Source: a virus. Taken from it: a stretch of DNA of 42,353 nucleotides. A program made the position numbers and the translations under genes. Below, piece by piece: positions 1-42,353 of the stretch. Numbering within the stretch: the stretch's first letter is position 1; each line of letters starts with the position of its first letter. The DNA lies in the IMG/VR virus record IMGVR_UViG_3300020732_000019, positions 1-42,353 of that record; one strand, given 5' to 3'. The notes under the pieces were generated by a model. The model did not search any database. It saw only the letters and a program-made list of their open reading frames with translations, and was not told the origin of the DNA.

Positions 1-130
1 TGCTGCTGCTGCCCCGCCCCCGCCGGCCGCTGGCCCGCAGATGACTGCGGCCGCGCAGTATACCTATGACCAGTACCGGCAATCGGGTTGGTCGGACGAC
101 CAGTTGCGGGCGGCTGGTCTTATGGTTTGA
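1..130 (+). CDS. C-terminal end of a phage gene cut by the window edge
   Basis: The reading frame is open from position 2 and stops with TGA at 128-130, giving the last 43 residues of a protein. It has an Ala/Pro-rich linker and then a tail of the type YTYDQYRQSGWSDDQLRAAG, a short helical motif common at the C-terminus of phage proteins, among them DUF2815-type single-strand-binding proteins encoded near phage DNA polymerases. The position two genes upstream of DNA polymerase suits an SSB-like role, but the domain itself lies outside the window, so function is inference. The next gene starts 49 bp downstream with its own Shine-Dalgarno. Confidence 0.6.
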   Translation, partial: AAAAPPPPAAGPQMTAAAQYTYDQYRQSGWSDDQLRAAGLMV

Positions 131-179
131 CGACACGGCGGCCCGGGCGACCGGGCCGCCGCAACCGGGAGGACGGGAA

Positions 180-635
180 ATGGCGGTTATTTTTGCGACT
201 TTGCTGGCCGGAAATTTGGTTTTTGCAACACTGGGTCTTTTGGCGGCGCGGCGCGCGGCCAGCGCGGCCGATCGGGCGGCGACATGGGAAGCGCGGTTCA
301 AGATCACGAACGACAAATTGAATGATTTGTCGGTCTGTTATGACAAATCGCAAGAGGATTATTGGAGCCTGAAAATAACGTTCGATCAAATGAGAGCCGC
401 GCATAAAAACGAGGTTGGTCGGTTGCGCGCTGATTTGGAAAACGGCGAAGCGCGATACTGGCGGCTTGTTCGTCGCGCGCTGGTGAACGACCCGAAGACT
501 GGTCGACTGACAAAAGCCGTGAACGTGCTCGAACCGTCGTCGCCAGCCGGCGAGCGCGCCAAAGACGCGTCGGCCGTCGAAACCGAGCCCGGCAAACCCG
601 AAGCCGATCGCAACGCGCGGCCGGGCCGCAAATGA
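180..635 (+). CDS. Small membrane-anchored coiled-coil protein, unknown function
   Basis: 151 aa. The start at 180 is chosen because GGGAGGA lies at 167-173 and the product then opens with a hydrophobic segment (about residues 2-22, one probable membrane helix). The rest is charged and helical with coiled-coil character (about 30-110), followed by a disordered, charged tail. A longer in-frame ORF from 66 would overlap the preceding gene and lacks a good ribosome site. The stop overlaps the DNA polymerase start in an ATGA arrangement at 632-635, so translation is probably coupled. The architecture resembles small inner-membrane accessory proteins of phage replication modules; I do not recognise the family. 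Confidence 0.75.
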   Translation: MAVIFATLLAGNLVFATLGLLAARRAASAADRAATWEARFKITNDKLNDLSVCYDKSQEDYWSLKITFDQMRAAHKNEVGRLRADLENGEARYWRLVRRALVNDPKTGRLTKAVNVLEPSSPAGERAKDASAVETEPGKPEADRNARPGRK

Positions 636-2989
636 TCCTGCCCCCGCCGCCAGCCGTCCACGAACCGCACGCAACCTTAGACGTCGAATCGTTCAGTCTG
701 GCCGGTTGCGTGTGGAGCGACGCGGCGGGCAAATGGGAAGGCCCCGCAGGCGCGCCCGCCGGCAAGCGCGGTCTGCCCGTGGTCGGGTCGTTTCGCTATT
801 GGGAGCACCCGACGGCGCGGGTTTTGCTGTTTTCCTACATGCTGCCCGGCATGAACCGCCCGAAGCGCTGGCGGCCCGGCTGGTTGGCGCCGCGCGACCT
901 GTTTGACTGGATCGCGGCCGGCGGGCTGGTCGAAGCACATCACGCCATGTTCGAACGGCTGGCATGGGAAATGCACTTGCAACCGGTTCACGGCTTCCCG
1001 CCGATCGCGCCCGAACAATGGCGCTGCAGCATGGCGACCGCGCACGTGAATGGCTACCCCGGCGGGCTGGCCGATCTTGGCGAAGCGCTAGGGACGACCC
1101 ATCGCAAAGACGTGATCGGCAAAGCGCTAATCGACGTGCTGTCGAAGCCCCGGAAGCCGACGAAAAAAGACCCGCGCCGCTGGATTTTGCCCGATGACGA
1201 TTGCGAGCAATACGGCCCGGTCTGGTTTGCGCCTGAAAAACAATTTGTGCCGATTGCGGCGTTGGTCGACCGGTTCCACGACTATTGCGACGACGACGTT
1301 CTGACCGAATCCGACGCCAGCGCGCGCATGGTCCCGATGACGCCGGCCGAATTGCACGCGTGGTTGCTTGATCAGCGCATGAATCGCCGCGGCGTGGCCG
1401 TGGATCGCAAAGGCGTTCGCGACTGCCTCGTGATCCTAGAACAGGCGCTAGAGCGCTACGGCCGCCAGTGCGAAGAAATCACCGGCGGCCTAGGCCCGTC
1501 ACAAGTTGCCGCGTTACTGGGTTGGATCAAAGCCCGCGGGGTTCATGGAATCGATTCGTTCGACCAGAAAAAGAGCCCCGTCGAAGAACACCTGAAACGA
1601 AAGGATTTGCCCGCCGACGTGCGCAAGGTGCTTGAATTGCGCGCGCTGGTCGGGTCGGCCGGTGTCAAGAAACTTTACGCGATGGAAAACCGCACATCGG
1701 ACGACAACCGGTTGCGCGGGCTTTTCGTTCACCACGGCACGCGCACCGGCCGGCCGACAGGCGAAGGCGTGCAAACGACAAACATGGTCAAGATTGGCGC
1801 CGATTTGATCGCCTGCCCGGTTTGCGGCAAGCCGCATCGGCCCGACGTGCCGAATTGCCCATGGTGCGGCGCGATCACGTTCTGCGGCGTGTGGGGTGAC
1901 CCCGACCCCACGGTTAAGCCGGCGTGGTCGGTCGACATGGCCGACGACGTGTTGGCGGTCATGGCCTGCCATTCGCTCGATATGGTCGAACACTTTTTCG
2001 GCGACGCGGTTCAGGCGATCCAAGGATTGATCCGGCCGCTGCTGGTCGCACAAGACGGGTGCGACCTGATATCGAGCGATTACTCTGCAATCGAAGCGGT
2101 CGTCGCGGCCTGTATCAGCGGCGAGCAATGGCGAATCGACACGTTCAAGCGTCGCGAAGACATTTACCTTGCGAGCGCGTCAAAGATCACGGGAACACCC
2201 GTGCAAGCCTACCACGATTACAAAGCGGCGAATGGGGTTCATCACCCCGACCGGCAAAAGGTCGGCAAGGTCGCTGAATTGGCGCTAGGGTTTGGCGGTT
2301 GGTCGGGGTCGTGGCGCAATTTCGATCCCGACGCGCATTTGAAATCCGACAACCAGATTTTTGCGATCATCAAGGCTTGGCGCGAAGCGTCGCCGCGAAT
2401 CGTCGAAATGTGGGGCGGCCAGCTTCGTTTTCGCGGGTCGAGCGCAACGCCGGAATTGTTCGGTATCGAAGGCGCGTTTATTCTGGCCATGCGCAACCCG
2501 GGCGAAACGTTCCACGCCGGGCCGCTGCAATTCAAATACGCCGCCCCGTTCGGCCGTCACGACCGCGTGGAAATGCGCCTGCCAAGCGGCCGGGTCTTGA
2601 CCTACCACGAACCGATTCTTGCGCCGTCGTCGCGCCGGCCGGGCACGCTGTCGATCAGCTATATGACCGACAACACGAACCCGAAATATGGCCCGATCGG
2701 CTGGGTTCGCATGGAAACATGGGGTTCCCGGCTTTTTGAAAACGGCGTTCAGGCGATCGCGCACGACATCATGCGGGGCGCGCGATCCCGGCTTATGGCC
2801 GCGCGCTATTTCGTGGTTCAAGAGGTGTACGACGAAGCGGTCGCCGAAGTACCGCTAGGCTGGGGGTCTGTCGCCGGGCTGGAATCGCTTATGACGCCAG
2901 TCGAAAAATGGGCCACGCTGCCCAATGGCGAACCGTGGCCCATTCGTGCAAGCGGCGGGTGGCGCGGGAAGCGCTACCGCAAGGACTAG
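632..2989 (+). CDS. Family A DNA polymerase with 3'-5' exonuclease domain
   Basis: 785 aa, the phage replicative polymerase. The N-terminal exonuclease region has the DxE motif (D17-V-E19) and a conserved HHAMFE block near 103-108. The polymerase motifs are in order: motif A DYSAIE at 483-488, motif B RQKVGKVAELALGFGG at 541-556 and motif C VYDE at 732-735. Motif C has Tyr where cellular Pol I has His (VHDE), a variant seen in phage enzymes. A four-cysteine zinc-ribbon-like insert (C395, C398, C409, C412) sits just before the palm. ATG 632 overlaps the upstream stop, indicating coupling. The stop TAG at 2987-2989 overlaps by 4 bp the stop codon of the convergent minus-strand gene. Confidence 0.95.
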   Translation: MILPPPPAVHEPHATLDVESFSLAGCVWSDAAGKWEGPAGAPAGKRGLPVVGSFRYWEHPTARVLLFSYMLPGMNRPKRWRPGWLAPRDLFDWIAAGGLVEAHHAMFERLAWEMHLQPVHGFPPIAPEQWRCSMATAHVNGYPGGLADLGEALGTTHRKDVIGKALIDVLSKPRKPTKKDPRRWILPDDDCEQYGPVWFAPEKQFVPIAALVDRFHDYCDDDVLTESDASARMVPMTPAELHAWLLDQRMNRRGVAVDRKGVRDCLVILEQALERYGRQCEEITGGLGPSQVAALLGWIKARGVHGIDSFDQKKSPVEEHLKRKDLPADVRKVLELRALVGSAGVKKLYAMENRTSDDNRLRGLFVHHGTRTGRPTGEGVQTTNMVKIGADLIACPVCGKPHRPDVPNCPWCGAITFCGVWGDPDPTVKPAWSVDMADDVLAVMACHSLDMVEHFFGDAVQAIQGLIRPLLVAQDGCDLISSDYSAIEAVVAACISGEQWRIDTFKRREDIYLASASKITGTPVQAYHDYKAANGVHHPDRQKVGKVAELALGFGGWSGSWRNFDPDAHLKSDNQIFAIIKAWREASPRIVEMWGGQLRFRGSSATPELFGIEGAFILAMRNPGETFHAGPLQFKYAAPFGRHDRVEMRLPSGRVLTYHEPILAPSSRRPGTLSISYMTDNTNPKYGPIGWVRMETWGSRLFENGVQAIAHDIMRGARSRLMAARYFVVQEVYDEAVAEVPLGWGSVAGLESLMTPVEKWATLPNGEPWPIRASGGWRGKRYRKD

Positions 2990-3249
2990 GCCGCCGGGCC
3001 TAAATCCCGATCGAGTTGCGAATACGCCACGTCATAGTTCGCGGCGAATTCCAGCATTTGCGATTCGGTCGGCGTCTGCCCGGTGCTGATTTGCTGGTAC
3101 AGCGAAACGGCCGTCGGTTCCGCCGCGGCCACGCCGGCCAGCAATTTGGCGGCCACGGTCACGGCCGGGCCCAACGCCGGGTCGACAATATCGACCACGG
3201 GGGCGATTGCGCCGATCAGCGCGCCGATCGTCTGAACAAGGTTCGTCAT
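2986..3249 (-). CDS. Small hydrophobic phage protein, last gene of the late operon
   Basis: 87 aa, rich in Ala, Val and Leu over the first 45 residues, which could form one or two membrane-associated helices; the C-terminal half is polar. The ATG at 3249 overlaps the preceding lipoprotein stop (ATGA, 3246-3249). It is the final gene of the minus-strand late operon, in a run of four small membrane/lipoprotein genes downstream of the tail fibre, the usual place for lysis functions. No family recognised; a holin-like or accessory lysis role is only positional inference. It ends against DNA polymerase with a 4-bp overlap of stop codons. Confidence 0.75.
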   Translation of the reverse strand: MTNLVQTIGALIGAIAPVVDIVDPALGPAVTVAAKLLAGVAAAEPTAVSLYQQISTGQTPTESQMLEFAANYDVAYSQLDRDLGPAA

Positions 3250-3581
3250 TTCGCGGGTGCCCCCATGTTCGCCGACTCGTAAGCCTGCATGGCCTGCAAA
3301 GCCGCGTTGAACGCGTCGAACGACAGCGGGCCGCCGGCGCGGCGCGCGGTTTCCAGATCAACAAGCGCCGCGTGAACCGTGTTCGACAGCCGGCGGATTT
3401 CGGCGCGCGCGCCGGCGCCCGGGTTGGCGGTGTTGACATAGGTGTCGGCCGCTTGGGTTACCAGCGTCGCCGCCTGTTCAGCGGCCGCCAGTGTTCGGAT
3501 TTCGCCGCCGGGCTGGTTGGTCGTGGTCGCGCACCCGGCAAGGGCGAGCGCTGCGGCCGCGATAAGGAACGATCGGGTCAT
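3246..3581 (-). CDS. Small phage lipoprotein, candidate outer-membrane spanin
   Basis: 111 aa. The N-terminus is a lipoprotein signal: MTRSF, a hydrophobic stretch and the lipobox LAGC with the acylated Cys at residue 17. The mature part is helical and polar. Phage lipoproteins in this position are often the outer-membrane partner of a two-component spanin, but spanin lipoproteins are usually shorter and proline-rich, so this is inference. It is coupled on both sides by 4-bp ATGA overlaps, upstream to the two-helix protein (stop at 3578) and downstream to the 87-aa protein. Confidence 0.8.
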   Translation of the reverse strand: MTRSFLIAAAALALAGCATTTNQPGGEIRTLAAAEQAATLVTQAADTYVNTANPGAGARAEIRRLSNTVHAALVDLETARRAGGPLSFDAFNAALQAMQAYESANMGAPAK

Positions 3582-3751
3582 TGTGACGTGTCTCCCGTTT
3601 TGCGGGTCGTCATAAGGGCGAAAAGGCCCGTTATGACCGTCCCGCCGATGCTGAAAAGGTCTTTGGCGTCGGTCGTGGGTTCGACCGCGCGAATGACGAC
3701 CAGCAAAACAAAAACGATAAGAACGGCGGTCACATAGGGTTCGGTTTTCAT
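3578..3751 (-). CDS. Two-helix membrane protein, holin candidate
   Basis: 57 aa from the ATG at 3751, which has GGGAG eight bases upstream; a longer frame from 3778 has no ribosome site. There are two hydrophobic segments (about residues 7-21 and 35-48) separated by a short acidic/polar loop with a basic residue near each helix end, a small class II holin-like layout. It is followed directly by the lipoprotein (ATGA overlap). Holin function is inferred from topology and neighbourhood only. Confidence 0.65.
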   Translation of the reverse strand: MKTEPYVTAVLIVFVLLVVIRAVEPTTDAKDLFSIGGTVITGLFALMTTRKTGDTSQ

Positions 3752-3784
3752 CGCGGCGTCTCCCGTTGCCGCGCGCAACCTAGC

Positions 3785-4141
3785 CTATTTGGCGTGCTGG
3801 GTAAACCACGCGGCGGCAATGTTGATAATGGTCAGGATGACGCCCCCGACCGCGGCCGCGACTTTGGCGCCGACCGACCACGCGCCATGCCGGCTTGCTT
3901 CGGCCGCTTCGATCAGATCGACGCGCTTTTCAATCGACCGCTGGTCGGATTCGCGTGTCGAGTGCGCTTTTTGCATTTCTTCGATCGCGTGGTTCAGAGC
4001 CGAATTGAAATCGGCCCGAAGCGCCTGCAATTCGGCGATCATACGTTTTTCGAGACTGGTCACGCGATCCGCCGTAGCTTTTTGGCCGGCTTCAAGTTGG
4101 CCAAAAGAACGCATCAAATCAAGTTGGTTTTGATCCGTCAC
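3785..4141 (-). CDS. Coiled-coil protein with C-terminal membrane helix (XhlA-like layout)
   Basis: 118 aa from GTG 4141. That start overlaps the tail-fibre stop codon in a GTGA junction and has AAGGGAAA upstream; the ATG at 4192 would bury the N-terminus inside the fibre gene. Residues 1-85 are strongly helical with heptad character; about 88-112 form one membrane helix and the protein ends HAK. Coiled coil plus C-terminal anchor resembles haemolysin XhlA-type proteins found in phage lysis cassettes. The family is not certain. Confidence 0.75.
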   Translation of the reverse strand: MTDQNQLDLMRSFGQLEAGQKATADRVTSLEKRMIAELQALRADFNSALNHAIEEMQKAHSTRESDQRSIEKRVDLIEAAEASRHGAWSVGAKVAAAVGGVILTIINIAAAWFTQHAK

Positions 4142-4872
4142 GACGTAAGTTTCCCTTCGACAAACCAACGGGCGGTCAAAGGCCAAGACCACGTCCCGCC
4201 GCCATATTGCTGCATCTGAACCGAAAGGGCCGAAGTTGAAGGCGTCCCGATAATTTGTGCGCCTTGGTCATAGGCGGCCGAAGCATAGGGGATTATTGTC
4301 GAAACCCCGTAATCCGCCACAGACGCCAGCGTAAAAAGGGACGACCAGTTCACCGATTGGTTTGATTCGCTGCTGAACGACAGCAAGCCCGACATGCGCA
4401 CGCCGCGCTTGCCGTCGGTTTCAACCCACGTTCGCCAGCTTATCCCGGTCGTCGCGTCGACCCCGCTTATCGTCGGGCCCGACGCCACCCACCCGGCGCC
4501 GCCCGCGTCCGGGTTGGTCGTGTTGTTGTCGGTGCTGCTTGTCCATTTGACGCCGCCGCCGGCGGCCGCAAGCACCGTGGCGCCCTTCGGGTAGCCGCCG
4601 GCCGTCGCGACATTGACGTTCCACGGGAAGCTGCCCCCCATGCCGTACCAGTACGCGAACGAATCCAAATGGTTCAGAACACCGTTGAAATCCCGGCCGT
4701 CGGGCGGCGTGCCGCCGGCCGATTCGTTTGCGAATGTCTGCGGCGGAAAACCAAGATCGAAGCTGGCCGCCGACGGGTCCGACGTGGTTAGCGGAAGCGT
4801 GCGAATGTACGTGCTGGTCGCACTTTGCCCGAATATCTTTGCGACCCACGCCGGAAGGTTCGAAAGCTGCAT
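4138..4872 (-). CDS. Tail fibre / receptor-binding protein
   Basis: 244 aa. The first 80 residues match the phage fibre N-terminal pattern (FPPQTFAN, then AGGTPPDGRDFNGVLNHL) that attaches fibres to the baseplate in many myophages of proteobacteria. The C-terminal half is beta-rich, with Trp/Gly/Ser repeats typical of receptor-binding tips. It follows the DUF2612 baseplate gene with a one-base stop/start overlap (TAATG at 4872). It is short for a full fibre, so it may be a distal tip or a short tail fibre. Confidence 0.8.
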   Translation of the reverse strand: MQLSNLPAWVAKIFGQSATSTYIRTLPLTTSDPSAASFDLGFPPQTFANESAGGTPPDGRDFNGVLNHLDSFAYWYGMGGSFPWNVNVATAGGYPKGATVLAAAGGGVKWTSSTDNNTTNPDAGGAGWVASGPTISGVDATTGISWRTWVETDGKRGVRMSGLLSFSSESNQSVNWSSLFTLASVADYGVSTIIPYASAAYDQGAQIIGTPSTSALSVQMQQYGGGTWSWPLTARWFVEGKLTS

Positions 4873-5498
4873 TACGGGTGACTCACTGTGAACGACACGC
4901 CCGCCGGCTTTGGCACCGCGCCAGACTGGTAAATGATCGCCTGTTGAACGGGGGTCAAGACGCTATCGAAATGATACACCATCGACATATTCAAATTGTC
5001 GACGACATACCCCTGCCCGAACAATTCAAGCAAAAGCGCATTGATCGCCGGGATAGAACAGTCGGTAATGTTGAACGCCGCTTTTGCCAGCAAAAGAACC
5101 CGGTAAGCGTCGTCCAAAAGCCGAACCGCGTTTGTCCCGGCGATCCCGGTGAAAAATATGCCGTTGCCGAAGGTTTCGGCGTATGGATCGGACGAAAAAC
5201 CCAAGAACGCGGCGGTAGGTACTTGCAAGATACGCGATACGCCAAGAATTCGACCCCACACGTCCAACCCATACCCGGCCGCGCTGTCGATATCGCGCAC
5301 TTGGCTAAACCAAAGGTCAAACCGCAAATTCGGGTCGAACCATTGTTCGAACGCTTCGACCAAAGCCAAGATAATCGGGCTTCGCGCATATTGGGAAAGC
5401 AACGCTTCGCGCGGGTCAAAGAAATACGGCAAATGGCCGCCGGGAATATCCGGTAGCGTGCTGGAAACGGCGGATTGGCTAAGGGACGGTTGCGTCAT
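4872..5498 (-). CDS. DUF2612 baseplate protein (gpI-like position)
   Basis: 208 aa. The central region, with DPNLRFDLWFSQVRDIDSA and then YGLDVWGRILGV, is characteristic of DUF2612 proteins, which sit between the baseplate J-like wedge protein and the tail fibre in myophages and probably link fibre to baseplate as P2 gpI does. The start overlaps the J-like gene stop (4 bp) and the stop overlaps the fibre start (1 bp), so the three genes are translationally coupled. Confidence 0.85.
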   Translation of the reverse strand: MTQPSLSQSAVSSTLPDIPGGHLPYFFDPREALLSQYARSPIILALVEAFEQWFDPNLRFDLWFSQVRDIDSAAGYGLDVWGRILGVSRILQVPTAAFLGFSSDPYAETFGNGIFFTGIAGTNAVRLLDDAYRVLLLAKAAFNITDCSIPAINALLLELFGQGYVVDNLNMSMVYHFDSVLTPVQQAIIYQSGAVPKPAGVSFTVSHP

Positions 5499-6691
5499 AC
5501 CAACGTAACCGTGACTGTGCCAAGGATTGCGATTTGGTTGATATTGATTGCCTGTTCCGCGCCGCTATTCGCGGTGATGCTGACCAGTCGCGACCACGTG
5601 CCAAGCGAAGCGACCGCGCCGGCCGACGCCAGCGCATAGATTGCCTGCCCGATTTTCTGTTGCGGCGGGAACCCGGCCGCGATCGCCGCCGTGATTTGCG
5701 CAAGGTAATCGGCCGGTACGTCGGACACGTTTTGGATTTGAACCGCGTAGTTGATCGCGACCGTCGAAACCCGTTGAAATTTAATCGTATAGGCCGGCGG
5801 GGTCAGATACCCCGAATTCGTGTCGTGAACCGTTATCGACGTCGACCCGACCAGCCCGCAACCCGGGGCTTTTTTCTGCAAAATGGCGTTTGCGATATCC
5901 GCGTCGGCGCCGCCATACACCCCGATATAAAGCGAATTTGCGGCGATACTTACGCCGCCGACTGTCACGCTGCCCGACGACCCGTTATCATAGACATACG
6001 CGTCGATAATGTTCGGGACGACTTGCGAGCCGTCGACCTTGTTGCCCAAAAGCCAACCGCGCACGCTGGCGGCGGTTCCGGCCGAATTCTGCGCGACGGT
6101 CGCTTGCCGGCGCTTTTCGAAAGCGAACGGCGATTCTTGGTTCGTCCCCTGAACCCCGTCGGCGGCGTTCGTGACGCTATCCCACCCCGCGACCGCGCGG
6201 TATATCTGATTCAGCGATCCCGCCGGGCAGGCGATCGGGCCGCTTGTGATCGCGGCGAAAGGAATCGTCACGCTCCCGCCGGCGCCGATCGTGCCCGATT
6301 GAAGGGCCGCGTAAATCGTGCCGTCGGTCGCGATCGCCAGCGCGCTAACCGGGATGACCGATCCCGTGGCGCCGCTGCAGGTGGCGTTTACCGTGGTCGA
6401 CGTCGCCGGGTCGCGGGTCAGGAAATAGATTCGCGCGATCGCGTCTTGCATCCGGCCAGTTGCGAAAGCCGGGTCGCATTGCGAAACATAGGCCGCAAAA
6501 ACGTCATTGAACGACGCGATCAAAGCCGCCTGAACGGTCGCAAGCTGACCTTGCGGCGTTGCAAGCGAGGGGTTCAGCGCGCCGCCGAACGCGGCGACAA
6601 AATCCGCGATCACGCCGGCCAGAATGTCCGATTCGGCCGGGCTGTTGAACCCGGTCTCGGAAAAAGTCGGCATCGGTACGTTCGACGTCAT
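5495..6691 (-). CDS. Baseplate J-like wedge protein
   Basis: 398 aa. It has the expected J-like features: an N-terminal part with an LATPQGQLATVQAALIASFND helix region, a repeated beta domain (about 110-180), a KRRQATVAQNSAGTAASVRGWL segment (about 212-233) and a C-terminal wedge domain. The protein polymerises around the hub to form the baseplate wedge. It is coupled by ATGA overlap to the gp25/gpW-like gene upstream (6688-6691) and to DUF2612 downstream, in the order gp25 - J - I - fibre. Confidence 0.93.
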   Translation of the reverse strand: MTSNVPMPTFSETGFNSPAESDILAGVIADFVAAFGGALNPSLATPQGQLATVQAALIASFNDVFAAYVSQCDPAFATGRMQDAIARIYFLTRDPATSTTVNATCSGATGSVIPVSALAIATDGTIYAALQSGTIGAGGSVTIPFAAITSGPIACPAGSLNQIYRAVAGWDSVTNAADGVQGTNQESPFAFEKRRQATVAQNSAGTAASVRGWLLGNKVDGSQVVPNIIDAYVYDNGSSGSVTVGGVSIAANSLYIGVYGGADADIANAILQKKAPGCGLVGSTSITVHDTNSGYLTPPAYTIKFQRVSTVAINYAVQIQNVSDVPADYLAQITAAIAAGFPPQQKIGQAIYALASAGAVASLGTWSRLVSITANSGAEQAININQIAILGTVTVTLV

Positions 6692-7035
6692 AGCGTGATC
6701 ACCTGAACGCCCGACGGCGTTGAAAGTTGCACTTGCCCGGTCAGTGTCGAGCCGACCACGGTTAGCACGGCGTTTGCTTCGGTCACACCCGGCACGCGTT
6801 CGGCGGCGGCCTGTATCTGCGCGCGCAGAATTTGCGTCGGCTGGCCAAGGCCGTAGGCTTCGCTAAAATAGGCCACGCCTAGGGCGGTGTTGTAGTAACA
6901 TTCGCCGGCAAATACCCGAATTTCGCTCGCCGCGTCTTGCGCCTGCGCATAGGGTTCGCTGGCAACGGCCCAATTGCCGGCCGCGTCAACGCACAAATCC
7001 CACGGCGTTTGATCCAAGAGCATCGTTTTTGCCAT
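6688..7035 (-). CDS. Baseplate wedge protein, gp25/gpW-like
   Basis: 115 aa, resembling the lysozyme-fold-derived gp25/gpW wedge subunit: an N-terminal LDQTPWDLCVDAAGNWAV motif, an acidic AASEIRVFAGECYY segment, and a core ending in a beta strand pair. It precedes the J-like gene as expected. The ATG at 7035 has no Shine-Dalgarno; it lies at the left edge of the 94-bp divergent repeat, 30 bp from a TATTTT box on the minus strand, as do the minus-strand starts at the two other repeat copies. Confidence 0.88.
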   Translation of the reverse strand: MAKTMLLDQTPWDLCVDAAGNWAVASEPYAQAQDAASEIRVFAGECYYNTALGVAYFSEAYGLGQPTQILRAQIQAAAERVPGVTEANAVLTVVGSTLTGQVQLSTPSGVQVITL

Positions 7036-7129
7036 GGCCCGACAGTAGCACGCGCGCCCGGTCTAAAATAGGGTATTGACGCGGCCGTCAATAGGCGTAT
7101 TATCGGGGGGTCAAGAGGGAGTGCGAATC
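7036..7129. repeat. 94-bp divergent promoter repeat, copy 1
   Basis: This intergenic element is repeated at 10276-10369 and 22730-22823, with identical length between start codons. From left to right it holds GTAGCACGCGCG (7045-7056), TAAAATA (minus-strand -10 candidate TATTTT at 7065-7070), the palindrome at 7074-7093, the + strand -10 TATTAT (7098-7103) and the ribosome site AAGAGGGAG (7113-7121). It drives cassette A on the + strand and probably restarts the baseplate genes on the - strand. Confidence 0.85.
7074..7103 (+). promoter_or_regulatory. Operator-promoter 1: TATTGACG-N4-CGTCAATA with -35/-10
   Basis: The 20-bp palindrome TATTGACGCGGCCGTCAATA (7074-7093) contains the -35 box TTGACG (7076-7081); a 16-bp spacer leads to the -10 TATTAT at 7098-7103. 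A protein bound to the palindrome would block RNA polymerase directly. The -10 lies 32 bp before the ATG, a distance kept in all five rightward cassette copies. Confidence 0.85.
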
Positions 7130-7636
7130 ATGGCGCTGAACACGGTTTTCGAAAAAGAGGTTTGCGGACGCTGCGGCGGGACCGGCCGGTTTAGCTTCAA
7201 CCAGATCGACGGCGACCGGTGTTTCGGCTGCGGCGGCAAAGGTGAAAAGCTGACCAAGCGGGGCAAGGCGGCCGCGCGGTTTTTTCGCGACATGCGGTGC
7301 GTGCCGATCGAACAAGTTAAAGTTGGCGACCGTGTCGAAGTTTCCAGCTTTACCGTCGGCGGCGCGGGTTTTCGGTATTTCGCCGAAGTCGTAAAGGTGT
7401 CCGAACCATGCCGGGGCGGTTCGATCATGGTCGGCGGCGAGTGGCGCGAATTTCAAAACGCGGGGTTCCACACCGAACACCCCAAATACGGCAAAAACGG
7501 GCTGTTCGCTGCGGTCGGTTCGCCTGTTCTGCGCGCGCTTTCCGTCGACGAACACAACGCCCGTTTGCAAGAGGCTTTGGCCTATCAGGCCAGTTTGACC
7601 AAAGCGGGCGAGCCCCGCAAACGGAAGGGAGAATAA
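7130..7636 (+). CDS. DnaJ-type zinc-finger protein, first gene of cassette A
   Basis: 168 aa. ATG 7130 follows the shared leader GAGGGAGTGCGAATCATG; an upstream in-frame extension merely translates the promoter. Residues 12-38 hold two CxxCGGxG motifs (C12/C15 and C31/C34), the arrangement of DnaJ cysteine-rich zinc-binding repeats, but there is no J domain. The rest includes a beta-rich segment (about 55-110) resembling small DNA/RNA-binding folds. A zinc-stabilised protein that binds nucleic acid or host protein is plausible; the function is unknown. Probably expressed early, with the 55-aa zinc-ribbon gene 3 bp downstream. Confidence 0.85.
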   Translation: MALNTVFEKEVCGRCGGTGRFSFNQIDGDRCFGCGGKGEKLTKRGKAAARFFRDMRCVPIEQVKVGDRVEVSSFTVGGAGFRYFAEVVKVSEPCRGGSIMVGGEWREFQNAGFHTEHPKYGKNGLFAAVGSPVLRALSVDEHNARLQEALAYQASLTKAGEPRKRKGE

Positions 7637-7639
7637 GAC

Positions 7640-7807
7640 ATGCGTAAGCCGGTCAAGTGCGAAGGGTGTAAGGAAAAGGCGGTGCCTATCTGGTCACCCG
7701 AAGACGGCATTTGGATTTGCCCGGTCTGCTACGACCCGACGCCCGCTTGGTATCTGGCCGATCCCCGCCGGCACGTGCCGGCCGCGGCCGAATGGTGCGA
7801 ACGTTAG
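7640..7807 (+). CDS. 55-aa zinc-ribbon protein, cassette A
   Basis: A short gene, ATG 7640 to TAG 7805-7807, with GGAAGGGAG upstream. Two CxxC knuckles (C7/C10 and C27/C30) spaced 17 residues apart make a compact zinc ribbon; the C-terminus is Trp- and Arg-containing. The last four bases overlap the stop of the minus-strand spike gene (7804). Two adjacent zinc-binding proteins in one cassette suggest a common target, possibly host transcription or translation machinery, but that is inference. Confidence 0.75.
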   Translation: MRKPVKCEGCKEKAVPIWSPEDGIWICPVCYDPTPAWYLADPRRHVPAAAEWCER

Positions 7808-8457
7808 CCCGACGGGGTGCCGCTGGTGCCCGAACCGGTCGTCACCCCGCCGTGCTTGTGCGCGCTGACCGTGTGGCCGCCGTTGAACGTGCCTTCGCCG
7901 GTCGCCGTGATCTTGCCGTTCACCTGCAGGTCGCCGGCGATCGTGGCCCCGCTGGGCGCGTTGATCGTTAGCGCCCCTACGGCATTGATCGTGATATTTG
8001 CCCCGTCCATGACGATCGACTGCGCGGGGTCGGCGTTCAGCACCCCACCAAGATAGACCCCGTCCGACCAGTCGAGCCGGCGCGCGCTTCCGGGCGTGGT
8101 CGGCTTTTTCGCGCGTTTGACCCCGCTAATGTCCGAATGGGCGAACACCGCCAAACCGATATCGCCGACCGCCGGGACGACCACGATCGCGGCCGTGCCG
8201 CCTTGCAACCGCCAAACCGGCATCGCAAAAATAGTGCCGTGCGATGTCGCGTTGCCGGCGCCGTCGACTTGGTGAACCATGGGTTGCACGTCGACCGTAT
8301 AGGATCGGCCGACCGCATGAACCGCTTTGACCAGCACTAGTGTCATGGTCGCCGCGTTCGCCATGGCCATGCGAATCAGAAACGACGTGCGGTTATACTC
8401 GCCGCCGGCGTCGAATAGCGTCGCAAATCCGGTGTATGCGTTCGACGGTTGGTTCAT
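7804..8457 (-). CDS. Baseplate central spike protein (Gp138/gpV-like)
   Basis: 217 aa from ATG 8457, which overlaps the hub stop (TAATG). The N-terminus is an OB-fold region typical of Gp138_N spikes (about 1-110, including a VDVQPMVHQVDG stretch); the C-terminal third is repetitive beta (INAVGALTINAPSG), then a histidine-containing tip HTVSAHKHGGV and a Gly/Ser/Thr tail. The HxH pair near residues 200-203 matches the iron-binding apex of P2 gpV-type needles. It punctures the outer membrane on contraction. The longer ORF from 8523 lies inside the hub gene and is unlikely to be used. Confidence 0.88.
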   Translation of the reverse strand: MNQPSNAYTGFATLFDAGGEYNRTSFLIRMAMANAATMTLVLVKAVHAVGRSYTVDVQPMVHQVDGAGNATSHGTIFAMPVWRLQGGTAAIVVVPAVGDIGLAVFAHSDISGVKRAKKPTTPGSARRLDWSDGVYLGGVLNADPAQSIVMDGANITINAVGALTINAPSGATIAGDLQVNGKITATGEGTFNGGHTVSAHKHGGVTTGSGTSGTPSG

Positions 8458-9356
8458 TAGCGCGCACCCGTCGAAATTGGCGTCGCGTGGCCATATAGGC
8501 CACATTCGACCGCCGTCGACCATTCGCCCCCGTAAACCAGCGAATCGAGGTCATGGCCTACTGATATGATCGCCCATGACCCGGTTGCGGCCGACAGCGT
8601 CGACGTGACATTGACTTGCTGGCCAAACAAAAGGTTCGGGTTATAGATCATGCGAAAGGCCAAACCGTTTTGTGTGAATTGCGGGTAGCCAATTAACCCG
8701 GTTTCGGCCGACACGTCCAAAACTTGTTCGCCCCGGGTCTGGCCGGCTGGCCAAATCGCGATGACCTGTTCATCCATGACGCAATTGCACCGGGCCGCTT
8801 GGCAGACCGCGCGAATCTGCTGAACGGGCGTGCCGGGCAAATAGATATTTTCGAAAGCGTGAACGACCCCGGAATTTTCCAGCGCACGCGGCGGCGTCAT
8901 AAGCTGGCCGATCCCTGACAAAATCGTCGATATGTCGACCGTCCCGCGGTAGCTGGTCGGCGGCACGGGTTTGACGATATCAAGGCCGCCGGTGAACGCC
9001 GACACGATGAAAAGCAATTCGGGCGGCGACGACGCGTCGGCCCATGCTTCCTTGATCGTGCCGCTAAACACGGCCGACAGCGTCGACCCCTTGTCGCCGG
9101 CAAATAGCGTGATCGTGTTGTTGCGCTCTTGTTCGAATGCCAGCTTGTTCAGCACGGTCAGTTGCCGGACCACGTCAAGCGGCATCCCCCAAATTCGCAG
9201 GTCGAGTTGCGACATTCCGACGCCGCCGTTTAGCCGGATTCGCGCCGACATGCGCAACCCGTCGACGGTCACGGTATTTTGTCCCGAATCGCCGAACGAC
9301 CCTTCGCCAAGCGTGAATGATGCGCGCAACTGGCGTTCGACGAACGTATTCGTCAT
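8457..9356 (-). CDS. Baseplate hub protein (gp27-like)
   Basis: 299 aa from ATG 9356, which overlaps the plug-gene stop (ATGA); the longer 454-codon frame only adds antisense of neighbours. The protein has two beta-barrel-like segments and a motif typical of myophage hubs, STLSAVFSGTIKEAWAD near 95-111, then YPQFTQNGLAFRMIYNPNL near 225-243. It caps the tail tube and holds the spike. Gene order plug - hub - spike - gp25 - J - DUF2612 matches the conserved baseplate operon of Bcep781-like and related myophages. Confidence 0.87.
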   Translation of the reverse strand: MTNTFVERQLRASFTLGEGSFGDSGQNTVTVDGLRMSARIRLNGGVGMSQLDLRIWGMPLDVVRQLTVLNKLAFEQERNNTITLFAGDKGSTLSAVFSGTIKEAWADASSPPELLFIVSAFTGGLDIVKPVPPTSYRGTVDISTILSGIGQLMTPPRALENSGVVHAFENIYLPGTPVQQIRAVCQAARCNCVMDEQVIAIWPAGQTRGEQVLDVSAETGLIGYPQFTQNGLAFRMIYNPNLLFGQQVNVTSTLSAATGSWAIISVGHDLDSLVYGGEWSTAVECGLYGHATPISTGAR

Positions 9357-9655
9357 GGCAAGGTGTCCGAATAGCAAAGCATCCACCGCGACCCTAGGCC
9401 GGTGTAATCCGGGTCGTCGGCGCCTTGTGTGTCCATAAAAAACAGGTCGCCGGTGAACCCGTGGTAGGCGTCGCGCACAATGCGCACCCGATCGCGCGCC
9501 AAGACCCCCTGCAGCATCACCGCGCCGTCGACGGACAGGTCGACAAATAGCCCGGTGCGACGCTGGCGAAGGGCGATCTTGCACGCCTGTTGCGACAGTT
9601 GAACCGTGAAAACTTGCGACGGCACGGCCGACACTGGAATAACAAAACCGGTCAT
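9353..9655 (-). CDS. Baseplate plug protein (DUF6983 type)
   Basis: 100 aa, all beta. It starts FVIPVSAVPSQVFTVQLS and ends with the pattern FTGDLFFMDTQGADDPDYT followed by RWMLCYSD, which matches the phage baseplate plug family described structurally in Pam3-type simple myophages. It sits at the centre of the baseplate between hub and tube. The start overlaps the Dit-like gene stop by 4 bp, and its own stop overlaps the hub start by 4 bp. Confidence 0.8.
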   Translation of the reverse strand: MTGFVIPVSAVPSQVFTVQLSQQACKIALRQRRTGLFVDLSVDGAVMLQGVLARDRVRIVRDAYHGFTGDLFFMDTQGADDPDYTGLGSRWMLCYSDTLP

Positions 9656-10275
9656 TGCGTTTCCCCCGCCGCGGTGCTGGCCGCGTCCGACGGTTGCGCT
9701 TGTGCCGCCCCGTTCTGCGCTTGCGCCGCGCTGGCGGGCGCCGCCACGTTCGAAAACGACGTGGTCGCGGTCTGTCGCACGTTGCGCAGATCGATTTCAA
9801 GAACGAGTAGGTAGGCGCCATGATCCGGCGAGGCTTGCCGGCGCATTCCGACGATATTGCAGTTTAGGTAGACGCCGTCGGGCGTCACGACGCTGTAAAG
9901 GTCTGTCGTCTGCCATGCGGATTGCACCGCGCCAAGCACCGCTTGCCGGGCTTCGACCGACCCGCCTTTGGTCGCTATGACGCGGGTGTCGAATGGCCGA
10001 AGCACTTTGTTTGCGGATATGAACCCGCCGCCTTCGACCGGGTAATCGAGAATTTGCGAATCAAGCTGCAATTCGAACGACACGATATTGTCGAAGGTGG
10101 CCAGCGGCGCCCCTGTTTCCGAATAGATACCCCACGACGCGGAAATATCGGCTTGCGCCTGTCGGCCGCTGCCCGACACCAGCGCCGGCGATTGCGGCGT
10201 CGTGCCGCCAAGCGCAGGCCGCTGCACCGCTGGCACGCCGGGGGCGTCGGGAACCGTGGGATATTGCGCGGACAT
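9652..10275 (-). CDS. Dit-like tail/baseplate protein
   Basis: 207 aa. The central part, with FELQLDSQILDYPVEGGGF near 64-82 followed by an RPFDTRVIATKGG stretch, fits the Dit-like N-terminal domain of proteins that join tube to hub. The C-terminus is a low-complexity Ala/Gln tail. The start at 10275 is the left boundary of repeat copy 2: ATG without a Shine-Dalgarno, 30 bp from the minus-strand TATTTT box, as at 7035 and 22729. The tape measure gene precedes it in the late operon, but cassette B is inserted between them. Confidence 0.8.
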   Translation of the reverse strand: MSAQYPTVPDAPGVPAVQRPALGGTTPQSPALVSGSGRQAQADISASWGIYSETGAPLATFDNIVSFELQLDSQILDYPVEGGGFISANKVLRPFDTRVIATKGGSVEARQAVLGAVQSAWQTTDLYSVVTPDGVYLNCNIVGMRRQASPDHGAYLLVLEIDLRNVRQTATTSFSNVAAPASAAQAQNGAAQAQPSDAASTAAGETQ

Positions 10276-10369
10276 GCCCCGACAGTAGCACGCGCGGAAA
10301 ATGTAAAATAGAGTATTGACGCGACCGTCAATAGGCGTATTATCAGGGGGTCAAGAGGGAGTGCGAATC
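10276..10369. repeat. 94-bp divergent promoter repeat, copy 2
   Basis: Same length and organisation as copy 1: GTAGCACGCGCG at 10285-10296, TAAAATA with minus-strand TATTTT at 10305-10310, palindrome 10314-10333, + strand TATTAT 10338-10343, ribosome site, ATG at 10370. Only the GCGGAAAATG stretch between the GC block and TAAAATA, and a few other single bases, differ clearly from copies 1 and 3. Confidence 0.85.
10314..10343 (+). promoter_or_regulatory. Operator-promoter 2
   Basis: Palindrome TATTGACGCGACCGTCAATA at 10314-10333 contains -35 TTGACG (10316-10321); the -10 TATTAT is at 10338-10343 after 16 bp. Drives cassette B. Confidence 0.85.
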
Positions 10370-10870
10370 ATGGTTCAGGTCTGGAAAATCATCGAAGGGC
10401 AGTTGGCCGGAGTGTTCGAAGCGGTCGACGCTGAAAACAAGGCGCGGCTGGTCGCGTGGGGTCTGGAACGGAAAGCCGCGATCGTGGAATTCAAGGCGAG
10501 CGACGAAGGCCGGGCGCTGCGGAAAGATCAATGGGCCTACTACGGCAAGCTGTTTGCTCTGGCCGGCGGGAAGGGCTGGTACAAGGTTTTCAACGACCAC
10601 GGCGAAGCGGGCGTTCAGGCGGCCATGGAAAAACACGCGGAATTGATCGCGGCCGCCCGGCGGCAAAAGATCGCCGCGAAACTGGCGGCGTTCGGGGTCG
10701 GGGAAATCGAAAAAGCGGAATACGCCCGGAGCGCCGACGGGTTTCAGGGAGTGTGGATCGTCCAAAGCGACAAGGGCCGGGTGCGGGTCGAAATCGACGT
10801 GATTTACGCCGGCGGGTACAACATCCAAATCCTGCATCAGCGGGTGTTGGTCAAAGTCAAAATCGTCTGA
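10370..10870 (+). CDS. Uncharacterised cassette B protein, 166 aa
   Basis: ATG 10370 is preceded by the shared leader GAGGGAGTGCGAATCATG. The protein is mixed alpha/beta: a helical first part with KASDEGRALRKDQWAYYGKLF, an Ala/Lys-rich helix (about 85-105) and a C-terminal beta-rich part ending VLVKVKIV. No family recognised. It is the first gene of an operon with at least three more genes; a UUCG hairpin separates it from the next. Likely an early accessory protein. Confidence 0.8.
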   Translation: MVQVWKIIEGQLAGVFEAVDAENKARLVAWGLERKAAIVEFKASDEGRALRKDQWAYYGKLFALAGGKGWYKVFNDHGEAGVQAAMEKHAELIAAARRQKIAAKLAAFGVGEIEKAEYARSADGFQGVWIVQSDKGRVRVEIDVIYAGGYNIQILHQRVLVKVKIV

Positions 10871-10877
10871 AACAACC

Positions 10878-10895
10878 GGCGCCCTTCGGGGCGCC
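10878..10895 (+). other. UUCG-tetraloop hairpin between cassette B genes
   Basis: GGCGCCC-TTCG-GGGCGCC: a 7-bp GC stem closed by C(UUCG)G, an exceptionally stable RNA hairpin. No U tract follows, so it is not a classical terminator. It lies 7 bp after a stop codon and about 8 bp before the next ribosome site. The same hairpin recurs at 23040, 23362 and 24416. Confidence 0.75.
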
Positions 10896-10914
10896 ACATT
10901 CGGGAGTGCGAATC

Positions 10915-11115
10915 ATGGTTCAGGTCGGGCAAGCGAGCGAAGGGCTTTTTGAGGTTAGCGCCGCATGGATGAAAGCGTGCGGGCGCGGCGATCAAGCCCG
11001 CGTGTTCCCCGTCGTCCGGTCGTGGATGGCTGGCCATTTGCCTTTTGTGGCGGTTCGGCTGGACGACGGCCGGGAATGGGAATTGTGCGCCGAATGGCGC
11101 GGTCGGTTCGTGTAA
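10915..11115 (+). CDS. Uncharacterised cassette B protein, 66 aa
   Basis: ATG 10915 follows CGGGAGTGCGAATC, the same initiation sequence as the promoter-proximal genes. The first five residues (MVQVG) echo those of the preceding gene (MVQVW), so the two gene starts may share ancestry by duplication of the leader and first codons. The middle has VAVRLDDGREWEL, a beta-hairpin-like stretch. Function unknown. Confidence 0.7.
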   Translation: MVQVGQASEGLFEVSAAWMKACGRGDQARVFPVVRSWMAGHLPFVAVRLDDGREWELCAEWRGRFV

Positions 11116-11130
11116 AAGGGAGTGCGAAAT

Positions 11131-11391
11131 ATGAAAGACACCATGCCCCCAAAGATCGGCTTTTATTGCACCATGTTGCGCGGTGAACGCGTCGCGTGGT
11201 TGGCCGGGCCGTTCGATACCAAACAGGCGGCCGAAGCGCGGCTACGCGACGCCCGGGAAGCGGCCGAAGCGGCCGACCCGTGGTCGGCGTTCGATGCGTT
11301 CGGCGTGACCCGGCTTGAACGGCCGGTCGCTGCGTTGCCTTACGGGGTGCTGAACGAACGGCTTGGGTTGCCGTTCGAAGGGGCCGTCTAA
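11131..11391 (+). CDS. Uncharacterised cassette B protein, 86 aa
   Basis: ATG 11131 has AAGGGAG nine bases upstream; a GTG at 11122 is in frame but lies in the ribosome site. The N-terminal half (IGFYCTMLRGERVAWLAGPF, then DTKQAAEARLRDAREAAE) has a strand-strand-helix look typical of small phage proteins. The stop overlaps the next start (TAATG at 11389-11393). Function unknown. Confidence 0.75.
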   Translation: MKDTMPPKIGFYCTMLRGERVAWLAGPFDTKQAAEARLRDAREAAEAADPWSAFDAFGVTRLERPVAALPYGVLNERLGLPFEGAV

Positions 11392-11597
11392 TGGGTTTCC
11401 GACTTGCCGTTTACCGCCTTGCATGGCCGTCATACGACTGCGAACAATGTGTCGGGCAAGACGAGTGGGCCGGCTGCTATTGCGCGTTTTACGGCGCCAG
11501 TAGCCCGGGCCACGGCCCCACGCGGTCGGAAACGGCCGCGCGGTTTCTTTACAATTGGGCGTGGCGAAACAAGATCAGCGACGGGCGACCCTATTAG
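11391..11597 (+). CDS. Cys/Trp/Tyr-rich 68-aa cassette B protein
   Basis: ATG 11391 shares its A with the preceding stop. It has four cysteines (C17, C20, C29, C31) clustered near CEQCVGQDEWAGCYC, a possible metal site, and many aromatic residues. Its TAG overlaps the tape measure stop codon on the other strand by 4 bp (11594-11597). No family recognised. Confidence 0.7.
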   Translation: MGFRLAVYRLAWPSYDCEQCVGQDEWAGCYCAFYGASSPGHGPTRSETAARFLYNWAWRNKISDGRPY

Positions 11598-13423
11598 GGC
11601 GCCAATCCCTGATTCGCTTGCGCGACCAACCCACGTTGCGCAAGGGCGCCGCGCATGTCCCGCGCGATCCCGGCCGCGTCGGTCGCGGCGGTGTTGATCA
11701 CGATTGTTCCGACATTGACGTTCTGTCGAACGTTCGTCGCGCCGCCGGCACGACCCAGCGACGTGCCAAGATAACGGCCCGCGCGGTTCAGGTCGCCTTG
11801 CGTGCCCACGCCCGGCCGGTAAAACCGCGTGATCATCAACCGGGCGGCCGTGGCCGCGTCGGCATTGCGCAGCGTTTCCCAAAACCCCTTGCCGCCGCCT
11901 TTGTCGCCGCCGACCGTTTCGCTGAACATCGCGGCAAGTTGCTGGTCGAAGGTCGACGCGCTGTGCCATTGTTTGCGCCGATCGCCGCGCCACTGGCCAA
12001 GGCCAAGCGTGCCGCCGTCGGGCCCGGTGTTCGACGGGTCAAGGTTCGGGTTTTCTGCGCGCATGGCCGCCACGATCCCGCGCGCCGCTTCGGCCGACGC
12101 GCCGCGCGAACGCCAAAACGCAATCGCCCGATCGGCCGACCCGCCGCCCGATCGAATCAGGCCGCCTGAAATCAGGTCGGCCATGCCCCCGTTAGCGCCG
12201 CCGCCCCCGACCGTCGGATTGCTGCCCGCTGCGGCCGGCATGAACCACGGGTCGACCTTGAGCCCTTTGCGCGGCCCGACGCCGGATTGGTTCTGAATGC
12301 CCGATCCTACGCCTTCCCAATGGCCTTGGCCTTTGCCAGTGTCGACCCAATGCAGCGGCCGGTCTTTCCACGTCATTTCAGACGACCCGTCGGGGTTATG
12401 TGTAACGACCCCCTGTTTCGCGCCGACGTCGCCGACATAGTGGCCGTGCTGCACCGAATTGCCGTAGCGATCCCGGGTGACCGCGTCGCGCTTTTGCTGG
12501 TCGCCAACCGCTTTCAATTTCTGGTAAGCGGCCAGCACCGCGGTAATCGCGCCGGCGATCGCCAGAATTTCCCAACTGGCGGCGATCGCGGCAACGGCAA
12601 AAGCGCCAAGAATCCCGATTCCCGCGTCAAGGGTCAGGTTCATGTTATCTTGGTTCGATAGCCATTTAGCCATGGCGTCGGCCGTTTGTTCGATTTCCGG
12701 GCGAAACACGGCTTTGACCGAATGGCCGATTCGCTGCAGCGCCGCGTCGAAATCCTGCGCGGCTTTGGCGTCGGCATCGGTCGCCACGCCAATTTTGCGC
12801 ATTTGTTCCAAGGTTTCCTGAACGCCTTGGGGGCCTTTTTCCAGCAAGTTGACCATGTTTGCGTTAATGCCAAGCATGGACGCCCGGGCCGCAAATTCCG
12901 GTTTTGGCATACGCTGGGAAGCGCCGGCAATCTGCATCAACACTTTTTCGGGGTCGCGCAGATCGGTCACGCCAAGCCCCTGCAGCGCGGCAAGCTGCGA
13001 AGGGTTGGCCTGCCCTAGCTGGTAGTTCTGATAGAGCGACACGACCGCTTGCAACGCTTGGTTGGCGTCGCCGGCCTGCCCGCCGACTTGTGTAACCGCC
13101 GCTTGCCACGCGGACAGGTTTTGCGTCGCGATCCCAAGGTTCGCGGCCAGCCGGCCGGTCGCCGCGTCGCCAATCAACATCGATTGGACAAATTCTTTAA
13201 CGCCCGACGCGCCGGCCAGCATGAACAAGAAACCGGCGGTTTCGTTCCGCAGTTTTTTGACGCCGTCGGTCAACCGCCGCTGCGCGTCTTCTTGCGCGCG
13301 GTTGTCCTTCGCCATCTGTTCATGTAGTTTTTTCTGGTCGTCTTTGTAGACGCGAATTTGACGTTGATAGTTGCTAGGATCGAGACCCAAGGTAACGACA
13401 AAAGCGTCGATAATGTCGGCCAT
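11594..13423 (-). CDS. Tape measure protein with C-terminal lysozyme-like domain
   Basis: 609 aa. The N-terminal 100 residues are coiled coil (DDQKKLHEQMAKDNRAQEDA), then helical tape segments, a hydrophobic membrane-like stretch (about 270-300), a Gly/Ser linker, and at about 429-540 a phage tail lysozyme domain (AIAFWRSRGASAEAARGIV, Glu near 457, GTLGLGQWRGDRRKQW). It sets tail length and probably cuts peptidoglycan during DNA entry. It is short for a tape measure, implying a tail tube around 90 nm by the usual 1.5 Å per residue. ATG 13423 has AAAGGAC upstream, six bases past the chaperone stop. Its stop overlaps the end of cassette B. Confidence 0.9.
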   Translation of the reverse strand: MADIIDAFVVTLGLDPSNYQRQIRVYKDDQKKLHEQMAKDNRAQEDAQRRLTDGVKKLRNETAGFLFMLAGASGVKEFVQSMLIGDAATGRLAANLGIATQNLSAWQAAVTQVGGQAGDANQALQAVVSLYQNYQLGQANPSQLAALQGLGVTDLRDPEKVLMQIAGASQRMPKPEFAARASMLGINANMVNLLEKGPQGVQETLEQMRKIGVATDADAKAAQDFDAALQRIGHSVKAVFRPEIEQTADAMAKWLSNQDNMNLTLDAGIGILGAFAVAAIAASWEILAIAGAITAVLAAYQKLKAVGDQQKRDAVTRDRYGNSVQHGHYVGDVGAKQGVVTHNPDGSSEMTWKDRPLHWVDTGKGQGHWEGVGSGIQNQSGVGPRKGLKVDPWFMPAAAGSNPTVGGGGANGGMADLISGGLIRSGGGSADRAIAFWRSRGASAEAARGIVAAMRAENPNLDPSNTGPDGGTLGLGQWRGDRRKQWHSASTFDQQLAAMFSETVGGDKGGGKGFWETLRNADAATAARLMITRFYRPGVGTQGDLNRAGRYLGTSLGRAGGATNVRQNVNVGTIVINTAATDAAGIARDMRGALAQRGLVAQANQGLAP

Positions 13424-13429
13424 AGTCGC

Positions 13430-13666
13430 CTAGTCCTTTTCCGCCGCCTTGCGCGCTAGTCGTTCGTTATACGCGTCGACGTGGATAATTTCCAATAGGT
13501 CGAAAAGCATTTCGAGACTGTAGACGGAATCGAGTTCCGCCAGCGTCGCCTTGCCGCTGGAAACGGCCGCCGCAATCGTCGCCGGCACGTTTGCCGTGCT
13601 TACGTACCCGGGGTCGGGGTCGTCATCGCCGATTGGCCCAAATTCGACAGCCAACCGGCCAGCGAA
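13430..13666 (-). CDS. Frameshifted C-terminal extension of the tail assembly chaperone
   Basis: An open frame in -1 relative to the 152-aa chaperone, entered at the slippery heptamer GGGTTTT (13672-13666). It has no ATG/GTG start with a ribosome site of its own; its first potential start is a TTG inside the other gene. Slippage at G130-F131 would give a 209-aa fusion of 131 upstream residues plus 78 encoded here (FAGRLAVEFGPIGDDD and on, helical end). It directly precedes the tape measure gene, as gpGT does in lambda. Acts as tape measure chaperone; not expected in the virion. Confidence 0.8.
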   Translation of the reverse strand, partial: FAGRLAVEFGPIGDDDPDPGYVSTANVPATIAAAVSSGKATLAELDSVYSLEMLFDLLEIIHVDAYNERLARKAAEKD

Positions 13667-14058
13667 AAACCCACGTGCAAATCGACTACCTCGTTTCGCA
13701 ACGTCAAGAGCGTGGAAACTTCTTCGATATCCTGTTCATCGAAGGGGCGGGCCAAAGCGTGATTTTTCGGGTCGGGCAGGATTTCGACGCAATCCCACAT
13801 TTCGTCCAAGAGCGGTTCGGCTTCCCGAAACGTTACGCCCAAAAGGGCCCGCGTGCCGGCCGCCAGCACGGCGCCGATCCCCATGCGCAGCACTTCGGGC
13901 GGGATATCCAACCCGCTGTTGGCAAGGGCCAGCAAGACCCGCGTAGCCCATTTTTCGACCCGGACGGGGCTTGCTTCGGTAACGCGAAAGATTTTGCCCG
14001 CGTCCCGGTTTGGCCGGTCGCCGTCTGGCCGGATTGTCACAATCTTGGTTTTGCGCAT
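13600..14058 (-). CDS. Tail assembly chaperone (gpG-like)
   Basis: 152 aa. The position between tube and tape measure and the overlapping -1 frame identify it as the short form of the chaperone. The sequence is mostly helical (RVEKWATRVLLALANSGLDI, then PEVLRMGIGAVLAAG). The slippery GGGTTTT lies in phase (G GGT TTT) at codons 130-131; unshifted translation continues 21 codons to the stop at 13600. GGGAGACACC precedes ATG 14058. A hairpin terminator (14077-14101) lies just upstream, between this gene and the tube gene. Confidence 0.88.
   Translation of the reverse strand: MRKTKIVTIRPDGDRPNRDAGKIFRVTEASPVRVEKWATRVLLALANSGLDIPPEVLRMGIGAVLAAGTRALLGVTFREAEPLLDEMWDCVEILPDPKNHALARPFDEQDIEEVSTLLTLRNEVVDLHVGFSLAGWLSNLGQSAMTTPTPGT
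13666..13672 (-). promoter_or_regulatory. -1 ribosomal frameshift site GGGTTTT
   Basis: On the minus strand the bases read G GGT TTT in the frame of the chaperone gene, fitting X XXY YYZ. Both P- and A-site tRNAs (Gly, Phe) can re-pair after slipping back one base (GGG, TTT). Confidence 0.8.
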
Positions 14059-14076
14059 GGTGTCTCCCGATCATGC

Positions 14077-14101
14077 GAAAACCCCGGAATTTACGCCGGG
14101 G
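14077..14101 (-). terminator. Hairpin terminator or attenuator after tail tube gene
   Basis: On the minus strand CCCCGG (14101-14096), an 8-base loop and CCGGGG (14087-14082) are followed by TTTTCGC. The stop codon of the tube gene (14093-14091) lies in the loop. A short stem, so probably a partial terminator that keeps chaperone expression below tube expression. Confidence 0.6.
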
Positions 14102-14531
14102 CGATAACAACCTTTTCCCATTGCAGGCTAAAGCGCCGGGGTTGCAAGGTCTTGCGGATAGCCGGCATGATCGAGACGTTCACCAGAACGCCCTTGACCA
14201 GCGTGTAGCGCATCCCGGTCGCGACGATCAGGATCGAGCCGAAGGCGTAAAACTTTTCGCGCGCCTGTCGTTCGGCTTGCTGCCACTGGTCGAAAAAGTC
14301 GTTCGATTGGCTGTCGGCCTGCAGCATGATCGATTGCGGGACGGGGTTGTAAACAAACCCGGCCGACAAGCGACCATCGACGCCCATGGTCGTTTCGCCG
14401 TTCACCAGCGAATCGATGTCGGTCACGTCGTCGGCGGAAAAGCCTTGAATTTGCCGCGGGGTCGGAAAAAGGTTCTGAACCCCAAGGGTCAGGACTGCGC
14501 TTGCTGCGGTGATCGTCCGGTTGTTGGCCAT
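14091..14531 (-). CDS. Tail tube protein
   Basis: 146 aa, directly after the sheath gene (one-base TAATG overlap at 14531) and before the chaperone: the invariant position of the tube subunit. The sequence fits phage tube proteins of DUF3277-type myophages: a GFSADDVTDIDSLVNGETTMGV region, a helix FFDQWQQAERQAREKFYA and a final beta strand (RFSLQWEKVVIAP). It polymerises as hexameric rings inside the sheath. Confidence 0.87.
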   Translation of the reverse strand: MANNRTITAASAVLTLGVQNLFPTPRQIQGFSADDVTDIDSLVNGETTMGVDGRLSAGFVYNPVPQSIMLQADSQSNDFFDQWQQAERQAREKFYAFGSILIVATGMRYTLVKGVLVNVSIMPAIRKTLQPRRFSLQWEKVVIAPA

Positions 14532-16012
14532 TATTGCACCATCAAGCTGTTAAGGGTGATCGACTGCACCGATTGTCCGTCGGTGTAGAGGAAATAGCAG
14601 AGCGGCGTCGTGCGGTTCGCCCGGGCCGTCGGGCCGGGGTCTTGCACCGAAAGATACCAGCCGGTCGAATAAAGCGGTTGCGAAACGTCCTGCCCGGCGA
14701 TCGACTGCGCATAGGCTTTCTGCGATTCCGACAGCGTAATCCCGGTGCGGATTGCCCCGAACGTTAGCGCGTTCTGAATGTCGCCAAGCAACGAAGCGCG
14801 AATCAGTTCATACCCGTCGGCATTGTACGGGATTTGGCCGATCGTCGTTGCGAGGTTCATCAAATCCAACTGAAAAGCGCTGTTCATCCAAATCTGGTCA
14901 ACATACGAGTCGATCCATTTGAACGGGCCCGAAACCCGGCCGTTGCGCAAGAACACGAATTGCTGCGCGGCCGTGGCCCACGCGCCATAGAACGCATAGC
15001 CGTTCGTCGCCAACTGGTCGGCGATCGTCTGGTTTGACACGTCGGCGGACAGACCCGCTTGCGATCGAAAATCGGCAACCGTGCGGCCGCGCGTCTGCGT
15101 GTAGTCGACCGACGCGACATAGCCCAAAACGAACGACATTTTGTCATACGACGGGGCCCAAACCAGAGTCGTGCCCGAATAGTTCGCTTGATTGATCAGA
15201 TACAGCGGCGACGTGTTGTCGGGGTTCGAATACGCCGACGTGTCGGCCGTCCAACCGACGAAAAGAAACCGGTTGTTCTGGCCGTTATTCCACGCGGCGA
15301 AAGCGATCAGATCGGAGTCGGTCGCGGCCCAAAGCGGCCCGAACGCGACCCAATTTTGCGTCTGCGCGATAATCGCGTTCATGGCCGCGGCCGGCGTATC
15401 AGCGGCCACGCCTTGCGACAGCACGGCGCCGGTTGCGGCGGTCAGGCCAAGCGACGCGGCCAGCGTGCCGGTCGCATAGACGATCGACTGAACGCCCGTC
15501 GTGTTCGACGTGAACAGAAAGGCGCCGGCGATCGCGTCATAAGAGCACGTGAACCCGGGCGCGGTAAACGCGGCCTGAATGATCGTCGCGGCGTTGCTGA
15601 ACGACGTCGCGGCCGCAAGGTTGATCGCGGCGCTGGTCAATGCCGCGCCGGCCAGCGTGATCGTGAGCGTGCCGGAAAGCGCCTGCAACTGTGCCAGCGT
15701 CAAGCCCATGGCCGCGCCGCGCAACCACGCGGCGCGCGCCGCGGTCGCGTAAGCGGCCAGCAACATTTGGCCCGGCTTTTGCGCCGAATTCGTGAACCCG
15801 GCGAAATAGATCGCCGCGGCGTTCGCTTCGGTGCTGCCCGCCCCAAAATACGCAAGCACGCTGGCCGCGCTGTTGAACGACAAAACCGCGCCGTATGGCG
15901 CGCGGGTGCTGGTCGACAGGAAAAGCCCGATCGTGGCGAGCCCGGCGCCGCCGGTCGTCACCACGCCCGGGATGACATTCATAATGTCGCTTGCGGGGAT
16001 TGCTGCGGTCAC
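14531..16012 (-). CDS. Tail sheath protein (DUF3383 family)
   Basis: 493 aa, the contractile sheath. It resembles DUF3383 sheath proteins over its full length, including WVAFGPLWAATDSDLIAFAA (about 218-237), the segment SGTTLVWAPSYDKMSFVLGY and the C-terminal domain GWYLSVQDPGPTARANR. The start is GTG 16012, overlapping the preceding stop as GTGA with GGAGATAGACAA upstream. This gene shows the phage has a contractile tail. Confidence 0.92.
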   Translation of the reverse strand: MTAAIPASDIMNVIPGVVTTGGAGLATIGLFLSTSTRAPYGAVLSFNSAASVLAYFGAGSTEANAAAIYFAGFTNSAQKPGQMLLAAYATAARAAWLRGAAMGLTLAQLQALSGTLTITLAGAALTSAAINLAAATSFSNAATIIQAAFTAPGFTCSYDAIAGAFLFTSNTTGVQSIVYATGTLAASLGLTAATGAVLSQGVAADTPAAAMNAIIAQTQNWVAFGPLWAATDSDLIAFAAWNNGQNNRFLFVGWTADTSAYSNPDNTSPLYLINQANYSGTTLVWAPSYDKMSFVLGYVASVDYTQTRGRTVADFRSQAGLSADVSNQTIADQLATNGYAFYGAWATAAQQFVFLRNGRVSGPFKWIDSYVDQIWMNSAFQLDLMNLATTIGQIPYNADGYELIRASLLGDIQNALTFGAIRTGITLSESQKAYAQSIAGQDVSQPLYSTGWYLSVQDPGPTARANRTTPLCYFLYTDGQSVQSITLNSLMVQ

Positions 16013-16524
16013 TTGTCTATCTCCAGCACGTGCACGGCCACATTAGCCGCAAAATCCTGCGGTGTCGATATGGCCGGGTTGATTTGCAACCAAGCCCGAA
16101 TCATCCATCGCGCGGCGTAGCGTTTTTCCGAATCGATAAGCGGCATTTGCCGGCCGTCGTCGCAAAAAAGGGGCGCCATGTTGTAGGCGACCATAAAGTC
16201 GGTGCCGAAAAGATCGCGGAAAAGTTGCGTGAACGTCTGGCCGTAGTCGGTCGCGTTCGGCCCGTAAAAATTCAAAGTGACCCCGACTTGCACCGATTGT
16301 TGCGCGCTGCGCGTGCCGTGGGTCGGGTCATAGGTTCGAACGTTCGTCGCCAGTCGAAGCCGGTCGGTCGGTTCGAGAATACAAAAATCCGGGCCCGGCG
16401 GCATCGGGACGCGGTTCAGCGGCCCTTGCTGCACATTGACCGCGCCAATCGCCGGCACGGCCGCGTTTACGAAGGCCACCAGCCCCGCAAAAACGTCGTC
16501 GTCGGTGATCGTCGGCGCGGTCAA
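16009..16524 (-). CDS. Neck / tail terminator-like protein
   Basis: 171 aa from a proposed TTG at 16524, which overlaps the upstream stop as TTGA, matching the GTGA and ATGA junctions nearby; a GTG at 16602 would add 26 residues antiparallel to no known domain and deep in the upstream gene. The sequence (FAGLVAFVNAAVPAIGAVNV, then RLATNVRTYDPTHGTRSAQQ) resembles tail terminator/neck proteins encoded just before the sheath in related myophages. It probably caps the tail tube at the head-tail joint. Start uncertain. Confidence 0.7.
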   Translation of the reverse strand: MTAPTITDDDVFAGLVAFVNAAVPAIGAVNVQQGPLNRVPMPPGPDFCILEPTDRLRLATNVRTYDPTHGTRSAQQSVQVGVTLNFYGPNATDYGQTFTQLFRDLFGTDFMVAYNMAPLFCDDGRQMPLIDSEKRYAARWMIRAWLQINPAISTPQDFAANVAVHVLEIDK

Positions 16525-16898
16525 GTCGATACCTGTTTCGTCAAGGTCACGCGGGACCAACCCGACGTCGACCAGTCTTCTAGCACGCCCGACACCAACC
16601 ACGTTGCGGATTCGAACACCAGCAAATCGCCGCCGGCTTGCGAGGCACGGTCGATCGCCTTAACCGGCGCGTCGGTCAAAATCACGCGATCGACCGTGCC
16701 AAGCGACATTGCGTCGATATGCTGCAGGTCGGCGACGGTGATCGCTTGCGCCTGAATTTGTATCGCAACCGGCGACGCGTAAGTGACCGACGGCTTGCCG
16801 TTCGCCAGAACGGTATAGCCGGCGTATGCCAACCATTGCGCTGTCGTGTTCGGGTTAACGCGGCTGGTCACCCGATTCGCGATATCACGAAGGTTCAT
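16521..16898 (-). CDS. Head-tail connector-region protein, unknown family
   Basis: 125 aa from ATG 16898 with AAGGGAACGGCG upstream. An N-terminal helix (LRDIANRVTSRVNPNTTAQW) is followed by beta-rich sequence, with a VDRVILTDAPVKAIDRASQA stretch and a final GWSRVTLTKQV. It lies between the HK97 gp10-like and terminator-like genes, so it most likely belongs to the neck or tail completion set. Overlaps both neighbours. Confidence 0.75.
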   Translation of the reverse strand: MNLRDIANRVTSRVNPNTTAQWLAYAGYTVLANGKPSVTYASPVAIQIQAQAITVADLQHIDAMSLGTVDRVILTDAPVKAIDRASQAGGDLLVFESATWLVSGVLEDWSTSGWSRVTLTKQVST

Positions 16899-17436
16899 CG
16901 CCGTTCCCTTCGACAACCTCAAAATCGATGCTGTTCAACATATGGCCTGTCCACACAAGCGGCTTGCCGGGTGCGGCGGTTTCGCCTTTCGCAACGTCAT
17001 CCCACGCCTGCAGCACGTCTTCGAATTCGTAGTCGGCCATCGGGAACCGCTGTTTCAGCAAGTTGGTAACCATGCTGTTTGGCGGGTCCATCATAGCGAC
17101 GATCGATTCGCGAAGCTGCCCGCTGATACCGATCCCCATTTGAGATAGGGCGGCTTTCGTGTCATAGCCGGTCGATTTCAGCAACGCCGCCAGCGCGTCC
17201 CCCCATCGCGGCGACTTTTCGGTGATCATGCGAGTGAAAAAAGGTCGCGCCGGGATACCGGCCGCCGGCGCCCCAAAATTCTGCAAAGCGGCGACTTGCG
17301 CAACCGGCGTGCCGTCGGGGTAGGTCGCGCCTTCGAGAAAACCCACGCGCACGGCAAACGGCTTGGCCACCCGTTTGGCGATTTCGGCTAGTTTATCTTC
17401 TAGCGCGTCGCCGCCCGACAGGTTGAACGCGGTCAC
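16885..17436 (-). CDS. HK97 gp10-like tail completion protein
   Basis: 183 aa from GTG 17436 (GTGA overlap with the DUF4054 stop). The N-terminus MTAFNLSGGDALEDKLAEIA and the middle VRVGFLEGATYPDGTPVAQV are typical of gp10-like head-tail joining/tail completion proteins; the PARPFFTRMI segment (about 100-109) is also conserved in this family. The ORF can be extended to 17562, but those codons lie within the DUF4054 gene. Confidence 0.8.
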   Translation of the reverse strand: MTAFNLSGGDALEDKLAEIAKRVAKPFAVRVGFLEGATYPDGTPVAQVAALQNFGAPAAGIPARPFFTRMITEKSPRWGDALAALLKSTGYDTKAALSQMGIGISGQLRESIVAMMDPPNSMVTNLLKQRFPMADYEFEDVLQAWDDVAKGETAAPGKPLVWTGHMLNSIDFEVVEGNGDEPS

Positions 17437-17888
17437 CAGTTCCGCACCGGCAAAAACGGCGCCGGGCCGAAATTGTACGGGCGCCGCGGCGCAAAACGGA
17501 ACGTTCGGACGTTCCGGGTCATTTGCCAGAATGTCGCGCCATATTGGGTCTGAACCCACCACGCTTGCGATTCGCGAACCGGCCCGTAGTCCATGCTAGC
17601 CGACACGGCGCCTTCGCCAGCCGACGCCACACGGCCGACCGATCCCGAAGGCGTAGGGCCGCTGGCCCCCGCGGCGATCGGATAGCCCGCCAGACTGGCA
17701 AGATGCGCGGTCGCGTAGTTCAAGAGGGTCAGACGAACCGCGGGGTCTTTGACGACCGAACAATTCGTATTGTCGAGCAAAGACCCACACGCCACGTTGA
17801 AAAACATGCTGGCCGCCGCCGACGGCATACCGGCCAGTTCAGGAAAAAGCGCCTGAAACGTCGGAAAGTCGAAAACGGCGACCGTCAT
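17433..17888 (-). CDS. DUF4054 head-tail connector protein
   Basis: 151 aa from ATG 17888 (AAAGGCG upstream). The DUF4054 signatures are clear: FDFPTFQALFPELAG at the start, LLNYATAHLASLAG in the middle, then GRVASAGEGAVSASMDYG and the Trp/Tyr-rich end QTQYGATFWQMTRNVRTFRF. Family members are head completion (adaptor) proteins encoded after the major capsid gene. The longer ORF upstream is an Arg-rich shadow of the neighbouring gene. Confidence 0.9.
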   Translation of the reverse strand: MTVAVFDFPTFQALFPELAGMPSAAASMFFNVACGSLLDNTNCSVVKDPAVRLTLLNYATAHLASLAGYPIAAGASGPTPSGSVGRVASAGEGAVSASMDYGPVRESQAWWVQTQYGATFWQMTRNVRTFRFAPRRPYNFGPAPFLPVRNW

Positions 17889-17892
17889 GTCG

Positions 17893-18405
17893 TTACGCCT
17901 TTGCAGCGGCCGGCGAAACCGGCGCGGTCGACAGGTTCGGCGCGGCGGCCGGAACAGGCGGCGGCGCCATGCTGGCCGGCGAATCCTTGTCGGTTTCGAT
18001 CTTGACCGACCCGGTCGATTCATTTTCCGGTTCGAGCCCTTCGGTGCCGGTCTTGATCGCCGGCGACAGGTCGCCGCATTCGCGGCGCGCTTCGTCGACC
18101 GATTCGAACGGGCCAAGGATCGAGCCGTTTTCGAGCGCGACGAAAGGGAAATCGAGTTTCCCGTTTGCCTTCTTGCCGCCCTTGTACGTCACCGCCGCCG
18201 ACCAGTCGTTGAAAAGTTCGACCCCGTCGTTGTCGAGATAGGTCAGGCCAAAACCGGCCGCGCGCAAGACATTGTCGTTCGGCCGGCCGTTCCGCGACAC
18301 GTTTTCAAGGTCTTCGCCGATATTGGCGCCGCGCAGAGTCATGCGTTTGTTTTTGTGAACAATCGTCAAGCCGTGCGGCAATTTGCACGCGATAATCGCA
18401 ACCAT
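17893..18405 (-). CDS. Structural-module protein of unknown family
   Basis: 170 aa from ATG 18405 with GGGAG upstream. Residues 1-110 are compact (VAIIACKLPHGLTIVHKNKR, then YLDNDGVELFNDW, then FPFVALENGSILGPFESVDE); the last 50 are a Pro/Ala/Ser-rich disordered tail. It lies between the major capsid and DUF4054 genes, where related phages encode an uncharacterised head-associated protein. It follows a strong hairpin terminator, so it is probably made in smaller amounts than capsid protein. Confidence 0.8.
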   Translation of the reverse strand: MVAIIACKLPHGLTIVHKNKRMTLRGANIGEDLENVSRNGRPNDNVLRAAGFGLTYLDNDGVELFNDWSAAVTYKGGKKANGKLDFPFVALENGSILGPFESVDEARRECGDLSPAIKTGTEGLEPENESTGSVKIETDKDSPASMAPPPVPAAAPNLSTAPVSPAAAKA

Positions 18406-18423
18406 TTGGAATTCTCCCGAAAG

Positions 18424-18455
18424 CAAACGGCCCGGCCGGAAAACCGACCGGGCCG
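18424..18455 (-). terminator. Terminator/attenuator after the major capsid gene
   Basis: On the minus strand a 12-bp stem CGGCCCGGTCGG / CCGGCCGGGCCG (one G-T wobble) closes a TTTT loop and is followed by TTTGCTTT. It lies 30 bp after the capsid stop codon (18485), so most capsid transcripts probably end here. Confidence 0.75.
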
Positions 18456-18484
18456 CCTAAGGATACGCCGCAAGGGCTACCCGG

Positions 18485-19516
18485 TCAAATGCCAAGCATC
18501 TGCGCAATGCAGATCGGCCGGCGAATGATCGCGCCCCATGTGCCGGCGGAAAATTTCTGCATCCACGAAGAAAGCTGCTGCACGATCGCATGTGCGCGCA
18601 TCTTTTCGGTGAACGCGGCCCATACGGTTTGGTCAGCTTCGAAATCTTCGATCAAAAGCTGCATCAATTCGCCCGATCCGGTCGAATATTCCGGCGCCGC
18701 CTTGATTTCCATATTCGGAAAATTGGCTTTGAGCGCGACAGAAACCGCGATCAGAGTCAGCGACGAAATGGTCGCAAGGCGCGGCTGGCGGGTCGACGAC
18801 AGCACCAGCGTCATTTTGTCGGTCATTTCCAGATTGCCGCCCATCTGGTTTTGCAACTGCACATAGAGCGACAGCACGTCGGCGTAGATTTCTTCGGCCG
18901 TGGCGGTCAACCACGTGGTCCCGCCGGCGCCCTTGGTCGCGGGCGAAATCGGACTGATAAGCGACGGGTCGTTCAAAAGCCCGTAATTCTGCAGGCCCGA
19001 AATACCGTAGAAATACGATCGATTCTGAAAACGATTGAACGTCTGCGCGACGCTGCGGTCGAGCCGGGCCGAATGATCGATCTTGGCCAGACCCCACATT
19101 TCAAGCTGGCGTTCACCCATACGTTTGATCGTCTGATACGTGTAGGGCTGGCGAGCGACCCAATTGACGTTACTGTCGACCGATCCGGCGTTTTCGTAGT
19201 CGCCATAGGTGACCACGTGGCCGGCGGGTTCGGCGAGCGGCATCATAAGCGACTGTGTCGTCCAATCGCCTTTCTTGATTTCGCCGCCGGCGATTTCACC
19301 GGCGCGCAGCGGTTTCAAGACGATTTCGACAACCTGCGGGTCAAGGATATTGGCCAGAAACGACGGAATACCGCCGTTGACCGTCGACACGAGGCCCGGT
19401 TGCGCGTCCATGGCAAGGTTGATGTCCTGCCCCCACCCGTCCATTGCGTAAACCGCGCTGTCGGAAAAATGGACGCCATATTCGGCCAGCATCCGGCGTT
19501 CGTTAAGATCACGCAT
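18485..19516 (-). CDS. Major capsid protein (DUF2184 family)
   Basis: 343 aa, HK97-fold major capsid protein of the DUF2184 type. Family-like segments include GGIPSFLANILDPQVVEIVL (about 48-67), the E-loop region with GDWTTQSLMMPLAEPAGHVV, and a C-terminal A domain ending WGAIIRRPICIAQMLGI. ATG 19516 has AGGGGAT upstream. The gene lies between the cement protein gene and a strong terminator, typical of the highest-expressed late gene. No protease-cleavage delta domain is evident, consistent with the scaffold being fused to the protease upstream. Confidence 0.92.
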   Translation of the reverse strand: MRDLNERRMLAEYGVHFSDSAVYAMDGWGQDINLAMDAQPGLVSTVNGGIPSFLANILDPQVVEIVLKPLRAGEIAGGEIKKGDWTTQSLMMPLAEPAGHVVTYGDYENAGSVDSNVNWVARQPYTYQTIKRMGERQLEMWGLAKIDHSARLDRSVAQTFNRFQNRSYFYGISGLQNYGLLNDPSLISPISPATKGAGGTTWLTATAEEIYADVLSLYVQLQNQMGGNLEMTDKMTLVLSSTRQPRLATISSLTLIAVSVALKANFPNMEIKAAPEYSTGSGELMQLLIEDFEADQTVWAAFTEKMRAHAIVQQLSSWMQKFSAGTWGAIIRRPICIAQMLGI

Positions 19517-19540
19517 TGTTTCAATCCCCTACGCTGGCCG

Positions 19541-20296
19541 TTATGCCCACACGCTGATTTTGCCGATCCCGCCGGCCGCGGTCAGCGTGTCGACGCGGAA
19601 GTCGGTATAGGCGGCGGTCGTGGCGGTAACCGTGATCGCACCGCTGGCGGTTGCGTTCGCCGACATGACCGCCGTCCCGGCGACCGCGTTGACCGACACC
19701 AGATAGGTGCCCGCCGGAATACCCGTGCCGGTGATCGGCTGGCCCGCAACGGCGCCCGCGCCTACGCTGGTCAGGTTCGGCGACGTGTTGGTCGTCGTGG
19801 CGGCAAAAGTCGTGGTCGGTGGCGTAATCGAATTCTGCGCAGTCAAAGACCCGTCGGCGAACGAAGCGAACACAAACTGCCCGACGTTCGCGCCGCCGGC
19901 AAACTGTGCCCACACATCGCCGCGGGTGATCAGTGACACGGGGCCGCCCGGGATAAGCGCCATCGTGTCGCCGCCAAGATAGGCGGTGATCAACGACACT
20001 TGGTCTTCTTGAACGAACCCGACCCGCACCGGGCCGACGACCGGCGACGGGCCGCCTTGCGTGGTCAGACCGGTGCCGGGGTGCGCGTTCGTCACATAGC
20101 CGGTCGCGGTGTCGGCGAAGGCGAAATTGCCGATCAGGCAACCCGATGCACCCACCTGCCACGACGAAGACGACGCCGCTGTCAGATCGCCGGTTTCGGG
20201 CGGCTGCAATGAAACGTGCGGATTCGCACTTGCCCACCCGCCCTTTTTGCCCGGGGCGATATAGGCGTTGACCGTAGTCTGAAAAGTGTCGACCAT
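19541..20296 (-). CDS. Structural cement / capsid decoration protein (Gp24-like)
   Basis: 251 aa. The first 130 residues match structural cement proteins encoded just before DUF2184 capsid genes (PHVSLQPPETGDLTAASSSS near 27-46, then GCLIGNFAFAD and a beta-rich segment through ALIPGGPVSLITRGDVW). The C-terminal half is a repetitive Thr/Ala/Val beta domain that may project from the capsid. AAGGGGTAATCGGCA precedes ATG 20296. Confidence 0.85.
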   Translation of the reverse strand: MVDTFQTTVNAYIAPGKKGGWASANPHVSLQPPETGDLTAASSSSWQVGASGCLIGNFAFADTATGYVTNAHPGTGLTTQGGPSPVVGPVRVGFVQEDQVSLITAYLGGDTMALIPGGPVSLITRGDVWAQFAGGANVGQFVFASFADGSLTAQNSITPPTTTFAATTTNTSPNLTSVGAGAVAGQPITGTGIPAGTYLVSVNAVAGTAVMSANATASGAITVTATTAAYTDFRVDTLTAAGGIGKISVWA

Positions 20297-20302
20297 TGCC
20301 GA

Positions 20303-21571
20303 TTACCCCTTGATAAGACGGGCCCGGTTCGCAAACCGGCTGTTGAAATCCGACCGCGCGTCGGGGCCCGGGCCGCTGCGGCGGCTGTCCATGGCCGGCG
20401 CGGCGCTGCGGTTGGCGGCCACGGCGCGGAACGTTTCGCCATAGGCAACGGCCGGAATCTTTTCCGGGTCGAGACCCAGCGCCTTGAGCCCGGCGGCATA
20501 GACCTTTTCGGCGCTGTCCATGGCGACCGACAAATCGCCGACCACGGCCCGCACGTCACGTTCAGCGACCCGAAGCGCGGTCGCTTTGGCTTCCGCAGCG
20601 GCCACGGCCTGCGCGATGATCTTTGCAGTGTCCATGGCGGGGGCTTCCTTGCCTTCCTTTTCTTCGGCTTCGCGCTTTTCGCGTTCGGCTTTTTCTTCGT
20701 CGGACTCTTCGTCCATGGCCGACATGGGAATTTCGTCGTCTTCGTCTTCGGCGAGCGGCGCGCCTTTGACGGCGTCGATCACGCGGCAAACGTCTTCGAC
20801 GTCAAGACCGGCGTCCTGCGCAAGGTGCGGTTGCACCAGACCGAAAATCTGCGCGCCAAGCCGGGCGGCCGCGCCGTCGGCGGCCAGCGATCGGGCCGAA
20901 ACGTTTTTCAGCACCGGGGTCAAGTTCAGCTTCGCGTCCTGTGCCAGCTTCGGCGCCAGCAACCCGACCAGCGAACCGCCAAGCATGTACGCTTTTTTCG
21001 ACTTGTAAGCCATCGGCTTTTCGTCCCCTACTGCAACGTCTGGCCCCGCCCGTCCTTCAATAACAAGCGCGACGTGATTAGGTTTTATATCGCGCATGAC
21101 CCCGTCATAGTCAATCCCGTTAAAATTGCCGGGCGTCATGTCGGGGATAAAGCGGTAGGCGAAAGAAAGTTCGCGCTGGCGATTACTGACGATCCCGTCA
21201 ATACTTTTCTTATTCCAAATAACCAGCGAGTTTTTCAGATACGTTCCGTCGAATTCGCCGTCGGTCCCGGTCGACCCGACCGTAAGTTCGGCCATGTGGG
21301 AATCGTCGTGCCACGACGACACGGGGACGTGTTCGGACAGAATTTGAATGTTATTGCTGTCGCCGACCGCTTTTTTCAGTTCATCGGCCGGGCAAAGGAA
21401 CGTGTAAATTCGATCGGGGTCTAGGCCCGCTTCGCGGCCGCCGGGTACTTCGCGCCCGATATAGTCGCGCGTCTGCACTTTGCTAATCGGGCTGGTCGCA
21501 ACGTGCAACCGGCCGTCAATATCGAACCGACGAACACTTTCGGCCGCGCGATCCATCGCAAGAACAAACAT
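20303..21571 (-). CDS. DUF2213 prohead protease fused to scaffold
   Basis: 422 aa from ATG 21571 with GGGAAAT upstream. Residues 10-190 are the DUF2213 protease-like domain (TSPISKVQTRDYIGREVPGG near 26-45, then LSEHVPVSSWHDDSHM carrying conserved His, and a WNKKSIDGIVSNRQRELS stretch). The second half is acidic and Ala/Glu-rich with coiled coil (EESDEEKAEREKREAEEKEG near 287-306), as expected for a scaffold region that is digested during maturation. It lies just upstream of cement and capsid genes. A terminator (21594-21627) lies upstream of its start. Confidence 0.87.
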   Translation of the reverse strand: MFVLAMDRAAESVRRFDIDGRLHVATSPISKVQTRDYIGREVPGGREAGLDPDRIYTFLCPADELKKAVGDSNNIQILSEHVPVSSWHDDSHMAELTVGSTGTDGEFDGTYLKNSLVIWNKKSIDGIVSNRQRELSFAYRFIPDMTPGNFNGIDYDGVMRDIKPNHVALVIEGRAGPDVAVGDEKPMAYKSKKAYMLGGSLVGLLAPKLAQDAKLNLTPVLKNVSARSLAADGAAARLGAQIFGLVQPHLAQDAGLDVEDVCRVIDAVKGAPLAEDEDDEIPMSAMDEESDEEKAEREKREAEEKEGKEAPAMDTAKIIAQAVAAAEAKATALRVAERDVRAVVGDLSVAMDSAEKVYAAGLKALGLDPEKIPAVAYGETFRAVAANRSAAPAMDSRRSGPGPDARSDFNSRFANRARLIKG

Positions 21572-21593
21572 GGCGCCAATTTCCCGCAAAATA

Positions 21594-21627
21594 AAAGCCG
21601 CCCGGAATTAACACCCCGGGCGGCTTT
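21594..21627 (-). terminator. Rho-independent terminator before the protease gene
   Basis: AAAGCCGCCCGG (21594-21605) and CCGGGCGGCTTT (21616-21627) form a perfect 12-bp stem with a 10-base loop; on the minus strand TTTATTTT follows. It separates the portal/MuF transcript from the capsid block, implying a separate start or readthrough for the capsid genes. Confidence 0.85.
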
Positions 21628-21647
21628 CGTATAGAGCGCTCGCCGGA

Positions 21648-21953
21648 TTAGCTGGCGGTCACGACCGACGACGTATCGGGCGCAGCGGCTGGGTAGCCCC
21701 GATCCGGCGCCGGGTCGACCAGCGCGGCGACGGGGGTAGTCGGGTCGATCGCCGTAGCGACCGCGTCGACCCGTTCGGCCAGCGCTTCGATCGCGGCCGA
21801 TTCGTCGGCCGGTCGGAAATCCGCGGCACGCTTGGCCGCAAGTTCAAGCGCCGCAACCGACGCGGTCAGTTTATCCAAAGCGACAGACATAAGCGTTCCT
21901 CTCCACACAAGTAGACCCAAGGCGGCGCACAAAACGACGACGGACGTATTCAT
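21648..21953 (-). CDS. Small coiled-coil protein with two possible in-frame starts
   Basis: 101 aa from ATG 21953 (ATGA overlap with the MuF gene stop), which would give an N-terminal membrane helix (about residues 3-17). A second ATG at 21890 has the better ribosome site (GGAGAGGAACGCTT) and gives an 80-aa soluble protein beginning MSVALDKLTASVAALELAAK, a type common in phage genomes. The two starts could yield membrane and soluble forms, or the first may be unused. The C-terminus is Pro/Ala/Val-rich. Function unknown. Confidence 0.65.
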   Translation of the reverse strand: MNTSVVVLCAALGLLVWRGTLMSVALDKLTASVAALELAAKRAADFRPADESAAIEALAERVDAVATAIDPTTPVAALVDPAPDRGYPAAAPDTSSVVTAS

Positions 21954-22729
21954 TCGAACCCCGGCACGATCGGCACGGCCACACAACGGCAATTAATGGC
22001 CGTGCCGGGCCATACCACGCCTTCGCCGTTTTGAAAATCATGGCCGCGCGCCAGATCGAACGTCTTGCCGCTGAACGCGACGTGTTCCGGCCGCGGTTCC
22101 CGACCGCCGCCACTGTGCAACCATTTCGCGCGGGTGATTCCAACCTCAAGCGCGCGGGTGCGGACCATTACCGCGGTCGCTTTGTTGTTCTGGTCGCGCG
22201 CAATGAACGCTGCGCGCCTCTTGGTCACGCCGGTTCGTTTTTGCAGTTCCTTGGTCATTGTGCCAAGATCACGGCCGGTTTGAACCGACTGCATCAAAAC
22301 CGTGCGCACTTGCGTTAGGTGCTGTTCCGCGATCGAACGAATCAAGCCGACGTTTTCGTCGACCACGGCGTCGAAGGCGTCGCGCATGGCGGCCGTCGGT
22401 TTGAACCGCACCGTGAACCCGGCTTTGCGCAATTGCACCTGCAGTTGCCGTTGCGTGCGGTCTTGGTGCGACCGCGCGAACCAATTCGCCATTTGTGGCG
22501 CCAAGCGGTCGAATTTGGCGCGCCAGCGTTCGGCCAGCTTGTCGAAAGCCGCCTGCAGCGATTCGGTGCCGGCGTCCTGAACGATCGTCGCCGGCTGGTT
22601 TGCGCGGTAGGCGGCCCGCAACCAATAGCCGATCGATACGGCCATTTCGTCGACCAGCCGCGTTAGCTTGCGCTGGTATTCGTCGCCAGTCGCGACGACC
22701 GGGCGAATTGGGGTGATCGGGGGCGGCAT
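21950..22729 (-). CDS. Phage head morphogenesis protein (Mu F-like minor head protein)
   Basis: 259 aa. The C-terminal half has the MuF signature: RTGVTKRRAAFIARDQNNKA near 164-183, then TRAKWLHSGGGREPRPEHVA and the Cys/His-containing end (ENGEG-like QNGEGVVWPGTAINCRCVAV). It follows the portal gene functionally, although cassette C separates them. ATG 22729 lies at the left edge of repeat copy 3, lacks a Shine-Dalgarno and is 30 bp from the minus-strand TATTTT. Minor capsid component, often packaged and sometimes injected. Confidence 0.9.
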   Translation of the reverse strand: MPPPITPIRPVVATGDEYQRKLTRLVDEMAVSIGYWLRAAYRANQPATIVQDAGTESLQAAFDKLAERWRAKFDRLAPQMANWFARSHQDRTQRQLQVQLRKAGFTVRFKPTAAMRDAFDAVVDENVGLIRSIAEQHLTQVRTVLMQSVQTGRDLGTMTKELQKRTGVTKRRAAFIARDQNNKATAVMVRTRALEVGITRAKWLHSGGGREPRPEHVAFSGKTFDLARGHDFQNGEGVVWPGTAINCRCVAVPIVPGFE

Positions 22730-22823
22730 GGCGCCATGGTAGCACGCGCGCCCGGCGTAAAATAGAGTATTGACGCGACCGTCAATAGGCGTATTCTGGT
22801 GCGGTCAAGAGGGAGTGCGAATC
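22730..22823. repeat. 94-bp divergent promoter repeat, copy 3
   Basis: Third full copy: GTAGCACGCGCG at 22739-22750, minus-strand TATTTT at 22759-22764, palindrome 22768-22787, + strand -10 TATTCT at 22792-22797, shared leader and ATG at 22824. The spacing between divergent start codons is again 94 bp. The downstream part (TATTCTGGTGCGGTCAAG) is shared with the two partial copies at 23705 and 24681 and differs from copies 1 and 2. Confidence 0.85.
22768..22797 (+). promoter_or_regulatory. Operator-promoter 3
   Basis: Palindrome TATTGACGCGACCGTCAATA at 22768-22787, -35 TTGACG (22770-22775), 16-bp spacer, -10 TATTCT (22792-22797). Starts cassette C. Confidence 0.85.
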
Positions 22824-23033
22824 ATGAAAATCATCGGTCAAGTTTTCGCCAGTGCCGCCGCGGCCAAGCGCGGCCTTGAAGCGGCGGGCTACGCGCTGGT
22901 TCAGCGGGGCGGGTACTCGTGGTTTGAGAAAGCCGGCGCGGCCGACGTCTATATCGGCGAACGGCACATCGAATGGAAAGGCGGCCACCAGTGGGAACGG
23001 TTGCCCGGCCGGGTGATTTGCGCGGTTCAGTGA
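22824..23033 (+). CDS. Uncharacterised cassette C protein, 69 aa
   Basis: ATG 22824 with the shared leader. A compact alpha/beta protein: an N-terminal strand and helix (IIGQVFASAAAAKRGLEAAG), then GGYSWFEKAGAADVYIGERH and a final strand. The helix-then-strand layout resembles other short cassette proteins (for example the one at 11131). Function unknown. A UUCG hairpin follows. Confidence 0.75.
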   Translation: MKIIGQVFASAAAAKRGLEAAGYALVQRGGYSWFEKAGAADVYIGERHIEWKGGHQWERLPGRVICAVQ

Positions 23034-23039
23034 CCAACC

Positions 23040-23057
23040 GGCGCCCTTCGGGGCGCC
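23040..23057 (+). other. UUCG-tetraloop hairpin, cassette C
   Basis: GGCGCCC-TTCG-GGGCGCC, identical to the hairpin at 10878, seven bases after a stop codon and before the ribosome site AAAGGGAG. No U tract. Confidence 0.75.
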
Positions 23058-23078
23058 ATATCAAAGGGAGTACCAGTC

Positions 23079-23354
23079 ATGGCAGGATTTTTCGGCGGAA
23101 ACCCGGACGTTGCGCATTTTTCGGTTCAGGTGCGGCGATATGATTCGGACGGTAAAAAGCGGTCGCGCGCCGAAATCGCGGCCGATCGCGAAACCTTGAA
23201 AGCCGCCGGGTATCTGGTTTCGCAACAGTTCAGTTTCCACACCAACAACTCCGGGGCCCGGGCAATGGCGAAGGGACGGGCCGACGCTGCGGCCGCCAAG
23301 ATCATGGCGTACGCCGGCGTGTCCATGGACGTGACCGAAGGCGCCTACCTGTAA
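23079..23354 (+). CDS. Uncharacterised cassette C protein, 91 aa
   Basis: ATG 23079 with AAAGGGAG upstream. The sequence is polar: a first strand region (DVAHFSVQVRRYD), a charged helix (KKRSRAEIAADRETLKAAGY) and a helix with many Ala (GARAMAKGRADAAAAKIMAY). No family recognised. It sits in the same transcript as its neighbours, bounded by UUCG hairpins on both sides. Confidence 0.75.
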   Translation: MAGFFGGNPDVAHFSVQVRRYDSDGKKRSRAEIAADRETLKAAGYLVSQQFSFHTNNSGARAMAKGRADAAAAKIMAYAGVSMDVTEGAYL

Positions 23355-23361
23355 TTCAACC

Positions 23362-23379
23362 GGCGCCCTTCGGGGCGCC
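23362..23379 (+). other. UUCG-tetraloop hairpin, cassette C
   Basis: Third identical GGCGCCC-TTCG-GGGCGCC element, between a stop codon (23354) and the ribosome site of the next gene. Confidence 0.75.
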
Positions 23380-23398
23380 ACATTCGGGAGTGTGGAAA

Positions 23399-23704
23399 AT
23401 GGAAAAGACCGCGCGCAAGGTTAACGGGGTCGAATACGGATTAGTCCCTAGCAGTCTGCCCGCGCCGATGGACGACTCGCATTGGGACGGCGGCCCGCTT
23501 GGCGGGATCGTCGTGCCGATCGTTTTCGACGGCCTGCCCAACGGATACCGGGTTCAGTTGCCGGGCACCGCCATTTCATTTTCCTATTTTCACGACGCGG
23601 CAATTTGCGCGCAGCGCCGCCAACGCCACCAATACGAACAAGCGCTAAAACGAGTCGCCGACTACGAAGCGGCGCTGCGCGTTCACAGAGATCGAGCGAT
23701 TTAG
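23399..23704 (+). CDS. Uncharacterised cassette C protein, 101 aa
   Basis: ATG 23399 is used because CGGGAG lies nine bases upstream; a GTG at 23390 is in frame but falls within the ribosome-site region. Sequence features: a beta-rich first half (GGIVVPIVFDGLPNGYRVQL) and a charged C-terminal helix rich in Gln and Arg (AQRRQRHQYEQALKRVADYE). The stop TAG is followed after one base by the next operator palindrome. Function unknown. Confidence 0.75.
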   Translation: MEKTARKVNGVEYGLVPSSLPAPMDDSHWDGGPLGGIVVPIVFDGLPNGYRVQLPGTAISFSYFHDAAICAQRRQRHQYEQALKRVADYEAALRVHRDRAI

Positions 23705-23705
23705 G

Positions 23706-23735
23706 TATTGACGCGACCGTCAATAGGCGTATTCT
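23706..23735 (+). promoter_or_regulatory. Operator-promoter 4, internal to cassette C
   Basis: Palindrome 23706-23725 with -35 TTGACG (23708-23713) and -10 TATTCT (23730-23735). Identical to operator-promoter 3 through the ATG at 23762, but the leftward half of the 94-bp repeat is absent. The palindrome begins two bases after the preceding stop codon. Confidence 0.85.
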
Positions 23736-23761
23736 GGTGCGGTCAAGAGGGAGTGCGAATC

Positions 23762-24055
23762 ATGGAATACCCCGCCGATGTCCGCGCCAAGATCGAATGG
23801 GCCGCCTATCAGGCCGCCGACGCCGCGTGCGACGCCGCGTGCCGCGAATTCCAGCTTGCCCAATACGCTTTGGGCCGGAGCAAGGCCAAGGCGGTTCGCG
23901 AAGCTTTCGCGGCCGCCGCGGCGATCCACGCCGACGCTTGCGCAGCGATCCACGCCGCGCGCGACGCATGGGAAGCGGCCGAAGAGGCGATCGATGCCGC
24001 CGCAATCGAAGCGGCCGCGGCGGCCGAAGCTGCGCTTCAATTCGAATTGTTCTGA
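23762..24055 (+). CDS. Alanine-rich helical cassette C protein, 97 aa
   Basis: ATG 23762 with the shared leader. About 40% alanine with regularly placed Glu, Arg and Lys; predicted to be nearly all helix (DVRAKIEWAAYQAADAACDA, then EAAEEAIDAAAIEAAAAAEA). Three cysteines (C23, C27, C62) lie on the helices. It could be a helical-bundle or coiled-coil adaptor that titrates a host protein, but there is no family match to support that. The start of a second transcription unit inside cassette C. Confidence 0.7.
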   Translation: MEYPADVRAKIEWAAYQAADAACDAACREFQLAQYALGRSKAKAVREAFAAAAAIHADACAAIHAARDAWEAAEEAIDAAAIEAAAAAEAALQFELF

Positions 24056-24079
24056 CCGTCAACCAAGGGAGTGCCAAGC

Positions 24080-24409
24080 ATGATCACCGACCAGCAACTG
24101 ACAGACTTTTGCGCCGCGATCGACCGCGACGTTCGGGGCCCCTATTTCGCCGACATGGACGCGAAATGGGTCGCCAACCACGGTTTCCCCTACAGCGCGC
24201 CGACCCGCTTCGAGCGCGGCCAGAAATATGCGCGCGTCATCGGAACCAGCGGCGCGCAGTCGTCGGCGTATTGCTTCGTACGGCTGGATGACGGGGCCAT
24301 TTTGAAGGCCGCCGGTTACAAGGTGCCCGCCAAGGGTGTTCGCGGCTGGATCGCGAACGGTGCGGCCGACGTGACCCCCCACGGTGCGAAATACGCGCGC
24401 AATGTGTGA
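24080..24409 (+). CDS. Uncharacterised cassette C protein, 109 aa
   Basis: ATG 24080 with AAGGGAG nine bases upstream. N-terminal helix (DQQLTDFCAAIDRDVRGPYF), then a Tyr-rich core with RFERGQKYARVIGTSGAQSS and a strand FVRLDDGAILKAAGYKVPAK. The run GDIL/GAILKAAGYK-VPAKGVRG resembles small phage proteins annotated only as hypothetical. It ends close to a UUCG hairpin. Function unknown. Confidence 0.75.
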   Translation: MITDQQLTDFCAAIDRDVRGPYFADMDAKWVANHGFPYSAPTRFERGQKYARVIGTSGAQSSAYCFVRLDDGAILKAAGYKVPAKGVRGWIANGAADVTPHGAKYARNV

Positions 24410-24415
24410 CGCCCC

Positions 24416-24431
24416 GCGCCCTTCGGGGCGC
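24416..24431 (+). other. UUCG-tetraloop hairpin, cassette C
   Basis: GCGCCC-TTCG-GGGCGC (6-bp stem), a slightly shortened version of the other three, seven bases after the stop codon at 24409 and before CGGGAG. Confidence 0.7.
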
Positions 24432-24452
24432 CACAAACCGGGAGAATCGACC

Positions 24453-24680
24453 ATGGAAATCGGCCAGCGTGTTTTTGTCCGCCACCCGGATTACCCGGGC
24501 GTTCTGACCTGCGGTGTCGTTGTCGCGATCGGCAAGCGCGGCCGGCCGCAAGTGCGCTATCGGTTCGCTGCGGCACGACTCGAAACGTTCGACCCCCGCA
24601 ATCTGGAACCGGTCGACGATTGGCGCGACCATTTCACCGACCCGGCGGCCGCGCTAATCGACCAGTCTTTGCACGATTAG
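24453..24680 (+). CDS. Uncharacterised cassette C protein, 75 aa
   Basis: ATG 24453 with CGGGAG upstream. The first half looks like a small beta barrel of SH3/KOW type (GQRVFVRHPDYPGVLTCGVV, then RPQVRYRFAAARLETF), a fold common in nucleic-acid or ribosome-binding proteins. The C-terminus is acidic. The stop TAG is followed after one base by operator 5. A role in binding nucleic acid is inference from the fold guess only. Confidence 0.72.
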   Translation: MEIGQRVFVRHPDYPGVLTCGVVVAIGKRGRPQVRYRFAAARLETFDPRNLEPVDDWRDHFTDPAAALIDQSLHD

Positions 24681-24681
24681 C

Positions 24682-24711
24682 TATTGACGCGACCGTCAAT
24701 AGGCGTATTCT
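24682..24711 (+). promoter_or_regulatory. Operator-promoter 5, internal to cassette C
   Basis: Palindrome 24682-24701, -35 TTGACG (24684-24689), -10 TATTCT (24706-24711), ATG 32 bp downstream at 24738. Same sequence as operator-promoter 4. Confidence 0.85.
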
Positions 24712-24737
24712 GGTGCGGTCAAGAGGGAGTGCGAATC

Positions 24738-25475
24738 ATGGAAAACGTTGTCAGTCTGGCCGCATGGAAAGACGCCAAGCGCGCCGCCGCGATCGCGGCC
24801 GAACACGAAGCGGCCAAGCGCCAAAAAGTCGTCGGCGAAAAGATCGAAGTCGCCAAAGCGCTGTTGGACGAAGGGGTTTGCAAGAGCGTCGCGCAAGCCG
24901 CGGTCGTGGCCAGCGCCATGGTCGAAAAGGCCAACGCGATCATGGAACGCGACTGGCGGCCTATGCCCGCCTATTGCGACCCCGCGAACGAATCGCGCGG
25001 CGCCAAGTATGACGCGACCAAGTCGCTTGATGTCGCCGAAATCGCCAAGCGTATGCGGGCCGAAATCAAAGCGCTAAACCTGCGCGCCGGGTTCAAGATC
25101 AGCGTCACCATTCAACGTTTCAGCGGCGGCCGGTCGATCGATATCCGCGTTCGTGAGGTTCCCGCCGATTTCCGCTACTGGTCGGACGCGGCCGCCAGCT
25201 ATGAAAAGCAATTCGGCGCGGGCTGCGGCGGCGGTTTGTGGCGCTTCCCCGGCGGCCCCAAAGACCAGCACAGCGCAGAATATATCGACGTGGAAAGCAA
25301 ACTTGAAGCGATCCACGGGGCCTATAACCGCGACAATTCCGACAGCATGTCGGACTATTTCGACGTTCGCTATTACGGGTCGGTCGGCTTTGACGGCGCT
25401 TGGCAAGCACTGAAAGACGAAGCGGCGGCCAGCGCCGGCGACTATTGGTCGGAATCGGCCGACCCCAAACGCTAA
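24738..25475 (+). CDS. LPD29-like domain protein, cassette C
   Basis: 245 aa, the largest cassette protein. An N-terminal charged helical segment (KDAKRAAAIAAEHEAAKRQK near 11-30) is followed by a domain (about 95-235) with LDVAEIAKRMRAEIKALNLR, then FKISVTIQRFSGGRSIDIRV, resembling the LPD29 domain of large polyvalent proteins of phages and mobile elements. Those domains travel with anti-defence and injected proteins; their activity is unknown. It has its own operator-promoter. A related domain is also found as stand-alone proteins in other phages. Confidence 0.72.
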   Translation: MENVVSLAAWKDAKRAAAIAAEHEAAKRQKVVGEKIEVAKALLDEGVCKSVAQAAVVASAMVEKANAIMERDWRPMPAYCDPANESRGAKYDATKSLDVAEIAKRMRAEIKALNLRAGFKISVTIQRFSGGRSIDIRVREVPADFRYWSDAAASYEKQFGAGCGGGLWRFPGGPKDQHSAEYIDVESKLEAIHGAYNRDNSDSMSDYFDVRYYGSVGFDGAWQALKDEAAASAGDYWSESADPKR

Positions 25476-25483
25476 CGGTTGAC

Positions 25484-25502
25484 GGGCCGCCTTGCGCGGC
25501 CC
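25484..25502 (+). other. GC hairpin before the last cassette C gene
   Basis: GGGCCGC-CTTGC-GCGGCCC, a 7-bp stem with a pentaloop, nine bases after a stop codon and before GAAAGGAG. It takes the place of the UUCG hairpins but has a different sequence. Confidence 0.65.
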
Positions 25503-25528
25503 AAAACCCGGGGAAAGGAGTCCCCGAC

Positions 25529-25714
25529 ATGGGAAAAATGGTTTACATCGAAAGCAAAGACGGCAATCTTTTCCGCGGCTATGGGCGCGGAAATCCGGTC
25601 GAACGCTGGGACGACAACGGCCGCCAGTTCGTCAAATACGAAGGGGGCCCAAAACCCGAAGGCTGGGGCGACGTGATCGACGCCGCCCGCGCCCTTGAAT
25701 TGATGAACGTCTAA
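25529..25714 (+). CDS. Uncharacterised cassette C protein, 61 aa
   Basis: ATG 25529 with GAAAGGAG upstream. Small, strongly polar: MGKMVYIESKDGNLFRGYGR, then a Trp- and Gly-rich part and a final helix (DVIDAARALELMNV). Its TAA overlaps the portal gene's stop codon on the other strand by 4 bp (25711-25714), closing cassette C. Function unknown. Confidence 0.75.
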   Translation: MGKMVYIESKDGNLFRGYGRGNPVERWDDNGRQFVKYEGGPKPEGWGDVIDAARALELMNV

Positions 25715-28311
25715 GACATCGATTCCCACGCTTTGCCGTAGATTCGCTTTTGCGTTTCGACGGCCGACGCGTGGGAATCGATGTCTTCGCGCGACCAATC
25801 GTCCGTCGGGCCGTCCGTCTCGTACTTAGCGTTCAGCGATCGTTCGACTTCGTAATAATGGTGCGCTTCGGCTTTGGCGGCCAGCATGGGGATCACGTTA
25901 AACTGCAGTTCGGCGACCATGCCGTTCGGCAATTCAACCAGCGTGTTAAAATCGCGGTATCCGGTTGGCCCCGGTTTTGCGTAATTGTTTTTCGGGTCGG
26001 AAATGAATTTCAACCCGGATTTTTTGACTTTTTCAACCGCTTCGCCAAGGTCATCAATTCGTTCGACCGCGATCGTCGCGCGCACCATATCCTTTAGCTG
26101 CGAATAGTCGCCGCCATAGTCCGCTTCGACTTTTTCGCGGCCACGCTTTTCTGATTTGGTCGGTGCAAGGAAAAGCGCCGACCCTTTGTACTCGGGGGTC
26201 AGGTCAGCAGGCTTTGGCGGTGATAGATCGAACCCCATCGTTCTCCCGATTTGAGTCAGGATTTTGTCGTATTCACGTTGACCGACCGCGGCCATTTGCG
26301 CGGCCTGTTCCCATGTGCTGAACGGTTGGTGCACCTCTTTGGGCGACGGCAAAGACCCGGGCGCGGGCAATGCCCGCGACGCCCGCGCGACCGCTTCGGT
26401 GCGTGCGCGTTCCTTCGTCGCGCTGGCGTGCGTGCTGGCCGCCTCTTGCGCACTCCCCGCGCCGCTTTTTGCAAGACGTGCCGCGATGACGTTTTCCAGC
26501 GCTTCGCGTGCTTTTACGGCGGTTTTGGCTTCCGGTCGTGAATCTGGAAAATCGGGTTCGATGCCAACAAATCGACGGTTGCCCCAATTCGAAACGTTTC
26601 CGACGCCTTCGTTACGGCCGTTAAACAGGTTGTGGCCGCCGTCGCGATCGGGTTTCCAATAGTGGCCTGACGCGGCAAGCGAAAAATTACCAGCGGCGAA
26701 TCGGCCGCCTTCGTCGCGCGGGTGATCTGATTCGTTCCACTGCGCGTCGCCGGCGATCCGATCGGGGCGGCCGCCCGGTTCGCCGGCCGCGTCGTCCATG
26801 CCGTCGGCGCCCCCCTCAAGACCGGGCATTTCGGGCGGCGGCCCGGACAGGTCGACCCCGTGGTACAGCGACGTTTCGTCGTTCTGCAGGCGTTCGCGCG
26901 CTTCTTCTTGCGATATGATTCCGCGGTCGACATAAGCCGCGTCGCAATCCGCGTCGGCTTTTCGAATGTCGGCTTTTTCCTTGTCCGACATTTCCCAAAG
27001 CGACGGGAATTCAAAATCGATTTCTTCGTTGATCTCGCCAAATTCGGAAAGCTGCACCAGCCGCAAAATGCGGGTAAGCGCCGGCCGAAAGTGCGCTTCT
27101 TGGTACGCCAAAACGTCGGCGTAAAAATTGCGGGTTTCGTTTTCGCCGTTCGCCGACAGGCCCGACGGCGAATTCTGCGCATAGATCGATTGCGGGATTC
27201 GCGCGGCGACGCAAATTTGTTCGATCGCCTGCGCGATCAGTTCCGCAACGCCCGATATGGGGGTCGTGACAAACGCGAAATCTTCTTCGCCGTTATCGAG
27301 TGCCAGCACGCCCCGATTGTTCCGAGTGTTCTGAAAAATTTCGAGTCGCTTGTAAAAATCGTCGCCGCCGTCACCCGACAGGATCGCTGACAGGTCAGAT
27401 TTCAGCACCGGTTGACTGTGCATGTCGAAAAGGTCCGACCCGCTTTGCCGGGTGCGCAACCAGTTATCGACATATGCTTTCATCACCTGAGTCAACGACT
27501 GGCCGCCGAACGCGTATGCTGGTTTCAGCATGTCCGACACGGGCCGACTGACCAGCGTCAAAAGCCGGCTGGCGTCGATCGTGCGCCCATAGCAAAACCA
27601 GTGCTTCGGGCGGTAGAAATCCGGCGACAAGGGGTTGTCGGCGCGATACGGGCCCGGAGCGCACCAGAAAGGTTCGATAATCGTCAAGCGCTGCAATGGG
27701 CGATCTTTGCCCACCTTCGCCGCGTCGTCGGCCAGCGGCCGGGTCAGTTCGACCGGGTTGTCATTGTCGCCGAAATCAAGGAACAGTTGCCCGCGGCCGA
27801 ACACGTGGTCCTGCATCGCCCATCGGTAGAACATGTGGCGCACGTCAAGGCGCTTGAACGCCTTTTCGAGTAGGGTCTTTTTGGACCCCGGGCCGTCGCC
27901 GGCGTTCGTGAATTTGATCCATTTGCGAATCGCGTGTTCCGCCCAAATATGGCACGCGTTGCGATATTCGACGCGCTGAATCAATTCGGCCAGATAGGGG
28001 TAGCCAAGGAACCCTTGGCCTTCGTGGTAAAGCGATTGCATCGCCCAAGTGCCCACGTTCAGGCCGCCCCAATCGCTTGCCGCGTCCATGGCGACCGTGT
28101 CGCTTGGGTAGACCCCCGACGGGAACCGGTAGGGTTTATAGATCGATTCGGCGTCCATGACGATCGGCGCCGGCACGTTGCGTCGGGCGAGCCGGCTGGC
28201 CAGCACCGCGGATTCGGAAACCTTCAAAGGCGCCGACGGCACGGTATAGGCGCCCGACGCGGCCGCCGCTGCGCGTTCCGATAGGCGGTAGCCGTTCATG
28301 GTTCGTGTCAT
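25711..28311 (-). CDS. DUF1073-type portal protein with C-terminal RelA/SpoT-like domain
   Basis: 866 aa. Residues about 60-500 match DUF1073 portals (GTWAMQSLYHEGQGFLGYPY near 86-105, NACHIWAEHAIRKWIKF near 118-134, FVTTPISGVAELIAQAIEQI near 340-359). A linker contains the DHPRDEGGRFA motif frequent in phage polyvalent proteins. The end (about 716-825) resembles a RelA/SpoT nucleotidyltransferase: EKVEADYGGD (726-735), KDMVRATI (740-747), GYRDFN (784-789) and AELQF (800-804), followed by an AHHYYE helix. Other DUF1073 portals carry Acb1-like C-terminal enzymes; no Acb1 HxT motifs are present here. Starts at ATG 28311, overlapping the terminase stop (ATGA). Confidence 0.85.
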   Translation of the reverse strand: MTRTMNGYRLSERAAAAASGAYTVPSAPLKVSESAVLASRLARRNVPAPIVMDAESIYKPYRFPSGVYPSDTVAMDAASDWGGLNVGTWAMQSLYHEGQGFLGYPYLAELIQRVEYRNACHIWAEHAIRKWIKFTNAGDGPGSKKTLLEKAFKRLDVRHMFYRWAMQDHVFGRGQLFLDFGDNDNPVELTRPLADDAAKVGKDRPLQRLTIIEPFWCAPGPYRADNPLSPDFYRPKHWFCYGRTIDASRLLTLVSRPVSDMLKPAYAFGGQSLTQVMKAYVDNWLRTRQSGSDLFDMHSQPVLKSDLSAILSGDGGDDFYKRLEIFQNTRNNRGVLALDNGEEDFAFVTTPISGVAELIAQAIEQICVAARIPQSIYAQNSPSGLSANGENETRNFYADVLAYQEAHFRPALTRILRLVQLSEFGEINEEIDFEFPSLWEMSDKEKADIRKADADCDAAYVDRGIISQEEARERLQNDETSLYHGVDLSGPPPEMPGLEGGADGMDDAAGEPGGRPDRIAGDAQWNESDHPRDEGGRFAAGNFSLAASGHYWKPDRDGGHNLFNGRNEGVGNVSNWGNRRFVGIEPDFPDSRPEAKTAVKAREALENVIAARLAKSGAGSAQEAASTHASATKERARTEAVARASRALPAPGSLPSPKEVHQPFSTWEQAAQMAAVGQREYDKILTQIGRTMGFDLSPPKPADLTPEYKGSALFLAPTKSEKRGREKVEADYGGDYSQLKDMVRATIAVERIDDLGEAVEKVKKSGLKFISDPKNNYAKPGPTGYRDFNTLVELPNGMVAELQFNVIPMLAAKAEAHHYYEVERSLNAKYETDGPTDDWSREDIDSHASAVETQKRIYGKAWESMS

Positions 28312-29939
28312 TGCCGTGCCCGCGCTAGTGCTTTGTCGCTGATAACCATGCGACGCTTGGCGCCGCTAATGACGATCATAGCCGCGTCTGCGAGGTTTGG
28401 CGAGCGCGTGCCGTCGGGCTTTTTATTGACGACCATTTTGCCTGTCGCGTCGGGCCCCCAAGTCGGTTGCGACAGTTCAGAAATCAGCTTGTTGCGCAGC
28501 GTCGCCGGGATAGACGACGATATGCTGATAATGTCGGCGGGGTCGTATTTATAGCCCGGTTCAGTGCGCGCCCGAAAGGTTTCGCGAAACCGCCGGCGCG
28601 TGCGCCCCCACGATTGCGCCTTGAAATTCTTGTAATAGTCTTCGTTCGTGCGATCGGCGCCGGGTTCGATCGGCTTCGTGCCGTGTTCGACCGCGCCCGA
28701 TCCGCGGAACGGGTTTATCGCAACCGAGCGCGGCACGCGCGAATTGCGAACCGCGTCGGCCTTGCGCTGGCGGTTGATTTCGGCCGCGTCGCCGCGCACC
28801 CCGGCGCCCATACCGTCGGCGTCGTACCAAAGGGTCGACAGGTCCAATTCGTCGCATAGGCCGAACGACTTGACCGTCGTGTGAAAAATATCCGATCCCA
28901 CGCCCGACCATTCCGACAGGAAATCGAGCACGCACCCTTTCATGCTGGCGAAGGCGTTCAGGTCGACGCCTTCGTCGGCGACGTCAAGCGCGGCCAGCCG
29001 TTCGCCGCTGTCAGTCAACCCTAGGGCCAAGTGCGAGTCGATTGCCGCCTGAACCCACGAATTCGGAATGATCACGCCTTCGACAGCCGCGGCATAATTG
29101 ATGTCGATTTCCTGCGCGACCGTGACCGGGTCCAACTGCAAAATCTGTTTTTCGTACCAAGCGTCGTCTTTGCGCGGGTCGTCGCGCCAATGCAGCGTGA
29201 ACACTTGCCGGGCGGGGTAGCTGAACCGCTTTTGCGCGAAGGGGTTGCCCATGCCGTTAGCGCTGGAAATATCAATTCGGCAATTCGTGGTCGCCGACAG
29301 CGACGCTTCGACCAGTTGCGGCCGTTCAAGGTGCGCGGATTCGTCGACGAAATAGATCGACGCGCGATCGCCGCGCCCGATATTGTCGCCAGCTTCCCCG
29401 GTGATCGTCGACCCGGTCGTCGGGAACGCAAGGCGCAAGTGCGGCGCGTGAATTTTCGGGTCGTGGCCGGCGCGCAGTTCCGCCGGCAAAAACCGCAGGA
29501 ATTCGCGCGCTTTCCAGAAAAGCGATTTCGGCGAACCGATCTTGTCGACGTATTCTTCTTTGCGCGACCCAAACCCCGCGGTGAACCCGTAATGCGTGAT
29601 CGCTAGAGAACAGGCGACCGCGACAGCGCACCACGACATGCCAAGATCGCGGGATTTGTCGGTAACGCCGGGTTCTTGCGCTTTCCAGCGCTCCAAAACC
29701 CACTGACACCATTCGATTTGCCGCGGAAACAGGATGAACGGAATCGCCGCCGGCAACCCGCGTTCGACGTTGCGCGGGTCGAACGTGACGCCCCAATCCT
29801 GAATGAGGCGCCACGGTTCGTCCCGATAGACCCGCAACACCTGCCCGGGTAGCTTAGGATCGTCCCGCAACCGCTGCAGGCGCCGCATCCGGTCTTTGAT
29901 GACCGCCGAGTAATCCGGTTGTTTCCAATCAAATTCCAC
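28308..29939 (-). CDS. terL: Terminase large subunit
   Basis: 543 aa, packaging ATPase and nuclease. ATPase motifs: a Walker A-like KSRDLGMSW at 95-103 (the K-x-R-x-x-G-x-S form common in phage terminases) and Walker B SIYFVDE at 194-200 with D199 and E200. The RNase H-fold nuclease carries D319 (LAALDV), D373/D375 (WYDADG) and D518 (PNLADAA). It is coupled to the portal by ATGA overlap, and the small terminase lies upstream beyond the fibre genes, an unusual separation. Two bases separate it from the stop of the secreted-type protein. Confidence 0.95.
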   Translation of the reverse strand: MEFDWKQPDYSAVIKDRMRRLQRLRDDPKLPGQVLRVYRDEPWRLIQDWGVTFDPRNVERGLPAAIPFILFPRQIEWCQWVLERWKAQEPGVTDKSRDLGMSWCAVAVACSLAITHYGFTAGFGSRKEEYVDKIGSPKSLFWKAREFLRFLPAELRAGHDPKIHAPHLRLAFPTTGSTITGEAGDNIGRGDRASIYFVDESAHLERPQLVEASLSATTNCRIDISSANGMGNPFAQKRFSYPARQVFTLHWRDDPRKDDAWYEKQILQLDPVTVAQEIDINYAAAVEGVIIPNSWVQAAIDSHLALGLTDSGERLAALDVADEGVDLNAFASMKGCVLDFLSEWSGVGSDIFHTTVKSFGLCDELDLSTLWYDADGMGAGVRGDAAEINRQRKADAVRNSRVPRSVAINPFRGSGAVEHGTKPIEPGADRTNEDYYKNFKAQSWGRTRRRFRETFRARTEPGYKYDPADIISISSSIPATLRNKLISELSQPTWGPDATGKMVVNKKPDGTRSPNLADAAMIVISGAKRRMVISDKALARARQ

Positions 29940-29941
29940 GA

Positions 29942-31672
29942 TCAGTTGACCGCGTTAACCCCGATATTCGAAATCGTGTAGCTGCCCGCAGAATAAGCCG
30001 CCGCGGTCGTCACGATCAGGCGCGCGAATTTGGCGCCGCCGATCGATTGGCTGGCGGTCATATAGGTGCCGTTTCCGGCCGCCGTCATGGTCGCACCGGT
30101 CACGCTAAACCAGTTGGTGCCGTCCATGGAAAGCTGCAGGCCGACGACGGGTTGGGTCGTGACCGTCGGGCCGCCGGCAAGCGTCATGAACGCGACAAGC
30201 TGTTTCGTGTTTTCGACATAGAACGGCGTGGTCGCGGTCGACACCGTGCCAAGGACGAAGTTCGAAGCGGTCAGCGCGGCCGAATTGTACCGCGTCGCAA
30301 AGGGGTTTGTCGCGGCGAAATAGTCGCGAAACTGTCGCGACACGGGATAGCCTGCGGGCAATTCCAGCGACGTGATCGTCGTCGTGACCGTGGTCGACGT
30401 GCCGCCGACGCTGAACGCGCGCCACAGACGCCGCCCGGCGACCGGCACGGCCGGAACGCGGGTGATCCCGGTCGCGGTGATCGGGTCGCTGCACCAAATG
30501 TCCGTCGTGTTCGTGCCGCCGGTCGATTCGTCCAAACAGAAAATAACCGCCGTGGCCGTGCCAAGCGTAAGGGCCGTGACGTTGATTTCCGACGCAATCG
30601 TCGCACCCCCGGCCTGTGCCGAAGCGACAATCGTTCCCAGCACCGACCCCGACCCGGCAAATGCCGTGGCGTTCTGGTCAACCTGCGAAACGGCTGTCCC
30701 AAGCGTGACGGCGGCGGCTTTCAGAGTCGACCCGTTGGCCAAGGCATATGCCGGCGTGTTGCTTGCGATCGATGCCACGTTGCCGACCGCGACGGTGTTG
30801 GTGACAGACGCGTTGACGCCGAAGGTGTTGCCAGTCGGCGCTGTGCCATACGCGGTTACGGTGCCGGTCAGCGCCGTGCCGGCGTAGCTGGCAACGTCGC
30901 CACGAAGGCCGCCAGCGGTCGTTAGCGACAGGGGGTTGGTCTGTGCCGTCGTGTACGCCGGCGCGGCCGTGGTGACAGCCCCTTGTGCCAGCAAACCGGT
31001 CTGGCCGCTGGTCGTGCTGGCGATCGCCGCCGCGGTCGGCTGATTTGCGCTGGTCGCGGCGCCCGTGGGTAGAGGCAACGACGCCGCGCTAATCGGTTGC
31101 GTCGACTGCCAAAACGTGCCGGTGACGGGCACGGTCGAATTGGTGCCCGATAGCGTGACGATCCACGGGGTCGAATTCGCCGTGTTGCCCGGCTGAACGG
31201 TCCAAACACCCGATTGAGTCGCACCAAAAGCGGTGTTCGTGATCGCCCCGATAGCGTTCGTGCCTGCGGGAAGCGGCGCAACGATCGCGTTGTAAATCCC
31301 CTTCAACGCGGAAACGGCGCTTGCGCTGCCCGTGCCGGTCCAAGCCGAGTCAGCTTTCGTGCCAAGGGTCAGATCGGCGCCATCGACAATCGACCCGACC
31401 GCATAGGAACCGGCCGCCGCCGTGATCGCGCCGCCCCCGCCGCCCGATCCCGAACACCCGTAAACGCAATTCACCTTGACCGCGTGGTTCGTGGTGTCTG
31501 TCGCGTCGGCGCCCGTGCTGTCGATTTGCACGGTGCCGGTCGCCGGCTGGTAATTGCCCGACGCGTTCTTCGTCGACGGCATGGTTGTTGTGGTCTGTGC
31601 GATCGCGGCCAGCGGCACGGCGAGCGCAACCAGCGCCGCCAGCCAACTGCCCGAAAAAACGTTTTTGCGCAT
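29942..31672 (-). CDS. Signal-peptide-bearing Ser/Thr/Ala-rich structural protein
   Basis: 576 aa from ATG 31672 with GGGGAG upstream; an ORF extension to 31711 lies in the intergenic segment. Residues 1-26 look like a Sec signal peptide (MRKN, then a hydrophobic core and an AIAQ cleavage region). The remainder is repetitive and beta-rich with many Thr, Ala and Gly (NAIGAITNTAFGATQSGVW near 136-154). The C-terminal 120 residues (VVGLQLSMDGTNWFSVTGAT and on) resemble a carbohydrate-binding or receptor-recognition domain. A secreted or virion-displayed adhesin is plausible; a signal peptide on a virion protein would be odd. Confidence 0.75.
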   Translation of the reverse strand: MRKNVFSGSWLAALVALAVPLAAIAQTTTTMPSTKNASGNYQPATGTVQIDSTGADATDTTNHAVKVNCVYGCSGSGGGGGAITAAAGSYAVGSIVDGADLTLGTKADSAWTGTGSASAVSALKGIYNAIVAPLPAGTNAIGAITNTAFGATQSGVWTVQPGNTANSTPWIVTLSGTNSTVPVTGTFWQSTQPISAASLPLPTGAATSANQPTAAAIASTTSGQTGLLAQGAVTTAAPAYTTAQTNPLSLTTAGGLRGDVASYAGTALTGTVTAYGTAPTGNTFGVNASVTNTVAVGNVASIASNTPAYALANGSTLKAAAVTLGTAVSQVDQNATAFAGSGSVLGTIVASAQAGGATIASEINVTALTLGTATAVIFCLDESTGGTNTTDIWCSDPITATGITRVPAVPVAGRRLWRAFSVGGTSTTVTTTITSLELPAGYPVSRQFRDYFAATNPFATRYNSAALTASNFVLGTVSTATTPFYVENTKQLVAFMTLAGGPTVTTQPVVGLQLSMDGTNWFSVTGATMTAAGNGTYMTASQSIGGAKFARLIVTTAAAYSAGSYTISNIGVNAVN

Positions 31673-31712
31673 TGTGAATTCTCCCCTTGCGACGCGTCGC
31701 CGCGATCGCAAA

Positions 31713-33767
31713 TCAGCTAACGACGACAGAAAAACGACGCGGCATTATGTATTGCAAAAATTTCTGCAAAGTCAAAACGCCCGAAACCGCTTGCCCGTAC
31801 TGGTTGCCGTGGGTCGTGTCGACCGTGTACCCGGCGTTCTGGTACTGCGCAGCGAAAGTTGCGCCAAGGTCGATCAACACGACGTTCGTATCCCACGGGT
31901 TCGCGGTCTGGTAGGCGGCCACGCCGGCCAAAAGAGCCGTAACATACGCCACGTTGTAGCGCGGCGCGTACCGCAGACCAAAAGGCATGATAATGCCGAT
32001 CACGGCGGTAGGCGCGGCCGCGCGGGCGGCGGTGATGAACCCGATAATCGAAGCGGTCATGTCAGACGTCGACATGCTGTAAATCGCTTCATTCGTTCCG
32101 AAATTGACCAGAATCCCGGCCGGCGGCGTGTAAAGCGCGCCATAGCTGGAAAGCTGGCCGTTTGCATCAAGCCGCGAAACCCCGCTGTCGATTTTGTTCC
32201 ATCGGCTTGCCGCGTCGCTGTAGACGCCGCCAGATACCGAATACCACGCGGGAACGTCCCCCGCGTTGTCGCCAGCGTGCAACCAGCCCGAAAAACCGCA
32301 GGCGTCGACCCCGGTGTCGAACCCCATCTGGTCGAGCCCGCGCATGATATAATAAACGAAACTTTGAAGCGACGTGTTTGGGCCGACCCCTTCGGCGTTG
32401 CTGTCCCCCGCCAGCAAGACCCACGGGTTTGGCGCCGGCGCGGTTCCCACGGTCGACGCGCTGTCGATGATCATGCCTTGAATCTGAACGACGTTCGCTG
32501 CGTTATTCCAGCGCGCGGCGTAAGGCGAAGACCGAAGACGGACAATAATCGTGTTAACCGCGTTGGCGGTAACCCCCTGAACGGCAATATTGCCCGATGC
32601 GACCGCAATATTGTCGTAAAGAACGCCATTGATTTCATAAGAAACATAGCAACCCGACGACGACGCGGGAATTTTGATATAAGTTTGGGGCGCCGACGAA
32701 GCCAACCACGTGAACATGAACCACGCGCCGTTCACCCACGATTGCCGATACGCCGAACCGCCGCGGCCCGTGTCGCCTTTCCAGTTCCCGGGCGAGAATT
32801 TGAACCCGGCCGACGTGACCGGAATCGTTACCGCGGTCGCCGCGACATACGTAAGCGACGCGGGGTTGGTCAGGGACGACCCGTTTGTGACCGAAATCGT
32901 CTTCGAACCGTTGGTCGCCGGGGTGTAAGTGAATGTGGCGGTCTGAAAAACCGGTGTGAGCGTAACAGACGTCGGGGTGAATGTGCCGCCGCCGCCGCTG
33001 TCCGACGGGGTGACGACAATGCTTGTTCCCGAATAAATCGTATTGTTAACGCCGACCGTGAAATTGCTTGACGCCGATCCGGTCAGGCCATTGGTCGGCC
33101 CGGTCAACGTAACGGCCGTCGCTGCGGCCAAGGTGTTGTAGATTTTCAAGCGCGACACGGCCGCGCTGGTCGTCGTGGCGGTCTGATAGATGAAAATCGA
33201 CGGGTAGCCGGGGGCATTCTGCAGCGCCGGGCTACTGTCGGTAAGAGTGGCCGTGGCGCCGATTTGAGTCACACCATCGGATTGGAAAAGCGCCGCAGTA
33301 ACCGTCGTCGTGGTGCTGTTGGTCTGCACAACGCTTGTGCGCAGCATGTATGTCGTGCCGTTTGTGAGCGCGGCAAGCGCGACGATCGGATTGACAACGA
33401 CGGTGCTGCTAAGAACGGTCCCGATTTTGATTTGGCCGCTGTTCAGCACACCCGCCAGATACGCCGTAGCGTTGCCCGCCGGCCCTTGCGTGCGGTGCGC
33501 GTGCCAGATCGCCGACGCCGCGTCGCTGCCTGCCACGAAATAGGTGTCGATTTGCGTTTCGAGCGCCGGCGCACCCGTGACGCCAAGCAACGCCGTATTC
33601 CACGGTGAGCCGGCCAAAAGAGCCTGTTTAAGCTGGTTCGACGCGTTTACCGACCATTGCGAACCATAGATATCGATCCACCCGTTACCGCCGACCGCAC
33701 CGGGCGAAGCGCTCGCCGCGATAGGGCCGCCAGTCGGCGAAAAATCATTGATCAGCGTAAAAGCCAT
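31713..33767 (-). CDS. Tail spike/fibre with SGNH hydrolase domain
   Basis: 684 aa. The N-terminal 300 residues are beta-rich with Ig-like repeats (PTNGLTGSASSNFTVGVN, then FTYTPATNGSKTISVTNGSS). The C-terminal 240 residues are an SGNH/GDSL esterase: block I LLAGDSNAEG with nucleophile S456, block III FGTNEAIY with G557 and N559, block V DTTHGN with D650 and H653. Such domains on spikes deacetylate or otherwise trim capsule or O-antigen before adsorption. GGAG lies nine bases before ATG 33767, just behind the preceding stop. Confidence 0.88.
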   Translation of the reverse strand: MAFTLINDFSPTGGPIAASASPGAVGGNGWIDIYGSQWSVNASNQLKQALLAGSPWNTALLGVTGAPALETQIDTYFVAGSDAASAIWHAHRTQGPAGNATAYLAGVLNSGQIKIGTVLSSTVVVNPIVALAALTNGTTYMLRTSVVQTNSTTTTVTAALFQSDGVTQIGATATLTDSSPALQNAPGYPSIFIYQTATTTSAAVSRLKIYNTLAAATAVTLTGPTNGLTGSASSNFTVGVNNTIYSGTSIVVTPSDSGGGGTFTPTSVTLTPVFQTATFTYTPATNGSKTISVTNGSSLTNPASLTYVAATAVTIPVTSAGFKFSPGNWKGDTGRGGSAYRQSWVNGAWFMFTWLASSAPQTYIKIPASSSGCYVSYEINGVLYDNIAVASGNIAVQGVTANAVNTIIVRLRSSPYAARWNNAANVVQIQGMIIDSASTVGTAPAPNPWVLLAGDSNAEGVGPNTSLQSFVYYIMRGLDQMGFDTGVDACGFSGWLHAGDNAGDVPAWYSVSGGVYSDAASRWNKIDSGVSRLDANGQLSSYGALYTPPAGILVNFGTNEAIYSMSTSDMTASIIGFITAARAAAPTAVIGIIMPFGLRYAPRYNVAYVTALLAGVAAYQTANPWDTNVVLIDLGATFAAQYQNAGYTVDTTHGNQYGQAVSGVLTLQKFLQYIMPRRFSVVVS

Positions 33768-33773
33768 GGCGCG

Positions 33774-34409
33774 CTACTCCGGGAAAACAGGCGAGGGGCA
33801 AGGAAACGAAAACGTCGTCGTCGTCTGGCCGGCGGGTATTGTCCCCACGCCGCGCGGCAACTGCCCGTTAAAATCCGACGGCGAAACGGAAACCGGACTC
33901 CAAGGCGACGGGTTCACGGCCCACCCGAACGACACCGGTTTTGAAAGGTCTGAAATGGTCCGGGTCGCGGTGAATTTATAGGTCTTCGTCGCGCTGTTGT
34001 AGCCCGCGCTTTTCAAGACGACAGCGGCGATCCCGGCGTTATTCTGGATTGACAGGACCGCTTGCGCGGCCGCTTGAACGGCCGCCGCGAACGCTGGGTC
34101 GGAAAATTGCAGCGCGGTCAAATCCGACGCGCTCGCCACGAAAGATATCTCGAAAGTGCCGGTGAAACTGACCGCGCCGCCGCCGTTCGACGAATACCTC
34201 GGAACCCGGGTCAGTTGCCCGGTCGCGGCAACCCATATACCGGTTCCCGTTTCATAATCGCCGTCTTGCTGGATCGAATAGCTATAGGTGCTCCCGTCGG
34301 TCAAAGATTCGGTGCCGCGGTAACCGAACGACGCGGCGCCAAGAGTGAACGCCACATCCGACGCGTTCGTAACCAGCACTTTGGTAAGATCGACAAGGGT
34401 CGAATACAT
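33774..34409 (-). CDS. Virion adhesin/fibre-associated protein
   Basis: 211 aa. The N-terminal domain (about 10-95) contains SIQQDGDYETGTGIWVAA and LTRVPRYSSNGGGAVSFTGT, a fold widespread in phage tail and head fibre proteins that ends in a TLTR-VVxSSNGGxxVxF motif. The rest contains an Ala-rich helix and a beta domain. AGGGGCG precedes ATG 34409. It lies upstream of the SGNH spike, so the two may form one adsorption apparatus. Confidence 0.78.
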   Translation of the reverse strand: MYSTLVDLTKVLVTNASDVAFTLGAASFGYRGTESLTDGSTYSYSIQQDGDYETGTGIWVAATGQLTRVPRYSSNGGGAVSFTGTFEISFVASASDLTALQFSDPAFAAAVQAAAQAVLSIQNNAGIAAVVLKSAGYNSATKTYKFTATRTISDLSKPVSFGWAVNPSPWSPVSVSPSDFNGQLPRGVGTIPAGQTTTTFSFPCPSPVFPE

Positions 34410-34483
34410 CGGACGCCCCTAGGGTTGTTCGGGCGGCATGATACGGCACGCCGCGCGGGGGCGCAAGGTAGCGGGGCTGCCGG

Positions 34484-34750
34484 TCACCCGCCCGGCAAAA
34501 ACATAGCGAGAATCGCGGGATAATTCTTCGGTTCGGTCTGGTCGTCGACAAGGCCGGTCGCTTTGAGCAACACCACGATTTTTTCGTACGTGTCGATTTC
34601 TTCGTTCGGCTGGCCGTCGAAGCCATGCCGTTCGAACCCCGCAAGGCGATCAAGCGCGTCCAGCAACCAGATTGCGTGATCGCCCGACGGCCCTAGGTTC
34701 TTGGCGCGCAAACCCTCAAGCCAATCGCGCACGTCGGTTTCAGTCGTCAT
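34484..34750 (-). CDS. Uncharacterised small protein, 88 aa
   Basis: ATG 34750 with GGTGGG upstream; an ORF extending to 34801 lies within the preceding gene. The product is helical and acidic (TETDVRDWLEGLRAKNLGPS, then DALDRLAGFERHGFDGQPNE) and ends with a short Pro/Gly tail. It belongs to the four-gene operon starting at 35193 under the operator at 35234. No family recognised. Confidence 0.75.
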   Translation of the reverse strand: MTTETDVRDWLEGLRAKNLGPSGDHAIWLLDALDRLAGFERHGFDGQPNEEIDTYEKIVVLLKATGLVDDQTEPKNYPAILAMFLPGG

Positions 34751-34928
34751 CCGACCCACCCCTACATTCGCGGGGCTTTCCCGCTTTTTCCCACGCGGCA
34801 ACCGCCTCTAGCCAAGATTCCGCTTCGTCAATTTGAGCGCGGCAAATTTCGCTTTCCGCGTTGATTTGAGCGTCGGTCATGGCGTTGAAATCGGCCGCGT
34901 ATTGTTTCCACGATTCGTCCTGTTTCAC
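34740..34928 (-). CDS. Uncharacterised small acidic protein, 62 aa
   Basis: GTG 34928 overlaps the upstream stop as GTGA and has GAGAGGAA eight bases upstream; the longer frame to 34970 lies inside the upstream gene. All-helical and acidic (TDAQINAESEICRAQIDEAE, then SWLEAVAAWEKAGKP), ending DDD. Function unknown. Confidence 0.75.
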   Translation of the reverse strand: MKQDESWKQYAADFNAMTDAQINAESEICRAQIDEAESWLEAVAAWEKAGKPRECRGGSDDD

Positions 34929-35080
34929 GGGTGTTCCTCTCCCACGTCCCACCGCGCTCCGCAGGAACACGCCATTTCGTCGCCTTCGCGCCGCGGGGTG
35001 TGCCGCTGGCGGGCCGACACGGGCACGCGCGGGGCCCCGGGGGCGTAAGCGCTGCGCGACGGGCGGTGTCGAACGGGCAT
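34925..35080 (-). CDS. 51-aa protein with C-terminal Cys motif
   Basis: ATG 35080 shares its A with the preceding stop (TGATG), so it is probably translated by re-initiation; no separate ribosome site is seen. The N-terminus is Arg/Pro-rich, and the end DEMACSCGARWDVGEEHP contains a CxC knuckle with Trp, a pattern of tiny phage zinc-finger-like proteins. Coupled by GTGA overlap to the next gene. Function unknown. Confidence 0.6.
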   Translation of the reverse strand: MPVRHRPSRSAYAPGAPRVPVSARQRHTPRREGDEMACSCGARWDVGEEHP

Positions 35081-35193
35081 CACATGCACAGCCCGAAACC
35101 GACCAGAAAGGCGATCACAATAAACCATAGCAGCAAAGCGAGCGGGAACGCGACGGCGACGCCGGCCCAAAAGCGCAAATCAACGTCTGGCAT
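35080..35193 (-). CDS. 37-aa single-helix membrane protein
   Basis: A very short gene: ATG 35193 with GGGAG six bases upstream, stop at 35080-35082. It has one long hydrophobic segment (residues 9-37: AGVAVAFPLALLLWFIVIAF and on) after the acidic start MPDVDLRF. It is the first gene after the operator-promoter at 35224-35252, with a leader of about 24 nt. Membrane peptide of unknown role (lysis control, superinfection exclusion or a toxin-like function are possible, none supported by sequence). Confidence 0.65.
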   Translation of the reverse strand: MPDVDLRFWAGVAVAFPLALLLWFIVIAFLVGFGLCM

Positions 35194-35223
35194 TGCCGAC
35201 TCCCATGGTTGCAATGGGCGCCA

Positions 35224-35253
35224 CGCTAACGGCTATTGACCGTGGCGTCAATC
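35224..35253 (-). promoter_or_regulatory. Operator-promoter 6 at the end of the small terminase gene
   Basis: On the + strand TATTGAC-CGTGGC-GTCAATC (35234-35253). On the minus strand -35 TTGACG (35251-35246) and, 16 bp on, a -10 candidate TTAGCG (35229-35224), weak against TATAAT. The palindrome overlaps the terminase stop codon (35248-35250). It should drive the four small genes ending at 34484. Confidence 0.65.
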
Positions 35254-35721
35254 GCCTTTCATCAGCGCTTCGTAAGCCCGTTGCGCTTCGATTGGGTCGT
35301 CGCTGATAGGAATGGCCACCGTCGCGGTTTTCTGTTCCACCTGCAGCTTTTCGCCGTATTTTTTCGGGTGCCATTTGGCGAGTAGCTTAAGGCGGGTTTC
35401 GACGCGCAATTTCGACCGGGCGATATGTTCCTTGTCGAGCGCTTCGTATGCCTCGCCAGTGCGCCGGTTGACCTTTTCGACATAGTCGTTCGTGCCGTCG
35501 TCGGCGATCGACAAGCATTCATTCGCCAGCACGTCGAACCCGATTTCGCGCGCGCGTTCCATCATGTCGCGAAACTTGGGGTTCGCCGCGATCCGCGAAT
35601 AAATGGTCGTTATCGGGATATCGAACGCGCGACAGGCATCGATAAGCGTCGTGCCGGCCGACACCATGTCGGCAATCGTCATCGCTTCGAACGTGTCGCC
35701 ATAGTCGGGCTTGTCGGTCAT
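35248..35721 (-). CDS. terS: Terminase small subunit (Sf6-type)
   Basis: 157 aa from ATG 35721. An N-terminal HTH-like part (FEAMTIADMVSAGTTLIDAC, then RAFDIPITTIYSRIAANPKF) is followed by an oligomerisation region with ECLSIADDGTNDYVEKVNRR and ARSKLRVETRLKLLAKWHPKKYG split as two neighbouring blocks, the hallmark of Sf6/YfdP-type small terminases that bind the packaging site. No Shine-Dalgarno precedes the ATG; TTGACC, an 18-bp gap and TATTCT (35733-35728) end seven bases before it, which suggests a leaderless transcript. A longer ORF to 35874 exists but has no ribosome site. Confidence 0.85.
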   Translation of the reverse strand: MTDKPDYGDTFEAMTIADMVSAGTTLIDACRAFDIPITTIYSRIAANPKFRDMMERAREIGFDVLANECLSIADDGTNDYVEKVNRRTGEAYEALDKEHIARSKLRVETRLKLLAKWHPKKYGEKLQVEQKTATVAIPISDDPIEAQRAYEALMKGD

Positions 35722-35727
35722 GGGGGC

Positions 35728-35757
35728 AGAATACCCCGCCGGCGTCGTCGCGGTCAA
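35728..35757 (-). promoter_or_regulatory. Candidate promoter for the small terminase, possibly leaderless
   Basis: On the minus strand TTGACC is followed after 18 bp by TATTCT (35733-35728). The -10 ends seven bases before the ATG at 35721, so transcription would start near the A of the ATG. The TATTCT box is the same as in the cassette C promoters, but no palindrome is present. Confidence 0.45.
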
Positions 35758-35954
35758 GCCGGCCGCCTGCATCGCCGTTCGTCGCGCGAAGCGAACGAGG
35801 CGATCGAACGCGACCCCCGCCAACCCGCACTGCCCGGCCCACATCAACCGCACGAACAACACCGACCGGGCCAAACCGTGCCGCGCCGATCGCTAAAATA
35901 CCGCACACACAACCCACACACAAAAGGTCTCGAAGGTGTGTAAACCCTAAACTA

Positions 35955-35983
35955 TTGAAAAATCTATTAGAATCTTCTAAATA
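35955..35983 (+). promoter_or_regulatory. Candidate rightward sigma-70 promoter
   Basis: TTGAAA (35955-35960), 17-bp spacer, TAAATA (35978-35983). The dyad TTAGAA-TC-TTCTAA (35967-35980) overlaps the spacer and -10. It would transcribe through the repeats toward the homing endonuclease gene. Confidence 0.5.
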
Positions 35984-36007
35984 CACACAATACACACAAT
36001 ACACACA
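35981..36007. repeat. Three tandem 9-bp repeats ATACACACA
   Basis: Three perfect head-to-tail copies (35981-35989, 35990-35998, 35999-36007), an iteron-like array in the AT-rich intergenic region between the small terminase and the homing endonuclease. Confidence 0.85.
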
Positions 36008-36233
36008 TATTTCGCAATACCTTTCGCATATGAAAAATTCAAAAGGCACTACGCCACACCCCCTACCGCCCTAGCAACCGAAACAGGGTGTGTCTGTGTG
36101 TGTAGTGTGTAGGCCCTAACATTTCAACGACTTACGGCGCACACGCTACACACAAACCGCGCCCCTTGCGCCCGATCGATCAAAATGCAAAACTAGGTTC
36201 CTAGCGATTCGTTTTTAACGAAGGGAAATATCC

Positions 36234-36797
36234 GTGCATTTTGAAAATATCTTAGACCCAAAAAATCCGTATGCGGTCTATTTCCACCGCTGCGAAGGCC
36301 GGATATTTTACATCGGAAGCGGCGCGCTTGCCCGGGCGTTCGATCACGGCGACCAGCGCCGCAATATTGTCTGGAATAGATTTGTCGCCGGCCGGCTGGT
36401 GTCGGTGTCTATTTGGGCTTTTTACCCGAACCGCGCCGAAGCACGGGCCGAAGAATATGCGCAGATTGCCCGGTTCAGACCCGTTGCAAATAGCAGCGTC
36501 GACACTGAACCCGAATGGTCGCCGTTCGAGTTGGACGGTTGGCATTGCGCCCGCTCGCTGTCCTATGACACCCGCGTATGGGCGTGGCCGTCGCGCCGGT
36601 CGTTCGACACGGTCGGCGAAGCGGCACGCGCGCTAGGCGTAAGCCCGTCGGCCGTCTGCAATTCGATCAGCGGTCGGTTTCCGATCGTGGCTGGGTTGCG
36701 TTTCGCGCGGTTCAAGCGGGGCGATCACGGGGCAAACGAATTTTGCGAATGGGCACGCCGGTTGGATCAAGACGGCGGTTTCCCACCGGCGACCTAG
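36234..36797 (+). CDS. Free-standing GIY-YIG homing endonuclease with NUMOD-like C-terminus
   Basis: 187 aa from GTG 36234 with AAGGGAA six bases upstream. The catalytic domain has the GIY equivalent AVYFHR (14-19), FYIGSG (25-30), R34 in ARAFDHG and a metal-binding Glu at 73/74 (RAEEYAQI). The C-terminal segment SFDTVGEAARALGVSPSAVC (about 123-142) followed by an aromatic end fits a NUMOD1-type DNA-binding helix. Such enzymes cut phage genomes lacking the gene and spread themselves or neighbouring markers. It lies between the CA/GT repeat region and the primase gene, facing the primase convergently. A short hairpin touches its ribosome site, so translation may be restrained. Confidence 0.85.
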   Translation: MHFENILDPKNPYAVYFHRCEGRIFYIGSGALARAFDHGDQRRNIVWNRFVAGRLVSVSIWAFYPNRAEARAEEYAQIARFRPVANSSVDTEPEWSPFELDGWHCARSLSYDTRVWAWPSRRSFDTVGEAARALGVSPSAVCNSISGRFPIVAGLRFARFKRGDHGANEFCEWARRLDQDGGFPPAT

Positions 36798-36804
36798 CCG
36801 CAAA

Positions 36805-39177
36805 TTAGCCGCGCGGCGGAAACGGGAGCACGTTGCCGGGCATATCTGGCCGCATCCCGGTCATGGCCGCTTGAACGCCAGCTTTAATATCGTTTGGGTC
36901 GACCAAAGCGAGCAATGACGAACCGCGGCGAAAATAAAGAACAGGCTTCGTTCCATCCGGCAACGGGTTGTTCGGCCGGCCGCGCTGCGGTTCGTAGACC
37001 GGGTGGCGCACGTAACCCAGCGATTCCATGATCCGGGCGTACCGCTGCGGGACTATCTGTTTGCGCAACCGGTCGAACAAGCCGCGCAGCGCAAGCGACG
37101 TGACAACGCCGCCCGTGAACCCGGGCTGGCCCGATTCGATCGCTTCGAGAATTTCTTGTTCGACCAGACCCAGCGATTCGCCGATCGCTTCGGCCGTGCT
37201 GGTCGTGCGCGGCGCGCGGTGCAAATCCTGCGCGGGGTCAAAAGCGGCCTGCAGCGGCATCGTGCGCAGAAAGTGCGTGACGACGGCATAGCCGCCCGCG
37301 TCAAGCCAACGATACAGCGCAGGCATATAGTCACCGCCCATGCCGTCGCGCACGATATCCGCATAAGTCTGTTGCGCGGTGTAGAACACGGCAAAGCGCC
37401 GTTCGTCGTCGTCGATCGGGCAGGCGTCGCGGTGATTGGTCAGCATCATGCCGTTAGCGCGGTTGTCGGCCGTGCGCTGCGCTTTGCCTTTGCCTTCGAC
37501 AGCGATTCGCCGATCGGTAATCGTGTCTTTCATCGCTTCGACAAAATCCCGCTTGCCTTCGCTGGATTTGATTTCTTCGAAGCCTAAAAACAGTTTTCCG
37601 AAAATCCATTCGTTGAATTGGTTGCCGGTCTTTACCAGCGCGTCGGCGCGTACCCGGTGCGTGTAACGCTCGCCGATCGCGCGTTCGACCGCGGTCATTA
37701 TCAGCGATTTGCCGTTGCCTTTGGCGCCTTGGATCACAGGCCACCAAAACATTTTGCGCCCCGGGTTCTGAACGACGCTTGCGCACCAATGCAAGAGCAA
37801 GTCGGCGTCGTTCCCGTGGGGCAAGAGCCGGCGCACGTGGTTGATAAAAGGCGAAGCGTCGCCGGGCAGACTTTCAACCGCGATCGGTTCGTAACTGTTC
37901 AGGTACGGCACGCCTTCGATAAGCACGATCGAACACGGCGGGCATTCGGGGCGAAAACATAGGTCGGCGACGATCGGGCATTTCCAGCCGGGAGATTGCC
38001 TGAACGCATCCCACGCCGACCGGGTCTTTTTCGACATTTCGACATCGACCGGGAATTGAAAGCCCCCAAAAAGCGTATCGAACCCGGTCGGGGTTAGCAG
38101 GCCCCGGCCGCGCACATAGACCCGGTCGAGCGCTTCGACGAAATAGCAGTCGGCGAAAAATTCGGCTTGAGATTCGACCCACACGGTTTGCCCGCGGGTG
38201 AACGCGCGTAGGTGTTCGATCGGCGGCGGCGGTGGTCCCGGTCGATCAGCACCAACCGACGAAACCAGCGGATTTACGGGCCCGCGCACGCCTAATGCTT
38301 GCTCCGGTGTGACCGGCGCGTCCGCCGCGCGTGGCGACGCTAGGCCAGCTTCCCACCCGCGCTCTAGCGTGCCGGTCGCCTTCGCTTCGTCGGACACGCC
38401 AAGCACGGCAAGCGCCTCGTGCAAAGCGTCGATTGCTTCGTCGCTGCGGATTTCCCCACCGGCGACAAGCTGCGCGATCGCGAACGCCGACAAGTTGATT
38501 TGGTTGTTCACTTCGCCGTGCTGCGCGGCGATCAGGCGCCCGATTTCATCGCTAAGAGCGGCACGGCCGTAATCGCTGGTCTGTTCAGCTTCCCGCGCTG
38601 GTGCCGCTGGTCTGGTCGCTTCGGGCGGCGCCATAAGGGCAAGCAACCAGCCGGGGGCCGGAGCGACGGGCGCGTCGCGTTCGATCGTATACCAGCCGGC
38701 CACTTTGCCCTTGGCCGCTTCGTCGACCGTCGGGTGATAAAACGACCCGGGCGCCACCACGAACCCGCCGTCGCCGCGCAAATCCCAACCGTCGACGCCT
38801 ATGCCGTCAAGCGGGATTGTCCATTTGCGGCCCGCGCGGTTCGACACGTGCCAGCCGGGGTGCTGCAGGTATATATGGAAACCGCGCGGGGTGCGCACGA
38901 CCAGCGTATCGGGCAGGCCGGCGGCCATGGCCAGCGCGTAAGCAATTTCGGTGTCGCAATCGAGCACCACGACGCCCGACACGATCCCGGTCGCAACCCC
39001 GGTGTTTGTGTTCGACCAGCCGCGCCAGATCGCCACTTGTTCGGGCGTTGCGCGCGCGGTCTGGTACGGCATCCAATCAATCGCGGGGTGCTTCGAACGC
39101 GGGTGCAACGGGAAAAGGCTAAACCCCCGATCGAGTAGAGTCCAAGGGTCGTTCGACGGTTCGCCGCTGGTTTCCAT
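36805..39177 (-). CDS. Bifunctional primase-polymerase / helicase (D5-like)
   Basis: 790 aa, replication initiator. Residues 10-185 are an archaeo-eukaryotic prim-pol domain: VVLDCDTE with D73, D75 and E77, and TPRGFHIYLQ with H101. The centre is a linker; the C-terminal part is an SF3/D5-type helicase: Walker A GAKGNGKS (484-491), LFLGFEEI (529-536), a conserved Asn in LTNH and an Arg-rich segment (PIDDDERRFAVF). With the family A polymerase it forms a near-complete replisome. ATG 39177 has AAGGAAAA upstream; the TetR-like gene lies 98 bp upstream on the same strand. The GIY-YIG gene ends 7 bp from its stop. Confidence 0.93.
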   Translation of the reverse strand: METSGEPSNDPWTLLDRGFSLFPLHPRSKHPAIDWMPYQTARATPEQVAIWRGWSNTNTGVATGIVSGVVVLDCDTEIAYALAMAAGLPDTLVVRTPRGFHIYLQHPGWHVSNRAGRKWTIPLDGIGVDGWDLRGDGGFVVAPGSFYHPTVDEAAKGKVAGWYTIERDAPVAPAPGWLLALMAPPEATRPAAPAREAEQTSDYGRAALSDEIGRLIAAQHGEVNNQINLSAFAIAQLVAGGEIRSDEAIDALHEALAVLGVSDEAKATGTLERGWEAGLASPRAADAPVTPEQALGVRGPVNPLVSSVGADRPGPPPPPIEHLRAFTRGQTVWVESQAEFFADCYFVEALDRVYVRGRGLLTPTGFDTLFGGFQFPVDVEMSKKTRSAWDAFRQSPGWKCPIVADLCFRPECPPCSIVLIEGVPYLNSYEPIAVESLPGDASPFINHVRRLLPHGNDADLLLHWCASVVQNPGRKMFWWPVIQGAKGNGKSLIMTAVERAIGERYTHRVRADALVKTGNQFNEWIFGKLFLGFEEIKSSEGKRDFVEAMKDTITDRRIAVEGKGKAQRTADNRANGMMLTNHRDACPIDDDERRFAVFYTAQQTYADIVRDGMGGDYMPALYRWLDAGGYAVVTHFLRTMPLQAAFDPAQDLHRAPRTTSTAEAIGESLGLVEQEILEAIESGQPGFTGGVVTSLALRGLFDRLRKQIVPQRYARIMESLGYVRHPVYEPQRGRPNNPLPDGTKPVLYFRRGSSLLALVDPNDIKAGVQAAMTGMRPDMPGNVLPFPPRG

Positions 39178-39241
39178 GGCGTTTCAGTTTTCCTTGCGAT
39201 ATCGGTATCGGGCCGTCGCGTTGTCTCCCGGCGTTGTCGGC

Positions 39242-39275
39242 CGGCCCGGGTGTTGGGGGTGCCTGCCCCGGGCCG
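39242..39275 (-). terminator. GC hairpin after the TetR-like gene
   Basis: CGGCCCGGG (39242-39250) and CCCGGGCCG (39267-39275) form a 9-bp stem with a 16-base loop directly behind the TetR-like stop codon. No U tract, so it may be an intercistronic stability element or weak terminator before the primase gene. Confidence 0.5.
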
Positions 39276-39629
39276 TTACAGCCGCGCGGCGATATTCCCC
39301 GGCAAGGTGTCGCGCGATACGCTCCCGTCGGCAACGCAAATTCGAATGATTGCGATATCATTCGCCGCAAGCGCGTCGTTCAAAAGCGCGGTCATGATTC
39401 GCTGGCGGTAACCAAGCGAATCGTGCGACCCGTTCGTGATCCGGTGCCGCGCGAAATTCGACACGCTGGCGGCCGACACGTTCGCTTGATCAGCGATCGC
39501 GTCGCGGGTCAGGAACGCCAAACCACGCTTCAAGAGGATCGAACGCGCCGCTTCGAGAATTCGCGAATCGCGCAGCATATTGCGTTCGTCGATATCCGCC
39601 GTCGGGTCGTGATTGGCGCCAATGGACAC
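39276..39629 (-). CDS. Short TetR-family-like DNA-binding regulator
   Basis: 117 aa from GTG 39629 with CGGGAG eight bases upstream. Residues 22-62 match the TetR N-terminal domain: SRILEAARSILLKRG, a Thr at 41, then RDAIADQANVSAASVSNFA (helix-turn-helix). Only about 55 residues follow, so most of the usual ligand-binding/dimerisation domain (TetR proteins are about 200 aa) is missing. An operator of the phage-wide palindrome lies 41-60 bp upstream (39670-39689) between this gene and lysozyme. It is the best candidate for the regulator of all eight operator sites. E. coli RutR, a TetR-family protein, binds TTGACCAnnTGGTCAA, with the same outer half-sites and gap. Confidence 0.78.
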   Translation of the reverse strand: MSIGANHDPTADIDERNMLRDSRILEAARSILLKRGLAFLTRDAIADQANVSAASVSNFARHRITNGSHDSLGYRQRIMTALLNDALAANDIAIIRICVADGSVSRDTLPGNIAARL

Positions 39630-39669
39630 TTGAGGGACTCCCGTTGTAAGTTTGGCATGTGCTAAGGGT

Positions 39670-39689
39670 TATTGACGGTAGTGTCAACC
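39670..39689. promoter_or_regulatory. Operator 7, between TetR-like gene and lysozyme
   Basis: TATTGAC-GGTAGT-GTCAACC: conserved TTGAC and GTCAA half-sites with the 6-bp gap, but degenerate flanks. On the minus strand TTGACA is followed after 17 bp by TAGCAC, a weak -10. It is 41 bp from the TetR-like start and 25 bp before the lysozyme ATG, so it could control both. Confidence 0.7.
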
Positions 39690-39713
39690 CCACCCCCAAC
39701 GGGAGTTCAGGCA

Positions 39714-40310
39714 ATGACAATGACGTTTTCCCCGGTCGTGCAAACGGTTCTGGCCACGCGCGAAGGGTGCGCCAAATTGCGACCCGACGGCCGCCTTGAC
39801 GCGTACCCCGACCCATATAGCCCCATGGGCCGCGGCGTGTATCCGACCTGTGGCGCCGACGTATCGAAGGGCGCCCCGTGGACGATTGGTTTCGGGTCGA
39901 CCGGGCCGACGATCACGCGCGGCACGGTTTGGACCATGGAACAGGCCGAATTGGATTTGGCCAACCGCTTGACCAGCAAGTCGGCCACCCTTGCGCGGTA
40001 TCTGGCCGGCGGGGCCCCCACGTCGCAATGCCAGTTCGACGCAATGTTGATGCTTATGGATAACATCGGCGGCGCCAATTTCCACGGGTCGGACTGTCTG
40101 GCCCATCACCGTGCCGGCCGATATGACGACGCGGCGCTCGACTTTGGCAATTGGGTTCATGCGCAAGGCGTCTGGTCGCTGGGTCTGGCCCGGCGCCGCG
40201 CGTTCGAATCGACGTGGTACGCTGGCGGCGATATGGCGGCGTGTAACGCGGCTAGTGTCGCTGTTGCCACGGCGGCCGCCGAAGGGACGACCCGTAAACC
40301 CCGCAAATGA
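39714..40310 (+). CDS. Endolysin, GH24 lysozyme family
   Basis: 198 aa from ATG 39714 with CGGGAG eight bases upstream; a TTG-initiated extension to 39672 overlaps the operator. The catalytic region is phage-lysozyme-like: ATREGCAKLR with Glu17, a DAYPDP motif (D33), and WTIGFGSTGP with T57. There is an unusually long insert between the D33 region and the T57 motif. No signal peptide or SAR segment, so a holin must release it. The gene lies far from the candidate holin (3578-3751), near the early regulator. A strong hairpin terminator follows. Confidence 0.88.
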   Translation: MTMTFSPVVQTVLATREGCAKLRPDGRLDAYPDPYSPMGRGVYPTCGADVSKGAPWTIGFGSTGPTITRGTVWTMEQAELDLANRLTSKSATLARYLAGGAPTSQCQFDAMLMLMDNIGGANFHGSDCLAHHRAGRYDDAALDFGNWVHAQGVWSLGLARRRAFESTWYAGGDMAACNAASVAVATAAAEGTTRKPRK

Positions 40311-40312
40311 AA

Positions 40313-40346
40313 GAACCCCCGCCGTCATGGAAACCGGCGGGGGTTC
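40313..40346. terminator. Bidirectional terminator between lysozyme and the small right-hand gene
   Basis: GAACCCCCGCCG (40313-40324) and CGGCGGGGGTTC (40335-40346) form a perfect 12-bp stem with a 10-base loop. On the minus strand TTTCATTT follows, making it a good terminator for the gene ending at 40399; on the + strand it terminates lysozyme. Confidence 0.85.
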
Positions 40347-40398
40347 AGGTTCAACCCGGGAGAGGGTGCTTGCGGTATATCAGGGGGCGGCGTCGCGA

Positions 40399-40638
40399 TC
40401 AATAGCCCCGATCGGCCATGCGTTGTTGCAACGCCTGCCAGCACGACCGCGCAAGTTCGACCCACTGGTCGACGGTGTAATCGCTAAGATAGCAAGTGTA
40501 GATCGAAATCGTTTCGTAAACGCCCCGGGCGGGTACGTCGTAAATGAAATATTGATAGCCTTCGCCGCGTTCCAATTCGAAAGGCACGCCAGCCTTAGCA
40601 ATCGCGATGTTGACTTGAGCGAGTCGAACGTAAGCCAT
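40399..40638 (-). CDS. Uncharacterised small protein, 79 aa
   Basis: ATG 40638 with AAAGGACACCGAATC upstream, which partly resembles the shared cassette leader (GAATCATG). A short alpha/beta protein rich in Tyr (RGEGYQYFIYDVPARGVYET), ending in a helix with WVELARSCWQALQQRMADRG. Directed by operator-promoter 8, making it a stand-alone regulon member outside the late region. It overlaps the end of the 77-aa gene by 44 bp. Function unknown. Confidence 0.75.
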   Translation of the reverse strand: MAYVRLAQVNIAIAKAGVPFELERGEGYQYFIYDVPARGVYETISIYTCYLSDYTVDQWVELARSCWQALQQRMADRGY

Positions 40639-40828
40639 GATTCGGTGTCCTTTCATCTGACACCGCCAGAATACACCTATTGACGCGTCCGTCAATAGCT
40701 TTTAGCGCCCGCAACGCGCTTGCCCGGATACGCGCCGCGTGGTCCCGATCGCCCGACGCTTCGGCCAGCGCACTGGCCACGGCCACGATTGCGACCAGTT
40801 CCGCACGTTCCCGGGCGCCGTCGGTCAT
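40595..40828 (-). CDS. Uncharacterised small protein, 77 aa
   Basis: ATG 40828 overlaps the upstream stop (ATGA). The first 48 residues are a clear helical stretch (RAELVAIVAVASALAEASGD); the C-terminal 30 codons run through operator-promoter 8 and read as low-complexity polar sequence (RCILAVSDERTPNHGLRSTR), so this end may be constrained by the regulatory site rather than by protein function. Function unknown. Confidence 0.6.
   Translation of the reverse strand: MTDGARERAELVAIVAVASALAEASGDRDHAARIRASALRALKAIDGRVNRCILAVSDERTPNHGLRSTRSSQHRDC
40668..40697 (-). promoter_or_regulatory. Operator-promoter 8 in the right-hand operon
   Basis: Palindrome TATTGACGCGTCCGTCAATA (40678-40697), extended by C/G at both ends. 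On the minus strand -35 TTGACG (40695-40690), 16-bp spacer and -10 TATTCT (40673-40668), the same as cassette C promoters, 30 bp before ATG 40638. It lies inside the 3' end of the 77-aa gene. Confidence 0.82.
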
Positions 40829-40986
40829 TTTAGCGACCCAAACAAATTATTGCCGGGCGACAGCTTCGCGCCGCGCGCCCATTGCCGGTAACCGTAGCGT
40901 AACAGGTTGAACGCGATGCATGGTCGCGCTTCCCATTTTACCCGATAATAGTCGGCGATATGCGCACAAGGTACGGGGTCGATCAT
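40825..40986 (-). CDS. Uncharacterised small protein, 53 aa
   Basis: ATG 40986 overlaps the VRR-NUC stop codon (ATGA); the longer ORF from 41100 lies inside the nuclease gene. Basic and aromatic (ADYYRVKWEARPCIAFNLLR, then YGYRQWARGAKLSPG). A C-terminal companion of the nuclease by position; function unknown. Confidence 0.7.
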   Translation of the reverse strand: MIDPVPCAHIADYYRVKWEARPCIAFNLLRYGYRQWARGAKLSPGNNLFGSLK

Positions 40987-41360
40987 AACCAGCGATCCGG
41001 TTCGACCATGAACCCCGCAAGGCCCCCTTCGGCCCGTACCATATCCGCCCATCGCCTTTGCGCCGGGTATCGCTTGTCGGACGGCTGGCCGGGCGTCCAT
41101 TCGCTGCGCTTCGTTTCGATCGACACGAATTGCGCGATCGTCTGGCCGACCATGTCGGGCGTGATCACGACCGGCCGCCAGCCGATCAGGTCGGCGGATT
41201 TCAACGCGCGGTTCAGCGCTTCGCTATCGTTCGCCAACCCGAAGCGCACCAGACCGCCGGTAACCGGCTGCAGCGCGCCGACGTTGTTGCGCCAAAGCCG
41301 CCAACCTTTCGCGGTGTAGTGCGCGCGTATGGTTGTTTGGTTGGGAAATTCGCGGGTCAT
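40983..41360 (-). CDS. VRR-NUC domain endonuclease
   Basis: 125 aa from ATG 41360, coupled to the upstream stop by ATGA overlap. The stand-alone phage VRR-NUC pattern is intact: an N-terminal RLWRNNVGALQ, a central SADLIG with D57, the catalytic IETK with E82 and K84, and Q101 in the QRRWADM helix. Single-domain VRR-NUC enzymes of phages act as structure-specific or Holliday-junction-type nucleases in replication and recombination. It sits in an operon of small early-type genes upstream of the primase block. Confidence 0.85.
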   Translation of the reverse strand: MTREFPNQTTIRAHYTAKGWRLWRNNVGALQPVTGGLVRFGLANDSEALNRALKSADLIGWRPVVITPDMVGQTIAQFVSIETKRSEWTPGQPSDKRYPAQRRWADMVRAEGGLAGFMVEPDRWL

Positions 41361-41632
41361 TTCGGCCACGCGACCCCAACAGACAAGCCGTGGGTTTGTG
41401 CGGCTTTTACGAAATCAGCGGCATTTTTGACAACGTCGCGCCGGTCTGCGCTGGCGTTGTTCAACCCGTAAAAAATTTCAAACGGGTCAGACAGCGGCCG
41501 TTTATATTTCCAGCCCCGGATTTTCTGCCCGATCACCGTGCCGTCGGCGCCGTACTGAACGGTTTTAACAATCACACCGTATCGGGTTTCGCGGGTACGC
41601 GTGTCGGCGAACGGAACGCATTTGCGGTTCAT
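41357..41632 (-). CDS. Uncharacterised small protein, 91 aa
   Basis: ATG 41632, coupled on both sides by 4-bp ATGA overlaps. Basic N-terminal half (MNRKCVPFADTRTRETRYGV) and a helical second half (SADRRDVVKNAADFVKAAQT). No family recognised. Encoded immediately upstream of VRR-NUC, so probably in the same functional group. Confidence 0.75.
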   Translation of the reverse strand: MNRKCVPFADTRTRETRYGVIVKTVQYGADGTVIGQKIRGWKYKRPLSDPFEIFYGLNNASADRRDVVKNAADFVKAAQTHGLSVGVAWPK

Positions 41633-41976
41633 AGGTCGTCTTTCTTAAGGACTGGCGATGCAAGCGGTTTCAGGTTCCGAATTTCGGCCGCGCGCCATTC
41701 AATAGCTTCGCGACAATTCACGAAGCTATCGTGCATATTCATGCAAAAGTCATCAAGCGGCGGGTGCCGGTCGGCTTTGGTTTGATAGTATTGCGCCCGA
41801 TCATCCAATAGCTTGGCGGCCTGTTCAAGCGCGTCTGTTTTGATTTGGCGGATTGCTGCGGCCGCTTCGTCAAAAATAGTCGGGCCGCGTGGCATCAAGT
41901 CGAATTTTGCAAGGTGCGATCGGTATTCTTCGCTGTGACGCGCCAAGTCTTGCAGTAGTTTTTCGTAATCGATCAT
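41629..41976 (-). CDS. Uncharacterised helical protein, 115 aa
   Basis: ATG 41976 overlaps the upstream stop (ATGA); the ORF extension to 42108 lies within the HTH gene. The sequence is mostly helix with several conserved-looking His, Asp and Glu residues (RHPPLDDFCMNMHDSFVNCR near 80-99), flanked by charged helices (IRQIKTDALEQAAKLLDDRA). It resembles hypothetical phage proteins annotated without function. Confidence 0.75.
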   Translation of the reverse strand: MIDYEKLLQDLARHSEEYRSHLAKFDLMPRGPTIFDEAAAAIRQIKTDALEQAAKLLDDRAQYYQTKADRHPPLDDFCMNMHDSFVNCREAIEWRAAEIRNLKPLASPVLKKDDL

Positions 41977-42266
41977 GGCGCGTTCCCCAAAGCCGCCAGC
42001 GCGTCGGCCAGCCGTTCGAATATCGTCGGGTCGTTCGTGCCGTCCCGCCACGTTTCCACAACCTCGTGCGCAGCGTCGACCACGGCCCGTTGTCGATCGC
42101 GCCGGCACCGGTTCTGGTCGGACGGGTAGGGCGCCATGCCTTTGGCTTGCCGAATGGCGCGGGTGATGGCTGGCGGGTTCACGTTGAACCGTTCGGCGAT
42201 CATTCGAGTCGTAAACCCGCCTTCGTAAAGGGCGAGCGCTCTTGCCGGGTCGACTAGGCGGGTCAT
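41973..42266 (-). CDS. Helix-turn-helix protein, 97 aa
   Basis: ATG 42266 with GGGGAG seven bases upstream (an alternative ATG at 42272 is too close to it). The N-terminal part LALYEGGFTTRMIAERFNVN followed by PPAITRAIRQ is a resolvase/Sigma70-like helix-turn-helix; the remainder is a charged helical tail with two short helices. It could be a transcription regulator of the early operon or a DNA-binding partner of the nuclease; the sequence does not decide. Overlaps both neighbours by 4 bp. Confidence 0.78.
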   Translation of the reverse strand: MTRLVDPARALALYEGGFTTRMIAERFNVNPPAITRAIRQAKGMAPYPSDQNRCRRDRQRAVVDAAHEVVETWRDGTNDPTIFERLADALAALGNAP

Positions 42267-42353
42267 CCCCATACTCCCCAAACGATCATACCAAGCACGA
42301 CCAGACCTGCGCCGGCGGCCAGCACCATTTCGGCCAGCCCGCCGGGCCATGCC
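42263..42353 (-). CDS. C-terminal end of a small membrane protein, cut by the window edge
   Basis: Open frame on the minus strand ending with TGA at 42265-42263, overlapping the HTH gene start. The visible 29 residues (AWPGGLAEMVLAAGAGLVVL and on, ending GVWG) form one hydrophobic helix. The start may lie outside, or at an internal ATG. First visible gene of the right-hand minus-strand operon. Confidence 0.55.
   Translation of the reverse strand, partial: AWPGGLAEMVLAAGAGLVVLGMIVWGVWG

What the first reader, a model, noticed from the sequence alone, without database searches (positions are those of the whole stretch)
25711..28311. Portal protein fused to a RelA/SpoT-like nucleotidyltransferase domain
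The DUF1073-type portal is 866 aa; about 350 residues extend beyond the portal core. Residues 716-825 show the order of RelA/SpoT synthetase features (charged EKVEADYGGD, KDMVRATI, GYRDFN, AELQF). DUF1073 portals are known to carry variable C-terminal domains, including anti-CBASS Acb1-type nucleases. A (p)ppGpp- or tRNA-modifying-type enzyme held inside the capsid at the portal would be a new form of injected or assembly-linked effector, possibly against host alarmone- or CapRel-type defence.
Basis: partly seen in the sequence, partly recalled or inferred. Interest (0 to 1): 0.88.

Follow-up and report, generated by a model that had tools for sequence, protein, structure and literature searches.

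The report
Portal-fused alarmone-synthetase toxin with partner gene
A phage has attached an alarmone-making enzyme, of the kind bacteria use as a weapon, to the end of the protein ring through which its DNA enters and leaves the capsid, and the gene touching it on the opposite strand encodes a small partner that travels only with this enzyme and is probably its off-switch.

Summary
Residues 658-866 of the 866-aa portal (25711-28311, minus strand) form a RelA/SpoT-type synthetase domain. AlphaFold pLDDT is 92. VIA Z is 15.8 to SAS2 and 14.3 to the T6SS toxin Tas1, and the profile E-value to Tas1 is 1.3e-10. Predicted catalytic residues (K719, R723, K727, D741, Y785, E801, Q803) are invariant in 15 relatives. 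Motifs R-A-T, D-F-N and F-N resemble adenosine ((p)ppApp) synthetases more than (p)ppGpp synthetases.

(1) A 61-aa gene, 25529-25714 (+), ends in a 3-bp stop-codon overlap with the portal gene. Its family occurs beside this domain in 14 of 14 distinct loci, and in none of 80 related portal loci. In PHB04-like phages the domain sits on a separate protein made directly downstream of an unrelated portal, usually followed by the small gene and a MESH1-type hydrolase, matching the known Apk2-IapK-Aph1 toxin-immunity layout. (2) The same portal family carries zeta toxin, ADP-ribosyltransferase, Acb1, NUDIX, PBECR or GNAT domains in this slot. (3) A close relative (63% portal identity) has zeta instead, with conserved flanks.

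Best reading: a portal-borne polymorphic toxin with cognate immunity, a new variant of a known kind. Activity, product, immunity and delivery are untested.

The parts
26689..28311 (-). Portal core (residues 1-541 of the 866-aa protein), Phage_portal_3/DUF1073 family
   Evidence: Pfam PF06381 E 1.2e-72; phrog_146 E 3.3e-98; 63% identical over residues 4-541 to the portal of L028/L030
26698..26739 (-). Junction motif WNESDHPRDEGGRF (residues 525-538); similar HPR..xG[RKQ]F stretches precede the swapped C-terminal domains of other portals
   Evidence: sequence shown directly
26341..26697 (-). Linker (residues 539-657), no family assigned
   Evidence: No Pfam hit; homology to L030 ends at residue 541
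25714..26340 (-). RelA/SpoT-type synthetase (small alarmone synthetase) domain, residues 658-866; predicted catalytic residues K719, R723, K727, D741, Y785, E801, Q803
   Evidence: G+C 54.4% against 60.8% for the portal core
25529..25714 (+). 61-aa small partner gene (proposed immunity protein), convergent with the portal gene and overlapping its stop codon by 3 bp; Shine-Dalgarno ggaaaggag
   Evidence: Homolog of PHB04 gp033; family alignment A7; co-occurrence; sequence; model pLDDT 92
24684..24711 (+). Sigma-70-like promoter TTGACG-16-TATTCT in a leader present 5 times in the window; proposed start of the unit that ends with the small partner gene
   Evidence: no promoter activity tested
24738..25475 (+). 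First gene of the presumed unit with the small partner; homolog (51%) sits at the same place in the zeta-toxin relative L030; weak match to a PHROG described as released from the phage upon host infection
28308..29939 (-). Large terminase, upstream conserved flank (74% to L030)
   Evidence: terminase annotation of DNA hits H49-H51
21950..22729 (-). MuF head protein without toxin extension, downstream conserved flank (69% to L030)
   Evidence: PF04233 E 2.4e-14

Best explanation
The last 209 residues of the portal are a toxic small-alarmone-synthetase domain, one of several interchangeable effector cargoes that this portal family carries at its C-terminus. Shown: fold, intact active-site positions, cassette-like exchange with flanks conserved in one relative, and exclusive pairing with a small gene. 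Inferred: the enzyme moves pyrophosphate from ATP to the 3'-OH of a nucleotide, most likely ATP/ADP to give (p)ppApp, which would drain ATP and stop growth. Inferred: the 61-aa protein encoded convergently binds and silences it, so that a producing cell survives synthesis of an active toxin on every portal subunit. Inferred: because portal C-termini face the capsid interior (general knowledge), the domain is packaged with the virion and acts in the next cell, either released by proteolysis or exposed during DNA ejection. In PHB04-like phages the same domain sits on a separate protein encoded directly downstream of the portal, which is the two-protein version of the same unit.
For: Fold and family: with Tas1 the best sequence match. 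Catalytic positions invariant in 15 sequences. Adenosine-type motifs: syn2 R-A-T (Apk R-Y-T, Tas1 R-N-T, housekeeping A-V-R), syn4 F-N (Tas1 V-N, housekeeping I-R), syn3 not S-x-H (signatures from PMC12226406). Small partner: beside the domain in 14 of 14 distinct loci, within 150 nt, on the same strand in all relatives and on the opposite strand here; absent from 80 portal loci without the domain and from 398 of 399 genomes of one order, the single hit being the genome that has the domain. Relatives also carry a MESH1-type hydrolase (PF13328 E 3.3e-21; MESH1 structure E 4.6e-36) directly after the small gene in most loci, the Apk2-IapK-Aph1 layout. Polymorphic slot: zeta, ADPrib_exo_Tox, Acb1, NUDIX, PBECR1, PBECR3 and GNAT on sibling portals. 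Cassette swap with L030: terminase 74%, portal 63%, the next + strand gene 51% and MuF 69%, while the C-terminal domain and small gene are replaced.
Against: No activity, toxicity, binding or virion data. The portal-fused form was found only in this contig; all other related domains found sit on non-portal proteins. In L123 and L124 a small-partner-like tail is fused to the synthetase itself (hhalign P 2.3e-7), which is unusual for a diffusible immunity protein, though fused antitoxins exist (CapRel). The small protein has no detectable relation to a solved structure. Syn3 is D-F-N rather than the Apk G-x-N. A domain covalently held on a portal subunit has no shown route into the cell; no convincing internal start was found and cleavage was not testable.
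Confidence: 0.6

Rival explanations
1. The domain is an active alarmone synthetase used for host takeover during the infecting phage's own cycle (slowing host transcription or translation, or changing nucleotide pools), not a weapon against rivals. The small protein times or dampens its activity.
For: Same anatomy; Iyer and colleagues propose this kind of role for RelA/SpoT domains in injected phage proteins (PMC5512222). The window shows DNA polymerase and primase genes and no integrase among the genes scanned, so a lysogen-protecting role is not evident.
Against: An unregulated (p)ppApp or (p)ppGpp maker late in infection should harm phage production. The hydrolase in relatives reads as detoxification.
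Confidence: 0.2
2. The domain pyrophosphorylates tRNA (FaRel2/CapRel type) instead of making an alarmone, blocking translation.
For: CapRel is among the structural matches (Z 12.9); several toxSAS enzymes act this way (PMC11559606).
Against: FaRel2 matches poorly (Z 6.9) and Tas1, a (p)ppApp synthetase, is the best sequence match. The MESH1-type hydrolase beside relatives suggests a nucleotide product.
Confidence: 0.12
3. The synthetase domain is inactive and serves as a structural or nucleotide-sensing part of the portal; the small protein is a minor head component or assembly partner.
For: A fused small-domain-like tail in L123/L124 fits a structural partner as well as an inhibitor; the portal is a structural protein.
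Against: All predicted catalytic positions are kept across 15 divergent sequences. Sibling portals carry unrelated enzymes at the same site. Most sibling portals do without any extension.
Confidence: 0.15
4. The fusion is an artefact of assembling a metagenomic contig.
For: Only one contig with this fusion was found; the cassette has lower G+C (54.4% against 60.8%).
Against: The reading frame runs unbroken from portal into the domain. An independent contig (L030) has conserved genes on both sides and a different cassette at the same point. The cognate small gene lies at the very end of the fusion.
Confidence: 0.03

Closest known systems
Apk2-IapK-Aph1 (MuF-family (p)ppApp synthetase toxins of prophages; PMC12226406)
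   Same: Alarmone-synthetase-fold C-terminal domain on a phage head protein, next to a small non-enzymatic gene and (in PHB04-like relatives, not in the window) an alarmone hydrolase; located in the DNA-packaging gene block; adenosine-type syn2 and syn4 motifs.
   Different: Carrier is the portal itself, not MuF (the window's MuF is a separate gene without extension). The small gene is on the opposite strand. No hydrolase gene was found in the window. Homology of the small protein to IapK not tested.
Tas1-Tis1 (Apk1), T6SS (p)ppApp synthetase effector of Pseudomonas aeruginosa
   Same: Best sequence match (profile E 1.3e-10) with 26% structural identity; shares the AP.KS..RA..K, D.(A/V)R.TI, GY and E(I/L)Q(V/F)N motifs.
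   Different: PAAR carrier and T6SS delivery. The small protein shows no sequence match to any solved immunity protein.
toxSAS toxin-antitoxin systems (FaRel, FaRel2, PhRel, CapRel)
   Same: Same synthetase fold; small partner or fused partner domain; hydrolase as additional antitoxin in some.
   Different: Not known on portals; structural match to FaRel2 is weak and to CapRel moderate.
Portal- and MuF-fused effectors and polyvalent proteins (2H/Acb1, PBECR, InPase, ART, NUDIX; PMC5512222, PMC9503650)
   Same: Effector domain at the C-terminus of a head protein, presumed packaged and injected.
   Different: The texts consulted describe RelA/SpoT on MuF and polyvalent proteins, not on a portal, and no cognate small gene for a portal-fused effector; figures could not be seen.

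Membership tests
RelA/SpoT homolog synthetase (small alarmone synthetase) domain | Synthetase fold | tested here: met
   AlphaFold pLDDT 91.9; Foldseek 7.6e-9; VIA Z 15.8, rmsd 2.5 over 166 residues to SAS2
RelA/SpoT homolog synthetase (small alarmone synthetase) domain | Catalytic motif positions: Lys/Arg of the ATP site, Asp, base-stacking Tyr, Glu, Gln | tested here: met
   K719, R723, K727, D741, Y785, E801, Q803 invariant in 15 sequences and aligned with Tas1 and, for the later motifs, 3l9d
RelA/SpoT homolog synthetase (small alarmone synthetase) domain | Pfam PF04607 at gathering score (a detection threshold, not a biochemical trait) | tested here: inconclusive
   22.7 bits against 27 for this sequence, i.e. 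below the cut-off; 14 of 15 members match, best E 2.9e-9
Apk2 ((p)ppApp synthetase of MuF polymorphic toxins) | N-terminal MuF domain | tested here: not met
   N-terminus is Phage_portal_3; MuF is a separate gene at 21950-22729
Apk2 ((p)ppApp synthetase of MuF polymorphic toxins) | Adenosine-type syn2 RYT, syn3 GxN, syn4 YH | tested here: inconclusive
   R-A-T, D-F-N, F-N in the window; R-A-T, D-L-M, I-H in most relatives; none has the guanosine set AVR, SxH, IR
Apk2 ((p)ppApp synthetase of MuF polymorphic toxins) | Adjacent small immunity gene (IapK) and hydrolase (Aph1) | tested here: inconclusive
   A small gene is present and exclusive to this domain; neutralisation untested; no hydrolase found in the window, but one in most PHB04-like relatives
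Apk2 ((p)ppApp synthetase of MuF polymorphic toxins) | Produces (p)ppApp from ATP and is toxic in E. coli | not testable with these tools
   Needs enzyme and plating assays
Polymorphic toxin system | Constant carrier with exchangeable C-terminal toxin domains | tested here: met
   Same portal family with zeta, ART, Acb1, NUDIX, PBECR1/3 and GNAT domains; swap with conserved flanks in L030
Polymorphic toxin system | Cognate immunity gene next to the toxin | tested here: inconclusive
   Genetic pairing 14 of 14; function untested; fused tail in L123/L124
CapRel-type fused toxin-antitoxin | Antitoxin domain fused C-terminal to the synthetase | tested here: not met
   The protein ends with the synthetase domain at residue 866; the partner is a separate gene
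Phage_portal_3 (DUF1073) portal | Portal core at gathering score | tested here: met
   PF06381 245 bits against 33.8

The most novel reading that the evidence does not exclude
The portal ring itself is a toxin carrier: about twelve covalently attached synthetase domains line the inside of each capsid and are set free or switched on at DNA ejection. The phage makes the inhibitor from a separate promoter on the opposite strand, so cells already expressing it would be protected from incoming virions. This would be a head-borne, strain-against-strain weapon with immunity, in which the portal's C-terminus and its convergent neighbour are exchanged as a cassette.
Probability: 0.3. Interest if true: 0.85.

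Novelty: new variant of a known kind. Interest (0 to 1): 0.66.

Why it matters
Alarmone-synthetase toxins are known on T6SS, T7SS and MuF carriers, but how head-borne toxins act is open: the biological role of MuF toxins is described as unknown (PMC11699363). A toxin built onto the portal, whose position and copy number in the virion are known, makes the question testable: count the domain in virions, ask whether it is cleaved, and ask whether cells with the small gene resist. The pairing also gives a candidate new immunity family (no structural match found) and a way to find further toxin-immunity pairs on portals by looking at small genes at the portal's 3' end.

Tried and rejected
(1) Single-sequence searches found few relatives; alignment-based scans were needed. 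(2) RSH domains among the 80 nearest portals: none, so the portal-RSH fusion is a singleton here. (3) An internal start giving a free RSH domain: only weak candidates (GTG 660, ATG 673), none with a well-spaced ribosome site, and ATG 673 would cut helix 1. (4) Small protein against solved structures by sequence and fold: no convincing match (Foldseek best E 0.58; VIA best Z 4.5, mostly Sm-like); the absence of a listed match does not exclude a relation. (5) PADLOC: no hit for the portal, small protein, PHB04 gp034 or hydrolase. (6) Hydrolase in the window by homology to PHB04 gp032: none. (7) Small ORFs beside zeta-type portals: three look alike (L062, L071, L106) and L030 has a convergent 53-aa ORF, but these lack the support of the RSH pair and are used only as a hint. 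(8) Non-phage relatives: an Azospirillum plasmid gene (L110) without the small partner; only 2 of 399 genomes of one order have a match. (9) Anti-CapRel or anti-alarmone function: considered and set aside, no evidence.

Full report
What was checked. The window is a 42,353-base IMG/VR virus record. ORF 25711-28311 on the minus strand encodes 866 aa. Residues 109-457 match Phage_portal_3 (E 1.2e-72) and the PHROG portal family to residue 514. The C-terminal 209 residues (658-866) give a sub-threshold Pfam RelA_SpoT match (22.7 bits against a cut-off of 27), but phmmer finds the T6SS toxin Tas1 at 1.1e-6.

Family and fold. Scans of viral contigs with alignments and one genome scan brought in relatives, 37-49% identical in the alignment used. 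A profile of 15 sequences matches Tas1 at 1.3e-10, far ahead of the next hit at 9e-4, and 14 of 15 members match RelA_SpoT, best 2.9e-9. The AlphaFold model has mean pLDDT 91.9 and pTM 0.85. Its best Foldseek matches are RelA/SpoT-family synthetases and Tas1. VIA gives Z 15.8 to SAS2/RelP, 14.3 to Tas1 (26% identity), 13.1 to the exported Streptomyces enzyme and 12.9 to CapRel, with DNA polymerases at 7.4 below.

Active site. K719, R723, K727, D741, R744, T746, Y785, E801, Q803 and H817 of the portal are invariant in the family alignment. The assignment of roles follows established knowledge of RSH synthetases. Published signatures separate adenosine from guanosine 3'-pyrophosphokinases at syn2 (RYT against AVR), syn3 (GxN against SxH) and syn4 (YH against IR) (PMC12226406). 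The window has R-A-T, D-F-N and F-N; Tas1 has R-N-T, G-V-N and V-N (from the alignment). The guanosine set is absent. I infer an adenosine substrate with moderate confidence only, because the same paper shows that these motifs alone do not set specificity.

The partner gene. Bordetella phage vB_BbrM_PHB04 is the only phage in the phage collection with a related domain (two records of one phage). There it ends a 493-aa protein (gp034) encoded directly downstream of an unrelated portal; next come a 69-aa protein (gp033) and an HD hydrolase (gp032). gp033 has a homolog in the window at 25529-25714 on the plus strand, with a good ribosome site (ggaaaggag) and a stop codon overlapping that of the portal gene by 3 bp. 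In the phage collection the small protein occurs only in PHB04. Among fetched loci, all 14 distinct RSH sequences of the close family have it within 150 nt of the domain; the one small gene without RSH lies at a contig end. A profile of it hits nothing credible in 80 related portal loci without RSH, and 1 of 399 genomes of one order, the one that also has the close RSH relative. In the window it is on the opposite strand, in relatives on the same strand, so inheritance of a fixed gene order does not explain the pairing. Two more distant relatives, L123 and L124, carry a similar tail fused behind the synthetase (hhalign probability 93%, P 2.3e-7); L012 may have one too. The small protein is predicted as a compact five-stranded domain (pLDDT 92) with no convincing match among solved structures.

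The hydrolase in relatives. gp032 is a MESH1-type small alarmone hydrolase (PF13328 E 3.3e-21; best solved match HD domain-containing protein 3/MESH1, E 4.6e-36) and follows the small gene in most PHB04-like loci. The order toxin, small gene, hydrolase is that of Apk2-IapK-Aph1 (PMC12226406). No homolog of gp032 was found in the window.

The portal slot. I fetched the 80 closest portals in viral contigs and read their C-termini. Most stop soon after the core. The extended ones carry, at or above Pfam's curated cut-offs, Zeta_toxin, ADPrib_exo_Tox, Acb1, NUDIX, PBECR1, PBECR3 or a GNAT domain; two of the ten extensions scanned have no Pfam match. None of the 80 carries RSH. L030 (the L028 contig) is the key comparison: terminase 74%, portal residues 4-541 63%, the plus-strand gene 24738-25475 51%, MuF 69% and DUF2213 62% identical, in the same order, while the portal C-terminus is a zeta toxin and the small gene is different. 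The junction lies at the HPRDEGGRF motif, and the RSH cassette has 54.4% G+C against 60.8% for the portal core. This is what exchange of a toxin cassette would leave, and it argues against an assembly artefact.

Mechanism. Shown here: the fold, the conserved active site, the exchangeable slot and the exclusive small gene. Inferred: an active 3'-pyrophosphokinase, probably making (p)ppApp; the 61-aa protein as its inhibitor; packaging with the portal and action after DNA ejection. The opposite-strand position of the small gene, behind a sigma-70-like promoter that occurs five times in the window, suggests that it is expressed independently of the late genes. How a domain covalently held on a portal would reach the cytoplasm is the weakest step: cleavage could not be tested and no convincing internal start was found.

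Relation to the literature. RelA/SpoT domains on MuF proteins and in phage polyvalent proteins, and portal fusions of 2H, PBECR, InPase, ART and NUDIX domains, are described (PMC5512222, PMC3482391, PMC5576092, PMC9503650). A portal fusion of RelA/SpoT was not found in their text passages read; their figures could not be read. The finding is therefore a new variant: a known toxin class on a different carrier, with a candidate immunity family not seen in the texts read.

Noticed in passing
7033-7133, 10273-10373, 22727-22827, 23665-23765, 24641-24741 (+): Five copies of a leader of up to about 100 nt holding a sigma-70-like promoter with an inverted repeat (TATTGACG-CGAC-CGTCAATA) over the -35 box and a shared ribosome site, each before a small plus-strand gene that lies against the structural genes: possibly one co-regulated set of accessory genes.
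   Followed up: partly
10873-10918, 23035-23080, 23357-23402 (+), and about 24411-24440: A repeated short hairpin (GGCGCCCTTCGGGGCGCC) between consecutive plus-strand accessory genes.
   Followed up: no
L030 (L028), L062, L071, L106, L061, L067: Zeta-toxin domains at the C-terminus of DUF1073-type portals, with small ORFs at the portal's 3' end that are alike in L062, L071 and L106 and convergent in L030: possible further portal toxin-immunity pairs.
   Followed up: partly
L081 (portal C-terminus from 6441): A portal extension of about 600 aa with a GNAT domain and, by eye, an HExxH metallopeptidase-like stretch.
   Followed up: no
24738-25475 (+): Accessory gene next to the small partner matches a PHROG described as released from the phage upon host infection (E 3e-6) and phrog_10415 (E 8.5e-12).
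   Followed up: no
L002 9254-10735 and relatives: The carrier of the RSH domain in PHB04-like phages begins with an unclassified region (GDHVYVHH...HGKHGVTV, seen twice in several members) with no PHROG match.
   Followed up: no
L126 3577-7997: A distant relative with two RelA/SpoT-like proteins in one locus, one followed by a very long charged repetitive tail.
   Followed up: no
31713-33767 (-): A 684-aa protein with a GDSL-like lipase/acylhydrolase domain just under the Pfam cut-off, in a block upstream of the terminase.
   Followed up: no
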